Source: Deltaproteobacteria bacterium (GTDB taxonomy: Bacteria > Myxococcota_A > Polyangia > JAAYKL01). From it: a stretch of DNA of 49,764 nt. The notes under the pieces are model-generated. The model saw nothing but the letters and a program-made list of their open reading frames with translations, had not been told where the DNA came from and searched no databases. The position numbers were made by a program, and so were the translations under genes. Every line of letters starts with the position of its first letter. The first letter of the stretch is position 1. Location of the stretch: assembly GCA_016935665.1 (NCBI GenBank), contig JAFGQN010000229.1, forward strand, positions 1 through 49,764, given 5' to 3'. Of the stretch, positions 1 through 49,764 are shown piece after piece.

Positions 1-43
1 TTAACGAGCCGTCCTTGCTTTCAATGACGGACAAAAAAATGGG

Positions 44-76
44 ACAGGTCCCGTTTATGCTTGACGGGGACCCTGT
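44..76. repeat. Imperfect hairpin upstream of first gene
   Basis: Bases 44-54 (ACAGGTCCCGT) pair with 64-76 (ACGGGGACCCTGT) if single bases at 66 and 71 bulge out, leaving a 9-nt loop. The hairpin ends 4 bases before the Shine-Dalgarno of the first gene. The TCCCGTTT core is shared with the direct repeats at 48251-48296 beside a REP-type transposase remnant, so this may be a dispersed REP-like element. It could instead be a terminator of an upstream gene outside the window, but no T-run follows it. Confidence 0.5.
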
Positions 77-91
77 TCATGGGAGGTTCTC

Positions 92-1297
92 ATGAAGAGA
101 TGGCCAACGATTCCGTTATCGGGTGCGATGTTTCTAATCACCGTTGCGACAGTTTCAGGGCTGTCCGTCAATGCACACTCGTTTACACAGCATTGTTCAG
201 ATCATACCATTGCGGTCACTCTGCCGTCGGTGGGAATAGACGCAACGATAGCGGGCACGTTGTGCTGGCGCGGACCGTTGAACAGCACACGTACGGTGCA
301 GATTCTGCTGCATGGTGGCACCTATGACCGCCACTACTGGGAAGACGCGGGACAACCATGGCGCTATCGTTACGGGAGCATCGCCACGGCCGCTGGATTT
401 GCCACGTTTTCGATGGATCGACTGGGCACTGGATTGAGTTCACACCCCCCCGGAGATCTGGTGACCCCGCGCGCCAATGCCGATGCGGTGTACGGCGTGA
501 TTGAAGCACTCAAAGGTGGCGATATTGAAGATGTTCACTTTGAACGGGTGATGCTGGTGGCCCATTCGCTGGGGTCCGTTGTGGCAGTGGAAGTGGCCAG
601 TGATCCGGCGTCGTATCCCAATGCGGTGGACGGAATTATCCTCACGGGATTTTTACACGCAGTAAATATCACGGGTTTCACCGCTCTGTATGAGAGTCAG
701 CAACTGGGCCCCAATGATGCCTATCCGGGCGATTCCGTGTACGGGATATCCAGCTATTTCACCTCCCTCGACGGATGGGAAAACAGATTGGACGCGTTTT
801 ATCTGGATAAGGTAAATGAACTCGGATGGCCCACCGTGGATTACGATGTGGTCATGCGTGATGAAGCGGTAAAATCAACGGGAACCACCGGCGAAGCGGC
901 GGTACTGGGGAACCCTGCAGTTCTGTTCAATCCCGAAAGTACAATCGATGAAATCGTTGGAGCCATCATGGAGGGAGAATTTTTTTCGTCAAAATCGTTA
1001 GGCATTTCTGTGCCGGTTCTGGTTGTCATGGGGCAGCGCGATGCCGCATTCTGCAATGTTCCCACGTTGCCCACAGACCCCTTCGCCGCGGATTGTTCGT
1101 CAGCAGAGGCATTGATGGCGCATGAAGCCCCTTTTTATTCACCGGCAGCATGCCTTCAGGCCGTGGCCATTGCCAACGCTGCCCATTGTTTGAATCTGCA
1201 CACCAACGTGCTGGTTACCGATGCCGCCATGCTCACCTGGGCAAGCCTGTACGTGGGCGCCAACGCCGGCCGTCCCGCCCCCATCGCCTGTCCGTAA
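92..1297 (+). CDS. Secreted alpha/beta-hydrolase
   Basis: Predicted exported hydrolase of the alpha/beta fold, 401 aa; the substrate cannot be told. The N-terminus (about residues 1-28) has a positive start and hydrophobic core like a signal peptide. HGG at 74-76 fits the oxyanion-hole turn. The nucleophile elbow AHSLG puts Ser159 as catalytic serine, Asp317 in GQRD fits the acid, and His365 in NAAHC the base. Paired Cys residues in the C-terminal half (321, 335, 354, 366, 400) suggest disulfides outside the cytoplasm. The ATG is preceded by GGGAGG at 81-86, 5 bases away, which decides the start. It stands alone, with a hairpin just upstream. Esterase, lipase and thioesterase are all possible. 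Confidence 0.8.
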   Translation: MKRWPTIPLSGAMFLITVATVSGLSVNAHSFTQHCSDHTIAVTLPSVGIDATIAGTLCWRGPLNSTRTVQILLHGGTYDRHYWEDAGQPWRYRYGSIATAAGFATFSMDRLGTGLSSHPPGDLVTPRANADAVYGVIEALKGGDIEDVHFERVMLVAHSLGSVVAVEVASDPASYPNAVDGIILTGFLHAVNITGFTALYESQQLGPNDAYPGDSVYGISSYFTSLDGWENRLDAFYLDKVNELGWPTVDYDVVMRDEAVKSTGTTGEAAVLGNPAVLFNPESTIDEIVGAIMEGEFFSSKSLGISVPVLVVMGQRDAAFCNVPTLPTDPFAADCSSAEALMAHEAPFYSPAACLQAVAIANAAHCLNLHTNVLVTDAAMLTWASLYVGANAGRPAPIACP

Positions 1298-1400
1298 CCT
1301 CATTTTCATCCATTTCGGTAGACATTTTCCGATTTGTGACTATGCAGGGGGTGAAATGCAAACTGACACTACCCGTCACTGATTGAGAAAGGAAATTCGT

Positions 1401-1766
1401 ATGGAAGCATTTTGTTTTGTTCGGCCCGAGCACTTGAGTCATCAGGGATACTTATTTGGCGGCAACCTGTTAAAGTGGGTTGATGAATACGCTTGGCTCG
1501 CTGCGGCCCGCGACTTCCCTGGCCAGATACTGGTTACCCGCGCCATGGACGACATTCAGTTCACCAAACGCGTCCGCATCGGCGCTATTCTCCGATTTGA
1601 TACCAACCGTGTTAAGCAAGGCAACACGTCCGCCACCTACGCCGTCAACGTCTATGCCTCCAACCCCGCCTCCAGAGACGAGGAGCTCGTCTTTTCCACC
1701 AACGTTATTTTTGTAGCCGTGGACAACAAAGGTCAGAAAGCGGTGTTGCCCAAACTGGAGGAGTAA
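1401..1766 (+). CDS. Acyl-CoA thioesterase, hotdog fold (YciA-like)
   Basis: Cytosolic hotdog-fold protein of 121 aa, the usual length for the YciA/ACOT group that hydrolyses acyl-CoA to free acid and CoA. The N-terminal stretch with GGNLLKWVDEYAW matches the family motif in which the Asp after WV is a catalytic or substrate-facing residue. The region around TKRVRIGAILRF is the typical second strand block. I start at ATG 1401, which has AAAGGA at 1388-1393 at good spacing; an in-frame TTG at 1383 would add six residues without a better ribosome site. It has about 100 bases on each side and no obvious operon partner. Chain-length preference is not readable from sequence. Confidence 0.82.
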   Translation: MEAFCFVRPEHLSHQGYLFGGNLLKWVDEYAWLAAARDFPGQILVTRAMDDIQFTKRVRIGAILRFDTNRVKQGNTSATYAVNVYASNPASRDEELVFSTNVIFVAVDNKGQKAVLPKLEE

Positions 1767-1895
1767 GAGCGCGTCCTCTGCATATGCCCTGGCCTTGCCA
1801 ATCTCCCATCCGTTCAAAGCAGGATTGAAGTCAGTGTAAAAATCAGGATGGTGTTTGCATCCCCGACCTGAACAGACTGGCAGGAGAGTTTGAAA

Positions 1896-2264
1896 TTGGA
1901 TTTGCTTTCTCATACCAGTAGTGGTACATGCTGGATTGGTAAGGGAGCAATGGATAAACGTCTTAAAACGGTTATTTCAATTCTGGTTACGTTGGCAATC
2001 TCAGTCAACCTGACACTCCTTGCCTTTCAGCTGCCTATTCTCGAAAATGACTCGGAAGTGGAATTGGAAATCGAGGTCAATGACCAGGGCTCCAACCTGT
2101 TTGAGAATACCCTGTCCCTTCATTTTATTGATGCGATTACCAACTTTTCGAATTTTCATCTCGACTGCGGTTATTTGTTGCGGTTGTTTCAAACAAACCT
2201 GCTTTTTATTCCATTTTACAAATCCGATTTAAAAGGCCTTTCGCCGCCCCTGGCTCATCTGTAG
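1896..2264 (+). CDS. Small membrane protein, unknown
   Basis: Not recognised. The frame codes for about 122 aa from a TTG at 1896 (AGGAG at 1882-1886), or 104 aa from ATG 1950, whose GGGAG lies only two bases away. From the second start the protein opens MDKRLK followed by a hydrophobic stretch of about 22 residues, so one N-terminal membrane segment or uncleaved signal is likely. An acidic segment (VELEIEVND) follows, then a moderately hydrophobic aromatic-rich region near the C-terminus. It ends 52 bases before the IIA-CBS gene. Both start and reality of the gene are uncertain. Confidence 0.4.
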   Translation: MDLLSHTSSGTCWIGKGAMDKRLKTVISILVTLAISVNLTLLAFQLPILENDSEVELEIEVNDQGSNLFENTLSLHFIDAITNFSNFHLDCGYLLRLFQTNLLFIPFYKSDLKGLSPPLAHL

Positions 2265-2316
2265 CCTGAATCCGTTTACCTGGTTTTGTTGTTTTAGAAT
2301 TGTCACAGGAGGCAAG

Positions 2317-3225
2317 ATGAACCTTATTCTCTCGCTGAATGCGGACAACATCGCGGCGTTGTCATCCACGACCCCAAAGGATGCCATTCGTGAGCTGGTT
2401 GCCCGTATAGTAAAAAATTCAGATAATATTCCAAAGGACAGCGTCGAATCGCTGTGTGCCGCTGTGCTGGAACGCGAGGCGTCCCAGTCCACGGGTGTTG
2501 GTCATGGATTTGCTTTTCCCCATGCGAGGATTGATGAATGGCCCCATCCCCTTGAAATTGCCATTGGTATCAGTAAGCAGGGCTTGAACTTCAACAGTAT
2601 CGATGATGGTCCGGTGCACGTGGTGTGCCTGATGATTTCATCCAGAGAAGAACCGTATCTTATTCTGAAGAAAATGTCGTCAATAATCCACGCGTTAAAG
2701 CAACTGGACTTCGCGTCGACGGATTACGATGTTTCGGAGATTCTGGCGCTTCTGGATACTCATGACAAGTCCGAAGAAACGATCATTTATGCCAGTGATG
2801 TAATGCGACCGGTTGCCTGCACTGTGACGATGGACACATCGATTGAACATGTTGCTCATCTTATGCACACGAAGCGATTGGACGTCATCCCTGTTGTTGA
2901 TAGTGCAAAGAGATTTTGTGGAGAGGTCTCCTGCTACGACATTTTTCAATTTGGCATGCCCGAATATTTTTCCAAACTGCCCACCATCTCCTTTGTGAGA
3001 CATATCGATCCGTTTGAGCAGTACTTTCGCATCCGAGGCGACCTTCGCGTTTGTGATTTGACACTTCGTCCAGCGAAGCCAATGTCAAGGAGTCACACAC
3101 TGTTGGAAGTCATCTTTGAAATGTCGGTAAAAAAAAGAGACCGTCTATTTGTAACAAACGGACATGAGCGTCTGGTCGGCATGATCGACAGGTTCTGTAT
3201 CGTTGACAAAATTCTATTCTTCTGA
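2317..3225 (+). CDS. PTS EIIA-like domain fused to CBS pair
   Basis: A 302-aa cytosolic protein with two parts. Residues about 1-150 resemble PTS EIIA of the fructose/Ntr type (PtsN-like), with the phospho-acceptor motif GHGFAFPHAR giving His69 as the likely phosphorylated residue. Residues about 158-302 hold two CBS repeats; the first begins at ASDVMRPVACTV and the second around CDLTLRPAKP. CBS pairs usually bind adenosine nucleotides. The RBS GGAGG lies just before ATG 2317. Its stop codon overlaps the Shine-Dalgarno of the following ion transporter (ATG 3236), so the two are probably co-translated. I infer that it gates or senses for that transporter; no EI or HPr gene is nearby. It is not a sugar permease subunit in this context. 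Confidence 0.82.
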   Translation: MNLILSLNADNIAALSSTTPKDAIRELVARIVKNSDNIPKDSVESLCAAVLEREASQSTGVGHGFAFPHARIDEWPHPLEIAIGISKQGLNFNSIDDGPVHVVCLMISSREEPYLILKKMSSIIHALKQLDFASTDYDVSEILALLDTHDKSEETIIYASDVMRPVACTVTMDTSIEHVAHLMHTKRLDVIPVVDSAKRFCGEVSCYDIFQFGMPEYFSKLPTISFVRHIDPFEQYFRIRGDLRVCDLTLRPAKPMSRSHTLLEVIFEMSVKKRDRLFVTNGHERLVGMIDRFCIVDKILFF

Positions 3226-3235
3226 GGAACTTAAA

Positions 3236-4540
3236 ATGAAAGCTATTCTCGCAATACTCATATTTGTTATCGCATACATTTTCATCGCAACAGAAAAGGT
3301 GAACAAAACTGTGGTCGCCATTGTGGGTGCCGGTGTGGCTATCGCGATGGGCCTCGTTTCGTTTGATACCGCAATCGAAGCGGTTGATTTCAATGTGATT
3401 TTCCTGCTCGTCGGAATGATGATCTCGGTACATATCCTATCATCAACAGGTTTTTTTGAATGGATAGCCGTTCACATCGCGCGTGCCACCAAAGGAGAAC
3501 CGCTAAACATTATGCTGTTTCTGTTCGCCTTGACCGCCATGCTGTCGGCGTTTCTTGACAACGTTACAACAATCATCCTTATTGTGCCTGTAACAATACT
3601 CATTTCGCAACTACTCGAAATTCAACCGCACGTTTTTATGATCAGCGAAGTCATCGCTTCCAATATTGGCGGGACGGCAACTCTAATTGGCGATCCCCCC
3701 AATATTGTCATTGGATCTCAGGCCAATCTGACGTTCATGGATTTTCTGACCAACCTTGCTCCCGGTATCGGTATCGTACTGATCTTTTTTCTTCTCACCG
3801 TCGGATTGATATTAAAAAAACGTCTTAATGTGCCCCAACATCTCAAAGACCGATTGACCCTTGCCGAACCGGCATTGGCCATTGTGGACTTAAAAACCAT
3901 GCGACGTTCTCTGGCTATTTTCGCGGTGATGTTTGTCGGTTTTTTTGTTCATGGCCTGCTGCATATTGAGCCCGGTGTTATTGCACTGTTTTTCAGTATG
4001 GTCATGCTCCTTGTCTGTAAATCCGACGGGGATGAAGTGATGAAGAGTGCGGAGTGGGGTGTCATCCTGTTTTTTGTGGGGATGTTTATGCTGGTCGCGG
4101 CATTGGAAGTAAATGGTGTCATCGCACAAATTGGCAACTACCTGGTGAATGTGATGGGCAACAATCTGTTTGGCACATGCATGGCAATCATGTGGGGCTC
4201 AGCCATTTTTTCAGCTATTTTGGACAATATCCCGTTTGTTATTGCCATGGTGCCTCTGGTTAAAACGGTTATTGCGCACTTCGCGGCGCTCCATGGCGCA
4301 GGGGATGTGGCGTTTGTTGATGCAGAGATTGCGCAACCCATCTGGTGGTCTCTCGCTTTGGGCGCGTGTCTGGGCGGAAATGGCACGCTGATTGGTGCTT
4401 CTGCAAATGTGGTCATGGCACGTATCGCAGAAAGAAACAATTGCCCGGTTTCTTTCAAACGCTTCTTTAAATGGGGCTTTGCCTTCACGATTCAGGCGTT
4501 ACTCATTTCAACCGCATACATATGGCTCAGATACTTTTAA
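3236..4540 (+). CDS. ArsB/NhaD-type (ion transporter superfamily) permease
   Basis: Integral inner-membrane protein of 434 aa with about ten to twelve hydrophobic segments. Two inverted-repeat signatures of the ion-transporter superfamily are visible: TLIGDPPNIVIGS near residue 150 and NGTLIGASANVV near 385, with LDNVTT and LDNIPF forming the matching pair of DN helices. This pattern is shared by NhaD-type Na+/H+ antiporters, ArsB arsenite pumps and P-protein-like carriers; the substrate is not decided, though no ars genes are nearby. Start ATG 3236 has GAGGAA at 3224-3229; an in-frame TTG at 3203 lies inside the upstream gene and is less likely. The gene directly follows the IIA-CBS protein and precedes two small ORFs. 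Confidence 0.85.
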   Translation: MKAILAILIFVIAYIFIATEKVNKTVVAIVGAGVAIAMGLVSFDTAIEAVDFNVIFLLVGMMISVHILSSTGFFEWIAVHIARATKGEPLNIMLFLFALTAMLSAFLDNVTTIILIVPVTILISQLLEIQPHVFMISEVIASNIGGTATLIGDPPNIVIGSQANLTFMDFLTNLAPGIGIVLIFFLLTVGLILKKRLNVPQHLKDRLTLAEPALAIVDLKTMRRSLAIFAVMFVGFFVHGLLHIEPGVIALFFSMVMLLVCKSDGDEVMKSAEWGVILFFVGMFMLVAALEVNGVIAQIGNYLVNVMGNNLFGTCMAIMWGSAIFSAILDNIPFVIAMVPLVKTVIAHFAALHGAGDVAFVDAEIAQPIWWSLALGACLGGNGTLIGASANVVMARIAERNNCPVSFKRFFKWGFAFTIQALLISTAYIWLRYF

Positions 4541-4560
4541 TGCCGTGTCTGGAGTGTAAA

Positions 4561-4674
4561 ATGGAACAGCAAACAAAAAAAGTTGGAGATAATGGTGTCG
4601 ATTTTTCGGGAACTCATCGGCAAGTATTGGAAGAAACGATATCCGTCGAAAGGATGACCAGGTGCAACTTATGA
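4561..4674 (+). CDS. 37-codon ORF coupled to AtpI-like gene
   Basis: Short ORF of 37 aa starting MEQQTKKVGDNG, polar and without a membrane segment. GGAG at 4551-4554 sits six bases before ATG 4561. Its TGA overlaps the ATG at 4671 of the downstream membrane protein (ATGA), a classic coupling arrangement. It may be a real small protein or a short leader whose translation drives the next gene. No family is recognised. Confidence 0.4.
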   Translation: MEQQTKKVGDNGVDFSGTHRQVLEETISVERMTRCNL

Positions 4675-4898
4675 AAGACACTGCCATGCAAGTAATGAAT
4701 GCTTCGATATTGGGGCCGGAAATGGGAATCTATATTGGACTTGGCTTCTTTTTGGGACAGCAATGTGACATCCATTTCAATACCACTCCTATCTTTACCT
4801 GGGTGGGCCTGCTTTTTGGCATCGCATTAGCCATGATGACACTTTTGATCGTTTCACTGAAGATAATTAAAAATCTAAACAATGACCCGCCAAAGTAA
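4662..4898 (+). CDS. AtpI/AtpZ-like small membrane protein
   Basis: 78-aa protein with two predicted membrane helices (about residues 22-39 and 48-70), separated by a short polar loop containing a D and a TTP turn. The first helix contains a Gly-rich pattern (MGIYIGLGFFLG) and the second GLLFGIALAM, which fits the AtpZ/AtpI family that assists F0 c-ring assembly or Mg/Ca movement beside ATP synthase genes. No ATP synthase genes are in this window, so it is an orphan here. GTG 4662 has AGGA at 4651-4654; ATG 4671 is the alternative and overlaps the preceding stop. It may serve the neighbouring ion transporter, which is inference only. Confidence 0.62.
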   Translation: MQLMKDTAMQVMNASILGPEMGIYIGLGFFLGQQCDIHFNTTPIFTWVGLLFGIALAMMTLLIVSLKIIKNLNNDPPK

Positions 4899-4957
4899 AT
4901 TTATCTTTGCCGCGGATGACAAGATTAGTACCGAGCTCATACGGGAATCTTCTTTCC

Positions 4958-5176
4958 CTACTCAAACGGATTTGCAATAAAACGCCGGCGCCGCGCATGT
5001 GGGGTGAATTTGCCCGACTCAAAGAAGTGGATGAGGTCGTCTCCGCTTTTGTCGCAGCTGTAGTACATTTCGTCGATGTGGTGTTCTTTGAGGAAGGCGT
5101 GCAGGTTTTCCACGTTGCCTTCGAATCCGTCTTTTGACAGATAGTCGGGGATGAACGCATCATAGGAGAGGCGCAT
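4958..5176 (-). CDS. Hypothetical 72-aa protein
   Basis: Not recognised. The minus-strand frame encodes an acidic N-terminal part (SYDAFIPDYLSKDGFEGN, ENLHAFLKEHHIDEMYY) followed by a basic tail with RRRR. Composition looks coding rather than random, but no clear Shine-Dalgarno precedes the ATG. It lies divergent to the sigma-54 activator. It could be a fragment of a larger lost gene. Confidence 0.4.
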   Translation of the reverse strand: MRLSYDAFIPDYLSKDGFEGNVENLHAFLKEHHIDEMYYSCDKSGDDLIHFFESGKFTPHARRRRFIANPFE

Positions 5177-5270
5177 TTTACATTATGCGTCTTTGAGGCG
5201 CAAATGGTGTTCTGAATTGCTCAATAATTGTTCGGATGTATTGCCCCTTTGGCGGTGGTGTAATATTGTG

Positions 5271-7094
5271 ATGCGTATGAATTCAGAGAACAAAAACAGT
5301 TGGCGTCAGGTGCTCGATGACACAGCGGAACTGCTGCCGTGCATTGTGTGTGAAGTGGATACAGAGTTGCGGTTGATTTGGGTGAATCAGCTGGGACTGG
5401 ATACGTTTCGGTATTCGGCAAAAGAGTATCAAAACGGTATTGATGTATCGCAGATGTTTGAAACCGAGGATAGAGAGTTGGCGCTGACTAATTTTGCCCG
5501 GTTAATATCGAACGAAGAATTCGATGCGCCCAACGAATATCGGCTGGCCAGACGGGATGGGACATTTGCCTGGTACCAGGTGCGCGCTGCGCGAATACTC
5601 CGCGACGGAAAAGTCATTGGCGTGCGTGCCTGTCTTTGGGATTTGACCGAAAAGAAGCTTGCCGAGCAGCGTCTGGCGGAGAGTGAAGAACGGTTTCGCC
5701 GTATTTTTTTTCAGTCCCCCAACGGGGTTGCGCTGTTTAGAGGAGACGGCACTTTTGTGGAAGGCAACATTTCGTATCAGCAGATGATGGGGGCGGGAAG
5801 CGCTTCCAGTCGCAACGCAAAAGACAATGCAACCAACAAACAGCTCAATCTGTTTTCAGTCGTGACGGTGGCGGACGCCGCACGGGCCGTGTTGCAGCGC
5901 GGAGCGGTGATTCGGAACGAGGCGTCATCTGTGAATGTCGATGTTAAGGGAAACACAGACAATCTGTACGACTGGGTAATTACGCCACTTCGGTTTGACG
6001 GAAATCCGGATGCCATGCTGCTGTTTCAGATTCAGGATGTGACCGCGCGGGTCAAAGAGCAGCAGGAAAAATTGGATTTGGCCAATCGAATTGCAAAGAA
6101 TGCAGTTGAAAAAGCCTCACGGCTCAAAGCAAGAATGCTGAGAGAGCAGACATTTGAAAATATGGTGGCGCAGAGTGACGCCATGAAAAAGATTTTTGCC
6201 CTTCTACCCCAGATGGCCCAGACCGACACCACTGTGCTGGTGGTGGGCGAAAGCGGTACGGGCAAAGAACTGGTGGCGCGAGCCATCCACAAATCATCGC
6301 CACGGGCGAATAAACCCTTTGTGGCCATAAATTGTGGCGCGCTTCCCGATACGCTGTTGGAGGCGGAACTTTTTGGTTACAGGGCGGGTGCGTTTACGGA
6401 TGCCAAAAAAGACAAACCCGGCAAGTTTACGCAGGCCAATGGAGGGGTTATTTTTCTGGATGAAATTGGCGACATTTCACAGGCCATGCAGGTGAAGTTG
6501 CTTCGGGTGCTGCAGGAAAAAGTGGCTGAGCCTTTGGGCGCGACGCACTCTGAAAAGGTTGATGTGAAGGTGGTGGCCGCCACCAATAAGGATTTGTCGC
6601 AAATGGTGCAAACCGGCGCGTTTCGTCAGGATTTGTTTTATCGCATCAATGTATTGAAAGTGACGCTGCCACCCCTTAGAGAGCGACTGTCCGATGTGCC
6701 GCTGCTGTGCGACCATTTTGTTGAAAAATACAATGGTCGTTTCAGCAAGGAAATTGAAGGAGTATCCAAAGAGGCCCTGGATGTTTTATTGCGACACAAT
6801 TATCCTGGAAATATCCGTGAGCTGGAGAACATCATCGAACACGCGTTTATCTTTTGTAACATGCCCACAATCCATTTGAATCACCTGCCTGAAGAGCTGG
6901 CGCACGCAAACGGCAGACCGGCATCACTGCCAATGGAAGCTGTATCCGCAGGTGTGACGGGTATGGATGAGCTGGAAGCGGCCTATATTCAATCCATGCT
7001 GGCCAAATCAGGCGGCAATAAAACCGAGTGTGCCAGAATTATGGGCATTCACAAGGCCACGTTGTTTCGAAAAATTAAAAAACTGGGATTGTAG
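5271..7094 (+). CDS. PAS-PAS sigma-54-dependent transcriptional activator
   Basis: Cytosolic bacterial enhancer-binding protein of about 608 aa. Order: PAS domain about 12-130 (ending in the typical DLTEKK linker), second PAS about 138-265, short coiled linker, AAA+ sigma-54 interaction domain about 305-530, Fis-type helix-turn-helix at the end (SGGNKTECARIMGIHKATLFRKIKK). Walker A GESGTGKE is near 326-333 and Walker B FLDEIG near 395. The sigma-54 contact loop reads GAFTDA rather than the commoner GAFTGA, a known natural variant. There is no receiver domain, so the PAS domains probably sense a ligand or redox cue. The start is uncertain: ATG 5271 and 5277 both follow GGTGGTG near 5254. Its target genes are not evident. 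Confidence 0.9.
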   Translation: MRMNSENKNSWRQVLDDTAELLPCIVCEVDTELRLIWVNQLGLDTFRYSAKEYQNGIDVSQMFETEDRELALTNFARLISNEEFDAPNEYRLARRDGTFAWYQVRAARILRDGKVIGVRACLWDLTEKKLAEQRLAESEERFRRIFFQSPNGVALFRGDGTFVEGNISYQQMMGAGSASSRNAKDNATNKQLNLFSVVTVADAARAVLQRGAVIRNEASSVNVDVKGNTDNLYDWVITPLRFDGNPDAMLLFQIQDVTARVKEQQEKLDLANRIAKNAVEKASRLKARMLREQTFENMVAQSDAMKKIFALLPQMAQTDTTVLVVGESGTGKELVARAIHKSSPRANKPFVAINCGALPDTLLEAELFGYRAGAFTDAKKDKPGKFTQANGGVIFLDEIGDISQAMQVKLLRVLQEKVAEPLGATHSEKVDVKVVAATNKDLSQMVQTGAFRQDLFYRINVLKVTLPPLRERLSDVPLLCDHFVEKYNGRFSKEIEGVSKEALDVLLRHNYPGNIRELENIIEHAFIFCNMPTIHLNHLPEELAHANGRPASLPMEAVSAGVTGMDELEAAYIQSMLAKSGGNKTECARIMGIHKATLFRKIKKLGL

Positions 7095-7104
7095 GGGGCA
7101 GATA

Positions 7105-8724
7105 TTAACCTTCAGGTGTTGGGCATTTTTCCGCAAAATGCACCATACAGACCTCCACCTTGATTCCCAGTTGTTCAAATACCTCCAGCCAGCGGTTCTG
7201 ATTGTCCCGGAGGCGGTCGCCGGGACCTTTGACCTCAATGAATCGACCGCCGTTTTCATCGCGCACAAAGAGATCGGGGAACCCGCTGCGATGGTTGGGG
7301 ATGTCGGAGAGCAAATGTGCGAATACGCCGCGCCACTGCGCCTGTGAAAATGCATCGAAACAGGACAGCAGCTCCTCAATGGCCAGCGTGTTCCAGTGGA
7401 CGAATGGGTTTTGGATGCCTTTTTTTTTGTTCCAGTTGGTAACGATTCTGTTGCGCCAGACCGAGTGCGATTGATTGAGGGTGTCTTCGATAAGGGAGGC
7501 GCGGCGGTATCGAAAATACGGCTCGTTTAAATCCGATGGCGCAGACTGAAAGCGATGGTGCCACACACCTTGCACATCGGCAAAAATTACCGACCAGAAA
7601 ATCAATCCAAAGATTCCCAGCGGCAGATGATTCTCCCGCCAGATGGCGCCGTCGATATGCGCACAGGTCACCTCCTCCACAGTGCCGCTTTCCTGTTGCC
7701 ACGTTTCGTGACGTTCTTTGATTTTCAGGATGGGAACCTGTGGCACAGGTTGGTTTGTTTTTTTGTACACCCGTGGGGCGAATCGCCTGTGAAAAGCGGT
7801 CTCATCGGCGCACAGCGGGCTTTTAAATATTGCTTCAAGGATGGTCTGTGCATCATTGAAGCGATGCTGCTTAAACGCAATGCGGCATTGGCGCTCCCTG
7901 GACGGAGGCAGGTCGTTGGTGGCAAACAACCTTGCCGCTAAATCCACCATTCCCAGCTGCTCCAGTCGATACGCCACCTGGTTGGCCACTTTCGCAAAAC
8001 GGCTTTTAAGCAGTTCGCCCTGGTGAATGACGAGGAGACTCTCCGCCAGCGAAGGGAGAAAGTCAAACTGGCGGCACTGTGTCATGTGATGAAATGCCGC
8101 TCGCAAATCATTGAGATGAATGTACATAGATACTTCCCTGTCATCCGAAAACAGGCGATTGGATGGCGACAGTGGCACGGTTTCAAAACGCATCATGCCA
8201 ATATCTTCGAGGACAAATTCCGTCAGACTCTGGTGTTCGTTGCCAAAGTACAACAGGTTGAGACGCCGCACCGCATCACGAAAAGCGGGACGGATGATCT
8301 CCCGTCTACAACCCCAGTCTGCGGGTGGTTTTTCTTCGGTGTCGGGCTCAAAGCAACTTTGCAAATCCCGTTTGCGCGTATTGCGGTCTCCGTCTGTAAA
8401 AAGTGGCTTTGACTGAGCTACGGGCAAAAGGTGTATCACATCAAATGCGCGCACCGGCGGATTGCGTTCCAGCAGTCCCTTTGTCTCCAATTCCACAAGG
8501 GCCATTTCGATGCTGGGCACCTCCGCGTACTGGAGTGTATCGACAAGAAACAGCGGGCCTTTGCGCAACAGCAATCGCACCAGCAGACGCTGCGCCTGTT
8601 CATTTGCATCTTTAAAGCGATTCACAAACGACCAGTCGTCGTCGTGCAGAATATCGCCGTATCGCTGCACTACCGTGTCAATCATCTCAAGAAAGTAGTT
8701 CAGATAATAGTTAGCGGGCGGCAT
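7105..8724 (-). CDS. FAN1-like structure-specific nuclease (VRR-NUC)
   Basis: 539-aa protein matching bacterial FAN1 homologues in length and layout: an N-terminal helical/SAP-like DNA-binding region, a TPR-like middle part and a C-terminal VRR-NUC nuclease domain. The active-site pattern PD...EVK is intact: Asp484 in GFPDLFV, Glu497 and Lys499 in IEVKGPGDRLRDNQ. FAN1 enzymes cut 5-prime flaps and help repair DNA interstrand crosslinks using metal ions. Start is ATG 8724, with AGGGAGT four bases upstream; an ATG 39 bases further out has no better site. It is convergent with the sigma-54 gene, 10 bases apart, and divergent from the lipoprotein gene at 8995. Confidence 0.85.
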   Translation of the reverse strand: MPPANYYLNYFLEMIDTVVQRYGDILHDDDWSFVNRFKDANEQAQRLLVRLLLRKGPLFLVDTLQYAEVPSIEMALVELETKGLLERNPPVRAFDVIHLLPVAQSKPLFTDGDRNTRKRDLQSCFEPDTEEKPPADWGCRREIIRPAFRDAVRRLNLLYFGNEHQSLTEFVLEDIGMMRFETVPLSPSNRLFSDDREVSMYIHLNDLRAAFHHMTQCRQFDFLPSLAESLLVIHQGELLKSRFAKVANQVAYRLEQLGMVDLAARLFATNDLPPSRERQCRIAFKQHRFNDAQTILEAIFKSPLCADETAFHRRFAPRVYKKTNQPVPQVPILKIKERHETWQQESGTVEEVTCAHIDGAIWRENHLPLGIFGLIFWSVIFADVQGVWHHRFQSAPSDLNEPYFRYRRASLIEDTLNQSHSVWRNRIVTNWNKKKGIQNPFVHWNTLAIEELLSCFDAFSQAQWRGVFAHLLSDIPNHRSGFPDLFVRDENGGRFIEVKGPGDRLRDNQNRWLEVFEQLGIKVEVCMVHFAEKCPTPEG

Positions 8725-8818
8725 TGGACTCCCTGGGCTCTGTTGAAAACAGTGATGAAACACATTCGTTTAATAACGCATATCATCATCATCAGCAGCA
8801 GCAAGGCGAAATATGGTC

Positions 8819-8848
8819 GCACATTTGCGACAGGTGTCGCGAATGTGC
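8819..8848. promoter_or_regulatory. Long dyad, probable operator or hairpin
   Basis: Fourteen bases (8819-8832) pair with 8835-8848 across a two-base GG centre with one T-G mismatch; the core is TGCGACA-GG-TGTCGCG. The centre is too short for an RNA loop at full pairing, so a dimeric repressor site is more natural than a terminator. It lies between two divergent genes, about 100 bases from the FAN1 start and 147 from ATG 8995, so it could control either. No regulator for it is identified. Confidence 0.5.
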
Positions 8849-8994
8849 GCACCTTTTGCTGGTGGGAGATTGGTTGGGTTTTAAAAAGATATGCAATTTT
8901 AGAGGTTTGCCGGCTTCAATGCTCCTGGCCTTTGGATTGCTATTGTTTTGTGCAAAACCCGCGTGAAACCGGAGCATTGAAAGGAAGTGCACGA

Positions 8995-9657
8995 ATGAAC
9001 ACTGTGTTGGAACTCAACCGTTTTTATCAGCAATTATTAGCCCATGGGAGGCTGACATCACTTGCCATTTGCCTGTTGATGGCCGTGACGTGTATGGGCT
9101 GCTTCGGTCTGAGCGGCGGCGTTGGGTTTCGCGAGTCCCTGGGAGATACCCCTCGTGTGGTTCGCTCCGGTGTTTATGGTAATGTGGGTCGGTGGGCGTC
9201 TATAGCGGCTACTAAGAATGATCAGAGTATTGAGATGAAACTCGGCTTTGATTCCAGAGCCGAATACATGGAGGACAACAACATACGGGACGACGGTGTG
9301 ACCATGGAGGTGGGGTTGAGCTACAATCTGTTTTTTTCGCGGGGAGATGTTTTTCATGTGATCCAGCCCACCGTGGCTGTTTATGGTCAGCCAGTGCATA
9401 CATATCGCCTCGCCAACATCTTCGAACCGACCGCCGGGGCAAAATTGGGAGTGGGCATTGAATTTGGCGATTTCACATGGCCAGGATTGCACACGTCTCT
9501 GTGCGGGGGCGTGTATTCAGAAGGGCAGGGGTATTTGTGTGTCCGCCACAGTACCAGGGATGAGGGATGGTTTGGCGTGGATGTGAACGTGGCGCTGCCC
9601 CCGGCGGTGATGCTGAAGCACTTCGGGGACATCGAGATTCCGCTGTATATGGGGTGA
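8995..9657 (+). CDS. Envelope lipoprotein, probably truncated by frameshift
   Basis: 220 aa opening with a basic stretch, a hydrophobic segment and Cys33/Cys36 (AVTCMGC), consistent with a lipoprotein or uncleaved signal. The rest is rich in Gly, aromatic residues and alternating strands like a small outer-membrane barrel; no named family recognised. AAGGAAG at 8981-8987 fixes ATG 8995. The reading frame ends at 9657 in a short imperfect duplication (TATGGGGTGA followed by TATGGGAGAG). The continuation from 9660 reads sensibly in another frame, so the intact ancestor was probably longer. Confidence 0.6.
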   Translation: MNTVLELNRFYQQLLAHGRLTSLAICLLMAVTCMGCFGLSGGVGFRESLGDTPRVVRSGVYGNVGRWASIAATKNDQSIEMKLGFDSRAEYMEDNNIRDDGVTMEVGLSYNLFFSRGDVFHVIQPTVAVYGQPVHTYRLANIFEPTAGAKLGVGIEFGDFTWPGLHTSLCGGVYSEGQGYLCVRHSTRDEGWFGVDVNVALPPAVMLKHFGDIEIPLYMG

Positions 9658-9659
9658 TA

Positions 9660-9912
9660 TGGGAGAGTTGCCGCTTGCGCCGAAATTCAGCTGGCAAACG
9701 TCAGCCTTTCACGTGGATGACGCCCGCGTCTCCAACCGCAACCACCACATGCCTATCTTCTATGGTGTCACCGGCAATGGCGTGTATAATGGGCCCGGTG
9801 ACGCTTCCTCGCGCCATTGAGATCCATCGAACGCAGCAATACCGTTACCCGCGGCGTGGATGTCGGTATCAACGGGATGTGGCTCCATAAATTCGACGCT
9901 CTTTTAGGAGGT
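9660..9912 (+). pseudogene. Frameshifted 3-prime part of the lipoprotein gene
   Basis: ORF 9660-9821 (53 codons, MGELPLAPKFSW...) continues the barrel-like composition of the preceding gene in a shifted frame. Around 9817 the plausible frame changes again, giving RSNTVTRGVDVGINGMWLHKF up to about 9900, where it runs into the antisense lgt 3-prime end. Two frame changes plus the lost terminus point to decay. The alternative, a separate 53-aa gene, is possible but lacks its own ribosome site. Confidence 0.45.
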
Positions 9913-10815
9913 TGCACGTTTTTTGGATGTGAGGAAAATTATCGCGGCCGCTACACAACTGAGCATGCCAATCCACTGGGATGTGGTCAGGTTGAATATT
10001 ACGCCACGGCCGCTGTCGCCGCGTATGAACTCAATAAGAGTTCTTGTGAATCCATAGTACATCACAAAAAACAGGAACAGATGGCCCTTTGTTGAAAATC
10101 GGTTTTTCAGCAGCAGGAGCAGCCCAAAGAGGATGAATCCATTGAGTGATGAAACGAGCTGTGCGGGATACACCGGCAGTGATGTGGTGGCGTCACTTTG
10201 TACAAGCCCATCGTGGACATGGTGCCAGAACGCCGGGGCGCCTTTTTGCAGGGCGGCATGATGGGCAAATGCAACATCATTGGCGAATCGGCTTTCCCAG
10301 TTGGGAAACTGAATACCCAGGGTTTTAAGCCATGTGGGTGCAGTGTCAAAAATGGGGCGTCCATAGTCGCAACCGTATAAAAAGCATCCGATGCGTGTGA
10401 TGCCAAGACCCAGAGCAAGAGACGGTGTGGCGGCATCGGCAAAGTCCGCCAGAGAAAGTGGGTGTTTTCGGGTGTAAACCCATGCCCCCAGAAATCCCCC
10501 CATAAAACCGCCGTAGGCCACCAGTCCTGTGTGTCCGGGAATGAGAAGTTTGAGTGGGTGGTCGAAGTTCAAATGAGACCATTCGGTTATCACCGCCAGC
10601 AATCTCGCCCCCACAAGGGCGCACGCGGCACTGACCAGAATCAGGCGCTTCAGTTCAGTCGCTGGCAGTGACTGTTTGCCGAAGTACATGGTCATAAACC
10701 ATCCCGCCACAATAGAAATACCCAGCATCACCCCATACGCGTGAATGGGTAGATTGATTCCAGGAATGGTGAAGAGTACTGGATGCATACGAACTGGCTT
10801 ACATTTTTTTTTCAT
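9904..10815 (-). CDS. lgt: Prolipoprotein diacylglyceryl transferase
   Basis: Inner-membrane enzyme that moves diacylglycerol from phosphatidylglycerol to the lipobox Cys of prolipoproteins, first step of lipoprotein maturation. 303 aa with about seven membrane helices. Family signatures: LPIHAYGVMLG near the start, GLVAYGGFMGGF in the middle (Tyr where E. coli has the essential His, as in many Lgt), the conserved Arg in LGITRIGCFLYGCDYGRP, YPAQL, and RTLIEFIRGD near the end. No clear Shine-Dalgarno precedes ATG 10815; ATG 10788 (MHPVLFTIPG) is an equally good start. It serves the many lipoproteins in the window. It follows the cytochrome operon on the same strand after 25 bases. Confidence 0.93.
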   Translation of the reverse strand: MKKKCKPVRMHPVLFTIPGINLPIHAYGVMLGISIVAGWFMTMYFGKQSLPATELKRLILVSAACALVGARLLAVITEWSHLNFDHPLKLLIPGHTGLVAYGGFMGGFLGAWVYTRKHPLSLADFADAATPSLALGLGITRIGCFLYGCDYGRPIFDTAPTWLKTLGIQFPNWESRFANDVAFAHHAALQKGAPAFWHHVHDGLVQSDATTSLPVYPAQLVSSLNGFILFGLLLLLKNRFSTKGHLFLFFVMYYGFTRTLIEFIRGDSGRGVIFNLTTSQWIGMLSCVAAAIIFLTSKKRATS

Positions 10816-10840
10816 TTATGGCTAGATGCAGATGCATATT

Positions 10841-12568
10841 TCAGTGGGGTGTTTGGCGGTTGTCATCGGTGTCTTCGGCGGCCAGTCTGGCGGCGGTGGC
10901 GCGTTCAGCGGCAGTGATTTGCAAACTGGGCAGCAGTGTGACTTTTTGAGTGGCCGTCGCGAGTCGGATGGCAGTAAGGCGTTTATCCATTTTTTTGTAC
11001 ATGCGAGAAAATCGCGCCGTTTGCTTTCCGGCAACGCCATTCAGATTGGCCGCCCAGCGATAGCCAATGGGTTGGTACCACAGCTCGGCGGTGACGCGGA
11101 AGGGGCCTTCGGCATTGCCAATAGGAACCATGTAATTAATTTTGTCGCCACCGTCGGCAAAACTGATGTCCTCTCTGGCAGCGCCTTTCACTGCGATGTC
11201 GCCGTTGGCGGTTTCTTTGTCAAAGCCGGAAGGCGTGATGCGGTTGTCTTTGAGATAAGTGGTGGCATTGAGAAGGCCGGTGGTCACGCGGTTCGAGTTG
11301 TCTGCCAGAATCGCTTCGTAGATTTGCACCTGTTCCTCATTGTTAATCGAATCATAGTGAGGCTCGAATTTGCGGGCGTCTCGGTCATTGTTGTTGCCGC
11401 GAATTTTACCGTCGTAGAGCCTGCCGGATTCAAAAATGGTGCCCCCATCGTCCTGCACCGTGAAATGAATCCAAACGCGTCTGGAGGGATAGGCTGTGGG
11501 CAGTTTATGACCGGCCAGGTTTTCCACGGTCACCATCGCCGAGAGCTGCCCGTCGCCCGTTTGCGCCGGTCCCACCGAAACGGCGATGGTGGCCGCATTC
11601 TTCTGCAACTGTTCGATGGTGGCGATTCGCGCGTTTTGCAATTCCGCAGTGTTGGCCTGTAAAAACAAATCGTTGCAAAACGTACTGAGCATGGACAGCA
11701 AAAAGAAATTGCCCCCTTTAAAAATGTGCTTTTGAACATTCTCTCTGGGCGCTCCCAACACACTGGAAATGGCCATGGCGCCGTCGGCTGCGGTCATGTG
11801 GCATTCCTGGCAGCTCGATGCGTCGGCATAATCGCTATGCCGCCATTCCAAAAACGGCACCTGTTCTGCCAGCTGTTCCATATCGCTGCTGTTTTCGCCC
11901 AGCGCATGGGTGTAGAGTGTGTGGCAGGTGGCGCAAAACTCCGCCTGCTGAATGTGATTGCCCTTTTGGGGAGTGTATCCGGTGGATGAGTTCATGATAT
12001 GCGCCACGCCCGGTTCAATATCAAAGGGACCAAAGACGCGCTTTGCGCCCGGAGGTTGCGTCACATCCACATGAAATCCCCCGGAAAAACTCAGAGACGT
12101 CCCCAGACGCTTGTCGGTAATCTGGTGGCACACTGTGCACGATACGCCATCTTTTGCGAATGGCGCTACCGGATTCGCAAGGCGTCCGAACGCATTGGGT
12201 AAATGGGCAAACACCTGACCGGATGTGCCATTCTGTTGTTGGATTATCCGGGCCATGGGCATATGACAGGTGGCGCATTTATCCTCAATGGCAGCCGAGG
12301 CATCGGGGTGATCAACGGTTTCCCGCTGAACAGACGCGCGCCAGTAGGGATCGTTGGAGGCATTGGCCATGACCGACGCGCGCCAGTGAACGCCGATGGA
12401 TGCATCGCCATTCCGATCCGCCAGTCCGTTGTGGCACGCCTGACAATCGGTGGAAGCGGAAAACAGGCGGGAAGGGGGAACCTCCTGCTGGGCGAAGCTG
12501 CAATGGACACCTGCGGCTGTGATAAAAACCAGAGTTATTGTGCGCAATGATACAGTCGTCGCACTCAT
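10841..12568 (-). CDS. Pentaheme c-type cytochrome
   Basis: 575-aa exported multiheme cytochrome. A signal peptide covers about residues 1-26. CxxCH heme sites lie at 42-46, 98-102, 144-148, 212-216 and 253-257; the second is followed by MPM and extra His residues could be distal ligands. The C-terminal half (about 345-575) has no heme motif; it starts with LAGHKLPTAYPSRRVWIHF, a motif I know from the cytochrome-c-554-like/DmsE-type multiheme family, and looks beta-rich. ATG 12568 overlaps the TGA of the upstream cytochrome-barrel gene (ATGA), so both are made together. An extended start at 12616 would lie inside that gene. Likely a periplasmic or surface electron carrier; partner and substrate unknown. 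Confidence 0.85.
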   Translation of the reverse strand: MSATTVSLRTITLVFITAAGVHCSFAQQEVPPSRLFSASTDCQACHNGLADRNGDASIGVHWRASVMANASNDPYWRASVQRETVDHPDASAAIEDKCATCHMPMARIIQQQNGTSGQVFAHLPNAFGRLANPVAPFAKDGVSCTVCHQITDKRLGTSLSFSGGFHVDVTQPPGAKRVFGPFDIEPGVAHIMNSSTGYTPQKGNHIQQAEFCATCHTLYTHALGENSSDMEQLAEQVPFLEWRHSDYADASSCQECHMTAADGAMAISSVLGAPRENVQKHIFKGGNFFLLSMLSTFCNDLFLQANTAELQNARIATIEQLQKNAATIAVSVGPAQTGDGQLSAMVTVENLAGHKLPTAYPSRRVWIHFTVQDDGGTIFESGRLYDGKIRGNNNDRDARKFEPHYDSINNEEQVQIYEAILADNSNRVTTGLLNATTYLKDNRITPSGFDKETANGDIAVKGAAREDISFADGGDKINYMVPIGNAEGPFRVTAELWYQPIGYRWAANLNGVAGKQTARFSRMYKKMDKRLTAIRLATATQKVTLLPSLQITAAERATAARLAAEDTDDNRQTPH

Positions 12569-13740
12569 AACGCCCCCCGCCATCCATCTGTGAAACCGCC
12601 ATCGAACCAGTCCCACAGGAGATATGCCATGTATTGAATATTATCCCTGTCGAAGTCCGTCACCGGAATTCGGGCGCCCAGACAGAATCGGATGTGTTGG
12701 CGCTGATTCAAAGTGACCTGCAGTTCCGGAAGCACCTGCCACTCAATTTTCGTGTCGTCCTCCATCTCTTTGGCGCCCAGAACTTCAATCATGGGAGACC
12801 ATGTTCGGCCGTATCCGCCTTTGGCAAAACTATGACCAAACACACCGCGCCAGAACAGCTCGTGGGCGCCCTTATTCGGTTTGGTGGAAAGTTCCGCTCC
12901 GGCCTGAAACTGCAAAAAGCCCAGGGCGGGAATGAGTTGCCCCAGAGTTAAAAAGGGTTCTATTCGGAAAAATCCTTTGCCGATTCGGTCAGCTTCATCA
13001 CCGGAAGGCAAAATGACTTCGGTGGACAGACTCATAATGGTGAGCGACTTGAGACTGTGGAATACATTGAATTTGTAGCCCAGCGCAATATCCCCGACGC
13101 CTTCGCCAAAGCGGGTTTGTGTGGTCCCATCGGCCTTCTGACGCTCCAGTTCTTTTACCACCACTGGTATGGCCACTTCAACCTGGTGCCGTGCGCCGAT
13201 GCGTTTTTCAAAAACAAACTTTCCCTCAAACATCCAGGGTGAACCACCGTTCATCGAATACGTGAACATGTATTCATCTTCCGGGTACGCTTTGCCGGTG
13301 ACCAATGCTTTGGGCAGATTGAGGATGCCGTCGGGCCATTTGTCTTCTGCGCAAAACCGTTTAATGTGTGCTACGGCCGCCTTCAATTGGGCGTCGGTCA
13401 GCGCCTCGCCGAACGCGGGCATCATTTGATGGAAACCGCGCACAGGGCCGCCCAGACGGGCAATCTGAAACCAGTCCGCCGCGCCTTCGCGAGAGGTGAA
13501 GTTGCAGTCTGAAAAATCGGGTAGCGGCGTTTCGAAGGCCACCGAGGATTGGGAGTTGCCCCGACCATTGCCGCCATGACACGCGGCGCAGGCGGTCATA
13601 TAGATGTCGCGACCGTTTTTCAGTGCGTTCCACTCGGTTTGTTGGGATGCCGTTCGGGCCAAATCGGGCGCCACCAGACCCAGAGCTGCGGCGACAACAG
13701 CAATTCCTATTACCATTGCGGTTTTGTTTCGATTGCGCAT
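12565..13740 (-). CDS. Monoheme cytochrome c fused to beta-barrel-like domain
   Basis: 391 aa in two parts. After a signal peptide (about 1-31), residues 32-125 form a class I cytochrome c: CAACH at 51-55 binds heme and Met106/Met107 in HQMMPAF provide the axial ligand. Residues about 155-391 have alternating strands, GDIALGYKFNVF, VILPSGDEADR, and repeated aromatic turns, like outer-membrane transport-type barrels or their phenol-degradation MetA-like relatives. A heme domain joined to a barrel suggests an electron conduit at the outer membrane. The gene is first in the pair with the pentaheme cytochrome, overlapping by four bases. The ribosome site before ATG 13740 is weak (AAAGAAAAC). The barrel assignment is inference from composition. 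Confidence 0.75.
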   Translation of the reverse strand: MRNRNKTAMVIGIAVVAAALGLVAPDLARTASQQTEWNALKNGRDIYMTACAACHGGNGRGNSQSSVAFETPLPDFSDCNFTSREGAADWFQIARLGGPVRGFHQMMPAFGEALTDAQLKAAVAHIKRFCAEDKWPDGILNLPKALVTGKAYPEDEYMFTYSMNGGSPWMFEGKFVFEKRIGARHQVEVAIPVVVKELERQKADGTTQTRFGEGVGDIALGYKFNVFHSLKSLTIMSLSTEVILPSGDEADRIGKGFFRIEPFLTLGQLIPALGFLQFQAGAELSTKPNKGAHELFWRGVFGHSFAKGGYGRTWSPMIEVLGAKEMEDDTKIEWQVLPELQVTLNQRQHIRFCLGARIPVTDFDRDNIQYMAYLLWDWFDGGFTDGWRGAL

Positions 13741-13877
13741 TTTGTTTTCTTTCGGTTTTTTTGATACGGGATTATGTTACTTCAACCAAAAAGGTTGTAC
13801 ACTGTACCACCTTACAATTTTAAGAAAAGTGGGCATTTGGGTTATTGAGCCAACCATAGAACACAAGGAGTGAACAA

Positions 13878-14684
13878 ATGTCAGAGGGAACGAAATTGAA
13901 AAAGGGAATAGCAGCTGTCTGGATACTTTTGCTGCTGATGGCGTCGGGATTGGCGTTTGATGCCAGAGGCGAAGACAAGGAAAAGAAGACATCGTCCGTG
14001 GAGGAAGCAAAGCAAAAAGCCAAAGAGGCGATGGAAAAACTGAAAAAGGACGTTGATAAAGCCGACAAGACCGATGTGGATGAGATGAAGAAACTCGCTT
14101 CCGAAAAGATGGCCAGTGGCAAAGAAGCGCTGGGCAAGCAGTTGGAAAAGGCGAAGGGAAAGAGCGAGGAAGTGAAGGACAAGCTGAAAAAGGATAAAGA
14201 AGCTGAGGAAAAAAAAGGAAACGCCGGGGACAACAACGGAAAAGCGAATGGCAGTGACAAGGCCAAAGGGGAAGCAGAGCATCCCGGCAAACACCTGGGC
14301 GAAGCGAAAAAGGCAGAAGCAGACGCCACGGATTCGGATTCCGCCGGCAAGGAAGATGAGGAGAAGGCAAGGGACATCCGTCGTCGGGAGTTGGGCTATC
14401 TGATGCATCGCAGATATTTAGGGACCAATGAGAAGCATCAGCAACTGATGAAACAGATCGGCGAGAAAAAGGGATTGAAGATGTCGGAGCAGCACAAGCA
14501 TTACCGCCGTATCGCCCGTTTGGAACGCCTTAGGGAACTCGCAGTGGATATTGACGATGCCGAAAAAATTAAAACGATTGATGCGTTGCTTCAGCAGGAA
14601 ATTACGCGGCATGAAAACGTCATGGTAGAACTGCATAAACAGGCGAAACAGGATGTGAAGCAAGGGGACAAGGAGGGAAAGTGA
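13878..14684 (+). CDS. Exported charged coiled-coil protein
   Basis: 268 aa. A basic start and 19-residue hydrophobic core (ILLLLMASGLAF) give a signal peptide or anchor; it ends near residue 32. The middle (about 35-170) is almost entirely Lys, Glu, Asp and Ala, predicted as long coiled coil or disordered. The C-terminal 95 residues (from RDIRRRELGY) are helical with many Arg, His and Lys. No enzymatic motif is seen and no family is recognised. AAGGAG at 13863-13868 fixes the start. It is one base from the downstream lipoprotein, so the two form an operon; together they may make a periplasmic structural complex. Confidence 0.7.
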   Translation: MSEGTKLKKGIAAVWILLLLMASGLAFDARGEDKEKKTSSVEEAKQKAKEAMEKLKKDVDKADKTDVDEMKKLASEKMASGKEALGKQLEKAKGKSEEVKDKLKKDKEAEEKKGNAGDNNGKANGSDKAKGEAEHPGKHLGEAKKAEADATDSDSAGKEDEEKARDIRRRELGYLMHRRYLGTNEKHQQLMKQIGEKKGLKMSEQHKHYRRIARLERLRELAVDIDDAEKIKTIDALLQQEITRHENVMVELHKQAKQDVKQGDKEGK

Positions 14685-14685
14685 C

Positions 14686-15192
14686 ATGAAACGCATTGGA
14701 ATTATTTTAACTGTTTTGGTGATGTGTATTGGTGGTTCGGCCTGTAATCTGCTGCAAAAGGAATCTGCTGAGCCCAAAGATGAAAACAAGGATTCGGCTA
14801 AGGCAGAGGTAGCTGTGCCTGCGCCGGAGGAAGCTGTGGGCGAGGGGCTGACGGAAGATGAAGCAAAAGCGCTGCTTAGGGATGAGCGAGTGAAAGCCGG
14901 TACTGAAATTTCAGGCAGCGACTTGGAAAATGAGCTGTTGCGTCTGCAGGAAGAACTGACCGCCGACATTGAAGGTCGGGAACCGGATTTTGAGCGTGTC
15001 GGTGTGCAACAGGAACTGAAACCATTGGTCGCCAAAGAAACGTTTTCTCCGGACAACGCATCTTCGCCCACGGCATATGAACGCGATATGGCGGTCATGA
15101 AATTTATCCGCGAATACGTTGAAAAGAAAAAAGAACAGGAAGTCGATTCTGAAAAAGCCAGCGCTGATGCCGCAACACCAAAGACGGAATAA
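14686..15192 (+). CDS. Lipoprotein, unknown function
   Basis: 168-aa lipoprotein: signal peptide ends in the lipobox GGSAC, with Cys20 lipidated. The mature part begins with an acidic, probably disordered stretch, then a helical region (DEAKALLRDERV, LENELLRLQEELTADIEG), and ends with a helical EYVEKKKEQE tail. No known domain. The Shine-Dalgarno AAGGAGGG at 14670-14677 lies within the end of the preceding gene, one base separates them, and co-translation is likely. Confidence 0.7.
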   Translation: MKRIGIILTVLVMCIGGSACNLLQKESAEPKDENKDSAKAEVAVPAPEEAVGEGLTEDEAKALLRDERVKAGTEISGSDLENELLRLQEELTADIEGREPDFERVGVQQELKPLVAKETFSPDNASSPTAYERDMAVMKFIREYVEKKKEQEVDSEKASADAATPKTE

Positions 15193-15233
15193 TCCCCCCT
15201 TTTTATTGGGATGATTCCAGCGGACTGCCCCGT

Positions 15234-15253
15234 GGACCGTTCCTGTACGGTCC
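15234..15253 (+). terminator. Perfect 7-bp hairpin after lipoprotein operon
   Basis: GGACCGT at 15234-15240 pairs with ACGGTCC at 15247-15253 around a six-base loop, 42 bases after the stop. No T-run follows, so intrinsic termination is only possible. It could instead be an RNA stability element or a regulatory dyad. Confidence 0.4.
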
Positions 15254-15444
15254 GAGCACAAAGTATTTAACAGTTATTTCCAATATATTTCATCTTTTTG
15301 AGTGTTTTTTCACGTTTATTGAAACCGCCATTTTGTTTGTCGAAAAACGGGCTGTTGTCCCTGACAGGTACGGGAATGGGTCTACACTTTGATGGAGGAT
15401 ACTTTTTGTATCGCCAATCGGATTGAAATTAGGGAATAGGATTC

Positions 15445-16746
15445 ATGAAGCATATCAACACAATTGGTGTCGTCTTTGCGTCTGTCTGGATTTTTGCGTG
15501 TGGGGGCGCCCAGGAAAAAGACGCGGGCAGCTATGATTGTCAGGAAGTGTTCAGGGATGTCATTGCAACACCTGAAGAGAAGACGTGCGGTTTTGCCGCG
15601 CTGGAGCAGTTTGAGATGCAGGTGTTCGCCCTTCGAAAAGATTGCAATGCGGAATTTACACCGATTCAGCAGAACCAATTGGGAGACAAGCTGACCAAAG
15701 CGCAAAAGTGCACCGAAATCGATCAGGTGAACGGTCCCAAAAGACGGGCGTGTGAAAATAAGGTGGCGGATGTGGTCTCACAAAAGGATTGTTTGCAGCA
15801 GGCATGTGCGGACGCGCTGACGCAGCTGAAACAGACTATAGAGGAGTGCAGTGACCCGGCGATTGACGGTGCGCACATGACAGAAGCAAAGCAACTGGTG
15901 TCTGTTTTGGAAGAGCGCGTCGAGGAAGGTGATAGACTGAAATCGCTGGTGCAGTTGAAAGAATCCTGTGACAGGTGGCAGGAAAAACTGACAACGAATC
16001 GGGCGATGGCGATTGTGGAGGATATTACGCGGCGAATCTCTCAAACTGCGCCCATCTATCAGCCTCAAACGAGTGGTTCCCAAATGGAAGCCAGTGTGCA
16101 GTCTGCACTGCAGGCGTGTGAGCCACCTTTGCGGGCATCGGTTAAATGGATTGCAGAAGATTTCAGAGAGGAACTGGATAGTAAAGAAATTCGCGGCAGC
16201 AAATCGAGAAGTAAACGAAGACTGAAACGACTGGAAAAACAGTATAAACATCTGGCGCAGGCGGATGCGGATTCGCTGTTTGCAGAGATTTCCGCTCCTT
16301 TGACTGATTTGATGGAGGCGCACAATTTTAAAACATCCATTCGACCTGCCGGCAACGCTGCAACCTCTTTGCAGCCGCCCGCCCCGGCGCCTCAAGCGGT
16401 GGAAACTGCAAAGACATCAGCAACCAACACACCTTCTGCCCAATCAGATGCCGACGATCCGAAGCCAACAGCTGCATCTAATGCGTCCTCAGCGACCGAA
16501 CCTGAGTCGGCGTCCAGCAAGGTGGATGCTGCGTCTATTCAGGCGGGAAATCCATTTGCGAACGCTGCCGGCGAAAGTTCTGGAAAAGCACTTTCACCCA
16601 AATGCAAAAAGCTGCAAAAAAAAGTGGAGCACTATGACGCGAAAGTAGACCAGTACAACAGGAAGAACAACGCGAGTAAAGCGAAGGCCTATGAAAAGAA
16701 ACGAGACAAAGCGCAGCAGAAATTTGATGACGGCGGCTGTTCATAG
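15445..16746 (+). CDS. Large lipoprotein with Cys pairs and Lys-rich C-terminus
   Basis: 433 aa. Signal peptide with lipobox WIFAC, Cys19 lipidated. The mature protein has a helical region (about 25-300) with scattered Cys residues (DCQEVF, EKTCGF, KDCNAEF, QKCTEI, DCLQQAC, EECSDP), suggesting several disulfides in the periplasm. A Ser/Ala/Pro/Thr-rich linker runs about 305-385. The last 48 residues form a Lys-rich coiled coil bounded by two Cys (LSPKCKKL ... DGGCS). No family recognised. AGGG at about 15431 and AGGA at 15438 precede the ATG. It stands about 250 bases downstream of the previous operon. Confidence 0.7.
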   Translation: MKHINTIGVVFASVWIFACGGAQEKDAGSYDCQEVFRDVIATPEEKTCGFAALEQFEMQVFALRKDCNAEFTPIQQNQLGDKLTKAQKCTEIDQVNGPKRRACENKVADVVSQKDCLQQACADALTQLKQTIEECSDPAIDGAHMTEAKQLVSVLEERVEEGDRLKSLVQLKESCDRWQEKLTTNRAMAIVEDITRRISQTAPIYQPQTSGSQMEASVQSALQACEPPLRASVKWIAEDFREELDSKEIRGSKSRSKRRLKRLEKQYKHLAQADADSLFAEISAPLTDLMEAHNFKTSIRPAGNAATSLQPPAPAPQAVETAKTSATNTPSAQSDADDPKPTAASNASSATEPESASSKVDAASIQAGNPFANAAGESSGKALSPKCKKLQKKVEHYDAKVDQYNRKNNASKAKAYEKKRDKAQQKFDDGGCS

Positions 16747-17053
16747 GTTAGTCTTTAAGCCGAAAAGGCAAAGGCAGCATATTGCCTGATTTGGCAGGGA
16801 AGAATGTAGTGAGAATGGAATGACCGGCTCCGAACGCAGAAACGTAGGGCGGTCGGTTATCTGCCGCCAGGCTCTCATTACAGCACAGGATAAACCTGCG
16901 CGCTACGTTGGTGTCTGAAATACTTCTATTTGTGCCTGATTGCAATGGACCAGCTAGAGATCTTACCTATGAGCGGCTGTTAAACGAAATGCGTGGCGGC
17001 ATCGACGCCGACCGCCGATGCGTTCATGCCGGCAATAGACTTGTGGGAGGAGA
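16747..17053. other. Intergenic stretch, no gene seen
   Basis: Convergent spacer between the Cys-rich lipoprotein and the giant VWA gene. A minus-strand frame at 16748-16945 is open for 65 codons but has no ribosome site and no family resemblance, so I do not call it. No hairpin with a T-run was found. Confidence 0.4.
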
Positions 17054-20000
17054 CTATTTTTTGGTGATACGTCTACCGACGGGCCGTCTAACCGGTTTGG
17101 CCACAGATTGTTTAACCATCTTTTTAGCCGGCTTGCGCAACGGTGCTTCCCTGACTGGTTTTCGAGGTTTTACGGGTTTGGATGGAACAACCGGCCCGCT
17201 CGGTTTTATGGGCTTTTGAACAGGGAGCATCATGCATTGCGGGCAGGGAATGTATTGATGTTTCGTCACGTCTTTAATATCTTCAAACCAGATTAAATCC
17301 GCATCATTCAGTTTGTCCAGCTTTTTGCAGTTGAGCAGGTGAACGAGTTTGGTTTTGGTGTTTCCAGCCATGGCGAAAATAGTCACCGGCATGGTGACAT
17401 CCATAACGGTCACCGCGAAATCCTTCAGACATATTTCGTCACGTTTGAGACGAACCAGCGTTTTGCAGGTGGGGTGTTTCAGCGTGATACTCGTTGACAC
17501 CAGACAGGTGCGTTTGACATCCAGTCTGGCGGCGCCTGCCTTGAATGGAATTTCCACTTCATAGGTGCCATCCAGCATGTCTTTGGCTGGCCATCTGTGG
17601 TTACGTCCTGCAGGCGTTGTGAAGAAAATACGGTCGGCGAAACCAGGACCCAGCAGGTGAGCGCTGTTGTCTTTGGGTTCCACGTGCATACAGATGGTAT
17701 TTTTATCTTCCATGTATCCAAATACCACGCTGTGTTTGGCAGAAGGTATAAAGGGAACATTCCATGAACCGCGATATTCAAGGGTGTAACGCTGCTCACG
17801 ACGCAAAGCAGTAATAAGAGCCTGAACCGCTTTGGTCTGATAAGTCTGTTCAAATTTTCGGATTGCCGTCGCACTCAATTGCGGAACCGCCACTAGTGTG
17901 TTGACGGATTTCGCAATAGAGACTTTTCCAGGCACAGTGCGCGAACGTTTGGAACGACTTGCCGATTGAACAACTTTTTGTAGTTTAGCAGCTGCCCGCG
18001 CTTTAGCATTGAATTCATCTGTATATTTTTGAGTGGCGACGGTCACTGTTTTGGTGAGCACTTTCGCCAGCTCATTTTTACGTTTTGTAATTTCCGTGGG
18101 TTTGGCCATACGAACGCCTGTACATGTGACGTCGACGCGGTATTCTCCGGGACTATCAGGGATAAAGGAACCCACGTACTCACCTTTGCCCATATGTTTG
18201 AGAACAATTCGTTTGGCCGCCCCTGGTACGGGTTTGAGTCGGTTTGCCAGCTGGCTGATATATTTGTCGGTGGGATTTTCAATATCTGCCAGAACAGGAT
18301 TCTTTTCTTTGGTTAGTTTGTCATACTGCTGAATTGAACGTTTACACAGCAGCGCGAGTTTGTCGCCAGCCCAGGAGGGCGGCTGGGTGATGAGTCCCGT
18401 CATGCGTGCATTGGTAATTGCCTTGCCCGACTCATCATTCAGGGATGCACGCACCCATACCCTGTTTCCGGGGGCCGCTTTGCCTTTGCTCACCAGGTCC
18501 ACTCTGAACTTCATGTCTTCTTTAACGAGCGCACCTACGGCATATCCGCCCTTACCGGTACCTGTACGAGTGACTTTCAATTGCCACTGGCCACTCCAGC
18601 AGTGCTCAGCGCCGGAAATATGCAGGGGGTAATTGACGGTAATCATCGTGCTGTAGCTGGTTTCAGCAAAGCGTATGCCCTCTGTGCGCATGGCGATTTC
18701 TTTGTTGATTGTGCCTGCTTTTTGGGGCAGGAGTACTTCAACCCTCCAGTTGGATGGCGTTGGATCATCGTGGTTGAGATAAAACACCACCTGACTTTGC
18801 CCCGAATGAATCTGCACCGGTTCCGTTACGGATTGGCCTTTTGAGAGAATGGGGTCGGGTGTCATCATACCTGCAGAGTAACCGTACAATCCCATAAATA
18901 TATTGTTAAACCAGTTGTGAATCAGGATGGGCGCCGCTTTGGGGCCGCCGGACCATGACACGATTTCGGTGAAATCCACTTCTGGAATGCCTCCCGTATC
19001 ATGTACGATATCTTTCAACCCGTCCACCCAGGCGGAACCACCGCTCATAAGAGCCATTGGGTATATTCGAACTTCAGGGTCTCCTCCGTTGAACCAGTAG
19101 TCGGCGCCCAGTCCACTGTTGTGAAACACAGCCGACGTTGCGGGAGGCATGTTTTCCATACCGTCGGTGAGTGTGAGAATCACCCGTTCCGCTTCCGAAT
19201 CTCCAATGTCTGTGAGTCTGTCTCGACAGAGGAGCAATCCCTTGCCCAGCGACGTGTTGCCGTTGGGCGCTACACCAAGGCATGTTGTTTCGACGGCAGT
19301 ACCGTCCGATTTGGCATTTCCGTTTCCAAGCTCGTACGCCCCAAGGACATCCGTTGCCGGTCCTCCGCTGGCAAACCAATAGACGCCGAGTTTGTATTTA
19401 TCGCTGTTGGCGGTGCCTTGCACCATATCAGCAAAAGCACCCGCACCACTGGCGGCTGCTTCCCAGCGATTCTCCCAATTCATTGAACCCGAACGGTCCA
19501 GCAAAATGGTGGCGTTGACATTTTCTTTGGTCTCGCTCACGTTCATGCTGAAAGGGACAACTTCACTTTGAGCAACCAGCGTACCACTGTTGAATTTTTT
19601 TGCCACAACGCGGATTTCATTGCCGCCGTTGGTTCCTTCCGGAATGTACAACACATCTCCTGTACCCAATACTTTGGTTTGCAGTGTCCAGTTCAGTGCC
19701 GAACCGCCATCCTGCAAAAATTCCATGGCTGCGGCAATTGACGGCAAACTTCCTGGATAACTGAATTCAACCAGCACACTATCTCCAGCGCCAACCCAAC
19801 TGTCTACCACCAGCTGCGCAATGTAACGCATTCTTTCGCGTCCAGCGGGTAGAGTCGTGCCGCCGCCCTGTGCGGCGAGTCCCATGTCTACAGAAACAGG
19901 GACGTTCATAAAGCATTTGGGCGCCAGTGCAGAACCTGCATTCATGTGTTGAGCAGTGACGGATGCGGTTCCGTACTCGCCATATTCGATGGCAACGGTG

Positions 20001-21100
20001 CCAATCGTTGCCTGATTGTCGGCAGCCCCATTATTAATGGTGCATACTGTTACCGGCAGGTCTTCGGTCATTTCAAACTGCCATTGTTCACCGGCAGCGT
20101 CGGCCACGGAAAGGACGCCTGAGCCTGCGTGTGAAATTCGAATCGGCGTTGACGCAAGCCGGCGCAGGGAAACAGATGTGCCTGCAAAAAGTGATTTTGG
20201 ATGCCCCGCTTCATAAATGGAAAAATCAATGGCGCCGTTGCTGGTGCCCACAGGCCAGGTGAATGAGCCGGTTGTTGTTGCTGTGACAACCCCCAATGGC
20301 GACATGCTTATCGTCAACCCGGCGGGGAAAGAGCTGTTTGATACTGCAAATGAATAGGTGAAACCTTCATCGGGTACAACCGGGTCTGTTCCGGTTTGTC
20401 CCTGAAATATGTTGATTTCGGAAAAGTCCATCATTGGTTTCAGATGAAGATGCAGCCCGTCAATGATGGATTTTGCACCTGCAGATTCGGTGATGACCAG
20501 CTGAAACGTTCCGCTGGACGTGCCGGCAGACGGCCATGAAAAATAGGCAGGATCATACGTGGCAGTGACAGAACCCAGATTTGTGAAAGCCAGGTTCAGG
20601 TGCTCCGAAATTGAGTTTACCGGGGATGTCAGTGAAAAAATGATGCCATCATCCGCCAGCAGGGGATCGCTCCCTGTCTGATTTTTGTAAACATTAAAAT
20701 TGGTGAAGTCGATGACGCGCAGGTGAATGTCTATTTCTCTGGTGGCTGTGTGACCGGGATTGGTTGAATCGGTCAGCAAAAACTGCAGTCTTCCCTGAAT
20801 GCTGGCACCTCCGGATGCTTTCCAGTCAGAGATAGTACACACCAGCTCATTGTATTGTCCCTGTTCATTGTCATCAATGCCATCATTATTGTTGTCGACA
20901 AAAATACCATCATTGGAAGTGAATGTTGTCCCCACTGCAAAATTTCCTATGAGCACTGTTGGATTGGACCAGTTCCATCTTGCAGAGTTGTTGCCCGGAA
21001 CAGGAACGGAGTCCTCAAACAGTACGGGGTGATGCTGTTGCAGGACGGTTCCTCCGCTTTGAGCGGAAAATAAATAGTAAATGCTATACTGTAGTCCCAT
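17054..21100 (-). CDS. Giant VWA-domain protein with repeats and Zn-like Cys motif
   Basis: 1348 aa. Residues 69-77 (DNNNDGIDD) form a calcium-type loop. Two repeats of about 90 residues follow, from 131 (DFTNFNVYKNQTGSDP) and 225 (DFSEINIFQGQTGTDP). A VWA domain starts near 530 with the MIDAS motif DRSGSM at about 532-537; its surroundings recall CLCA-type VWA proteins. Ig-like segments follow. Near 1248-1291 is HLLNCKKL...PCPQC, a spacing like the Ada-type zinc knuckle. The tail is Lys/Pro/Arg rich. The start is firm (AGGAGG, eight bases before ATG 21100), yet there is no signal peptide, which is odd for such domains. It follows the beta-helix lipoprotein by 44 bases. Adhesion or surface role is inferred. 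Confidence 0.75.
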   Translation of the reverse strand: MGLQYSIYYLFSAQSGGTVLQQHHPVLFEDSVPVPGNNSARWNWSNPTVLIGNFAVGTTFTSNDGIFVDNNNDGIDDNEQGQYNELVCTISDWKASGGASIQGRLQFLLTDSTNPGHTATREIDIHLRVIDFTNFNVYKNQTGSDPLLADDGIIFSLTSPVNSISEHLNLAFTNLGSVTATYDPAYFSWPSAGTSSGTFQLVITESAGAKSIIDGLHLHLKPMMDFSEINIFQGQTGTDPVVPDEGFTYSFAVSNSSFPAGLTISMSPLGVVTATTTGSFTWPVGTSNGAIDFSIYEAGHPKSLFAGTSVSLRRLASTPIRISHAGSGVLSVADAAGEQWQFEMTEDLPVTVCTINNGAADNQATIGTVAIEYGEYGTASVTAQHMNAGSALAPKCFMNVPVSVDMGLAAQGGGTTLPAGRERMRYIAQLVVDSWVGAGDSVLVEFSYPGSLPSIAAAMEFLQDGGSALNWTLQTKVLGTGDVLYIPEGTNGGNEIRVVAKKFNSGTLVAQSEVVPFSMNVSETKENVNATILLDRSGSMNWENRWEAAASGAGAFADMVQGTANSDKYKLGVYWFASGGPATDVLGAYELGNGNAKSDGTAVETTCLGVAPNGNTSLGKGLLLCRDRLTDIGDSEAERVILTLTDGMENMPPATSAVFHNSGLGADYWFNGGDPEVRIYPMALMSGGSAWVDGLKDIVHDTGGIPEVDFTEIVSWSGGPKAAPILIHNWFNNIFMGLYGYSAGMMTPDPILSKGQSVTEPVQIHSGQSQVVFYLNHDDPTPSNWRVEVLLPQKAGTINKEIAMRTEGIRFAETSYSTMITVNYPLHISGAEHCWSGQWQLKVTRTGTGKGGYAVGALVKEDMKFRVDLVSKGKAAPGNRVWVRASLNDESGKAITNARMTGLITQPPSWAGDKLALLCKRSIQQYDKLTKEKNPVLADIENPTDKYISQLANRLKPVPGAAKRIVLKHMGKGEYVGSFIPDSPGEYRVDVTCTGVRMAKPTEITKRKNELAKVLTKTVTVATQKYTDEFNAKARAAAKLQKVVQSASRSKRSRTVPGKVSIAKSVNTLVAVPQLSATAIRKFEQTYQTKAVQALITALRREQRYTLEYRGSWNVPFIPSAKHSVVFGYMEDKNTICMHVEPKDNSAHLLGPGFADRIFFTTPAGRNHRWPAKDMLDGTYEVEIPFKAGAARLDVKRTCLVSTSITLKHPTCKTLVRLKRDEICLKDFAVTVMDVTMPVTIFAMAGNTKTKLVHLLNCKKLDKLNDADLIWFEDIKDVTKHQYIPCPQCMMLPVQKPIKPSGPVVPSKPVKPRKPVREAPLRKPAKKMVKQSVAKPVRRPVGRRITKK

Positions 21101-21144
21101 TTTTGTTTCTCCTCCTGTACGGTATTTTGTTTGGATTTTTGGCC

Positions 21145-24099
21145 CTAATATTCGTATGCGCCAATGTCGGGAGTGGCGTCACGCAGTTGACCTTTAAAAT
21201 CAAATTCGGTTGAACTGGCAGCGTTGGCAGCGTTAATGACACTGGACCCTGCCGTTTGATCGAGACTCCAGATTTTGAAGTTGCTCGGGATTGCCAGCCA
21301 GCTCTCAATGTCTCCCCAGACAGTGATGGAATTGGATGTGTTGGACACGATATAAAAAGCCAGTTTATGATTGACGTCGGGCTGCACATATTTGCCGGCC
21401 AACTCACCTGCCGCCCAGACATTGTTTGGATAAATCAGTGTGGTTTGATACATGGGCGCTGTATCAATGCTGGACCATGCGCCGGTTTCATTTGTCACCG
21501 TTTCAAAGGTCGGCGACGTCAGAACATTGAGATTCGTGGCCACAGAATAGTTGGTATAAGTGCTGTTGTTGCCATCGCATGTGGTGGCACATACACATTG
21601 ATCGTCCACAAAGCTGTGTGTGACAGTGGCGCCGGCTAATGGGCGCAGAGTGATATCGTATTCCATTGTTTCATTTTTTGAGACGATGGTATTTTGCAGG
21701 TTAATGATGCTGCCGGCGCCAACCCCAAGAATCGCCCCTGGTTCAGTGGCGCGCGCAGTGTTTGCAAAATTATAAGCAATTGTGGAGTTATCGATTTGAA
21801 TCGATGAATTTGTGACACTTATCGCAGAACCGCCATAGGAGTCATTTTCACTTCCATATGCATAATTTCCAAGCAAAACAGAGTTATTCACTAAAGATGG
21901 CGATGCCAGTCCATAGAGGTAAATGGCGCCACCTGATGAATATGTGCTGTTGCCCGTAAATGCGACTGAATCGAACGATACGCCAGCTGAATTTATGGCG
22001 TAAAAGGCGCCGCCTGAATCAACAATTGCGGCGGCATGGGTGACGGCATTATTTGTAAAAAAGCATCTTTCAAATCGGGCTTCACCTGTCGCCTGAAAAA
22101 TAGCCACAGCGCCACCTCTTAAATATGCGTTATTGTCCGTGAAAACGACTTTTCGAACAGTGGGCGAGACATTGCCCGATATGAGCATGCCACCTCCGAT
22201 GTTGGTTGTGGTTGTTGTGCTTGTAACCGGATCCGCAGCAAAGCCACCGCCAACAATGAATCCATCAAGCACTGCATTGGCGCCGCATCCGCCTGTTTCA
22301 ACGCAGGAAACAACATGTGCTACCCGGTTGGTGGGAACACCGCTTTGCTCACCGCTCAGAATCGTATAGTTGTTGGGTAACATGGGATCGCGCTGGCTGA
22401 GGTCGCCGCCAGTGGGGGGGAACCCTCCCAGAAGCGTCACATTGGCCTTCATGGAAATGGTGTCATTAATGGACCCCTGATAAATATGGTACACGCCCGC
22501 TGCGACACGGATTTCGCAACTGGTCGCGGACCCTCCAGGTGTGTTGAGGGCGACGTTTGCGGCTGTGAGTGCATTGGGAATACTGCCCATCGCATCCACC
22601 CAGCTGCTGCCAGTCCCTAACCCCCCCGCCGCGACATAGAATATGCGGACATCGCAATTATCGCCTGTCCACTCGTCACTGACACAGGTGCATGTGCCGC
22701 TGATGCCTTCGGTATCGTTATCGACGCAATCCGTATAAGTGACGTTCACAATACCGCAGGAATGAAATACGGGATTGGCGATACACGCATCAGAGTTGCC
22801 TTCGCAATGATCATTGTCACCTGAACACCATGAGCCGTCATTGCAGCTGTGGGCAACGGCGGCGTAGTCGAATTCATACGTATCCTGAGCGTCGCAGGAT
22901 CCATCCCGGAATTTGGCACATTGTCCAGCGGTTGCCTTTATAGTTCGGTCTTTTTCCAGGCACCAGTCAATCCATGGCTCACATTCGCGGGAGGCAGTGA
23001 GACAAGAGGGAACGGTTGCGCGGTTCTCATATGTTGCCAGCTCGCATGCCGACGACTCGCCAAAATCGTTTGTGCCCGTGATTTCATATCTGAATTGCGA
23101 GTTGCAATTATTTACATCCACACAGCGGGCATCCGTAAACGGTGCGTCGCAGGCACCGCGTGTCGCACCTGGTGTGTCTATCCCCGTACAGACGTTACAG
23201 GGACCAATACAGGCCTCGTTGCAACATACGTGGTCCTCAGAACAGACGCTCTCCAAATTACAGTGGCGATCTGCACTGCATTCAGCATCTCCCCCCCGCG
23301 CTATCCGGTTGGCGCAGGCCCCCTCTGTGCAGCCGGTAATCCCAGCGTCCGCACTCTGACAGCAGAACTGGGCATCAATGTCGCAGTCTGTATCCGATAC
23401 GCACGGATTATTGCAAATACTGCCATCACTCGAGCAACCGTTGATACACGTTTGCGTTGCTTCAACAGAACATGTGTGCGCGTCCAGATCGCAGGTAAAG
23501 CGGGTCTCTTCGTCACTGTCGCATATGGCGTTGCACACTGTCGTATCGTTGTTGATTTTATATTGGCAACCCCCAGCGCCGTTGCACATACCATTGGTGC
23601 CGCACGGGTTGGTCTCTTCGTTGTCGCAGATGTTTTTCGGGTCAGGCAGATTTTCCGCCACCGCGACGCAATTGGCGTCTGTATCGCAATTCATGCATTC
23701 GTCGGTACAGGTTTCCATACATCTATCCATGGCTGAGCGTGTATCAGAGTCCGTACCGGTATCGGCGGTGTCAGACGCACTGTCCGATTCAGTTGCGGAG
23801 GCGCTGTCGGTATCAACGGATGTGGCGCTGGCGGAATCTTCGCTATCTGACAAACTGGACGAATCGTCCGTGGATGTACTGTCGTTTTCCGAACCGGTGG
23901 AAGAGGCGGAATCCGCACCTGTGGTTGATGTTGCAGTATCGTTGTCTGCGCCTGTACCTTTACCTGTGCCGGTATTGGTGTCGGCATTGGTTGCAGTGTC
24001 GATTTGTGAAGTGTTTATGTCATCAAGGAACTTATTGCAGGAAACGGTGCAAAGTGCGGCAAAGGCCGCCAGCATGAATATTTGCGCGCTGCACTTCAT
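21145..24099 (-). CDS. Cys-rich choice-of-anchor-Q beta-helix lipoprotein
   Basis: 984-aa lipoprotein. Signal peptide ends in CTVSC, Cys21 lipidated. Residues about 28-120 are a Ser/Thr/Asp/Ala linker (TDTDSASAT-like), typical of surface lipoproteins in this group. About 125-470 is Cys-rich with EGF- or dickerin-like spacing, then about 485-984 a right-handed beta-helix (DUF1565/choice-of-anchor-Q type) starting IFYVAAGGLGTGSSW and ending in the family terminal DIGAYEY. Start ATG 24099 has GGAGG eight bases upstream; that GGAGG is itself inside a second, in-frame ATG at 24114. It starts two bases after the stop of the TPR-PEGA gene, so the two are coupled. Probably displayed outside the cell; ligand unknown. 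Confidence 0.85.
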   Translation of the reverse strand: MKCSAQIFMLAAFAALCTVSCNKFLDDINTSQIDTATNADTNTGTGKGTGADNDTATSTTGADSASSTGSENDSTSTDDSSSLSDSEDSASATSVDTDSASATESDSASDTADTGTDSDTRSAMDRCMETCTDECMNCDTDANCVAVAENLPDPKNICDNEETNPCGTNGMCNGAGGCQYKINNDTTVCNAICDSDEETRFTCDLDAHTCSVEATQTCINGCSSDGSICNNPCVSDTDCDIDAQFCCQSADAGITGCTEGACANRIARGGDAECSADRHCNLESVCSEDHVCCNEACIGPCNVCTGIDTPGATRGACDAPFTDARCVDVNNCNSQFRYEITGTNDFGESSACELATYENRATVPSCLTASRECEPWIDWCLEKDRTIKATAGQCAKFRDGSCDAQDTYEFDYAAVAHSCNDGSWCSGDNDHCEGNSDACIANPVFHSCGIVNVTYTDCVDNDTEGISGTCTCVSDEWTGDNCDVRIFYVAAGGLGTGSSWVDAMGSIPNALTAANVALNTPGGSATSCEIRVAAGVYHIYQGSINDTISMKANVTLLGGFPPTGGDLSQRDPMLPNNYTILSGEQSGVPTNRVAHVVSCVETGGCGANAVLDGFIVGGGFAADPVTSTTTTTNIGGGMLISGNVSPTVRKVVFTDNNAYLRGGAVAIFQATGEARFERCFFTNNAVTHAAAIVDSGGAFYAINSAGVSFDSVAFTGNSTYSSGGAIYLYGLASPSLVNNSVLLGNYAYGSENDSYGGSAISVTNSSIQIDNSTIAYNFANTARATEPGAILGVGAGSIINLQNTIVSKNETMEYDITLRPLAGATVTHSFVDDQCVCATTCDGNNSTYTNYSVATNLNVLTSPTFETVTNETGAWSSIDTAPMYQTTLIYPNNVWAAGELAGKYVQPDVNHKLAFYIVSNTSNSITVWGDIESWLAIPSNFKIWSLDQTAGSSVINAANAASSTEFDFKGQLRDATPDIGAYEY

Positions 24100-24101
24100 G
24101 A

Positions 24102-25154
24102 TTAAAACCTCCATTCAAGACCGGCACCCACCACGTGGGTAGAAACTGCGGGGAGAAATGTGAATGAATTTGCCAGTTGCTTTTCTTTTTTAATGCCAAC
24201 TATCAGTAGCGCTGTCCCCGCCGCTGCGACGACGCCGCCGCCGATGAGCAAACCGGTTGATGCGTTGGCCATTTTTATGTTGGAATCCACATCATTGGCT
24301 TTTTCGGGGCAGGGGTCATTTCCACATTCTTTTTTCAGGTCGTTGTTTTTGGAGATGGCCATTCCGCCGAGAACGCCACCGCCAATCAGTGTGCCGGCGC
24401 CCACGCCGGTAAGTATCCAGCCCACCAGTCGCATTTTTCTGAATTTGTCTGATTTGGCAGTTGTCATTGATTCTTCGGGAGGCGCTGCTGTGGGGGGGTC
24501 CTTTTCCACAGATGTGTCCACTGGGATGACTGGCTGAACGATTGTCTCATCGGATGCGTCTGTGTTCTCTGTTGGCGATGAAAATTCCACAACAACTGTT
24601 TGGGCGCCTGTAACACGAAAGTTTTGGGCGGGCAGTTCTTCGTTGTTCCATGTGCCCCTTATTTTATGCTGTACGCCGGCGGATACGGGCAATCCCATCA
24701 AAATGGGCGATGTTCCGCGCTCTATGTCATTAATAAAGATAATCGTGCCGTCAGGTGCTTTCACCTGAACGTACCCCACCATGCGCCTGAGACGATCCAC
24801 CTCCGAAATTACTTTTTCCCGGCGTTCGGTAAAAATATCATCGCCACCTTCGGAGAGGTACCGTTCAAATGCTTCAAGGGCCAGTCCATGATTCTTGGCG
24901 GCCGCCTCACATTGACCGATGTTGTACAATATCTTCCAGGATGGCTTCAGCGCGTAGGCTTCCCTGAATCTGGAAGCGGCGTCCTCATATTTTTCATTTT
25001 CAAAAAGATTTTTGGCGTCCGCATACGCTTCCCGTGCTGCCGCGTCCCGCATGGCCGTATCCTGCGCCAGAGCAGTCCCCCCCCAAATGATTGCAATGAG
25101 AAATGAAAAGAACGTGATACCGACTAAAAAACGAATGGATGAATGGCAATACAT
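24102..25154 (-). CDS. TPR-PEGA protein with signal peptide
   Basis: 350 aa. A long N-terminal hydrophobic stretch ending in TALAQ is a signal peptide (about 1-30). Residues about 40-110 hold two TPR-like helices (AKNLFENEKYEDAASRFREA, NHGLALEAFERYL). A PEGA-like beta unit follows (GYVQVKAPDGTIIFINDIERG...), then a Pro/Thr/Glu linker and, near 240-330, two Gly-rich hydrophobic segments (GAGTLIGGGVLGG, TGLLIGGGVVAAAG). The end FTFLPAVSTHVVGAGLEWRF is barrel-like. This layout is common in Myxococcota-type genomes, with unknown function, often thought to sit in the periplasm. AAGGAAGGAG lies 12 bases before ATG 25154. It is followed two bases later by the beta-helix lipoprotein. Confidence 0.8.
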   Translation of the reverse strand: MYCHSSIRFLVGITFFSFLIAIIWGGTALAQDTAMRDAAAREAYADAKNLFENEKYEDAASRFREAYALKPSWKILYNIGQCEAAAKNHGLALEAFERYLSEGGDDIFTERREKVISEVDRLRRMVGYVQVKAPDGTIIFINDIERGTSPILMGLPVSAGVQHKIRGTWNNEELPAQNFRVTGAQTVVVEFSSPTENTDASDETIVQPVIPVDTSVEKDPPTAAPPEESMTTAKSDKFRKMRLVGWILTGVGAGTLIGGGVLGGMAISKNNDLKKECGNDPCPEKANDVDSNIKMANASTGLLIGGGVVAAAGTALLIVGIKKEKQLANSFTFLPAVSTHVVGAGLEWRF

Positions 25155-25296
25155 TGACGCACGCTGCTCCTTCCTTTGGAATTGTCTGCTCTTGATCTTT
25201 TTAATAGCTAATTAGTGTAGTTCAGATATAGGGTACGCCAACAAAAAATGCAATGTTTCAGAATCGGAAACAACTTAGCGGCATTGGGACGGCAGT

Positions 25297-25506
25297 TCAA
25301 AACATAGTCTGAAATTCGTATGCCCCAATATCGGGCAGAGGGGGGGCCACATCACCAACGACGTTCATGCCACCGCGATTCTTGGCTGTCGCTTCGCACT
25401 GACCAATGCTAACCAGAATTTTCCATGACGGTTTCAACTCATATGCCTTGCGGAATTTGGCGGATGCCTCTGGGTATTGTTCGTTTTCAAACAGTTGTTT
25501 CGCCAA
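25297..25506 (-). pseudogene. Chimeric relic: TPR fragment joined to anchor-Q terminus
   Basis: A 69-codon frame from TTG 25506 (open upstream to a TAA near 25540). Its first 43 residues (LFENEQYPEASAKFRKAYEL, PSWKIL, IGQCEATAKN) align with residues 48-90 of the TPR-PEGA protein next door. After NRGG it changes to NVVGDVAPPLPDIGAYEF, the terminus of a choice-of-anchor-Q protein like the neighbour at 21145. The parts are in the same order as the two intact genes. The simplest reading is a second copy of the gene pair that lost everything between the TPR and the last 20 codons. The start codon lacks a ribosome site. Expression is unlikely. Confidence 0.7.
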
Positions 25507-25689
25507 ATCGGATTGTATCTGTACATAGAGATGTTATGTGTGGCGGTTTTTAAGAATGCAGCAGGGGATGCACCATCACAAATGAACTTTTAGACTGCCG
25601 TTGAACGGGAATTCTTCCGTTTTTAAAACAGTGCGGATATCGTGGAAGCAATCGCGACGGCGAAGGCCCCTGGGCAGAAGAAACGAGTA
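25507..25689. other. Intergenic stretch between relic and VWA lipoprotein
   Basis: No gene supported. Frames here are short and lack ribosome sites. Together with 25155-25296 it makes up the spacer around the chimeric relic and probably contains further debris of the duplicated pair, too divergent to read. Confidence 0.35.
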
Positions 25690-27207
25690 TTATTCGACAA
25701 CGATGGGAATCTCTTTGGGTTCGCAGCCAAATTTGGCCGAAACCTGTGACCATTCCCGTGCCTGACTGCTTTGGGATTTGAGTTTGTCGCATGTGCCAGG
25801 GCAAAGCCGAATAGTAGTGCATTTGGTGTAGTCTGCGTTGAATGTTTTCAATACATCCAGCGTTGTTCCCGGACTTTCAACCCAGTTCCACGCCAGAGAA
25901 CCCGGGGCAATCAGGTCACAATTCTCGGTATACCCCACTTCCTCTTCAGTTGAGTCGGCAGCAGCAACGCCAAATAAACGAACATCAGAACAGTTTTTGT
26001 TCACGGGCAGTGTATCGGAATCCGCGTCCATGAAAGTGTCGGGAACCGCCAGCCAATCCACCTCATATTCGCAATCAATGACCTCGTTGGTGATGTGTTC
26101 CAACGCTGCGTCCAGAGTTTCCGGCGTTTCCGCAGCGTAATAGTACGTGCCGGTAGTGAGAGGGGGAACCGAGGCTTCGGGTGTAGCTGCAGCACCGTAA
26201 TACGCCAATCCATTCATTACATCCTTAAACATGGCCGGATCCGGTTGCGATGAACTATCCGTATCAACGCTGGCCTGATTGGGATCGTTGACGCCAATGA
26301 CAAACATTTTGTAGCCCGCTGCGCGCAACGCTTTAGCCTGATTATATGAGGCAACATCGTCGAGGCACTGTAGTGGAGATACGGCTATGCTGCCGTCCGT
26401 TGTTTCACAGGTTTCCGGATCGAGATTGCTGTCTGAATCGGAAGCGGCGGGAGCATTGCAGTTGGGTGCACCGTCTGTGGCCAGAATGACGTATGTATCC
26501 TGCGGGGGAAGTTGTTGTTCCGCCAAATAGCTGGCAGCCCATGCCAGAGATTTGGAGATGGGCGTACCGCCACATTGTCCAATTGTTCCCAGAGTGCTTT
26601 GAATCAATGTTGGAGTGGTGGTGCTCACCATCAATTCGCTGTCTGTATCGCGATAGAAATCGACCAGCGGCGCTGCGGCCGGATCTGTGCCGTCCGAGGT
26701 TGAAACAAAATTGCTTGCTGGTGCACATTGATCTTTATCGGTATCGGTTTGGGAAATACAGGACTGTGCGTCCGGGAACGCATTCAGGGCAAAGTTAACG
26801 GTGCCTGCAGCGGTGTTCTGTTCCACTATGTAGTTGACGGCCTGCTCCACCACGCTGGCATAACTGTCTCCTGTCCCGGCGGGCATTTTCCAACTCAACA
26901 TCGAACCGGAGCGATCGAGCAGAACAAGAATGTTCACTGATTTGAGGGCGACTTCCCAATCCAGGTCCACACACTGATCAATATCAGAGCCGCTGTCGCT
27001 GTCGTTGATTGTGGTGCTGTCCGTACTTGAACTGCTGTCAGAGTCGGTGATCCCTGTTGATGACGTATCGGATATGGAGTCTGTCCCTGAAACCGTGGCA
27101 GAATCCGAATTGCTGTCTGAATCTGTACCAGAGTTGCCGGATTTCGTTTTGTCGTCATCACATGCGGCAACCATTAAAATGGCAGGTATTATCCAAATAA
27201 ATTTCAT
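25690..27207 (-). CDS. VWA-domain lipoprotein
   Basis: 505 aa. Signal peptide ends in the lipobox MVAAC, Cys16 lipidated. About 25-80 is a Ser/Thr/Asp linker with DSDS repeats. A VWA domain begins near 92 with LLDRSGSML (MIDAS), continues through IGQCGGTPISKSLAWA and YVILATDGAPNCN, and ends near 340. The C-terminal 150 residues have paired Cys (NKNCSDV, ENCDLI, TKCTTIRLCPGTC, FGCEP). This matches VWA lipoproteins common in myxobacterial-type genomes; metal-dependent ligand binding on the surface is the usual guess. ATG 27207 has AGAGAGG at good spacing; an overlapping GTG at 27210 is the only alternative. Divergent from the POT transporter gene. Confidence 0.85.
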   Translation of the reverse strand: MKFIWIIPAILMVAACDDDKTKSGNSGTDSDSNSDSATVSGTDSISDTSSTGITDSDSSSSTDSTTINDSDSGSDIDQCVDLDWEVALKSVNILVLLDRSGSMLSWKMPAGTGDSYASVVEQAVNYIVEQNTAAGTVNFALNAFPDAQSCISQTDTDKDQCAPASNFVSTSDGTDPAAAPLVDFYRDTDSELMVSTTTPTLIQSTLGTIGQCGGTPISKSLAWAASYLAEQQLPPQDTYVILATDGAPNCNAPAASDSDSNLDPETCETTDGSIAVSPLQCLDDVASYNQAKALRAAGYKMFVIGVNDPNQASVDTDSSSQPDPAMFKDVMNGLAYYGAAATPEASVPPLTTGTYYYAAETPETLDAALEHITNEVIDCEYEVDWLAVPDTFMDADSDTLPVNKNCSDVRLFGVAAADSTEEEVGYTENCDLIAPGSLAWNWVESPGTTLDVLKTFNADYTKCTTIRLCPGTCDKLKSQSSQAREWSQVSAKFGCEPKEIPIVVE

Positions 27208-27329
27208 CACAAGTCCTCTCTCTCATATTGTCCAGGTTCGGGGACAATTTCGGCCAACAAAAAAAATAGCACACAAGAGGCCTCAAACTTCCTTCTCCAT
27301 GTTAAAAATGCACAGATACTTTAAAAAAA

Positions 27330-27354
27330 GATGTGTGTGTGGATGTGTGTGTAA
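27330..27354. repeat. GT-rich microsatellite in divergent spacer
   Basis: Two adjacent copies of GATGTGTGTGTG(T) in the 250-base gap between the VWA lipoprotein and the POT transporter. Such a tract can vary in length and so change promoter spacing, but no promoter could be assigned to it. Confidence 0.5.
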
Positions 27355-27462
27355 TGACGCCGAAAGTTCCAACAGGGCGGATTTTTGTGATAAGACATCG
27401 GCGATATATGTAGATTGCTGTGCGCTTTCAGTTATGCTGCAATCTGAAACAAGGAGTACTGA

Positions 27463-29321
27463 ATGAATTCGCCAAATCAACAGCAGGGCACCATTTTCGG
27501 TCACCCAAGTGGACTATTCACCCTCTTTTTTGCGGAGATGTGGGAGCGGTTTTCGTATTACGGCATGCGATCGCTGCTGGTCTTTTACATGATAAAAGGC
27601 TTTTTGAGCTTCAGGGACACCGACGCCTATTCCATTTACGGGGCGTATACAGCATTGGTGTATGCCACGCCGTTTATCGGTGGGATGTTGGCGGACAGAC
27701 TGTTGGGAGCGCGAAAGGCAGTGGTCATCGGCGCGGTTTTGATGTCGATGGGACACCTGCTGATGACGGTGGAAATGAAGTGGGTTTTTATGGCGGGCCT
27801 TGCGTTTCTCATCGCCGGCAATGGGTTTTTTAAACCCAATATTTCTACGATTGTGGGGCAGTTGTATATGCGCATACCCTCTCGGCGCGACAGCGGCTTC
27901 ACGTTATTTTATATGGGAATTAACCTTGGTGCCGCCATGTCTCCACTTATATGCGGTTACGTGGGAGAAACGTTTGGGTGGCACTTTGGATTTGGATTGG
28001 CCACAGCCGGTATGCTTCTTGGATTGGCGGTTTTCACGTTACCCACTCGCGCAGCGCAATTCGTTATTCTGATTTTCTCATTCGCCACTGCGGGTCTGTT
28101 GATGTCACTGCAGAGCAACTCGTTTCAGCTGGTGGTGAATTCGCTGGTGGCGGTCAGTTTGCTGACAGCGGGGGGCATTTCTTTTGTGGCGCTCGGCAGA
28201 GGGGGCCTGCCACATGATGCAGGGGCGCCCAAAAATCCGGAATTGGTAGCCCAAAAACGCATTGGACCCATTCGCAATGACGTGGCGGTGTATCTCGGAA
28301 TTGCCCTGTCGATTCCGCTGTTTATGCTTCTGGTGGATAAGAACGCCTTTACCGGCTGGGTTTTGCTGGTTTTTGGGGCCATGGCGTTTATCTGGCTGAT
28401 TGTGCAGGCGGTGCTTTCGCCTGTCGTGGCGCGGCATCGTCTTTCTGTCATTTTGGTGCTCATGTTTTTTACATGCTTTTCTGGTCGTTTTTCGAGCAGG
28501 CAGGCAGTTCGATTAACAATTTTACCGATCGCAACGTGGACAGAGTATTCGAGGAAGCGGTGGTAACGGCAGATATGGTTGGAAAAACGCTTCCCATCGC
28601 TGTAACTCAAGAGCAGCTGGGGCATCTTCATGGGGACAGCGTGATGACTCTCACTGATTTGGACAGCGAAAAAGAGAAAGCCCGGTTGCAACAGAAGGAT
28701 ACGGTCGTGATGGACTGGACTGTTCAGGAGTCTCACGTGGGGATGGGTCTTGGTGGCTCTGAGGTTCCGGCGTCACTGTTTCAGGCGACCAATCCCATTT
28801 TTATTCTGCTGTTTGGCCTGGTATTTACGGCTCTTTGGACCTTCTTAGGCAAATACTCACTGGAGCCCAGCACGCCGGCCAAGTTCGCACTTGGACTGCT
28901 GCAGCTGGGTCTTGGATTTGTGGCGCTGTGGTATGGCGCCCAACAGGCGGATGCACGTGGTATGGTGGCGATTCACTGGCTTTTGTTGGGATATCTGCTT
29001 CATACCACCGGGGAGCTGTGTCTGTCCCCGGTTGGCTTGTCCATGGTTACCAAATTGTCGCCGTCCAGCATTGTGGCGTCCGTGATGGGCGCATGGTTTC
29101 TCGCCTCTGCCTTTTCCAATTATCTGGCCGGAATGATTGCAGGTTTCACCGGTGTGTCCCGTGGGGAAGGGGAGGCGGCGATGATTCCTCCGCCCAGTGA
29201 AACAGTTCATGTGTATGGGAGCACATTTGGAACAATTGCATTGACTGCCATTGTGTCTTCGGTGTTGTGCTTTCTTCTTGTGCCGTTGCTTAAAAAATGG
29301 ATGCATCCGGAGTCGGACTAA
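27463..29321 (+). pseudogene. POT-family peptide transporter split by one frameshift
   Basis: Proton-coupled oligopeptide transporter (POT/PTR, MFS fold). The first frame (27463-28566) holds the ExxER motif in AEMWERFSYYG, GNGFFKPNISTIVGQLY and FYMGINLGA. From 28471 the second frame continues the family: MLFWSFFEQAGSS..., GELCLSPVGLSM and the last helices to 29321. At 28465-28470 six T bases follow ATG; seven would give LMFFYMLFWSFFEQ and one uninterrupted protein of about 619 aa. The first frame as it stands would end after 367 aa with a nonsense tail. AAGGAG precedes ATG 27463. It is either a real mutation, homopolymer variation or a read error. Proper -1 slippage is weakly supported since the site is G-TTT-TTT. 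Confidence 0.85.
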
Positions 29322-29483
29322 ACGGAACTGCCCTTTTTTTAACCCGATATATTTCATTTGCAAATAAATTCCATAGAAATATGATTGTCTTGTTTTTGCG
29401 TTTGGGGTTTAATGAATGCCATACAAAACAGCTGCACAATAGTTTCGCAATGAAATATATTTTTTCGGAGAATTGGGGGAAAC

Positions 29484-29846
29484 ATGAAATTAAATGATAA
29501 TTGTTGTACCATCGTACCGTATTTCAACGTGGCTATGGGGCATATCGATGACTTCAAGGCACTTGGAGAAAAGTTTGTTGAAAAAACGCAGGACGAGGAG
29601 AAATGCCTGTTTTACGGATTCTCTTTTCATGGCGGTATCGCACATTGCCGCGAGGGATATGCCGATGCGGAAGGGGTGTTGGCCCATCTGGAAAATGTGG
29701 GAGAACTGCTTCAGCAGGCATTGGAGATTTCTGAATTGAGCCGTTTTGAGATACATGGCCCCAGGAAAGAATTGGAAAAACTGAGGGGACCCCTTGCCAG
29801 TTTGAACCCCGATTTTTATGAACTGGAGATAGGTTTTCGCAAGTAA
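29484..29846 (+). CDS. Antibiotic-biosynthesis-monooxygenase-like (ABM) protein
   Basis: 120-aa cytosolic protein with the ferredoxin-like alpha/beta pattern of ABM-domain proteins. The SFHGGIAHCREGYADAEGVLAHLENVG segment is strongly like a known family of putative monooxygenases. The family includes quinol oxygenases without cofactor, but many members have no proven activity; here the His and Cys in AHCREGY are candidates for catalysis. GGGGGA at 29474-29479 precedes ATG 29484. The gene stands alone after the transporter. Confidence 0.75.
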   Translation: MKLNDNCCTIVPYFNVAMGHIDDFKALGEKFVEKTQDEEKCLFYGFSFHGGIAHCREGYADAEGVLAHLENVGELLQQALEISELSRFEIHGPRKELEKLRGPLASLNPDFYELEIGFRK

Positions 29847-30060
29847 TGCCCCATGCCGGTTCGCATCGCCGTGGCGGCTGTCGATTGCATCCATTCCCTA
29901 AGATGTCCCTTGAATACGCAAAGGTTGATGAATTGTAATTGTGCCTCCTTTCGCAGGTGGTTTTTGGGGATTTCGTAGTTATTTCGATATTTTTATTTGA
30001 ATAATGTATTTGGCAAATTACAATTATTTTCTGTCATGCAGGCGGAGACGAAAGAGTTGT

Positions 30061-31191
30061 ATGCCGAAGAACGAAAACATAACTACTGATGATGTGGTCA
30101 GCAACGAGTCCAACCGACGTACCTCCAGTCGGGTGCGCGCGACATTTCAGGTCAGATACAAAACACTGGATAGTCTGGTTTCTGCATATACGGAAAATAT
30201 TTCCAAAGGCGGAATTTTCATCCGTACCAGCAATCTTTTGCCAGAGAATACTGTCGTTCGAATCAAGCTGGTGATGCCTCACGATGGTCCTGAAATTGAA
30301 TGTATTGGACAAGTGGCGCGAGTGCACAAGCAGAAAAGTGATGACGACGAAATTCCATCTGGAATGGCCATTGTTTTTCGGGATATGTCTGTTGAGCATC
30401 GCATGTTTATTGAGAATTATATTTCTGATTTATCCACACAGAAAATACGGCTGCATAAGAAAGAGGAAACGGTTGTTCCCCTCTCCATTGTGGTGGTGGA
30501 TGATGACAAGACTGTTCGAGAGCGCGCCAGCAGGGCACTGGCCGCACAGGGACACGATGTTCGAACCGCGCCCGATGGTCTTTCAGGGCTGGCTACCTGT
30601 TTGCAGGATCCGCCGGATTTAATTCTGTCTGATGTGCAGATGCCCAAGATGGATGGGTGGAATTTGTTGAAAACAGTTCGGGCCCGTTCGTCACTGAACG
30701 CCACGCTGGTGGTATTCCAAACCTCACTGAAAGATGAAAAGGACAGATTGTTTGGTTACCAGCTGGGTGTGGACGATTACATTGCCAAACCGTATACGAC
30801 CACTGAACTCATCGCTCGAATTAATCGACTTGTCGAGCGAACCAGACGCGATCAGGAGCAGCGTCGGGATACCAAGGCGTTGAGAGGCGATTTGGAACAG
30901 GTATCGCTACCCACGGTGCTCTCCCTTTTGGAGATGGACAAAAAAACGGGTGTATGCCTCGTGGTTAGCGCGACGGTTGCACGTTTGTTCATTCGAGAAG
31001 GATATCCCATCGCCATTGAGATGGAAGGGGCAACAAAGAGCGTTACTCAGGTGGAGATGATGGTGAAAATATTATCCTGGACCACCGGACAGTTTGAATT
31101 TAGCCCCCAGGAAGTACACGACGCGGATCAGATTCATATGTCCATGCAGGGACTGTTGATGGAGGCGGCACGCATTTCGGACGAACAATAA
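30061..31191 (+). CDS. PilZ-receiver-DUF4388 response regulator
   Basis: 376-aa cytosolic regulator. PilZ about 18-122, with an Arg cluster RRTSSR at 19-24 and NISKGG at 46-51 matching the RxxxR and (D/N)xSxxG c-di-GMP-binding patterns. Receiver about 141-262 with Asp191 in LILSDVQMP as phospho-acceptor and DYIAKPY for the conserved Lys. DUF4388 about 272-372 starting RGDLEQVSLPTVLSLLEMDKKTG. This combination is characteristic of Myxococcota. It links two-component input to c-di-GMP. Start ATG 30061 is chosen because the domain starts soon after; an upstream in-frame ATG at 30004 lacks a site, and AAAGAG at 30051 is weak. The partner kinase is unknown; the receiver-kinase pair at 42.4-45.2 kb is a candidate. 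Confidence 0.9.
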   Translation: MPKNENITTDDVVSNESNRRTSSRVRATFQVRYKTLDSLVSAYTENISKGGIFIRTSNLLPENTVVRIKLVMPHDGPEIECIGQVARVHKQKSDDDEIPSGMAIVFRDMSVEHRMFIENYISDLSTQKIRLHKKEETVVPLSIVVVDDDKTVRERASRALAAQGHDVRTAPDGLSGLATCLQDPPDLILSDVQMPKMDGWNLLKTVRARSSLNATLVVFQTSLKDEKDRLFGYQLGVDDYIAKPYTTTELIARINRLVERTRRDQEQRRDTKALRGDLEQVSLPTVLSLLEMDKKTGVCLVVSATVARLFIREGYPIAIEMEGATKSVTQVEMMVKILSWTTGQFEFSPQEVHDADQIHMSMQGLLMEAARISDEQ

Positions 31192-31295
31192 TTGACATTT
31201 CACTGCTAATCTGTTCAATAATTTGACCTGAATAAACAATTGCATATAAGCTGGTTAAAAACTCGGGTAATGCCGGCGTTTTTATGGAGGCATTA

Positions 31296-31637
31296 ATGAC
31301 TCAATACGAGGGCGAAGAGAGACGCAAGCACACATGCTTTGTCACACATAACAGGGAATATCATGTATGCGCGGGGGTGTGCATGGCTGTTAGAGACAGA
31401 AAGAGTTCGGTGTGGATTGCCGGTCACAAGGCTGTGGGGCTGCGGCTGAGAGCTATCCCACCTGGTTCCGGGTACCTTGGCAGGACGCTCGAATTCTACA
31501 GCCACGAAAAACAGATGCTGGTGCGGACCTCTGCGGTGGTCGATATTATGAGACCCAATAAAAATCAGGTGGCATTCTACGGATTCGTACACGGCTTTTC
31601 ACCGGATCAATTCGAAGAGGAAAAAGCCGTCGGATAA
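31296..31637 (+). CDS. Hypothetical 113-aa protein
   Basis: Not recognised. GGAGG at 31286-31290 lies five bases before ATG 31296 and inside an upstream in-frame ATG at 31284, so 31296 is preferred. The protein opens MTQYEGEERRKH and looks beta-rich (VWIAGHKAVGLRLRAIPPGSGYLGRTLEFY), with VDIMRPNKNQVAFYGFVHGFSPDQF near the end. A PilZ-like or small barrel fold is possible. It follows the PilZ-receiver gene by about 100 bases on the same strand. Confidence 0.55.
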   Translation: MTQYEGEERRKHTCFVTHNREYHVCAGVCMAVRDRKSSVWIAGHKAVGLRLRAIPPGSGYLGRTLEFYSHEKQMLVRTSAVVDIMRPNKNQVAFYGFVHGFSPDQFEEEKAVG

Positions 31638-31687
31638 CGTTGCTTTTCAGATAGTGTTGGGCCAGGGGGGGAGTGACGACAACGCGT

Positions 31688-32146
31688 CTATAGTTCCTGC
31701 AGGCTCGCCAGAAACTCGTTGTACTCCAGTTCGATATCGTATTTTTCCGCAAGTAAACGCAGTTTATTAATATACTTTTCGTGCAACAGTTCCATTTCCA
31801 ACGCGTCCTGCCGACACAGAAAAACACGGCATCCCAACGTTCGACCTATCCGTGCGGTGCACTGGTTGTTTTCCATATAGGGGCAAACTCCGTTTATGGA
31901 TACGGGCTTTAGTCCGTCCGTATCTGCAAGGTAATCCAGTTCGAGAGAAGTGGCCCACAGCTGGTGGTCAAACGCTTTAAAGTTGCAACACGCGCCGCAC
32001 TGATGACAGTGGACGGTAACGGTGTTTTGCTCTGTTGCAAGTTCCTCGTAGAGTTGACGCAGTTCTTTTTTCAGACATTCGTCCAGACGCCCGTGGGCAT
32101 CAATGGCAACACTCTTGAGATTTTTGGACTGAGATTGTTGGGGCAC
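31688..32146 (-). CDS. YkgJ-family cysteine-cluster protein
   Basis: 152 aa of the YkgJ/Fe-S or Zn-chelating Cys-cluster family (PF03692 type). Signature: CHQCGACCNFK about 47-57, CPYMENNQCTARIGRTLGCRVFLC about 88-112, leaving eight Cys that could hold a metal cluster. Function in the family is not firmly known. Start is GTG 32146, whose G is also the last base of the TAG of the upstream small gene, so translation is coupled. Convergent with the 113-aa gene. Confidence 0.85.
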   Translation of the reverse strand: MPQQSQSKNLKSVAIDAHGRLDECLKKELRQLYEELATEQNTVTVHCHQCGACCNFKAFDHQLWATSLELDYLADTDGLKPVSINGVCPYMENNQCTARIGRTLGCRVFLCRQDALEMELLHEKYINKLRLLAEKYDIELEYNEFLASLQEL

Positions 32147-32406
32147 TATTTTGTGCGAGCGATGGTCGCCTCGAGCTCTTTGATGCCGTCTTCGGTCAAG
32201 GTGGTGAGCTGTCCGGCAGCCAATGCTGTTTTCAACTGATCCATCGTAAAATATTTGGGCTGGATACGGCTCATTTCAGGAATGGATGCGTATACATTGC
32301 CATGACTGTCGATGGAGTGTACACCTTCGGGAAGTTTAATTTCGGTACCGCCACCACGCTGTTGCTTGGAACTCACACCACGATTCATTTTTTCTGCTTT
32401 AGCCAT
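32146..32406 (-). CDS. Small hypothetical protein coupled to YkgJ-like gene
   Basis: 86 aa, cytosolic, with a basic N-terminus (MAKAEKMNRGVSSKQQRGGG), a beta-turn segment (VHSIDSHGNVYASIPEM) and a helical end (TMDQLKTALAAGQL, GIKELEATIARTK). No family recognised. GAGAGGGAAAT just upstream of ATG 32406 is a good ribosome site. It overlaps the following gene by one base. Confidence 0.65.
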   Translation of the reverse strand: MAKAEKMNRGVSSKQQRGGGTEIKLPEGVHSIDSHGNVYASIPEMSRIQPKYFTMDQLKTALAAGQLTTLTEDGIKELEATIARTK

Positions 32407-32630
32407 ATTTCCCTCTCTATTTTTTCAAATAGTCAATGTTCAGGTTCGTTAATCGAACGGTTGTCTGTCCGCTTATACAGGCTCCGCTGCCTGGTTTCAA
32501 GAGGAACCGCGCATTTTCTATATTTTTTGCCCGCGTTTTTGGCGTCGAATGCAGTGGTAATCGCTTTTACTCTGTCCGGTTCATTAGATGGGTGAAAAAA
32601 AAAATGAAGGGATGGGGGAGGGAAGGCGCG

Positions 32631-34877
32631 TTATTTAGCGCCGGCGCCAACCGTTTCTTTAGCCGTCATGATTTGGCCTTTGTCTACGGCTTCCTGATAA
32701 CCGGCTTCGCCTCCGGGGCTGTTTTTGGCGATGGTGATTTTGCCAGTGCGCGGTTCGTATTTTTTCATGAGCGCATCCAGATTTCCTGGGTTCTTTTTGG
32801 CGCCTCTGAATTTACCAGTGGGTTTGTCCATATTGCGAACAGCAATACCGGCCAGAGTGAAATCAGCGCTGTAAAGCAGGTCTGTTTCAACCACACACCA
32901 CCAGCCTTTGTTCCAGCCCCCCTCGGGTTCGAAACCACCATCCCACAATTCTTCCTGTTTCCAGTGCCACATCTGATGGGGTTTGCCACCAATACGAGTG
33001 GGCTCCAGATTGTCCCACAACAATGCCTTGGCCGGAGCATTGGGCGCCAACGCGGGCAGGTCTGTAAAGTTGGGGCCGCCCAGTGCAAAACCGGGTGCCG
33101 GAGGAATATCAAGCGAATCCGCGTAAGGACCCCATTCCAGATGGTAAAACTTGGTGGGCGCTTTGCTGCCCACACCAGTGGCCATGGAGTAACCGTTGGG
33201 ATTGCGTCCCATCAGCCAATGCCAGCTGTCCCGTGCGGCTTCCATGTATTTTTTGTCGCCAGTCAGTTTTGCCGCCATGGCCAGCATGTGCACTTTTTCG
33301 GCGGTGTTGGCGCTGAATCCCCAGTAATATTCCCAATCCACAGCAACGACTTTATGGGCATCGTTTTCCCATCTGGGAATCAGCCACTCATCGGCGCATT
33401 GTACTATTTTGTCTTTGGCAAATTGACGTACTTCATCGGGTGTCCCTTCGTCAAGTGCCAGTTCGATGAGACCATAACGGGCAACATTGGGCCAGGAGCC
33501 GGTAGTGATTTTCTTTACGTCTTGAACCTGTGGCAGTTTATCAATTTTGTACATGCCCATGAGAATACCCAGCGCATCTTTGTCGCGGAATCGAATCCAC
33601 ATTTCAGAGGCTGCGGCCCATCGGGCGCCGATGTCGTTGTAGAGATATTCGCCTGTTTCGCCATCAATGACCTGCTCTTTTTCGCCCTTGTCGTGGCTGT
33701 TGCGGTCATCCCAGGCAGGCTGAGGGCTGTCGATGGGATTCCAGCGCATCTGCTGGGGATGTTTTTTCATCCACTGCCATCCCAGTTTGGCGGCTTCCTC
33801 ATATTTTTTGGCCATTGCTTTGTATTCGGCGAACTCTTTGTAGATAACCGAAGCCATTGCGAGTACCGCAGTGGCTTTAGCAGTGGCAGAGGTACTCTCC
33901 GGGCGAATCCAGCGCACAGTTTTGTCCTCGTCCGCAGCCATGGGACCGGTCCAGCCCTGAACAGCTTCAAAGGCACGGAATCCGCCGTCTTTTTGCTGCA
34001 TGGACATAATCCAGTCGAGTGCCCAGGTAACTTCATCCAACAGGTCTGGAACTTTGTTTCCGGACTCGGGAATATTCTGCTCACTGTCTTTGAATAGATC
34101 GGGGGCCAGCGTATATGCCGTCAACAGAATCTGCGCAGAAATACCGGTGGAATCGATATACATGTCGAAGTTTCCGGCATCGAACCAGCCTTTTTTGATT
34201 TGCTCACCGGGCCACCATTTTTTATCTGTACTGTTTTGCCATTTTTCTTTTTTCTCGGGATAGAACTGCCAGTCCCAGCCCACATCTTCGTAAGTATGGG
34301 AAACGCCCTCGCGAATGTAGCTGTGGCCGTTCCATTTGGCATACGGCTCTACGATATTGGTGCGGGTGCGCTGAAAGTAAAAGCTCTTAATCAGCGTCTG
34401 AACCGCATGAGACTGAACTTTCCAGTAGTCGTCCACAACAAACTTGTCGCTTTTATACCACTCATTTTTCACATCAGCGGCTTCAACGTAGTAAGTGCCC
34501 TTTTTATTAAGGTCGGAAATATCCACATGCCATACTTCATCCTGGCTCACTTTATCCAGACCGTATTTGGATATTTTGTCCGCTGTGATTTTCAGCGCAA
34601 CATTTCCGGCTTCATCCTTCACAACGGCACCAGTGGGATCCACATTGAAAATCACCATCTTGCTCCAGTCAAGAGCGTACCCAACAGTATTTACCTTAAT
34701 GACAGGAACATTGACACCCGGCTGTGCGGGATTGGTTTTGGCAACAGTCTGAACGCTGCCCAAATCAACAGTTGCGACCTGAGTCTGTTTGTTCTGATTA
34801 CCGGTGGGGGTGCCGCCACAGGCACCTACCATAGTGGCCACAAGGCCGAGTTTTAATAGTTTTTTCATTTTCTTCAT
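32631..34877 (-). CDS. GH9-like glycoside hydrolase lipoprotein
   Basis: 748-aa lipoprotein; signal peptide ends VGAC with Cys20 lipidated. Residues about 50-160 look like the Ig-like N-terminal domain of GH9 endoglucanases. The (alpha/alpha)6 catalytic part runs about 165-680: GWFDAGNFDMYIDS puts Asp233 at the usual base pair, but the second Asp of DAGD is Asn236, and CVVETDLLYSADF gives Glu664 as general acid. The NPHHR-type motif seen in typical cellulases is not found, so the substrate may not be cellulose. It follows about 180 bases after the HisHF gene on the same strand but is probably a separate unit. The long opposite-strand frame at 32436-34097 is its shadow. Confidence 0.78.
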   Translation of the reverse strand: MKKMKKLLKLGLVATMVGACGGTPTGNQNKQTQVATVDLGSVQTVAKTNPAQPGVNVPVIKVNTVGYALDWSKMVIFNVDPTGAVVKDEAGNVALKITADKISKYGLDKVSQDEVWHVDISDLNKKGTYYVEAADVKNEWYKSDKFVVDDYWKVQSHAVQTLIKSFYFQRTRTNIVEPYAKWNGHSYIREGVSHTYEDVGWDWQFYPEKKEKWQNSTDKKWWPGEQIKKGWFDAGNFDMYIDSTGISAQILLTAYTLAPDLFKDSEQNIPESGNKVPDLLDEVTWALDWIMSMQQKDGGFRAFEAVQGWTGPMAADEDKTVRWIRPESTSATAKATAVLAMASVIYKEFAEYKAMAKKYEEAAKLGWQWMKKHPQQMRWNPIDSPQPAWDDRNSHDKGEKEQVIDGETGEYLYNDIGARWAAASEMWIRFRDKDALGILMGMYKIDKLPQVQDVKKITTGSWPNVARYGLIELALDEGTPDEVRQFAKDKIVQCADEWLIPRWENDAHKVVAVDWEYYWGFSANTAEKVHMLAMAAKLTGDKKYMEAARDSWHWLMGRNPNGYSMATGVGSKAPTKFYHLEWGPYADSLDIPPAPGFALGGPNFTDLPALAPNAPAKALLWDNLEPTRIGGKPHQMWHWKQEELWDGGFEPEGGWNKGWWCVVETDLLYSADFTLAGIAVRNMDKPTGKFRGAKKNPGNLDALMKKYEPRTGKITIAKNSPGGEAGYQEAVDKGQIMTAKETVGAGAK

Positions 34878-35058
34878 TGGACTTCCTTCTTCTTTAAAGA
34901 TGTCATTCCTCTAAATAAACTTACGGATGTTTGTTAGAGCGCACCTTACTAACATTATGCAAGTAGGTCAAATCCTGAATAAAGGCTCATGAGAATATGG
35001 GAGAGATATGACAGTAATAACAAATATGGAATAAATGAAATACGTATCACTGTTGGCA

Positions 35059-36630
35059 TTACTTGCGGATTTCCACAGATGTGCCAAGGTGCTCTTTAAC
35101 CGCTTCGATGGGAACTTCCCGGCGGTGGAAAATGCCGGCCGCGAGTGCTGATTCCACGTTGGTTTTTTCAAATACCTCTGTAAAATGAGCCACTTCCCCC
35201 GCACCACTGGAGGCGATTACCGGAATGGTTACGGCTTTTTTTACGGCGCTGATAAGTTCAATATCAAAGCCCGAATTTGTTCCGTCCTTGTCGATGCAAT
35301 TGAGCAGAATTTCACCGGCGCCCAGTTTTTCGGTCACCTGCGAGAGGGTGATGGCGTCGATGGGGGCGCCTTCGCGGCCGCCTTTTACCGTACATTCATA
35401 CCAGCAGTATTTTTCGCCATTGGGGCCAGGGAACGCTGTCTCAATGACCTGATGGGGCACATCTTTGGGAGACGACACATACACTCTGCGCGGATCGACG
35501 GAGATGACCACTGCCTGAGAGCCGTACACCTCTGAAATGGTTTCAATGGGGCTGGCGCCTGTTTTTTGGCCCGATTTCAAATAGGCCAGAGCCACGTAGA
35601 CCGCATCACTGCCAATGGACACTTTGTCCGCGCCCGAACGGAAATATTCGGACGCCACTTCGAGAGCCGACCATTTTCTGCCGGTTTCATCGGTGTAGTC
35701 GCGGATGCCTCCGCCGATGGTGAGCGGCACAAAAACATTTTCGGAGGTGCGTTTGAGCACTTCGAGCATGGGCATGTCTTTGAGGGGAAAGTCCCGAAAC
35801 CCAGTGATATTTAAAAACGTAATTTCATCCGCGCCCTCGTTGTAATATCTTTGCGCCAATTCCACAGGGGCGCCCAGATTGCGTACTTCGCCTTCCTCGC
35901 GCACATCGTATTGATCGCCCTTGGTCACCACCAGGTCGCCATCGTCGTTGCTGCGGACATCGAGACAGGCGATGATGCGTTTGGCCAACCGGGTCTCCCG
36001 CTGCACAACTGTGGCGGGCATGGCCTTTTCCCTGTTCTCAATAAAGTTTTTCAATACGGCGAGACCCGTGTCGCCACTTTTTTCCGGGTGAAACTGGGTG
36101 CCAATCACATTGCCTTTTTGCACTGCGCTCACAAAGTTCTGACCGTAGTCTGTGCGGGTCAGGACGACTGTTTCATCCTCTGGATCAATGTAAAAAGAGT
36201 GGACGAAATAAAATTTTTCACTTCCTTCAAGACCTTTAAACAGAATGGATTCCTGTCTGGGCAAAATGCCGTTCCAGCCGATGTGGGGCACGGCGAGTTC
36301 CACCTGGAATCGCTTCACATTCCCTTTGATATATCCGAGGCCCGGAACGCCAGGGGATTCCTCGCTTCCTTCCAGCAGCGCCTGCATTCCCAGACATATC
36401 CCAAGGAATGGGCGATTCTGTGCCAGATACTCTTTAAGTGGCGCCACATAGCCGCGCTGTTCGAGAATGCGCATCATGCTTCCAAACGATCCCACCCCCG
36501 GGAAGATGAGACGTTCCGCGTCCAGAATATCCTTAGGGGTTGAAACCATTTTGACCTGATGGCCCAGTTTTCCAATTGAATTAACAACACTTCTAACATT
36601 TCCGGCGCCATAGTCGAGTAACGTGATCAT
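35059..36630 (-). CDS. hisHF: Imidazole glycerol phosphate synthase, HisH-HisF fusion
   Basis: 523-aa bifunctional enzyme of histidine synthesis: glutaminase (HisH, about 1-205) passing ammonia to the cyclase (HisF, about 215-523) that makes IGP and AICAR. HisH triad: Cys79 in GICLGMQ, His181 and Glu183 in QFHPEKS. HisF catalytic Asp224 in CLDVR and Asp447 in [11 protein letters not shown]. The HisF part carries the extra segments ([25 protein letters not shown]) and LLNCIDKDG wording of eukaryotic HIS7/HISN4 enzymes. Most bacteria have two separate genes. Start MITLLDYG has GGGAG eight bases upstream; a longer start at 36666 does not. It is divergent from the AraC regulator, with about 180 bases between; no other his gene is in the window. 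Confidence 0.93.
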
Positions 36631-36810
36631 TTTGATTTCTCCCGATATTTTAAGTTCACTCTTCAAATCCGCCTCTTTATTAAACGCGAAAAATTGATTG
36701 TAAAGGGGAATTGCGGCGGAACCGGAAAATCTGGTAATGAACTAGCTTTTCAAAGTCAGCGGCCATGGGCATCGGCCAACTGATTTATCAACCATTGAGG
36801 TGAAAATACC

Positions 36811-37800
36811 GTGCAAATCAGACAGACACAACAACAGCAGGAATATGTGGGTCGTATAAATCGCGCCATGGATTATATTCAGGCCCACTTGTCCGAGGAA
36901 TTGTCGCTGGAGGCCGTATCCCGGGCAGCGGGATTTTCCAGGTTTCATTTTCATCGGATTTTCAGCAGCTTTTGCGGCGAGACGCTCAATCATTTTGTAA
37001 AGCGAATTCGGGTGGAGCGGGCGGCCTTTCACCTGACGGGAAACCCCACAAAATCTGTGACGGAAATTGCGTTGGACTGCGGCTTTTCGAGTTCGGCGGC
37101 ATTTGCCAGGGCGTTTAAGGAGATTCTCGGGATGAGTGCCAGCGAATGGCGTAACGGGGGCGGCGCCAAAAGCAATATTTTGCAAACGGAAAGCAATATC
37201 TGCAAAGCGAATGGCAATGCTGGAAAAGCATTTGAACTCTCCATGGGGGAAGATGGGTGGCAATCAACAACCCCAACATGGAGGATTCAAATGAACGCAA
37301 ACAGCAAAAACAGACTGGACGCCCATATTGAAGTAAAGGAGATGCCGCAGATGTCGGTGGTTTATGTGCGCCATGTGGGCGCGTACAAGGGAGATGATGC
37401 GCTCTTTGGCCGTCTTATAGGCAAACTGTGCGACTGGGCCGGCCCCCGTGGACTGATTGGCGCCAATAGTCCCATTCTAATGGTGTATCACGATGACCCC
37501 AACATCACCGATGATGACAAGCTTCGTCTGGATGTCTGTTTAAGGATCGACAAAGAGGTTGATGTGAGCGGCGATATTGGAAAAACGGTCATCCCCGGCG
37601 GCAAATGCGCGGTGGGGCATTTTGAAATATCCAGTGATCAGTTTTCCGATGCCTGGAACGCAATGATGGCTGGATTTTTACCCCAAAGCGGTTTTCAGCC
37701 AGACGACAGACCACCATATGAATTGTACGCGCAGGATCCCGGCTCTCATCCCGAGAATAAATACGTTGTGGATATTTGCCTGCCCGTCAAACCCCTGTGA
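36811..37800 (+). CDS. AraC-family regulator with GyrI-like effector domain
   Basis: 329 aa. Residues about 10-112 hold two helix-turn-helix motifs of AraC type (LSLEAVSRAAGFSRFHFHRIF and VTEIALDCGFSSSAAFARAFKEILGMSASEWR). Residues about 165-329 are a GyrI-like (SOUL/heme-like effector) domain that binds hydrophobic or cationic drugs in relatives such as Rob and BmrR. The start is GTG 36811 with GAGGTG at 36797-36802; the DNA-binding part begins only ten residues later. It is divergent from hisHF and just upstream of the leucine attenuator; no evidence that it controls either. Confidence 0.85.
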   Translation: MQIRQTQQQQEYVGRINRAMDYIQAHLSEELSLEAVSRAAGFSRFHFHRIFSSFCGETLNHFVKRIRVERAAFHLTGNPTKSVTEIALDCGFSSSAAFARAFKEILGMSASEWRNGGGAKSNILQTESNICKANGNAGKAFELSMGEDGWQSTTPTWRIQMNANSKNRLDAHIEVKEMPQMSVVYVRHVGAYKGDDALFGRLIGKLCDWAGPRGLIGANSPILMVYHDDPNITDDDKLRLDVCLRIDKEVDVSGDIGKTVIPGGKCAVGHFEISSDQFSDAWNAMMAGFLPQSGFQPDDRPPYELYAQDPGSHPENKYVVDICLPVKPL

Positions 37801-37835
37801 CCCCGCTTTTTCCATTTCGTCCGCGTGAATTTTTT

Positions 37836-37862
37836 TTGTACAAAAATGCAGCGAAATAAAAT
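37836..37862 (+). promoter_or_regulatory. Weak candidate promoter for leuA leader
   Basis: TTGTAC at 37836-37841 and TAAAAT at 37857-37862 have a 15-base spacer, shorter than ideal. Position suits transcription of the leader peptide at 37921. Low confidence. Confidence 0.25.
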
Positions 37863-37920
37863 CACTGTGTTATATTTGCCCGGAAAACATTCTGCCCTGC
37901 ATTGTGCAGAAGGAATTTTT

Positions 37921-37977
37921 ATGAACTATTTGAGCAACATCAGCGCGCTGTTCCTGCTACTACTCGGGGAGGGTTGA
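37921..37977 (+). CDS. leuL: Leucine leader peptide (attenuator)
   Basis: An 18-codon ORF, MNYLSNISALFLLLLGEG, with a run of Leu codons (CTG TTC CTG CTA CTA CTC). AAGGA at 37910-37914 precedes the ATG by six bases. Its stop overlaps a GGTTGA/TCAACC hairpin (37972-37984). This matches leu attenuation leaders: ribosome stalling at Leu codons decides whether the downstream antiterminator forms. The gene symbol reflects this role. Confidence 0.88.
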   Translation: MNYLSNISALFLLLLGEG

Positions 37978-37987
37978 TTCAACCGGC

Positions 37988-38046
37988 GAGTGTGTTGCTT
38001 TTTAAATTTTCAGTTAAAGCCACTCAAGCCGAGTGGCTTTTTTTTT
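37988..38046 (+). terminator. leuA attenuator: terminator and antiterminator
   Basis: Terminator: AAAGCCACTC 38016-38025 pairs perfectly with GAGTGGCTTT 38031-38040 over a 5-base loop, followed by T bases to 38046. Antiterminator: GAGTG 37988-37992 and GCTTT 37997-38001 can pair with CACTC 38021-38025 and AAAGC 38016-38020 if TGTT is bulged, which would prevent the terminator stem. The leader peptide lies directly upstream and leuA begins 34 bases after the T-run, so this is a complete transcription attenuator responding to leucine. Confidence 0.9.
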
Positions 38047-38079
38047 GGGCAAATGGCGTGAAAAGGAAACGAACAGGTT

Positions 38080-39771
38080 ATGACAAAAGCACAATATCAT
38101 AAAAAGAACATAACAGAAGGCAAGTACCGGCCGTTTCCCCCGGTGCAGATTGAAGATAGAACCTGGCCAAATCGGCAAATCGAGAAGGCCCCCATGTGGT
38201 GCAGCGTTGATCTGCGCGACGGGAACCAGGCGCTTTTTAATCCCATGAGTATTGAGCAGAAAATGGCGTTTTTCGATGAACTGGTTCGGGTGGGATTTAA
38301 AGAAATCGAGATTGGATTTCCAGCTGCTTCCCAGACGGATTTCGATTTTACACGTCTGCTGATTAGCAGCGGCAGAATCCCCGGAGATGTCACCATTCAG
38401 GTGCTGGTGCAGGCGCGAGAGGAACTGGTCAAACGCACATTTGAAGCGCTCGACGGGGCACAGAATGTCATTGTGCATTTGTACAATTCCACATCTCCGG
38501 CGCAACGACGCGACGTGTTTGGCATGGAAAAAGAAGATATAGTTAAAATCGCCGTGAGTGGTGTGGAGATGATAAAAAAGGAGATGGCGCAGGTGACCAA
38601 AGGTCAATACCGCCTGGAGTATTCGCCGGAGAGTTTTTCGAGCACAGAGCTGGCGTTTTCAAAGGATATTGCCAACGCAGTGATTGGCGCATGGAACCCC
38701 GTTGTAAATGGAAAGATGATTTTGAACCTGCCTGCCACGGTGGAGGTGTCCACGCCCAATATACATGCCGATCAGATTGAATGGATGTGTCGTCACATCG
38801 AACAGCGTGAACATGTGATTGTCAGTGTGCATGCGCACAACGACAGGGGATGCGCGGTGGCGGCATCGGAATTGGCGTTGCTGGCGGGCGCCGATCGCGT
38901 CGAGGGAACCCTGTTTGGCAACGGCGAGCGGACGGGCAACACCGATTTAGTGACAATGGCGTTAAACATGTACACGCAGGGCGTGGATCCGCAACTCAAT
39001 CTGTACGATGTGGACCGGTTGAAAAGCATTTATCAGCGGGAAACAGGAATGACAGTGCATCCGAGACATCCCTATGCGGGGGAACTGGTCTATACGGCGT
39101 TTTCCGGCTCTCATCAGGATGCCATCTCAAAGGGACTCAAAGCCAGGCGCAGCGAACATCGCGTGGTTTGGGATGTTCCATACCTGCCCATCGACCCCAT
39201 CGATGTGAAGCGATCGTATGAAGCCATTGTGCGCATAAACAGCCAGTCTGGAAAAGGAGGTGTGGCCTATGTTCTGGAGGCTCAGGCGGGATATGCCTTA
39301 CCTCGGGCCCTTCAGATTCTGTTCAGTCAACATGTTCAGGAGGCGGCCGACAGAACCGGGGAGGAGCTGGAGCCTGTGGAAATCGAAAAACTGTTTACAG
39401 ATGAATTTGTCAATCGTGAGCAAAAGTATGCATTGGTGAATCTGCAGGTGAATCGAAATCTGAAAGAACCCAACGCCAAACATCGAACACGAATTGACGC
39501 CACACTGAAAATCGGCGAGGTGGAACACAACTGTGATGCCAGCGGCGACGGGATCATCGATGCGCTGTCGTCCGCTTTGCGCACCCTCGGTCTGGATTTT
39601 AAAGTAACGTCGTTTGACGAGCACGCCCTGGATGCGGGATCCAATGCGCAGGCTGCGGCATATATTGGTATTCAGATGGCAGACGGTCGTGTCAGTATGG
39701 GAGCAGGCGTGGACACCGATATTGCCATCGCGTCGGCCCGGGCATTGCTCTGTGCCCTCAACCGCGCGTGA
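38080..39771 (+). CDS. leuA: 2-Isopropylmalate synthase
   Basis: First enzyme of leucine synthesis: acetyl-CoA plus 2-oxoisovalerate to 2-isopropylmalate. 563 aa, the LeuA type with C-terminal regulatory domain (as in Mycobacterium and fungi). The TIM barrel (about 30-370) begins APMWCSVDLRDGNQAL, metal site Asp in DLRDGNQ, with HAHNDRG and GNGERTGN further on. The C-terminal ACT-like domain (about 430-563) is the leucine feedback site. AAAAGGAAAC at 38061 precedes ATG 38080. It is controlled by the attenuator directly upstream. The gene stands alone; no leuB, leuC or leuD is in the window. Confidence 0.95.
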   Translation: MTKAQYHKKNITEGKYRPFPPVQIEDRTWPNRQIEKAPMWCSVDLRDGNQALFNPMSIEQKMAFFDELVRVGFKEIEIGFPAASQTDFDFTRLLISSGRIPGDVTIQVLVQAREELVKRTFEALDGAQNVIVHLYNSTSPAQRRDVFGMEKEDIVKIAVSGVEMIKKEMAQVTKGQYRLEYSPESFSSTELAFSKDIANAVIGAWNPVVNGKMILNLPATVEVSTPNIHADQIEWMCRHIEQREHVIVSVHAHNDRGCAVAASELALLAGADRVEGTLFGNGERTGNTDLVTMALNMYTQGVDPQLNLYDVDRLKSIYQRETGMTVHPRHPYAGELVYTAFSGSHQDAISKGLKARRSEHRVVWDVPYLPIDPIDVKRSYEAIVRINSQSGKGGVAYVLEAQAGYALPRALQILFSQHVQEAADRTGEELEPVEIEKLFTDEFVNREQKYALVNLQVNRNLKEPNAKHRTRIDATLKIGEVEHNCDASGDGIIDALSSALRTLGLDFKVTSFDEHALDAGSNAQAAAYIGIQMADGRVSMGAGVDTDIAIASARALLCALNRA

Positions 39772-39795
39772 TATCACCGCGGCCAAAGAAGCGCG

Positions 39796-40677
39796 TTACG
39801 GATACCACATCAGAGTGATGCCAAGGTACATCTGAACAATATTTACCTTAGACACCTTCACGTTTGAGCTGAAGTCAAAATAGTCTCTTACTCTGTCCTG
39901 GTATTGGGGATACACCTTGATTCCCGAACCCACTCCCAGAACAAAATGTTTCCAGCATTTGTTTTTAAAGCGTGAGCATTGCCGCTCCCGGGTCCATCCC
40001 AATCCGCCGCCCCATCCCATGATGCTGTCGTAAATGCCCTGGGTGCGAATGCCGTCCTGAAAACCTTTGGCGCGGTCGCCAAAAAAGATTGCCAAACCAC
40101 CGTCCGCATGCACTTTGGCTATCTCAAAGTCGAACTTTGCTTCGGAATCATCGCCTTTTTCCAGGGTTGTCGACGAGAAAACAGGGAAGACGCCATATGA
40201 AAAATCGAAGGAGATATGCTCGGTTCTAAAGCGGGTGACCAGTCCAACACCATGTTCGCCGCCTGGCGCGAAACCAATGCCGAATTTGAAGGGGGCATTG
40301 GTCGGACGCGCTTTTTCAGGGACCTTTGTATCGGTTGCAGGGGGAACCACAGTGGCTGGTTCTGGCGAAGACTGCGAGCTATCTGCCGGATTCGCGCCAT
40401 CCGCGGACTGCGACTGGGATGCTGTGGGCGCTTTTGTATCTGAGGCGCCTTCTGCGGCCGCATTTCCTGTCATATCAAATACGGGAAGGGACGCCCCGTC
40501 TTTTGCATCGTCTTCAGCAGCCTCATCTGGCGATGTGCTGCCATCTGTTGCTTCCGTCTTGTCGCCCTGGGCGTTAGCTGTTGTCGCGCCGGCATCGTCT
40601 TCGGCCAGGGCCATATTGGATGCCATTATAATCACAATCGGCAGACACAATAGTCTCGCCAGAGTAAATGCTCTCAT
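39796..40677 (-). CDS. Outer-membrane barrel protein with acidic linker
   Basis: 293 aa with a signal peptide ending NMALAE (about 1-26), an Ala/Asp/Glu/Thr/Ser linker (about 27-125), then a beta-barrel-like domain of about 165 residues (FKFGIGFAPGGEHGVGLVTRF..., ending QMYLGITLMWYP). The protein has two Cys near 240 (RQCSRFKNKCW). No named family. AAGGAGG lies five bases before ATG 40677. It is convergent with leuA, 25 bases apart. Confidence 0.65.
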   Translation of the reverse strand: MRAFTLARLLCLPIVIIMASNMALAEDDAGATTANAQGDKTEATDGSTSPDEAAEDDAKDGASLPVFDMTGNAAAEGASDTKAPTASQSQSADGANPADSSQSSPEPATVVPPATDTKVPEKARPTNAPFKFGIGFAPGGEHGVGLVTRFRTEHISFDFSYGVFPVFSSTTLEKGDDSEAKFDFEIAKVHADGGLAIFFGDRAKGFQDGIRTQGIYDSIMGWGGGLGWTRERQCSRFKNKCWKHFVLGVGSGIKVYPQYQDRVRDYFDFSSNVKVSKVNIVQMYLGITLMWYP

Positions 40678-40802
40678 AGAACCTCCTTAAAAATTACGAA
40701 GAGTATAGCCATTCAAATTTCAAAAGCTATCTCCGGTTGAAACACGTTTGGGAAGAATTTTTGTAAAAAAATTTTTTTTCGATGTGTTTTTTTTGGGGGA
40801 GG

Positions 40803-41387
40803 CTAGAACGATGTAAGAAACGCTTCGGGAAGCCCTATGGGATGCAGGCCCTGATGCGCGCGATAGGTGTCCAGCAGATCATCGAGAGAATGGATGTCAC
40901 GTGGTCCGGTGCGCTCGTCTTTGAAAAGGTGTTTGAGACCGGTGATAATGGCCGGGTTACCATAGTTGGCCAGACATTCTGCAGTCTGTGCCCAGACGGC
41001 GTAAGGAAATGAGAGTGCTTCGCCCTCTATAATCGCCTTTTCCACGGCCCGGTCGATGACCGCCGATTCGCACATGGGAAAATTAATGTTGAAATTCACA
41101 TGAACATCGCAGGGACACTGGGCGACGATGTGTTGAAATACGGGAATGGACTTTACGCTGTCCCGGGCGAGTGCCGGCGGTCGGTAAATGACAGTGCCGT
41201 GAAAATCCAGGGCGATGCGCGCCAGTAGCTCGCTTTCAGTGGAGATAACCACCTGGTTGACACTTTTGGCGTTGCGCAGAATTTCAATTCCCAGACCGAG
41301 CAATGGCTTGCCCGCAAACGGAAGCATGTTTTTGTACGTCAGTCGCTTACTGCCCAGCCTCGCAATGACAGAACCGACTACATGCAT
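40803..41387 (-). CDS. NeuA/KdsB-like cytidylyltransferase (short)
   Basis: 194-aa cytosolic nucleotidyltransferase fold. It starts MHVVGSVIARLGSKRLTYKNMLPFAGKPLL, the family N-terminus (IPARxxSxRLPxKN) with changes: VIARLGSKRLTYKN. The metal-binding Asp segment and sugar-acid motif are shorter than in NeuA or KdsB (usually 220-250 aa). Acylneuraminate or KDO-type CMP-sugar synthesis is the nearest guess, but a divergent substrate or loss of activity is possible. GGGAGG lies six bases before ATG 41387. Confidence 0.65.
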   Translation of the reverse strand: MHVVGSVIARLGSKRLTYKNMLPFAGKPLLGLGIEILRNAKSVNQVVISTESELLARIALDFHGTVIYRPPALARDSVKSIPVFQHIVAQCPCDVHVNFNINFPMCESAVIDRAVEKAIIEGEALSFPYAVWAQTAECLANYGNPAIITGLKHLFKDERTGPRDIHSLDDLLDTYRAHQGLHPIGLPEAFLTSF

Positions 41388-41680
41388 TTTTTGCCTCCCA
41401 TCCGGGATGCATCTCCCTGGCCGCGCTTGTGCAAACCGGGGCCCTTACATTCGTAGTAACGGCAGTATTGATGAAAAAATTACACCGGTTTCAACAGCCG
41501 CTTCGGAACCCTCGACAGCGACAGGCCGCTGATGATATCCGTATTTGTGTATTTGTTCTGTGTACTTATATCTTGTGTTTCGTGTGTTAATGTGTTTTTC
41601 TTTTGGTTACGAAACACAGGATGAAGCACTGATGACATCGCTAACTGTATCAGGTCGGATTTTCAAAAAAGGAGTATGAC
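41388..41680. other. T/G-rich intergenic stretch, no gene
   Basis: Divergent spacer between the cytidylyltransferase-like gene and the barrel gene. A T/G-biased segment at about 41535-41605 (TTTGTGTATTTGTTCTGTGT-like) stands out. No hairpin or ORF with a ribosome site was found. Confidence 0.4.
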
Positions 41681-42370
41681 GTGAAAAATGTATTCTCAGT
41701 TGTTTGTTTGCTGGTTTGTTTTTTTGTGAGTGTGAACGCCGCAACGCAGGAGTCGGATTCGTATAAACCGAATGTTCTGGCCGCGAGACTGATGCTGGGC
41801 GGGGCAACGGCATTGATCGACGGAGGCGTTGGAGATCTGGAGGCCGACGATCCGAAGCCACGCCTGGCCGGGGGCACGGAGTTTGCTGTGAATCATTATT
41901 TCAGCCGTACAGTGGCATTGAATTTCGGATTTGGTATCATGGGAAAGGGCTATCGTGCGGAATCATCGTCTCCATTTGGCGACATCACGGTCCGCATGGC
42001 CTTTTTAAATATGGAAATACCGTTTGGTGTGTTGTTTAACCTGTCGGGATTCCGCCTCGGTCTGGATGTCGTGACCAGTATTGTCCTCTCGGGAAAGGTA
42101 GATTACTCATGGGGCGACGAAAGTGGCTCCGATACTGTTGAGGATTGGGATGGCGTGCGCCGGGTAAATATCCTTCCTCGCGTCACCATGGGATTTGCCA
42201 TTCCCGCTGGTTCATTGTTCATTGTCCCGGCCGTTTTGTGGGAAATGGATATGCTTAATTTTCATCAGGACGACGAGTTGTCGGAAGAGGCGCGGGAGAT
42301 GATAAATGAAGATCGCACATATCGTCACATGAATATTATGTTCTCCCTGGGATTGGAGTGGGGGGTCTGA
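41681..42370 (+). CDS. Outer-membrane beta-barrel protein
   Basis: 229 aa. Signal peptide (about 1-20, VSVNAA). The rest alternates strands with Gly and aromatic turns (ARLMLGGATALIDGG, LNFGFGIMGKGY, RLGLDVVTSIVLSG, VTMGFAIPAGSLF) and ends MFSLGLEWGV, as in PF13568-type outer-membrane barrels. GTG 41681 has AAAGGAG at 41668-41674. Nothing specific can be said on function. Followed by the two-component pair after about 70 bases. Confidence 0.68.
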   Translation: MKNVFSVVCLLVCFFVSVNAATQESDSYKPNVLAARLMLGGATALIDGGVGDLEADDPKPRLAGGTEFAVNHYFSRTVALNFGFGIMGKGYRAESSSPFGDITVRMAFLNMEIPFGVLFNLSGFRLGLDVVTSIVLSGKVDYSWGDESGSDTVEDWDGVRRVNILPRVTMGFAIPAGSLFIVPAVLWEMDMLNFHQDDELSEEAREMINEDRTYRHMNIMFSLGLEWGV

Positions 42371-42442
42371 TACTTACATAGGCCCCGGATTTTTTCCTAT
42401 CGCACCACTTGCGCCAAACAGTGGATTCCTTACATTTTATGG

Positions 42443-43672
42443 GTGGGGGAACTGTTCAAAAAAAAAGACGGTCAGCAGCCGCAGATATTGATCATCGACG
42501 ATGAAGACGCAATTCGTGAGAGCTTTGCGCTGTATCTCGAAGATAACGGGTATCGCGTCATTACCGGGCGGGATGGTCAGGAGGGCATAGATCAATTTCT
42601 GGAGCACAGTCCGGATTTGGTGATGGTGGATTTGCGCATGCCACGAGTGGACGGGTTTGAAGTGCTGCGTACCGTGCGCGCCACCTCTTCGGAAACCCCC
42701 GTGATCGTTATATCGGGCACAGGTGCGGCCAGCGACGTGGTGGATGCGCTCCAGGCCGGCGCCACAGGTTTTCTCAACAAGCCCGTGTGGAGCCTTTCCC
42801 ATTTAATAACCAAAATAAACGATGCGCTCGAACGGCAACGGCTCATCGAAGAAAACCGGGAATACCAGCAGGGACTTGAAACCACGATTACCCGCCTGCA
42901 AACCATGCAGAAACAATTAGTGGAATCCGAAAAAATGGCGTCCCTTGGGAAACTGGTGGCGGGTGTGGCTCATGAAATCAACACACCTGTGGGAATAGGC
43001 GTGACGGCGGCGTCGCATCTGAGTGAGAACATCTCGGCGTTTAAAAAATGTTACGAGGCGGGCGATGCCAGTCACGACGACCTTGAGCGTTTTTTAAACA
43101 CCATGGATGAGACGGCGCGCATGATTCTGGGAAATCTTTCCCGGGCAGCGCAGTTGATTCGAAGTTTCAAGCAGGTGGCAGTGGATCAGTCCAGTGAGTC
43201 GCCACGCGAATTCAAACTGCGGGAGTATATGGAGGACATTCTGTTGAGCCTGAAACCGCGCATGAAACGAACCGGTCACCGCATTGAATTGGCGTGTCCC
43301 GAAGACTTGAAGATTCGCTCGTATCCCGGGGCGCTTTCGCAGATTATCACCAACCTTGTGATGAACGCTTTAATACATGGTTTTGAAAATAAAAATAATG
43401 GAACGATTGATATTCGGATTTCGAAGGAGACGCCGAATATAATACTGGTGTGCACTGACAACGGAAAAGGGATGCCAGAGGAAGTTGCCGATAACGTATT
43501 TGAACCCTTTTTTACCACAAAGCGCGGAACAGGTGGCTCGGGGCTGGGAATGCACATGGTGTTCAACCTGGTGACCCAAACACTGGGCGGGGAAATCCGC
43601 TGTGAAAGTGAGCCGGACAAAGGAACCCGTTTTGTGATTTCGTTTCCCCATGAGGAAGGACCCGTCCAATGA
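42443..43672 (+). CDS. Receiver-histidine kinase
   Basis: 409-aa cytosolic hybrid. Receiver about 12-128, phospho-acceptor Asp63 in VMVDLRMP. Coiled linker (about 130-162), then kinase: H-box GVAHEINTP with His177, ATPase core (about 270-405) with NLVMNALIHG, DNGKGMP, EPFFTTKR and GGSGLGMHM. An N-terminal receiver on a kinase is typical of a phosphorelay that is itself regulated. Start is GTG 42443; no good Shine-Dalgarno is visible, so it is uncertain. Its TGA overlaps the ATG of the HD-GYP gene by four bases (ATGA), so the two proteins are probably partners. Confidence 0.9.
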   Translation: MGELFKKKDGQQPQILIIDDEDAIRESFALYLEDNGYRVITGRDGQEGIDQFLEHSPDLVMVDLRMPRVDGFEVLRTVRATSSETPVIVISGTGAASDVVDALQAGATGFLNKPVWSLSHLITKINDALERQRLIEENREYQQGLETTITRLQTMQKQLVESEKMASLGKLVAGVAHEINTPVGIGVTAASHLSENISAFKKCYEAGDASHDDLERFLNTMDETARMILGNLSRAAQLIRSFKQVAVDQSSESPREFKLREYMEDILLSLKPRMKRTGHRIELACPEDLKIRSYPGALSQIITNLVMNALIHGFENKNNGTIDIRISKETPNIILVCTDNGKGMPEEVADNVFEPFFTTKRGTGGSGLGMHMVFNLVTQTLGGEIRCESEPDKGTRFVISFPHEEGPVQ

Positions 43673-45243
43673 CAACGCCGATACCCTTGAAGCTGAGTGG
43701 CTCCGCCAGAAAAAAACAGGGCGATGACACGCCACTGATGATGAACACAATGGGCCAGCCCTGGAAGGTGCTCATTGTGGACGACGAAGATGAAATTCAC
43801 AAGTTGACACGACTGGTGTTGGCTGACTATCGCTTTTTGAATCGATACATTGAATTTCACAGTGCATATTCAAGGCAGGAAGCCATTGAAAAGTTGACAA
43901 CCAACGGGGATTTTGCCGTTGTGCTACTGGACGTGGTCATGGAGACAGACGACGCGGGTCTTCAGGTGGCAAAAGAAATCCGCGAGGTTTTGCACAACAG
44001 ATTTATCCGCATTATTTTACGTACAGGCCAGCCGGGAAGCGCACCGGAAAGTCGTGTCATTGTGGACTATGACATCAACGACTATAAGGAAAAGACGGAG
44101 CTCACCGCCAGCAAACTGTTCACCACCGTTACCACGGCATTGCGATCTTTTCAGGATTTGAGGACCATCGAGCGAAATCGTCAGGGATTGGAAAAAATCA
44201 TAGATGCGTCCAAAAATCTGTTTGATTTAAAAAGTCAGGAGAAACTCGCCCGTGGCCTGCTGGAACAGTTGACCTCGATTTTGAGACTTGATGAAGATTC
44301 GTTGTACATGCAAACGTCCAGTCTGTCGGCGACCCCGGGAGATGATGACTTTATTGTTGCGGCCGCCACCGGAAAGTACGAGGGCAGCGAAGGCAAAATG
44401 GTGAGCGCCACATTAACACCCGAACATGCCGCCGCTGCGATTGCTGCCCGTAATGAAGGCAAAGCCAATAATACCGTATTTGGTGGGGATTGTTACGCCG
44501 GATATTTCCGGTCGCATATTGGAGATGAAACCCTTTTATTTCTCCACGGGCAAAAAAAACTGAGTAGTCTGGACAAGGATCTGATTCAAATTTTTTCGGC
44601 CAACATGGCTATCGCTTTCGAAAATTTCAGCCTCAACCAGGAACTGGTGGATACCCAGCGCGAAGTCATTCTCACACTGGGAGAAGTAGTGGAAAGCCGA
44701 AGCAAGGAATCGGCCAATCACGTGAAGCGGGTGGCGGAATATGCCCGTCTCCTGGCCCGGAAACTGGGGTTGGATTCAAGTGACATCGAACTGATTCATA
44801 TGGCCGCGCCCATGCACGATGTGGGCAAAATCGGTATTCCCGACGCCATACTGCACAAACCTGCCAAACTGACCAGCGATGAATACGATGTAATGAAAAC
44901 CCATTCTGAAATCGGGCGCTACATATTTCAGCATTCCACCAGACCCATTATGCAGGCGGCCGGTATCATCGCGCATCAGCATCACGAAAAATGGAATGGG
45001 CAGGGATATCCTCTGGGTCTCAAGGAGAACGCGATTCACATGTTCGGTCGCATCATCGGTATTGTGGATGTTTTTGATGCGCTGATATGCAGACGCTGTT
45101 ACAAGGAACCCTGGCCGCCGGACGATGTACGGCACATTATCGAGAAAGAGCGCGGCGAGCATTTTGATCCGCAGATGGCCGATTTGCTGCTGCGCCATTT
45201 CGATGAATTCCTGCAAATCCACCAGCGCTGGCCCGATGCGTGA
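43669..45243 (+). CDS. Receiver-DUF3369-HD-GYP response regulator
   Basis: 524 aa. Receiver about 32-160 with Asp88 in VVLLDVVMET. DUF3369 about 165-330 (QGLEKIIDASKNLFDLKSQEK is its opening). HD-GYP about 335-510: MHDVGKIGIPD puts the metal His-Asp at 383-384, and HQHHEKWNGQGYP near 437-450 gives the GYP loop. Active HD-GYP enzymes cut cyclic-di-GMP to GMP, so this links the upstream receiver-kinase to c-di-GMP turnover and thus to the PilZ protein at 30 kb. ATG 43669 overlaps the preceding stop. The metal ligands are all present, so activity is likely. Confidence 0.92.
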   Translation: MTTPIPLKLSGSARKKQGDDTPLMMNTMGQPWKVLIVDDEDEIHKLTRLVLADYRFLNRYIEFHSAYSRQEAIEKLTTNGDFAVVLLDVVMETDDAGLQVAKEIREVLHNRFIRIILRTGQPGSAPESRVIVDYDINDYKEKTELTASKLFTTVTTALRSFQDLRTIERNRQGLEKIIDASKNLFDLKSQEKLARGLLEQLTSILRLDEDSLYMQTSSLSATPGDDDFIVAAATGKYEGSEGKMVSATLTPEHAAAAIAARNEGKANNTVFGGDCYAGYFRSHIGDETLLFLHGQKKLSSLDKDLIQIFSANMAIAFENFSLNQELVDTQREVILTLGEVVESRSKESANHVKRVAEYARLLARKLGLDSSDIELIHMAAPMHDVGKIGIPDAILHKPAKLTSDEYDVMKTHSEIGRYIFQHSTRPIMQAAGIIAHQHHEKWNGQGYPLGLKENAIHMFGRIIGIVDVFDALICRRCYKEPWPPDDVRHIIEKERGEHFDPQMADLLLRHFDEFLQIHQRWPDA

Positions 45244-45258
45244 TACGTAAACTGAATT

Positions 45259-45783
45259 TCAGGGGAACTCGATAATGAACCTTGCGCCGCCGCCGGGCGC
45301 GTTTTTTGCGCGCAATGTGCCATGATGTTCGCTGGTGACAATAGAATAGCAAATCGAAAGACCAGGTTCCGTTCCGGCCCCCTTCTTTTTCGTGGAAAAA
45401 AAAGGTTGAAAGATTCGGCGCGCAACTGCAGGAGAAAAACCGGGACCGTTGTCTTCCAACTCAATGTGAACCCGTTCATTATGTTCGAAAATTCGAATCG
45501 TGAGAAATGTGATCATGATCAAATATAGCCATCCCCCAAACGTTGATGCCCACACGGAACCGCCGTATTTCATCCCGCAATCGTTTAAGTACATTTGAAG
45601 TATGTGGAATGAACACAATTCGTCGAAAGGTCTCGGTTGTGTTTTGTCTGAAAACAAGGATGGCTTCGGCGCACAACAGATTGGAGTCCTTTCCGGAAAG
45701 AAGTACGATTCCGGGATTGCCTTCCTCAAATTAAGAAGGTAATTCTTTTCCTTTTTGAATGGCACTCCCCGCGAATCGAACAA
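45259..45783 (-). pseudogene. Decayed histidine kinase, C-terminal remnant
   Basis: The last 75 codons of this minus-strand frame are clearly a kinase ATPase domain (IRIFEHNERVHIELEDNGPG, FQPFFSTKKKGAG, GGARFIIEFP). The more N-terminal part of the same frame has no kinase resemblance. A second minus frame at 45479-45740 reads NPGIVLLSGKDSNLLCAEA, FRRIVFIPHTSNVLKRLRDE and looks coding, so a frame change lies near 45480. No H-box, N-box or ribosome site is left. The remnant lies convergent to the HD-GYP gene. Confidence 0.7.
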
Positions 45784-46027
45784 TCGGGGTTTAATAGAGT
45801 TTTTGCCTGTAGAACAGGATACTGCAAATTGAATTCGGGACCCGGTTGTGAGCGAAATTGAAGATTCACTTGGTTGGTAATCTCGTCAACCCCAAAAAAA
45901 CTCGAAAAAAAGTTGACGTTTGATGTAGAGGTAATTATTGGTTTGGCATTCTGGGATGAATTAATTTCAATAATTTTAAATAGTTCACAGATAGTATTGT
46001 ATCTTTATCGCGAATTGGGGTTTTGCT

Positions 46028-47575
46028 GTGTCCGCAAGGGAAAATGTTCAAAATAGCAGTGGCGCATTTCAGAGGGAAAATGGAAACGGGTCGTACCATT
46101 TTGATGGCATCAACGCTGGCCCCAGTGTGAGCAGTGAAACAGTGCCGCCACGGGATTCGGTAACGGAGTCCATCACCGTTCAATATGGCAGCCACGGTGC
46201 ATTGCACATTCGGGTGAAAGCGAACACTCCCTGTTTGGGGCATTGTCCTGGCCGCTGTTCAAATCAGAGCGCAGCAGTCACTCCCTATCCGTTTGCCGGC
46301 GGATATTCGGCATATGCCAATGGGACAACAAGTGACGACATACCCGATGTGTCCAAATGGTCCATTACACCCGCGCCTCCGCCGTCGGTGAAAACGACGC
46401 CACAGATAAAGGTGGTTCCCGAACAGTTTGAAGCGGGCAGGGGAGACTCTGTGATGCCGCTGGCGTATGGGGATACCATGCGCAGTGAAGCATCGCGCGT
46501 TCGCGCCCGACAGCTGTCTTTGCAGGAGGCTGGAAAGAAAAAAGCGGGTGGTGCTAAAGGCGCCACCGATATACCGTTTGCCAAAGTGAGGCCCAGCGAT
46601 GTGCCACCACCTCCTTTGGACACCTCTATACAATCCTGTTTTGAGCGCGCGGACAATAGCTGTGTCACGCTGGAAATACGGCCCGAATTCAGGTGTCGAT
46701 GCGACAAAGAGGATTCTTCGGGGAAAATTGGGGGACAAACATCAGTAATCGGGGCACCCGTGACCCTATCGCCTGTGCCATATGGCAGAGTGCCCGCGTA
46801 CTGGGTTCCTGTTGCCATGGTGGCAACAGCGGCATTGATGGTTTTTGCAGCAGTTATTGTCCTGGGTAAAGATGTGTTGTCCAATGGCTCGGGACGGTCC
46901 CTGGAACCGTCTGTGGCGTCTGTCGCGTCGCCCATTTCGAAGACCGGTCGATGTGCGCCTTCCATATCCGAAACAGGATTGGCGAAAAAAGGCCTTGTTT
47001 CATTGATGGCCGCAGGCGACGGCGCAAGTGCGACACAATCGGAAGCGTCAACGGTTTCAAACACCCAGCCGCAACACCGACAGGACACGCCTCAAAAGCG
47101 CCGCCGAAATGGCAGAAATCGCAAAAACAGCGCGCAATCGCAATTCTTCGCGTCATCCGCCGCCATCACTGCGGCAACAGGCAGTTCTTCTGTCAATACG
47201 CCAAATCGCGTGCCCAAAGCCGCCGCTGAACGTGAGACCTCTCCTATCCATCTGGAGACATCGCACACAACAAATCAGGCTTTGCCACATGGTTCAGATA
47301 GTTTGATACCCCTTAAACCGTCCCGTTCCGTTGTGAAAAAAGTAATGGCAGACATTGCCCCGTATGTGCAGGGCTGCAAATTTGATCGTTCCGGAAAAGT
47401 GGTGGTAAAACTGGTCGTGTCGGGAAAAACCGGACGCGTCATTTCATCTGAGGCGGTGGACAACAATTTTAAGGGCACTCCCGCGGGTTTATGCGTATCG
47501 AAGGTGGTTCGCTCGGTTCAGCTGCCTGTTTTCAACAGCGAAAGGCTGGTTATCAAGTATCCGTTCCAGATTTGA
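46028..47575 (+). CDS. AgmX/PglI-like protein with TonB-type C-terminus
   Basis: 515 aa with a GTG start. The N-terminal 260 residues are cytosolic, Pro/Ser-rich and contain Cys residues (LGHCPGRC, SCFERADNSC, RCRCDK). One membrane helix lies near 256-278 (YWVPVAMVATAALMVFAAVIVLG). A basic Ser/Thr/Asn/Gln linker follows, then the C-terminal domain of about 85 residues: SRSVVKKVMADIAPYVQGC, GKVVVKLVVSGKTGRV, SVQLPVFNSERLVIKYPF. This is like the AgmX/PglI and GltJ end domains of myxobacterial gliding proteins, related to TonB. Periplasmic energy coupling or motility is inferred. No clear ribosome site at GTG 46028, so the start is uncertain. Confidence 0.68.
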   Translation: MSARENVQNSSGAFQRENGNGSYHFDGINAGPSVSSETVPPRDSVTESITVQYGSHGALHIRVKANTPCLGHCPGRCSNQSAAVTPYPFAGGYSAYANGTTSDDIPDVSKWSITPAPPPSVKTTPQIKVVPEQFEAGRGDSVMPLAYGDTMRSEASRVRARQLSLQEAGKKKAGGAKGATDIPFAKVRPSDVPPPPLDTSIQSCFERADNSCVTLEIRPEFRCRCDKEDSSGKIGGQTSVIGAPVTLSPVPYGRVPAYWVPVAMVATAALMVFAAVIVLGKDVLSNGSGRSLEPSVASVASPISKTGRCAPSISETGLAKKGLVSLMAAGDGASATQSEASTVSNTQPQHRQDTPQKRRRNGRNRKNSAQSQFFASSAAITAATGSSSVNTPNRVPKAAAERETSPIHLETSHTTNQALPHGSDSLIPLKPSRSVVKKVMADIAPYVQGCKFDRSGKVVVKLVVSGKTGRVISSEAVDNNFKGTPAGLCVSKVVRSVQLPVFNSERLVIKYPFQI

Positions 47576-47862
47576 CACGCCAAAACAGCCCATGGCGTAA
47601 AATTTCGCCCTTCAACGAACTGTCACTACCGCCCCGGTTTGAGCAAAAGGCTGCACATTCCCCAAAGAGGGCTGCCCGGTTTTGCCCAAAAGCGGCGCAT
47701 ATCCGGTAAAAAGTTGCCGGTATTTGGCGCCAGGCATACCCATTGCGGGCGCCAGGCTGCCCCATTTCACTGAAAAGCTGCGCAGTCATGTCAAAAGGCT
47801 GTCATCATTTTGAGCCGGGCATACCGATGTCACCTGCCATGCTGCCCGGTTTTATCTGAAGA
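47576..47862. repeat. Degenerate tract of about ten 21-nt units
   Basis: No gene is seen, but from 47645 to 47858 the bases show a 20-22-nt rhythm. Units start at about 47645, 47666, 47688, 47708, 47729, 47751, 47773, 47793, 47814 and 47836; the core resembles AAGGCTGCCCGGTTTT, with GGCATACC and AAGCTGCG variants. On the minus strand the same units read CAACCTTTT-like and in one frame give seven-residue blocks (CAAFGQN, RAALFGE, CAAFCSN). Indels of one base disrupt a constant frame, so it is not a normal coding repeat. The unit length is twice a DNA helical turn. Confidence 0.55.
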
Positions 47863-48240
47863 ATGAAGCAATACACGGAGAAATGGGCCCACGATGATCG
47901 CATTCTCGGGACTGGCTCTTTTGTGGAATCGATACTGCAGCAAACCGAAGGGGACGCAGTGACAAACCCGGTTTGTGAGCACGAAAGATACGCACGCCTC
48001 GAATCGGTGACAAACCAGGTGTGCGAACAGAGCGGCATACTCAAAACAGAATTGACTGGTGGCAGCCGCCGAAAACCTGTTGTACAGGCCTGTCAGGCGG
48101 TGTGTTATTTTGGGGTGGAGAAAATCGGACTGTCTGCAGCGGCAGTGGGCAGATACCTGAACATATCAAAAATGTCCGCTTCAACCGGTGGTTACAAAGG
48201 CAAGGATTTAACTGTGGCATATAAAGTGGACTTGCATTAA
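47863..48240 (+). mobile_element. REP-associated tyrosine transposase, C-terminal remnant
   Basis: 125 codons matching the C-terminal region of RAYT/TnpA-REP transposases of the IS200/IS605 family, which act on REP hairpins: MKQYTEKWAHDDRILGTGSFVE is the usual post-catalytic segment, followed by a helix-turn-helix region (GSRRKPVVQACQAVCYFGVEKIGLSAAAVGRYLNISKMSAS). The catalytic HUH and Tyr are missing, so it is inactive. No ribosome site precedes ATG 47863. Direct repeats follow it. Confidence 0.72.
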
Positions 48241-48250
48241 CTCTACGTTC

Positions 48251-48296
48251 CTGACTACCTCCCGTTTGTTCCCCTGACTACGTCCCGTTTGTTCCC
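48251..48296. repeat. Two 23-bp direct repeats by transposase remnant
   Basis: CTGACTACCTCCCGTTTGTT + CCC (48251-48273) is followed directly by the same 23 bases with C to G at the ninth position (48274-48296). A third partial match, GGGACCGTTTGT, lies at 48323-48334, and ACGTCCC can pair with GGGACCGT there to form a hairpin. They are probably the REP-type target elements of the transposase. The TCCCGTTT core also occurs in the hairpin at bases 44-76. Confidence 0.7.
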
Positions 48297-48439
48297 AGGC
48301 AAACCTCGAATAGCGCATAACAGGGACCGTTTGTGATTCAGGGCAAAATGTGGTATCGACTTTATAAAAATTTCCTGGTGTGGGTTTCTTAAAAGTCATA
48401 TCTGCAAAAGAAACAGAGTCCAGGAGGAGATGGAGTTCA

Positions 48440-49764
48440 ATGCCGAAACTGACCCTCGAAAATTATATCACCGAACACTTTTTCGATGAAATGGTGGACA
48501 AGGACCTCTCGATTCGCCCCCAGTATCAGATGTTTATGGAACGACTGCAGCAAATGGGCTGGAAGAAGCTGAGTTCCCTCCAACATTCCACGGACCGGGC
48601 CCAGCTGTCCCAGGGAATGACTTTTAATGTTTACAGCGACAATCAGGGGGTTGAACGAATTTTACATCTGGACATCATTCCGCGAATTATCACTGCCGCC
48701 GCATGGGACCACATCGAGACAGGACTCACCCAGCGCATCACTGCCCTCAACATGTTCATTCAGGACATCTACGGAGAGCAGAAAATCCTCAAAGATAAAG
48801 TTGTGCCGGCAGATCTCATCCTGTCCAGCGCCACATATCTCAAGCAGTGCCGCGCACTGAAACCGCCCAAAGGCATATGGTGTCACATTACCGGCACCGA
48901 CATCATTCGAGGTCACGACGGAGCGTTCCATGTGCTGGAAGACAATCTTCGATGCCCCTCCGGGGTTTCCTACATGCTTGAAAACCGCGAAATCCTGAAG
49001 CGAACCTTTCCGGAGATGTTCGAAAAACTGAATGTGCGACCGGTGGCAAACTACACCCATCTGCTGCGGGACATGCTGGAATCTCTTTCCCCTCGAAATC
49101 CGGCCACCATTGCCGTGCTGACTCCTGGCAGCCACAATTCGGCATACTTCGAGCATTCGTACCTCGCCCAGCAAATGGGGGCGGAACTGGTGGAGGGACA
49201 GGATTTGGTGGTGCAGGACGACGTGGTGTACATGGTAACCACCCTTGGGCTGCAACGCGTCGATGTCATTTATCGCCGGGTGGATGACGACTTCATGGAT
49301 CCATCCGTGTTTCGCGCCGATTCGCTGCTTGGGGTTCGCGGCATTTTTGAAGCGTATCGAAAGGGCAACGTGGTGCTGGTGAACGCCCCGGGCACGGGGG
49401 TGGCCGATGACAAAGCCGTTTACGCCTACGTCCCCAAAATCATCAAATACTATCTGGGAGAGGACATGCGCCTTTCCAATGTAGACACTTTTATTTGCGC
49501 GGAGAAAAAGGCAAGGCAGCATGTACTCGAAAACCTCGGGGACCTTGTGGTCAAACAGACCGACGCATCCGGGGGTTACGGCATGCTGATTGGCCCCGCC
49601 GCCACCCAAAGGGAATTGTCTGAATTCGCCGACAAAATCACGGCCACCCCCCGAAACTACATCGCCCAGCCGGTAATACAGCTGTCCCGGGTGCCCACAG
49701 TCACCGACGACGGCATCGAAGGCCGCCATGTGGACTTAAGGCCCTACATTCTGTACGGAAAAAA
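48440..49764 (+). CDS. Circularly permuted ATP-grasp protein, 3-prime end cut off
   Basis: Open to the window edge: 441 codons present. The N-terminus MPKLTLENYITEHFFDEM and later blocks PQYQMFMERLQ, ALNMFIQDIYGEQKIL, VLEDNLRCPSGVSYMLENRE, TPGSHNSAYFEHSYLAQQMG, KQTDASGGYGMLIGP match the circularly permuted ATP-grasp family (DUF404/DUF407 type, CP_ATPgrasp_2). Such enzymes join a carboxylate to an amine, often with a neighbouring alpha-E protein in peptide or amide synthesis; the partner would lie beyond the window. AGGAGGAG at 48422-48429 and GGAG at 48433-48436 precede ATG 48440. Confidence 0.88.
   Translation, partial: MPKLTLENYITEHFFDEMVDKDLSIRPQYQMFMERLQQMGWKKLSSLQHSTDRAQLSQGMTFNVYSDNQGVERILHLDIIPRIITAAAWDHIETGLTQRITALNMFIQDIYGEQKILKDKVVPADLILSSATYLKQCRALKPPKGIWCHITGTDIIRGHDGAFHVLEDNLRCPSGVSYMLENREILKRTFPEMFEKLNVRPVANYTHLLRDMLESLSPRNPATIAVLTPGSHNSAYFEHSYLAQQMGAELVEGQDLVVQDDVVYMVTTLGLQRVDVIYRRVDDDFMDPSVFRADSLLGVRGIFEAYRKGNVVLVNAPGTGVADDKAVYAYVPKIIKYYLGEDMRLSNVDTFICAEKKARQHVLENLGDLVVKQTDASGGYGMLIGPAATQRELSEFADKITATPRNYIAQPVIQLSRVPTVTDDGIEGRHVDLRPYILYGK

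Follow-up and report, generated by a model that had tools for sequence, protein, structure and literature searches.

We identified a two-gene module in which a class-I cytochrome c is fused to a predicted outer-membrane barrel and a pentaheme cytochrome is encoded by the adjacent gene. From homology and structure models we predict, with about even confidence, that the pair acts as a Cyc2-like outer-membrane electron-exchange station built from other parts. Slightly more tentatively, we propose that it represents a second, non-homologous kind of cytochrome-barrel fusion, a transferable module found in at least seven phyla, in which a class-I cytochrome c sits on a COG4313-type plug and, together with the pentaheme, passes electrons between a soluble outside compound and the periplasm. 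This two-gene station has probably gone unnamed until now: the open-access literature that we searched holds no earlier description of the cytochrome-barrel family, and subscription journals may hold one.

A cytochrome c fused to a predicted barrel

The window, that is, the whole stretch of DNA analysed, comprises 49,764 nt of Deltaproteobacteria bacterium GCA_016935665.1 (JAFGQN010000229.1:1-49,764; Myxococcota_A, Polyangia, JAAYKL01). The fusion gene lies on the minus strand (12565..13740) and encodes 391 aa, comprising a signal peptide, a class-I cytochrome c and the predicted barrel. An earlier note on this DNA had read the gene as a signal peptide, a CAACH cytochrome with a methionine ligand and a C-terminal domain, and our analysis confirmed this architecture, the domain after the cytochrome being beta-rich and about 235 residues long. 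The heme-binding motif CAACH (residues 51-55; 13576..13590, minus strand) is conserved as CxxCH in 47/47 homologues, and the cytochrome part matched the Pfam families PF13442 (E 8.8e-10) and PF00034 (E 9.2e-9). Met107, within MPAFG (13420..13422, minus strand), is invariant in the alignment as Met107-Pro108 and presumably provides the distal heme ligand. Residues C79 and C130 of the cytochrome domain are absent together in both sequences that lack them, and this joint loss suggests a disulphide between the two.

The cytochrome is connected to the barrel by a linker (residues 138-156; 13273..13329, minus strand) with the consensus GExNLPRALFTEKAFPEDE. Nine of its 19 positions are invariant, and it is also present in 6/7 homologues that were found by profile and not by pattern. 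By analogy with the N terminus of COG4313 channels, this linker could be a lumen plug. The predicted barrel domain itself covers residues 156-377 (12610..13275, minus strand), and the protein ends in a nearly invariant aromatic tail, LLWDWFDGGFTDGW (residues 374-387; 12580..12621, minus strand). In the linker and the tail, 47% and 64% of positions, respectively, are invariant, compared to 12% in the cytochrome and 7% in the barrel; the two most conserved parts would both lie at the expected site of the periplasmic mouth. The invariance of the tail is partly a matter of ascertainment, because WDWFDGGF served as one of the search patterns in our scan of 84,980 genomes; members found by profile carry WDW[FY]DGG[FL]xxGW, with one divergent tail reading WDFADGPF. 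Despite this near-invariance, residues 379-391 are disordered in the AlphaFold2 model. A protein distantly related to the fusion, whose tail reads WDFADGPFWAGW (L084:3478-4845, minus strand), hints that cytochrome-barrel fusions may form a larger superfamily.

A search of 96 related genomes yielded nine full-length homologues, counting the window's own, and those in other genomes were 38-69% identical to it. From a scan of 84,980 species genomes we obtained 48 loci, or 47 without a short fragment (L078), and the matches at these 47 loci span cytochrome and barrel jointly. The loci belong to Myxococcota, Acidobacteriota (including Thermoanaerobaculia and Aminicenantes bins), Gemmatimonadota, Latescibacterota, Gammaproteobacteria, Rhodothermota/Balneolota and Planctomycetota, so that the family occupies at least seven phyla. 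Each of the 47 fusion proteins checked contains exactly one CxxCH, placed 313-325 residues ahead of the tail motif. The presence of the cytochrome part in every homologue shows that it is no annotation artefact, and conservation across homologues likewise rules out a chance gene fusion. Between the window's fusion gene and its nearest relative, synonymous change greatly exceeds non-synonymous change (dN 0.22, dS 1.65). At one locus (L076), the fusion gene is broken by an apparent frameshift. The family tree contains 13 phylum changes, against a minimum of 7; these repeated changes are compatible with horizontal spread, short of proof as the members include metagenome bins. The fusion and pentaheme pair is also carried by the genome of Rhodohalobacter sulfatireducens WB101.

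Class of the barrel and comparison with Cyc2

The AlphaFold2 model, computed from a 33-sequence alignment, reached a mean pLDDT of 82, with block means mostly between 77 and 97 over residues 156-377, and DSSP counted 13 strands in the barrel. The best solved folds returned by Foldseek were FapF (2.5e-10) and the COG4313 channel 4rl8 (2e-7), followed by NanC and KdgM. While Phenol_MetA_deg (PF13557) was matched only below threshold by the C-terminal part of the window protein (E 0.048), 28/33 members matched it at E <= 0.1, with a best E of 2.7e-9. Taken as a prediction, the barrel claimed by the earlier note is thus supported by AlphaFold2, Foldseek and PF13557: the C-terminal domain is predicted to be an outer-membrane barrel, and its modelled fold would place it in the COG4313 12-strand class, even though DSSP counts one strand more. 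We consider it highly improbable that the fusion is instead a periplasmic enzyme subunit ending in a soluble beta domain. The sequence alone would be compatible with a strand-rich soluble fold, and hydrophobic alternation is individually weak from strand to strand (p < 0.1 in 4/13 strands, which is only suggestive, and our conclusion does not rest on it). However, structure prediction gave a barrel with high confidence, the Foldseek matches are outer-membrane barrels, and the PF13557 matches recur through most of the family.

In fold and size, the barrel resembles the COG4313/Phenol_MetA_deg channels (PF13557; Pput2725, 4rl8) and FapF, and the conserved segment just ahead of its first strand may correspond to the N-terminal lumen plug of Pput2725. 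Unlike these proteins, the fusion has a heme domain ahead of the putative plug segment, and its last strand is followed by a conserved aromatic tail. COG4313 channels are thought to be nearly closed and to pass hydrophobic molecules (PMC4493636), and passage of a redox ion is therefore not assured.

The earlier note had assumed that known conduits are made of separate barrel and cytochrome polypeptides. This premise is wrong, for in Cyc2 a monoheme cytochrome and a porin are fused in one polypeptide; it oxidises dissolved Fe(II) with a single heme that is predicted to act as the plug of a small porin (PMC8406198). Work on Cyc2 calls it unique in fusing a cytochrome with a porin (PMC8406198), and the open-access literature that we searched describes no fused cytochrome-porin other than Cyc2. 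The family described here breaks this claimed uniqueness with another class of barrel and another cytochrome. Like Cyc2, the fusion is a single chain made of a signal peptide, one CxxCH, an N-terminal cytochrome and a C-terminal outer-membrane barrel, and its length of about 390 aa compares with the usual Cyc2 minimum of 365-400. The Cyc2 motif AXPXFAR[Q/K][T/Y], expected about five residues before CxxCH, was found in 0/47 fusion proteins, relaxed patterns included. Furthermore, the barrel of Cyc2 is an OprO/OprP-like porin of 16 strands and its cytochrome domain is short, whereas the fusion has a full class-I cytochrome with a Met ligand and a COG4313/FapF-like barrel. In keeping with this difference, the model falls short of 16 strands, and OprO/OprP was not among the 50 best Foldseek matches listed. 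Judged by these motif and fold tests, which stand in for a direct sequence comparison, the fusion family is not Cyc2. Moreover, the open-access literature searched mentions no pentaheme that serves Cyc2 as a dedicated partner.

The pentaheme partner and its pairing with the fusion

The pentaheme gene (10841..12568, minus strand) begins within the ATGA overlap and encodes 575 aa with a non-lipoprotein signal peptide. Its start is most likely the ATG at 12568, which gives the ATGA overlap with the fusion stop; a longer GTG open reading frame from 12616 was rejected as only mechanical. The five-heme region (CQACH, CATCH, CTVCH, CATCH, CQECH; 11798..12445, minus strand) has its CxxCH sites at 12431-12445, 12263-12277, 12125-12139, 11921-11935 and 11798-11812, which bears out the overlapping second gene with five CxxCH sites reported earlier. 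Exactly five CxxCH were counted in 44/44 pentaheme proteins checked. A beta-rich (Ig-like) domain forms the C-terminal part (10940..11593, minus strand) and includes the invariant H354 (GHKLP) and H404. Outside the motifs, His 205, 281, 354 and 404 are invariant together with Met67, and these four histidines and one methionine would suffice as five candidate distal heme ligands.

The sole significant solved fold for the pentaheme was the penta-heme c552 of Thermochromatium tepidum (5ze8; E 3e-15, 14% identity). The ExtKL model was matched by 23/29 pentaheme members, well under the curated cut-off; the window's pentaheme scored 27.3 bits against this model (NF040886), for a cut-off of 250 bits. 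Sharing with these proteins the five CxxCH, the C-terminal Ig-like domain and the penta-heme c552 fold, the pentaheme belongs with the ExtKL/T. tepidum c552 "PHC" cytochromes. According to a published survey, ExtKL, cable-bacterium pentahemes and c552 form one group that is related to an archaeal nanowire cytochrome (PMC11976967). The module adds to a cytochrome-barrel fusion a pentaheme of a group linked to ExtKL and to extracellular nanowires. Like ExtKL, which is encoded beside the porin ExtI, the pentaheme adjoins a gene for a predicted outer-membrane barrel. Unlike in the ExtKL/PHC systems, the partner barrel bears its own cytochrome and the score lies under the ExtKL cut-off; in addition, no selenocysteine site was seen in the pentaheme.

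These ExtKL relationships bear on a reading in which the barrel is a substrate-uptake channel working with a periplasmic reductase, comparable to ExtI/ExtKL of Geobacter. The barrel would import an oxyanion or a hydrophobic oxidant, the pentaheme would reduce it, and the fused cytochrome would feed in the electrons. The ExtKL matches of most pentahemes favour this reading, as does the precedent of ExtI, an outer-membrane porin that is encoded beside ExtKL and required for selenite and tellurite reduction (PMC5877670). It is nevertheless unlikely, in our view, given that the ExtKL score of the window protein is so far under the cut-off (27 vs 250 bits), that no ExtI model was matched by the fusion at E <= 1, and that the candidate distal ligands leave no clear open heme for catalysis.

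Only 1/43 module pentahemes has a lipobox-like site. Among 13 pentaheme relatives that do not adjoin a fusion, in contrast, 8 carry a strict lipobox and about 12 are lipoproteins by eye. These relatives (L086-L098) represent a wider pentaheme family in the host phylum, mostly with lipoprotein signals and with long low-complexity linkers. The lack of a lipobox within the module and its presence in most solo relatives fit a role of the barrel protein as membrane anchor, and the most economical interpretation has it taking the place of the pentaheme's lipid anchor. Taken further, the barrel might do nothing but anchor the cytochrome and the pentaheme to the inner face of the outer membrane, with nothing redox-active crossing. 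Besides the missing lipobox, the near closure of COG4313 barrels (PMC4493636) and the conservation minimum within the barrel are in line with this idea. We find it unlikely, as the barrel is about 40% identical across phyla and has 16 invariant positions, including the charged residues R180, E188, D217, R298, R312, E319 and H349, which is more than an anchor should need.

A gene with five CxxCH lies directly downstream of the fusion at 45/47 genome-collection loci with enough sequence. The two loci without such a neighbour are L047 and L069, and the sequence of L036 ends too soon to judge its downstream gene. Pairwise distances of the fusion and of the pentaheme are strongly correlated over 43 pairs (r = 0.93; permutation maximum 0.30, n=2000), partly owing to the shared descent of the genomes. 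The coupling of the fusion to a pentaheme gene, as first noticed in the window, is conserved across phyla. The pair is not obligatory, however, because some fusion genes stand alone. In a sample of the host phylum, fusion matches occurred in 13/379 genomes, one of them (G241) covering the cytochrome part only; apart from that one, seven host-phylum loci lack an adjoining pentaheme, adding to L047 and L069. The solo members examined fall mostly into one group of the tree, together with a locus that keeps the pair (L060). They have no constant partner, their neighbours being an acyl-CoA ligase, DJ-1/PfpI, a dehydrogenase E1, an inositol phosphatase and, at L069, a GMC oxidoreductase. In this last case (L069:4127-5269, plus strand), the GMC oxidoreductase gene (PF00732) directly follows the solo fusion, and its product is a possible alternative electron partner.

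Proposed function and host context

We propose the following model for the pair. Its components are supported by homology and structure models: a secreted fusion protein that carries one c-type heme, probably with His/Met ligation, in a class-I domain followed by a predicted COG4313-type outer-membrane barrel, and its partner, a secreted and non-lipidated pentaheme of the ExtKL/PHC kind, which comes from the adjacent and often overlapping gene. With both barrel termini presumably in the periplasm, the cytochrome would be held at the periplasmic mouth, the conserved linker would lie within the pore or close to it, and the aromatic tail, likewise conserved, would offer a surface for docking. A small soluble redox compound could then enter the pore and swap electrons with the cytochrome heme, while the pentaheme, docked on the same periplasmic face, would relay electrons through the periplasm. 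In lineages with a solo fusion, another periplasmic cytochrome would take over the role of the pentaheme. If electrons are indeed exchanged with outside compounds in this way, the fusion gene would mark, in Acidobacteriota, Gemmatimonadota, Latescibacterota, Myxococcota and others, a redox trait that has so far gone unrecognised.

The earlier note had proposed an electron conduit across the outer membrane, in other words a true transmembrane path to solid or surface-bound acceptors through an MtrAB-like chain. Two heme proteins and an outer-membrane barrel from one operon would suit such a path, and so would the structural link between the PHC family and extracellular cytochrome nanowires (PMC11976967). 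As in MtrAB, MtoAB, PioAB and further porin-cytochrome complexes, barrel and multiheme cytochrome are encoded by neighbouring genes. Unlike in those systems, however, the barrel is much smaller, a heme is fused to it, and the multiheme partner is a pentaheme and not a decaheme. MtrA sits inside the 26-strand MtrB, whereas the lumen of COG4313 channels measures about 10-12 Å even without the plug (PMC4493636), so that a barrel of the 12-strand class would be too narrow for a multiheme wire. The single heme of the fusion is N-terminal and hence should be periplasmic, which leaves no chain of hemes spanning the membrane. In addition, the MtrB/PioB barrel (PF11854) had no match in the host genome, setting the module apart from MtrAB-type complexes. 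A transmembrane conduit therefore does not follow from the data, and we regard it as quite improbable.

For the exchange station that we favour, the direction of electron flow may be considered in the light of the host genome, which is 95% complete. Cytochrome c maturation genes are present, and no heme-copper oxidase was matched. One cluster on contig C227 of the same genome (L099:5748-9919) contains genes for a Rieske protein and a cytochrome b, for a cytochrome bd-like subunit I that bears a C-terminal CxxCH, and for another large membrane protein. With no heme-copper oxidase matched, aerobic oxidation modelled on Cyc2 may not apply in this host. Given this lack of a match, the maturation genes and the Rieske/cytochrome b/bd-like module, electrons are no less likely to flow out to a soluble acceptor than to flow in. 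The module and the missing heme-copper oxidase match imply that the c-type cytochromes need another electron sink, which also counts in favour of the uptake channel with a periplasmic reductase.

Beyond the pair, no conserved neighbours were found outside close relatives, save for lineage-level synteny in Latescibacterota-like bins. In the window, lgt (PF01790, 3.7e-47; 9904-10815, minus strand) follows the pentaheme gene on the same strand, with 25 bases between them; this order recurs in a near relative (L032) and in no other locus examined. Elsewhere in the window, the minus strand encodes a FAN1-like nuclease with FAN1_HTH and VRR-NUC domains (7105-8763) and a protein of 1348 residues that combines a single von Willebrand A domain with a long C terminus rich in Lys/Arg/Pro (17054-21100).
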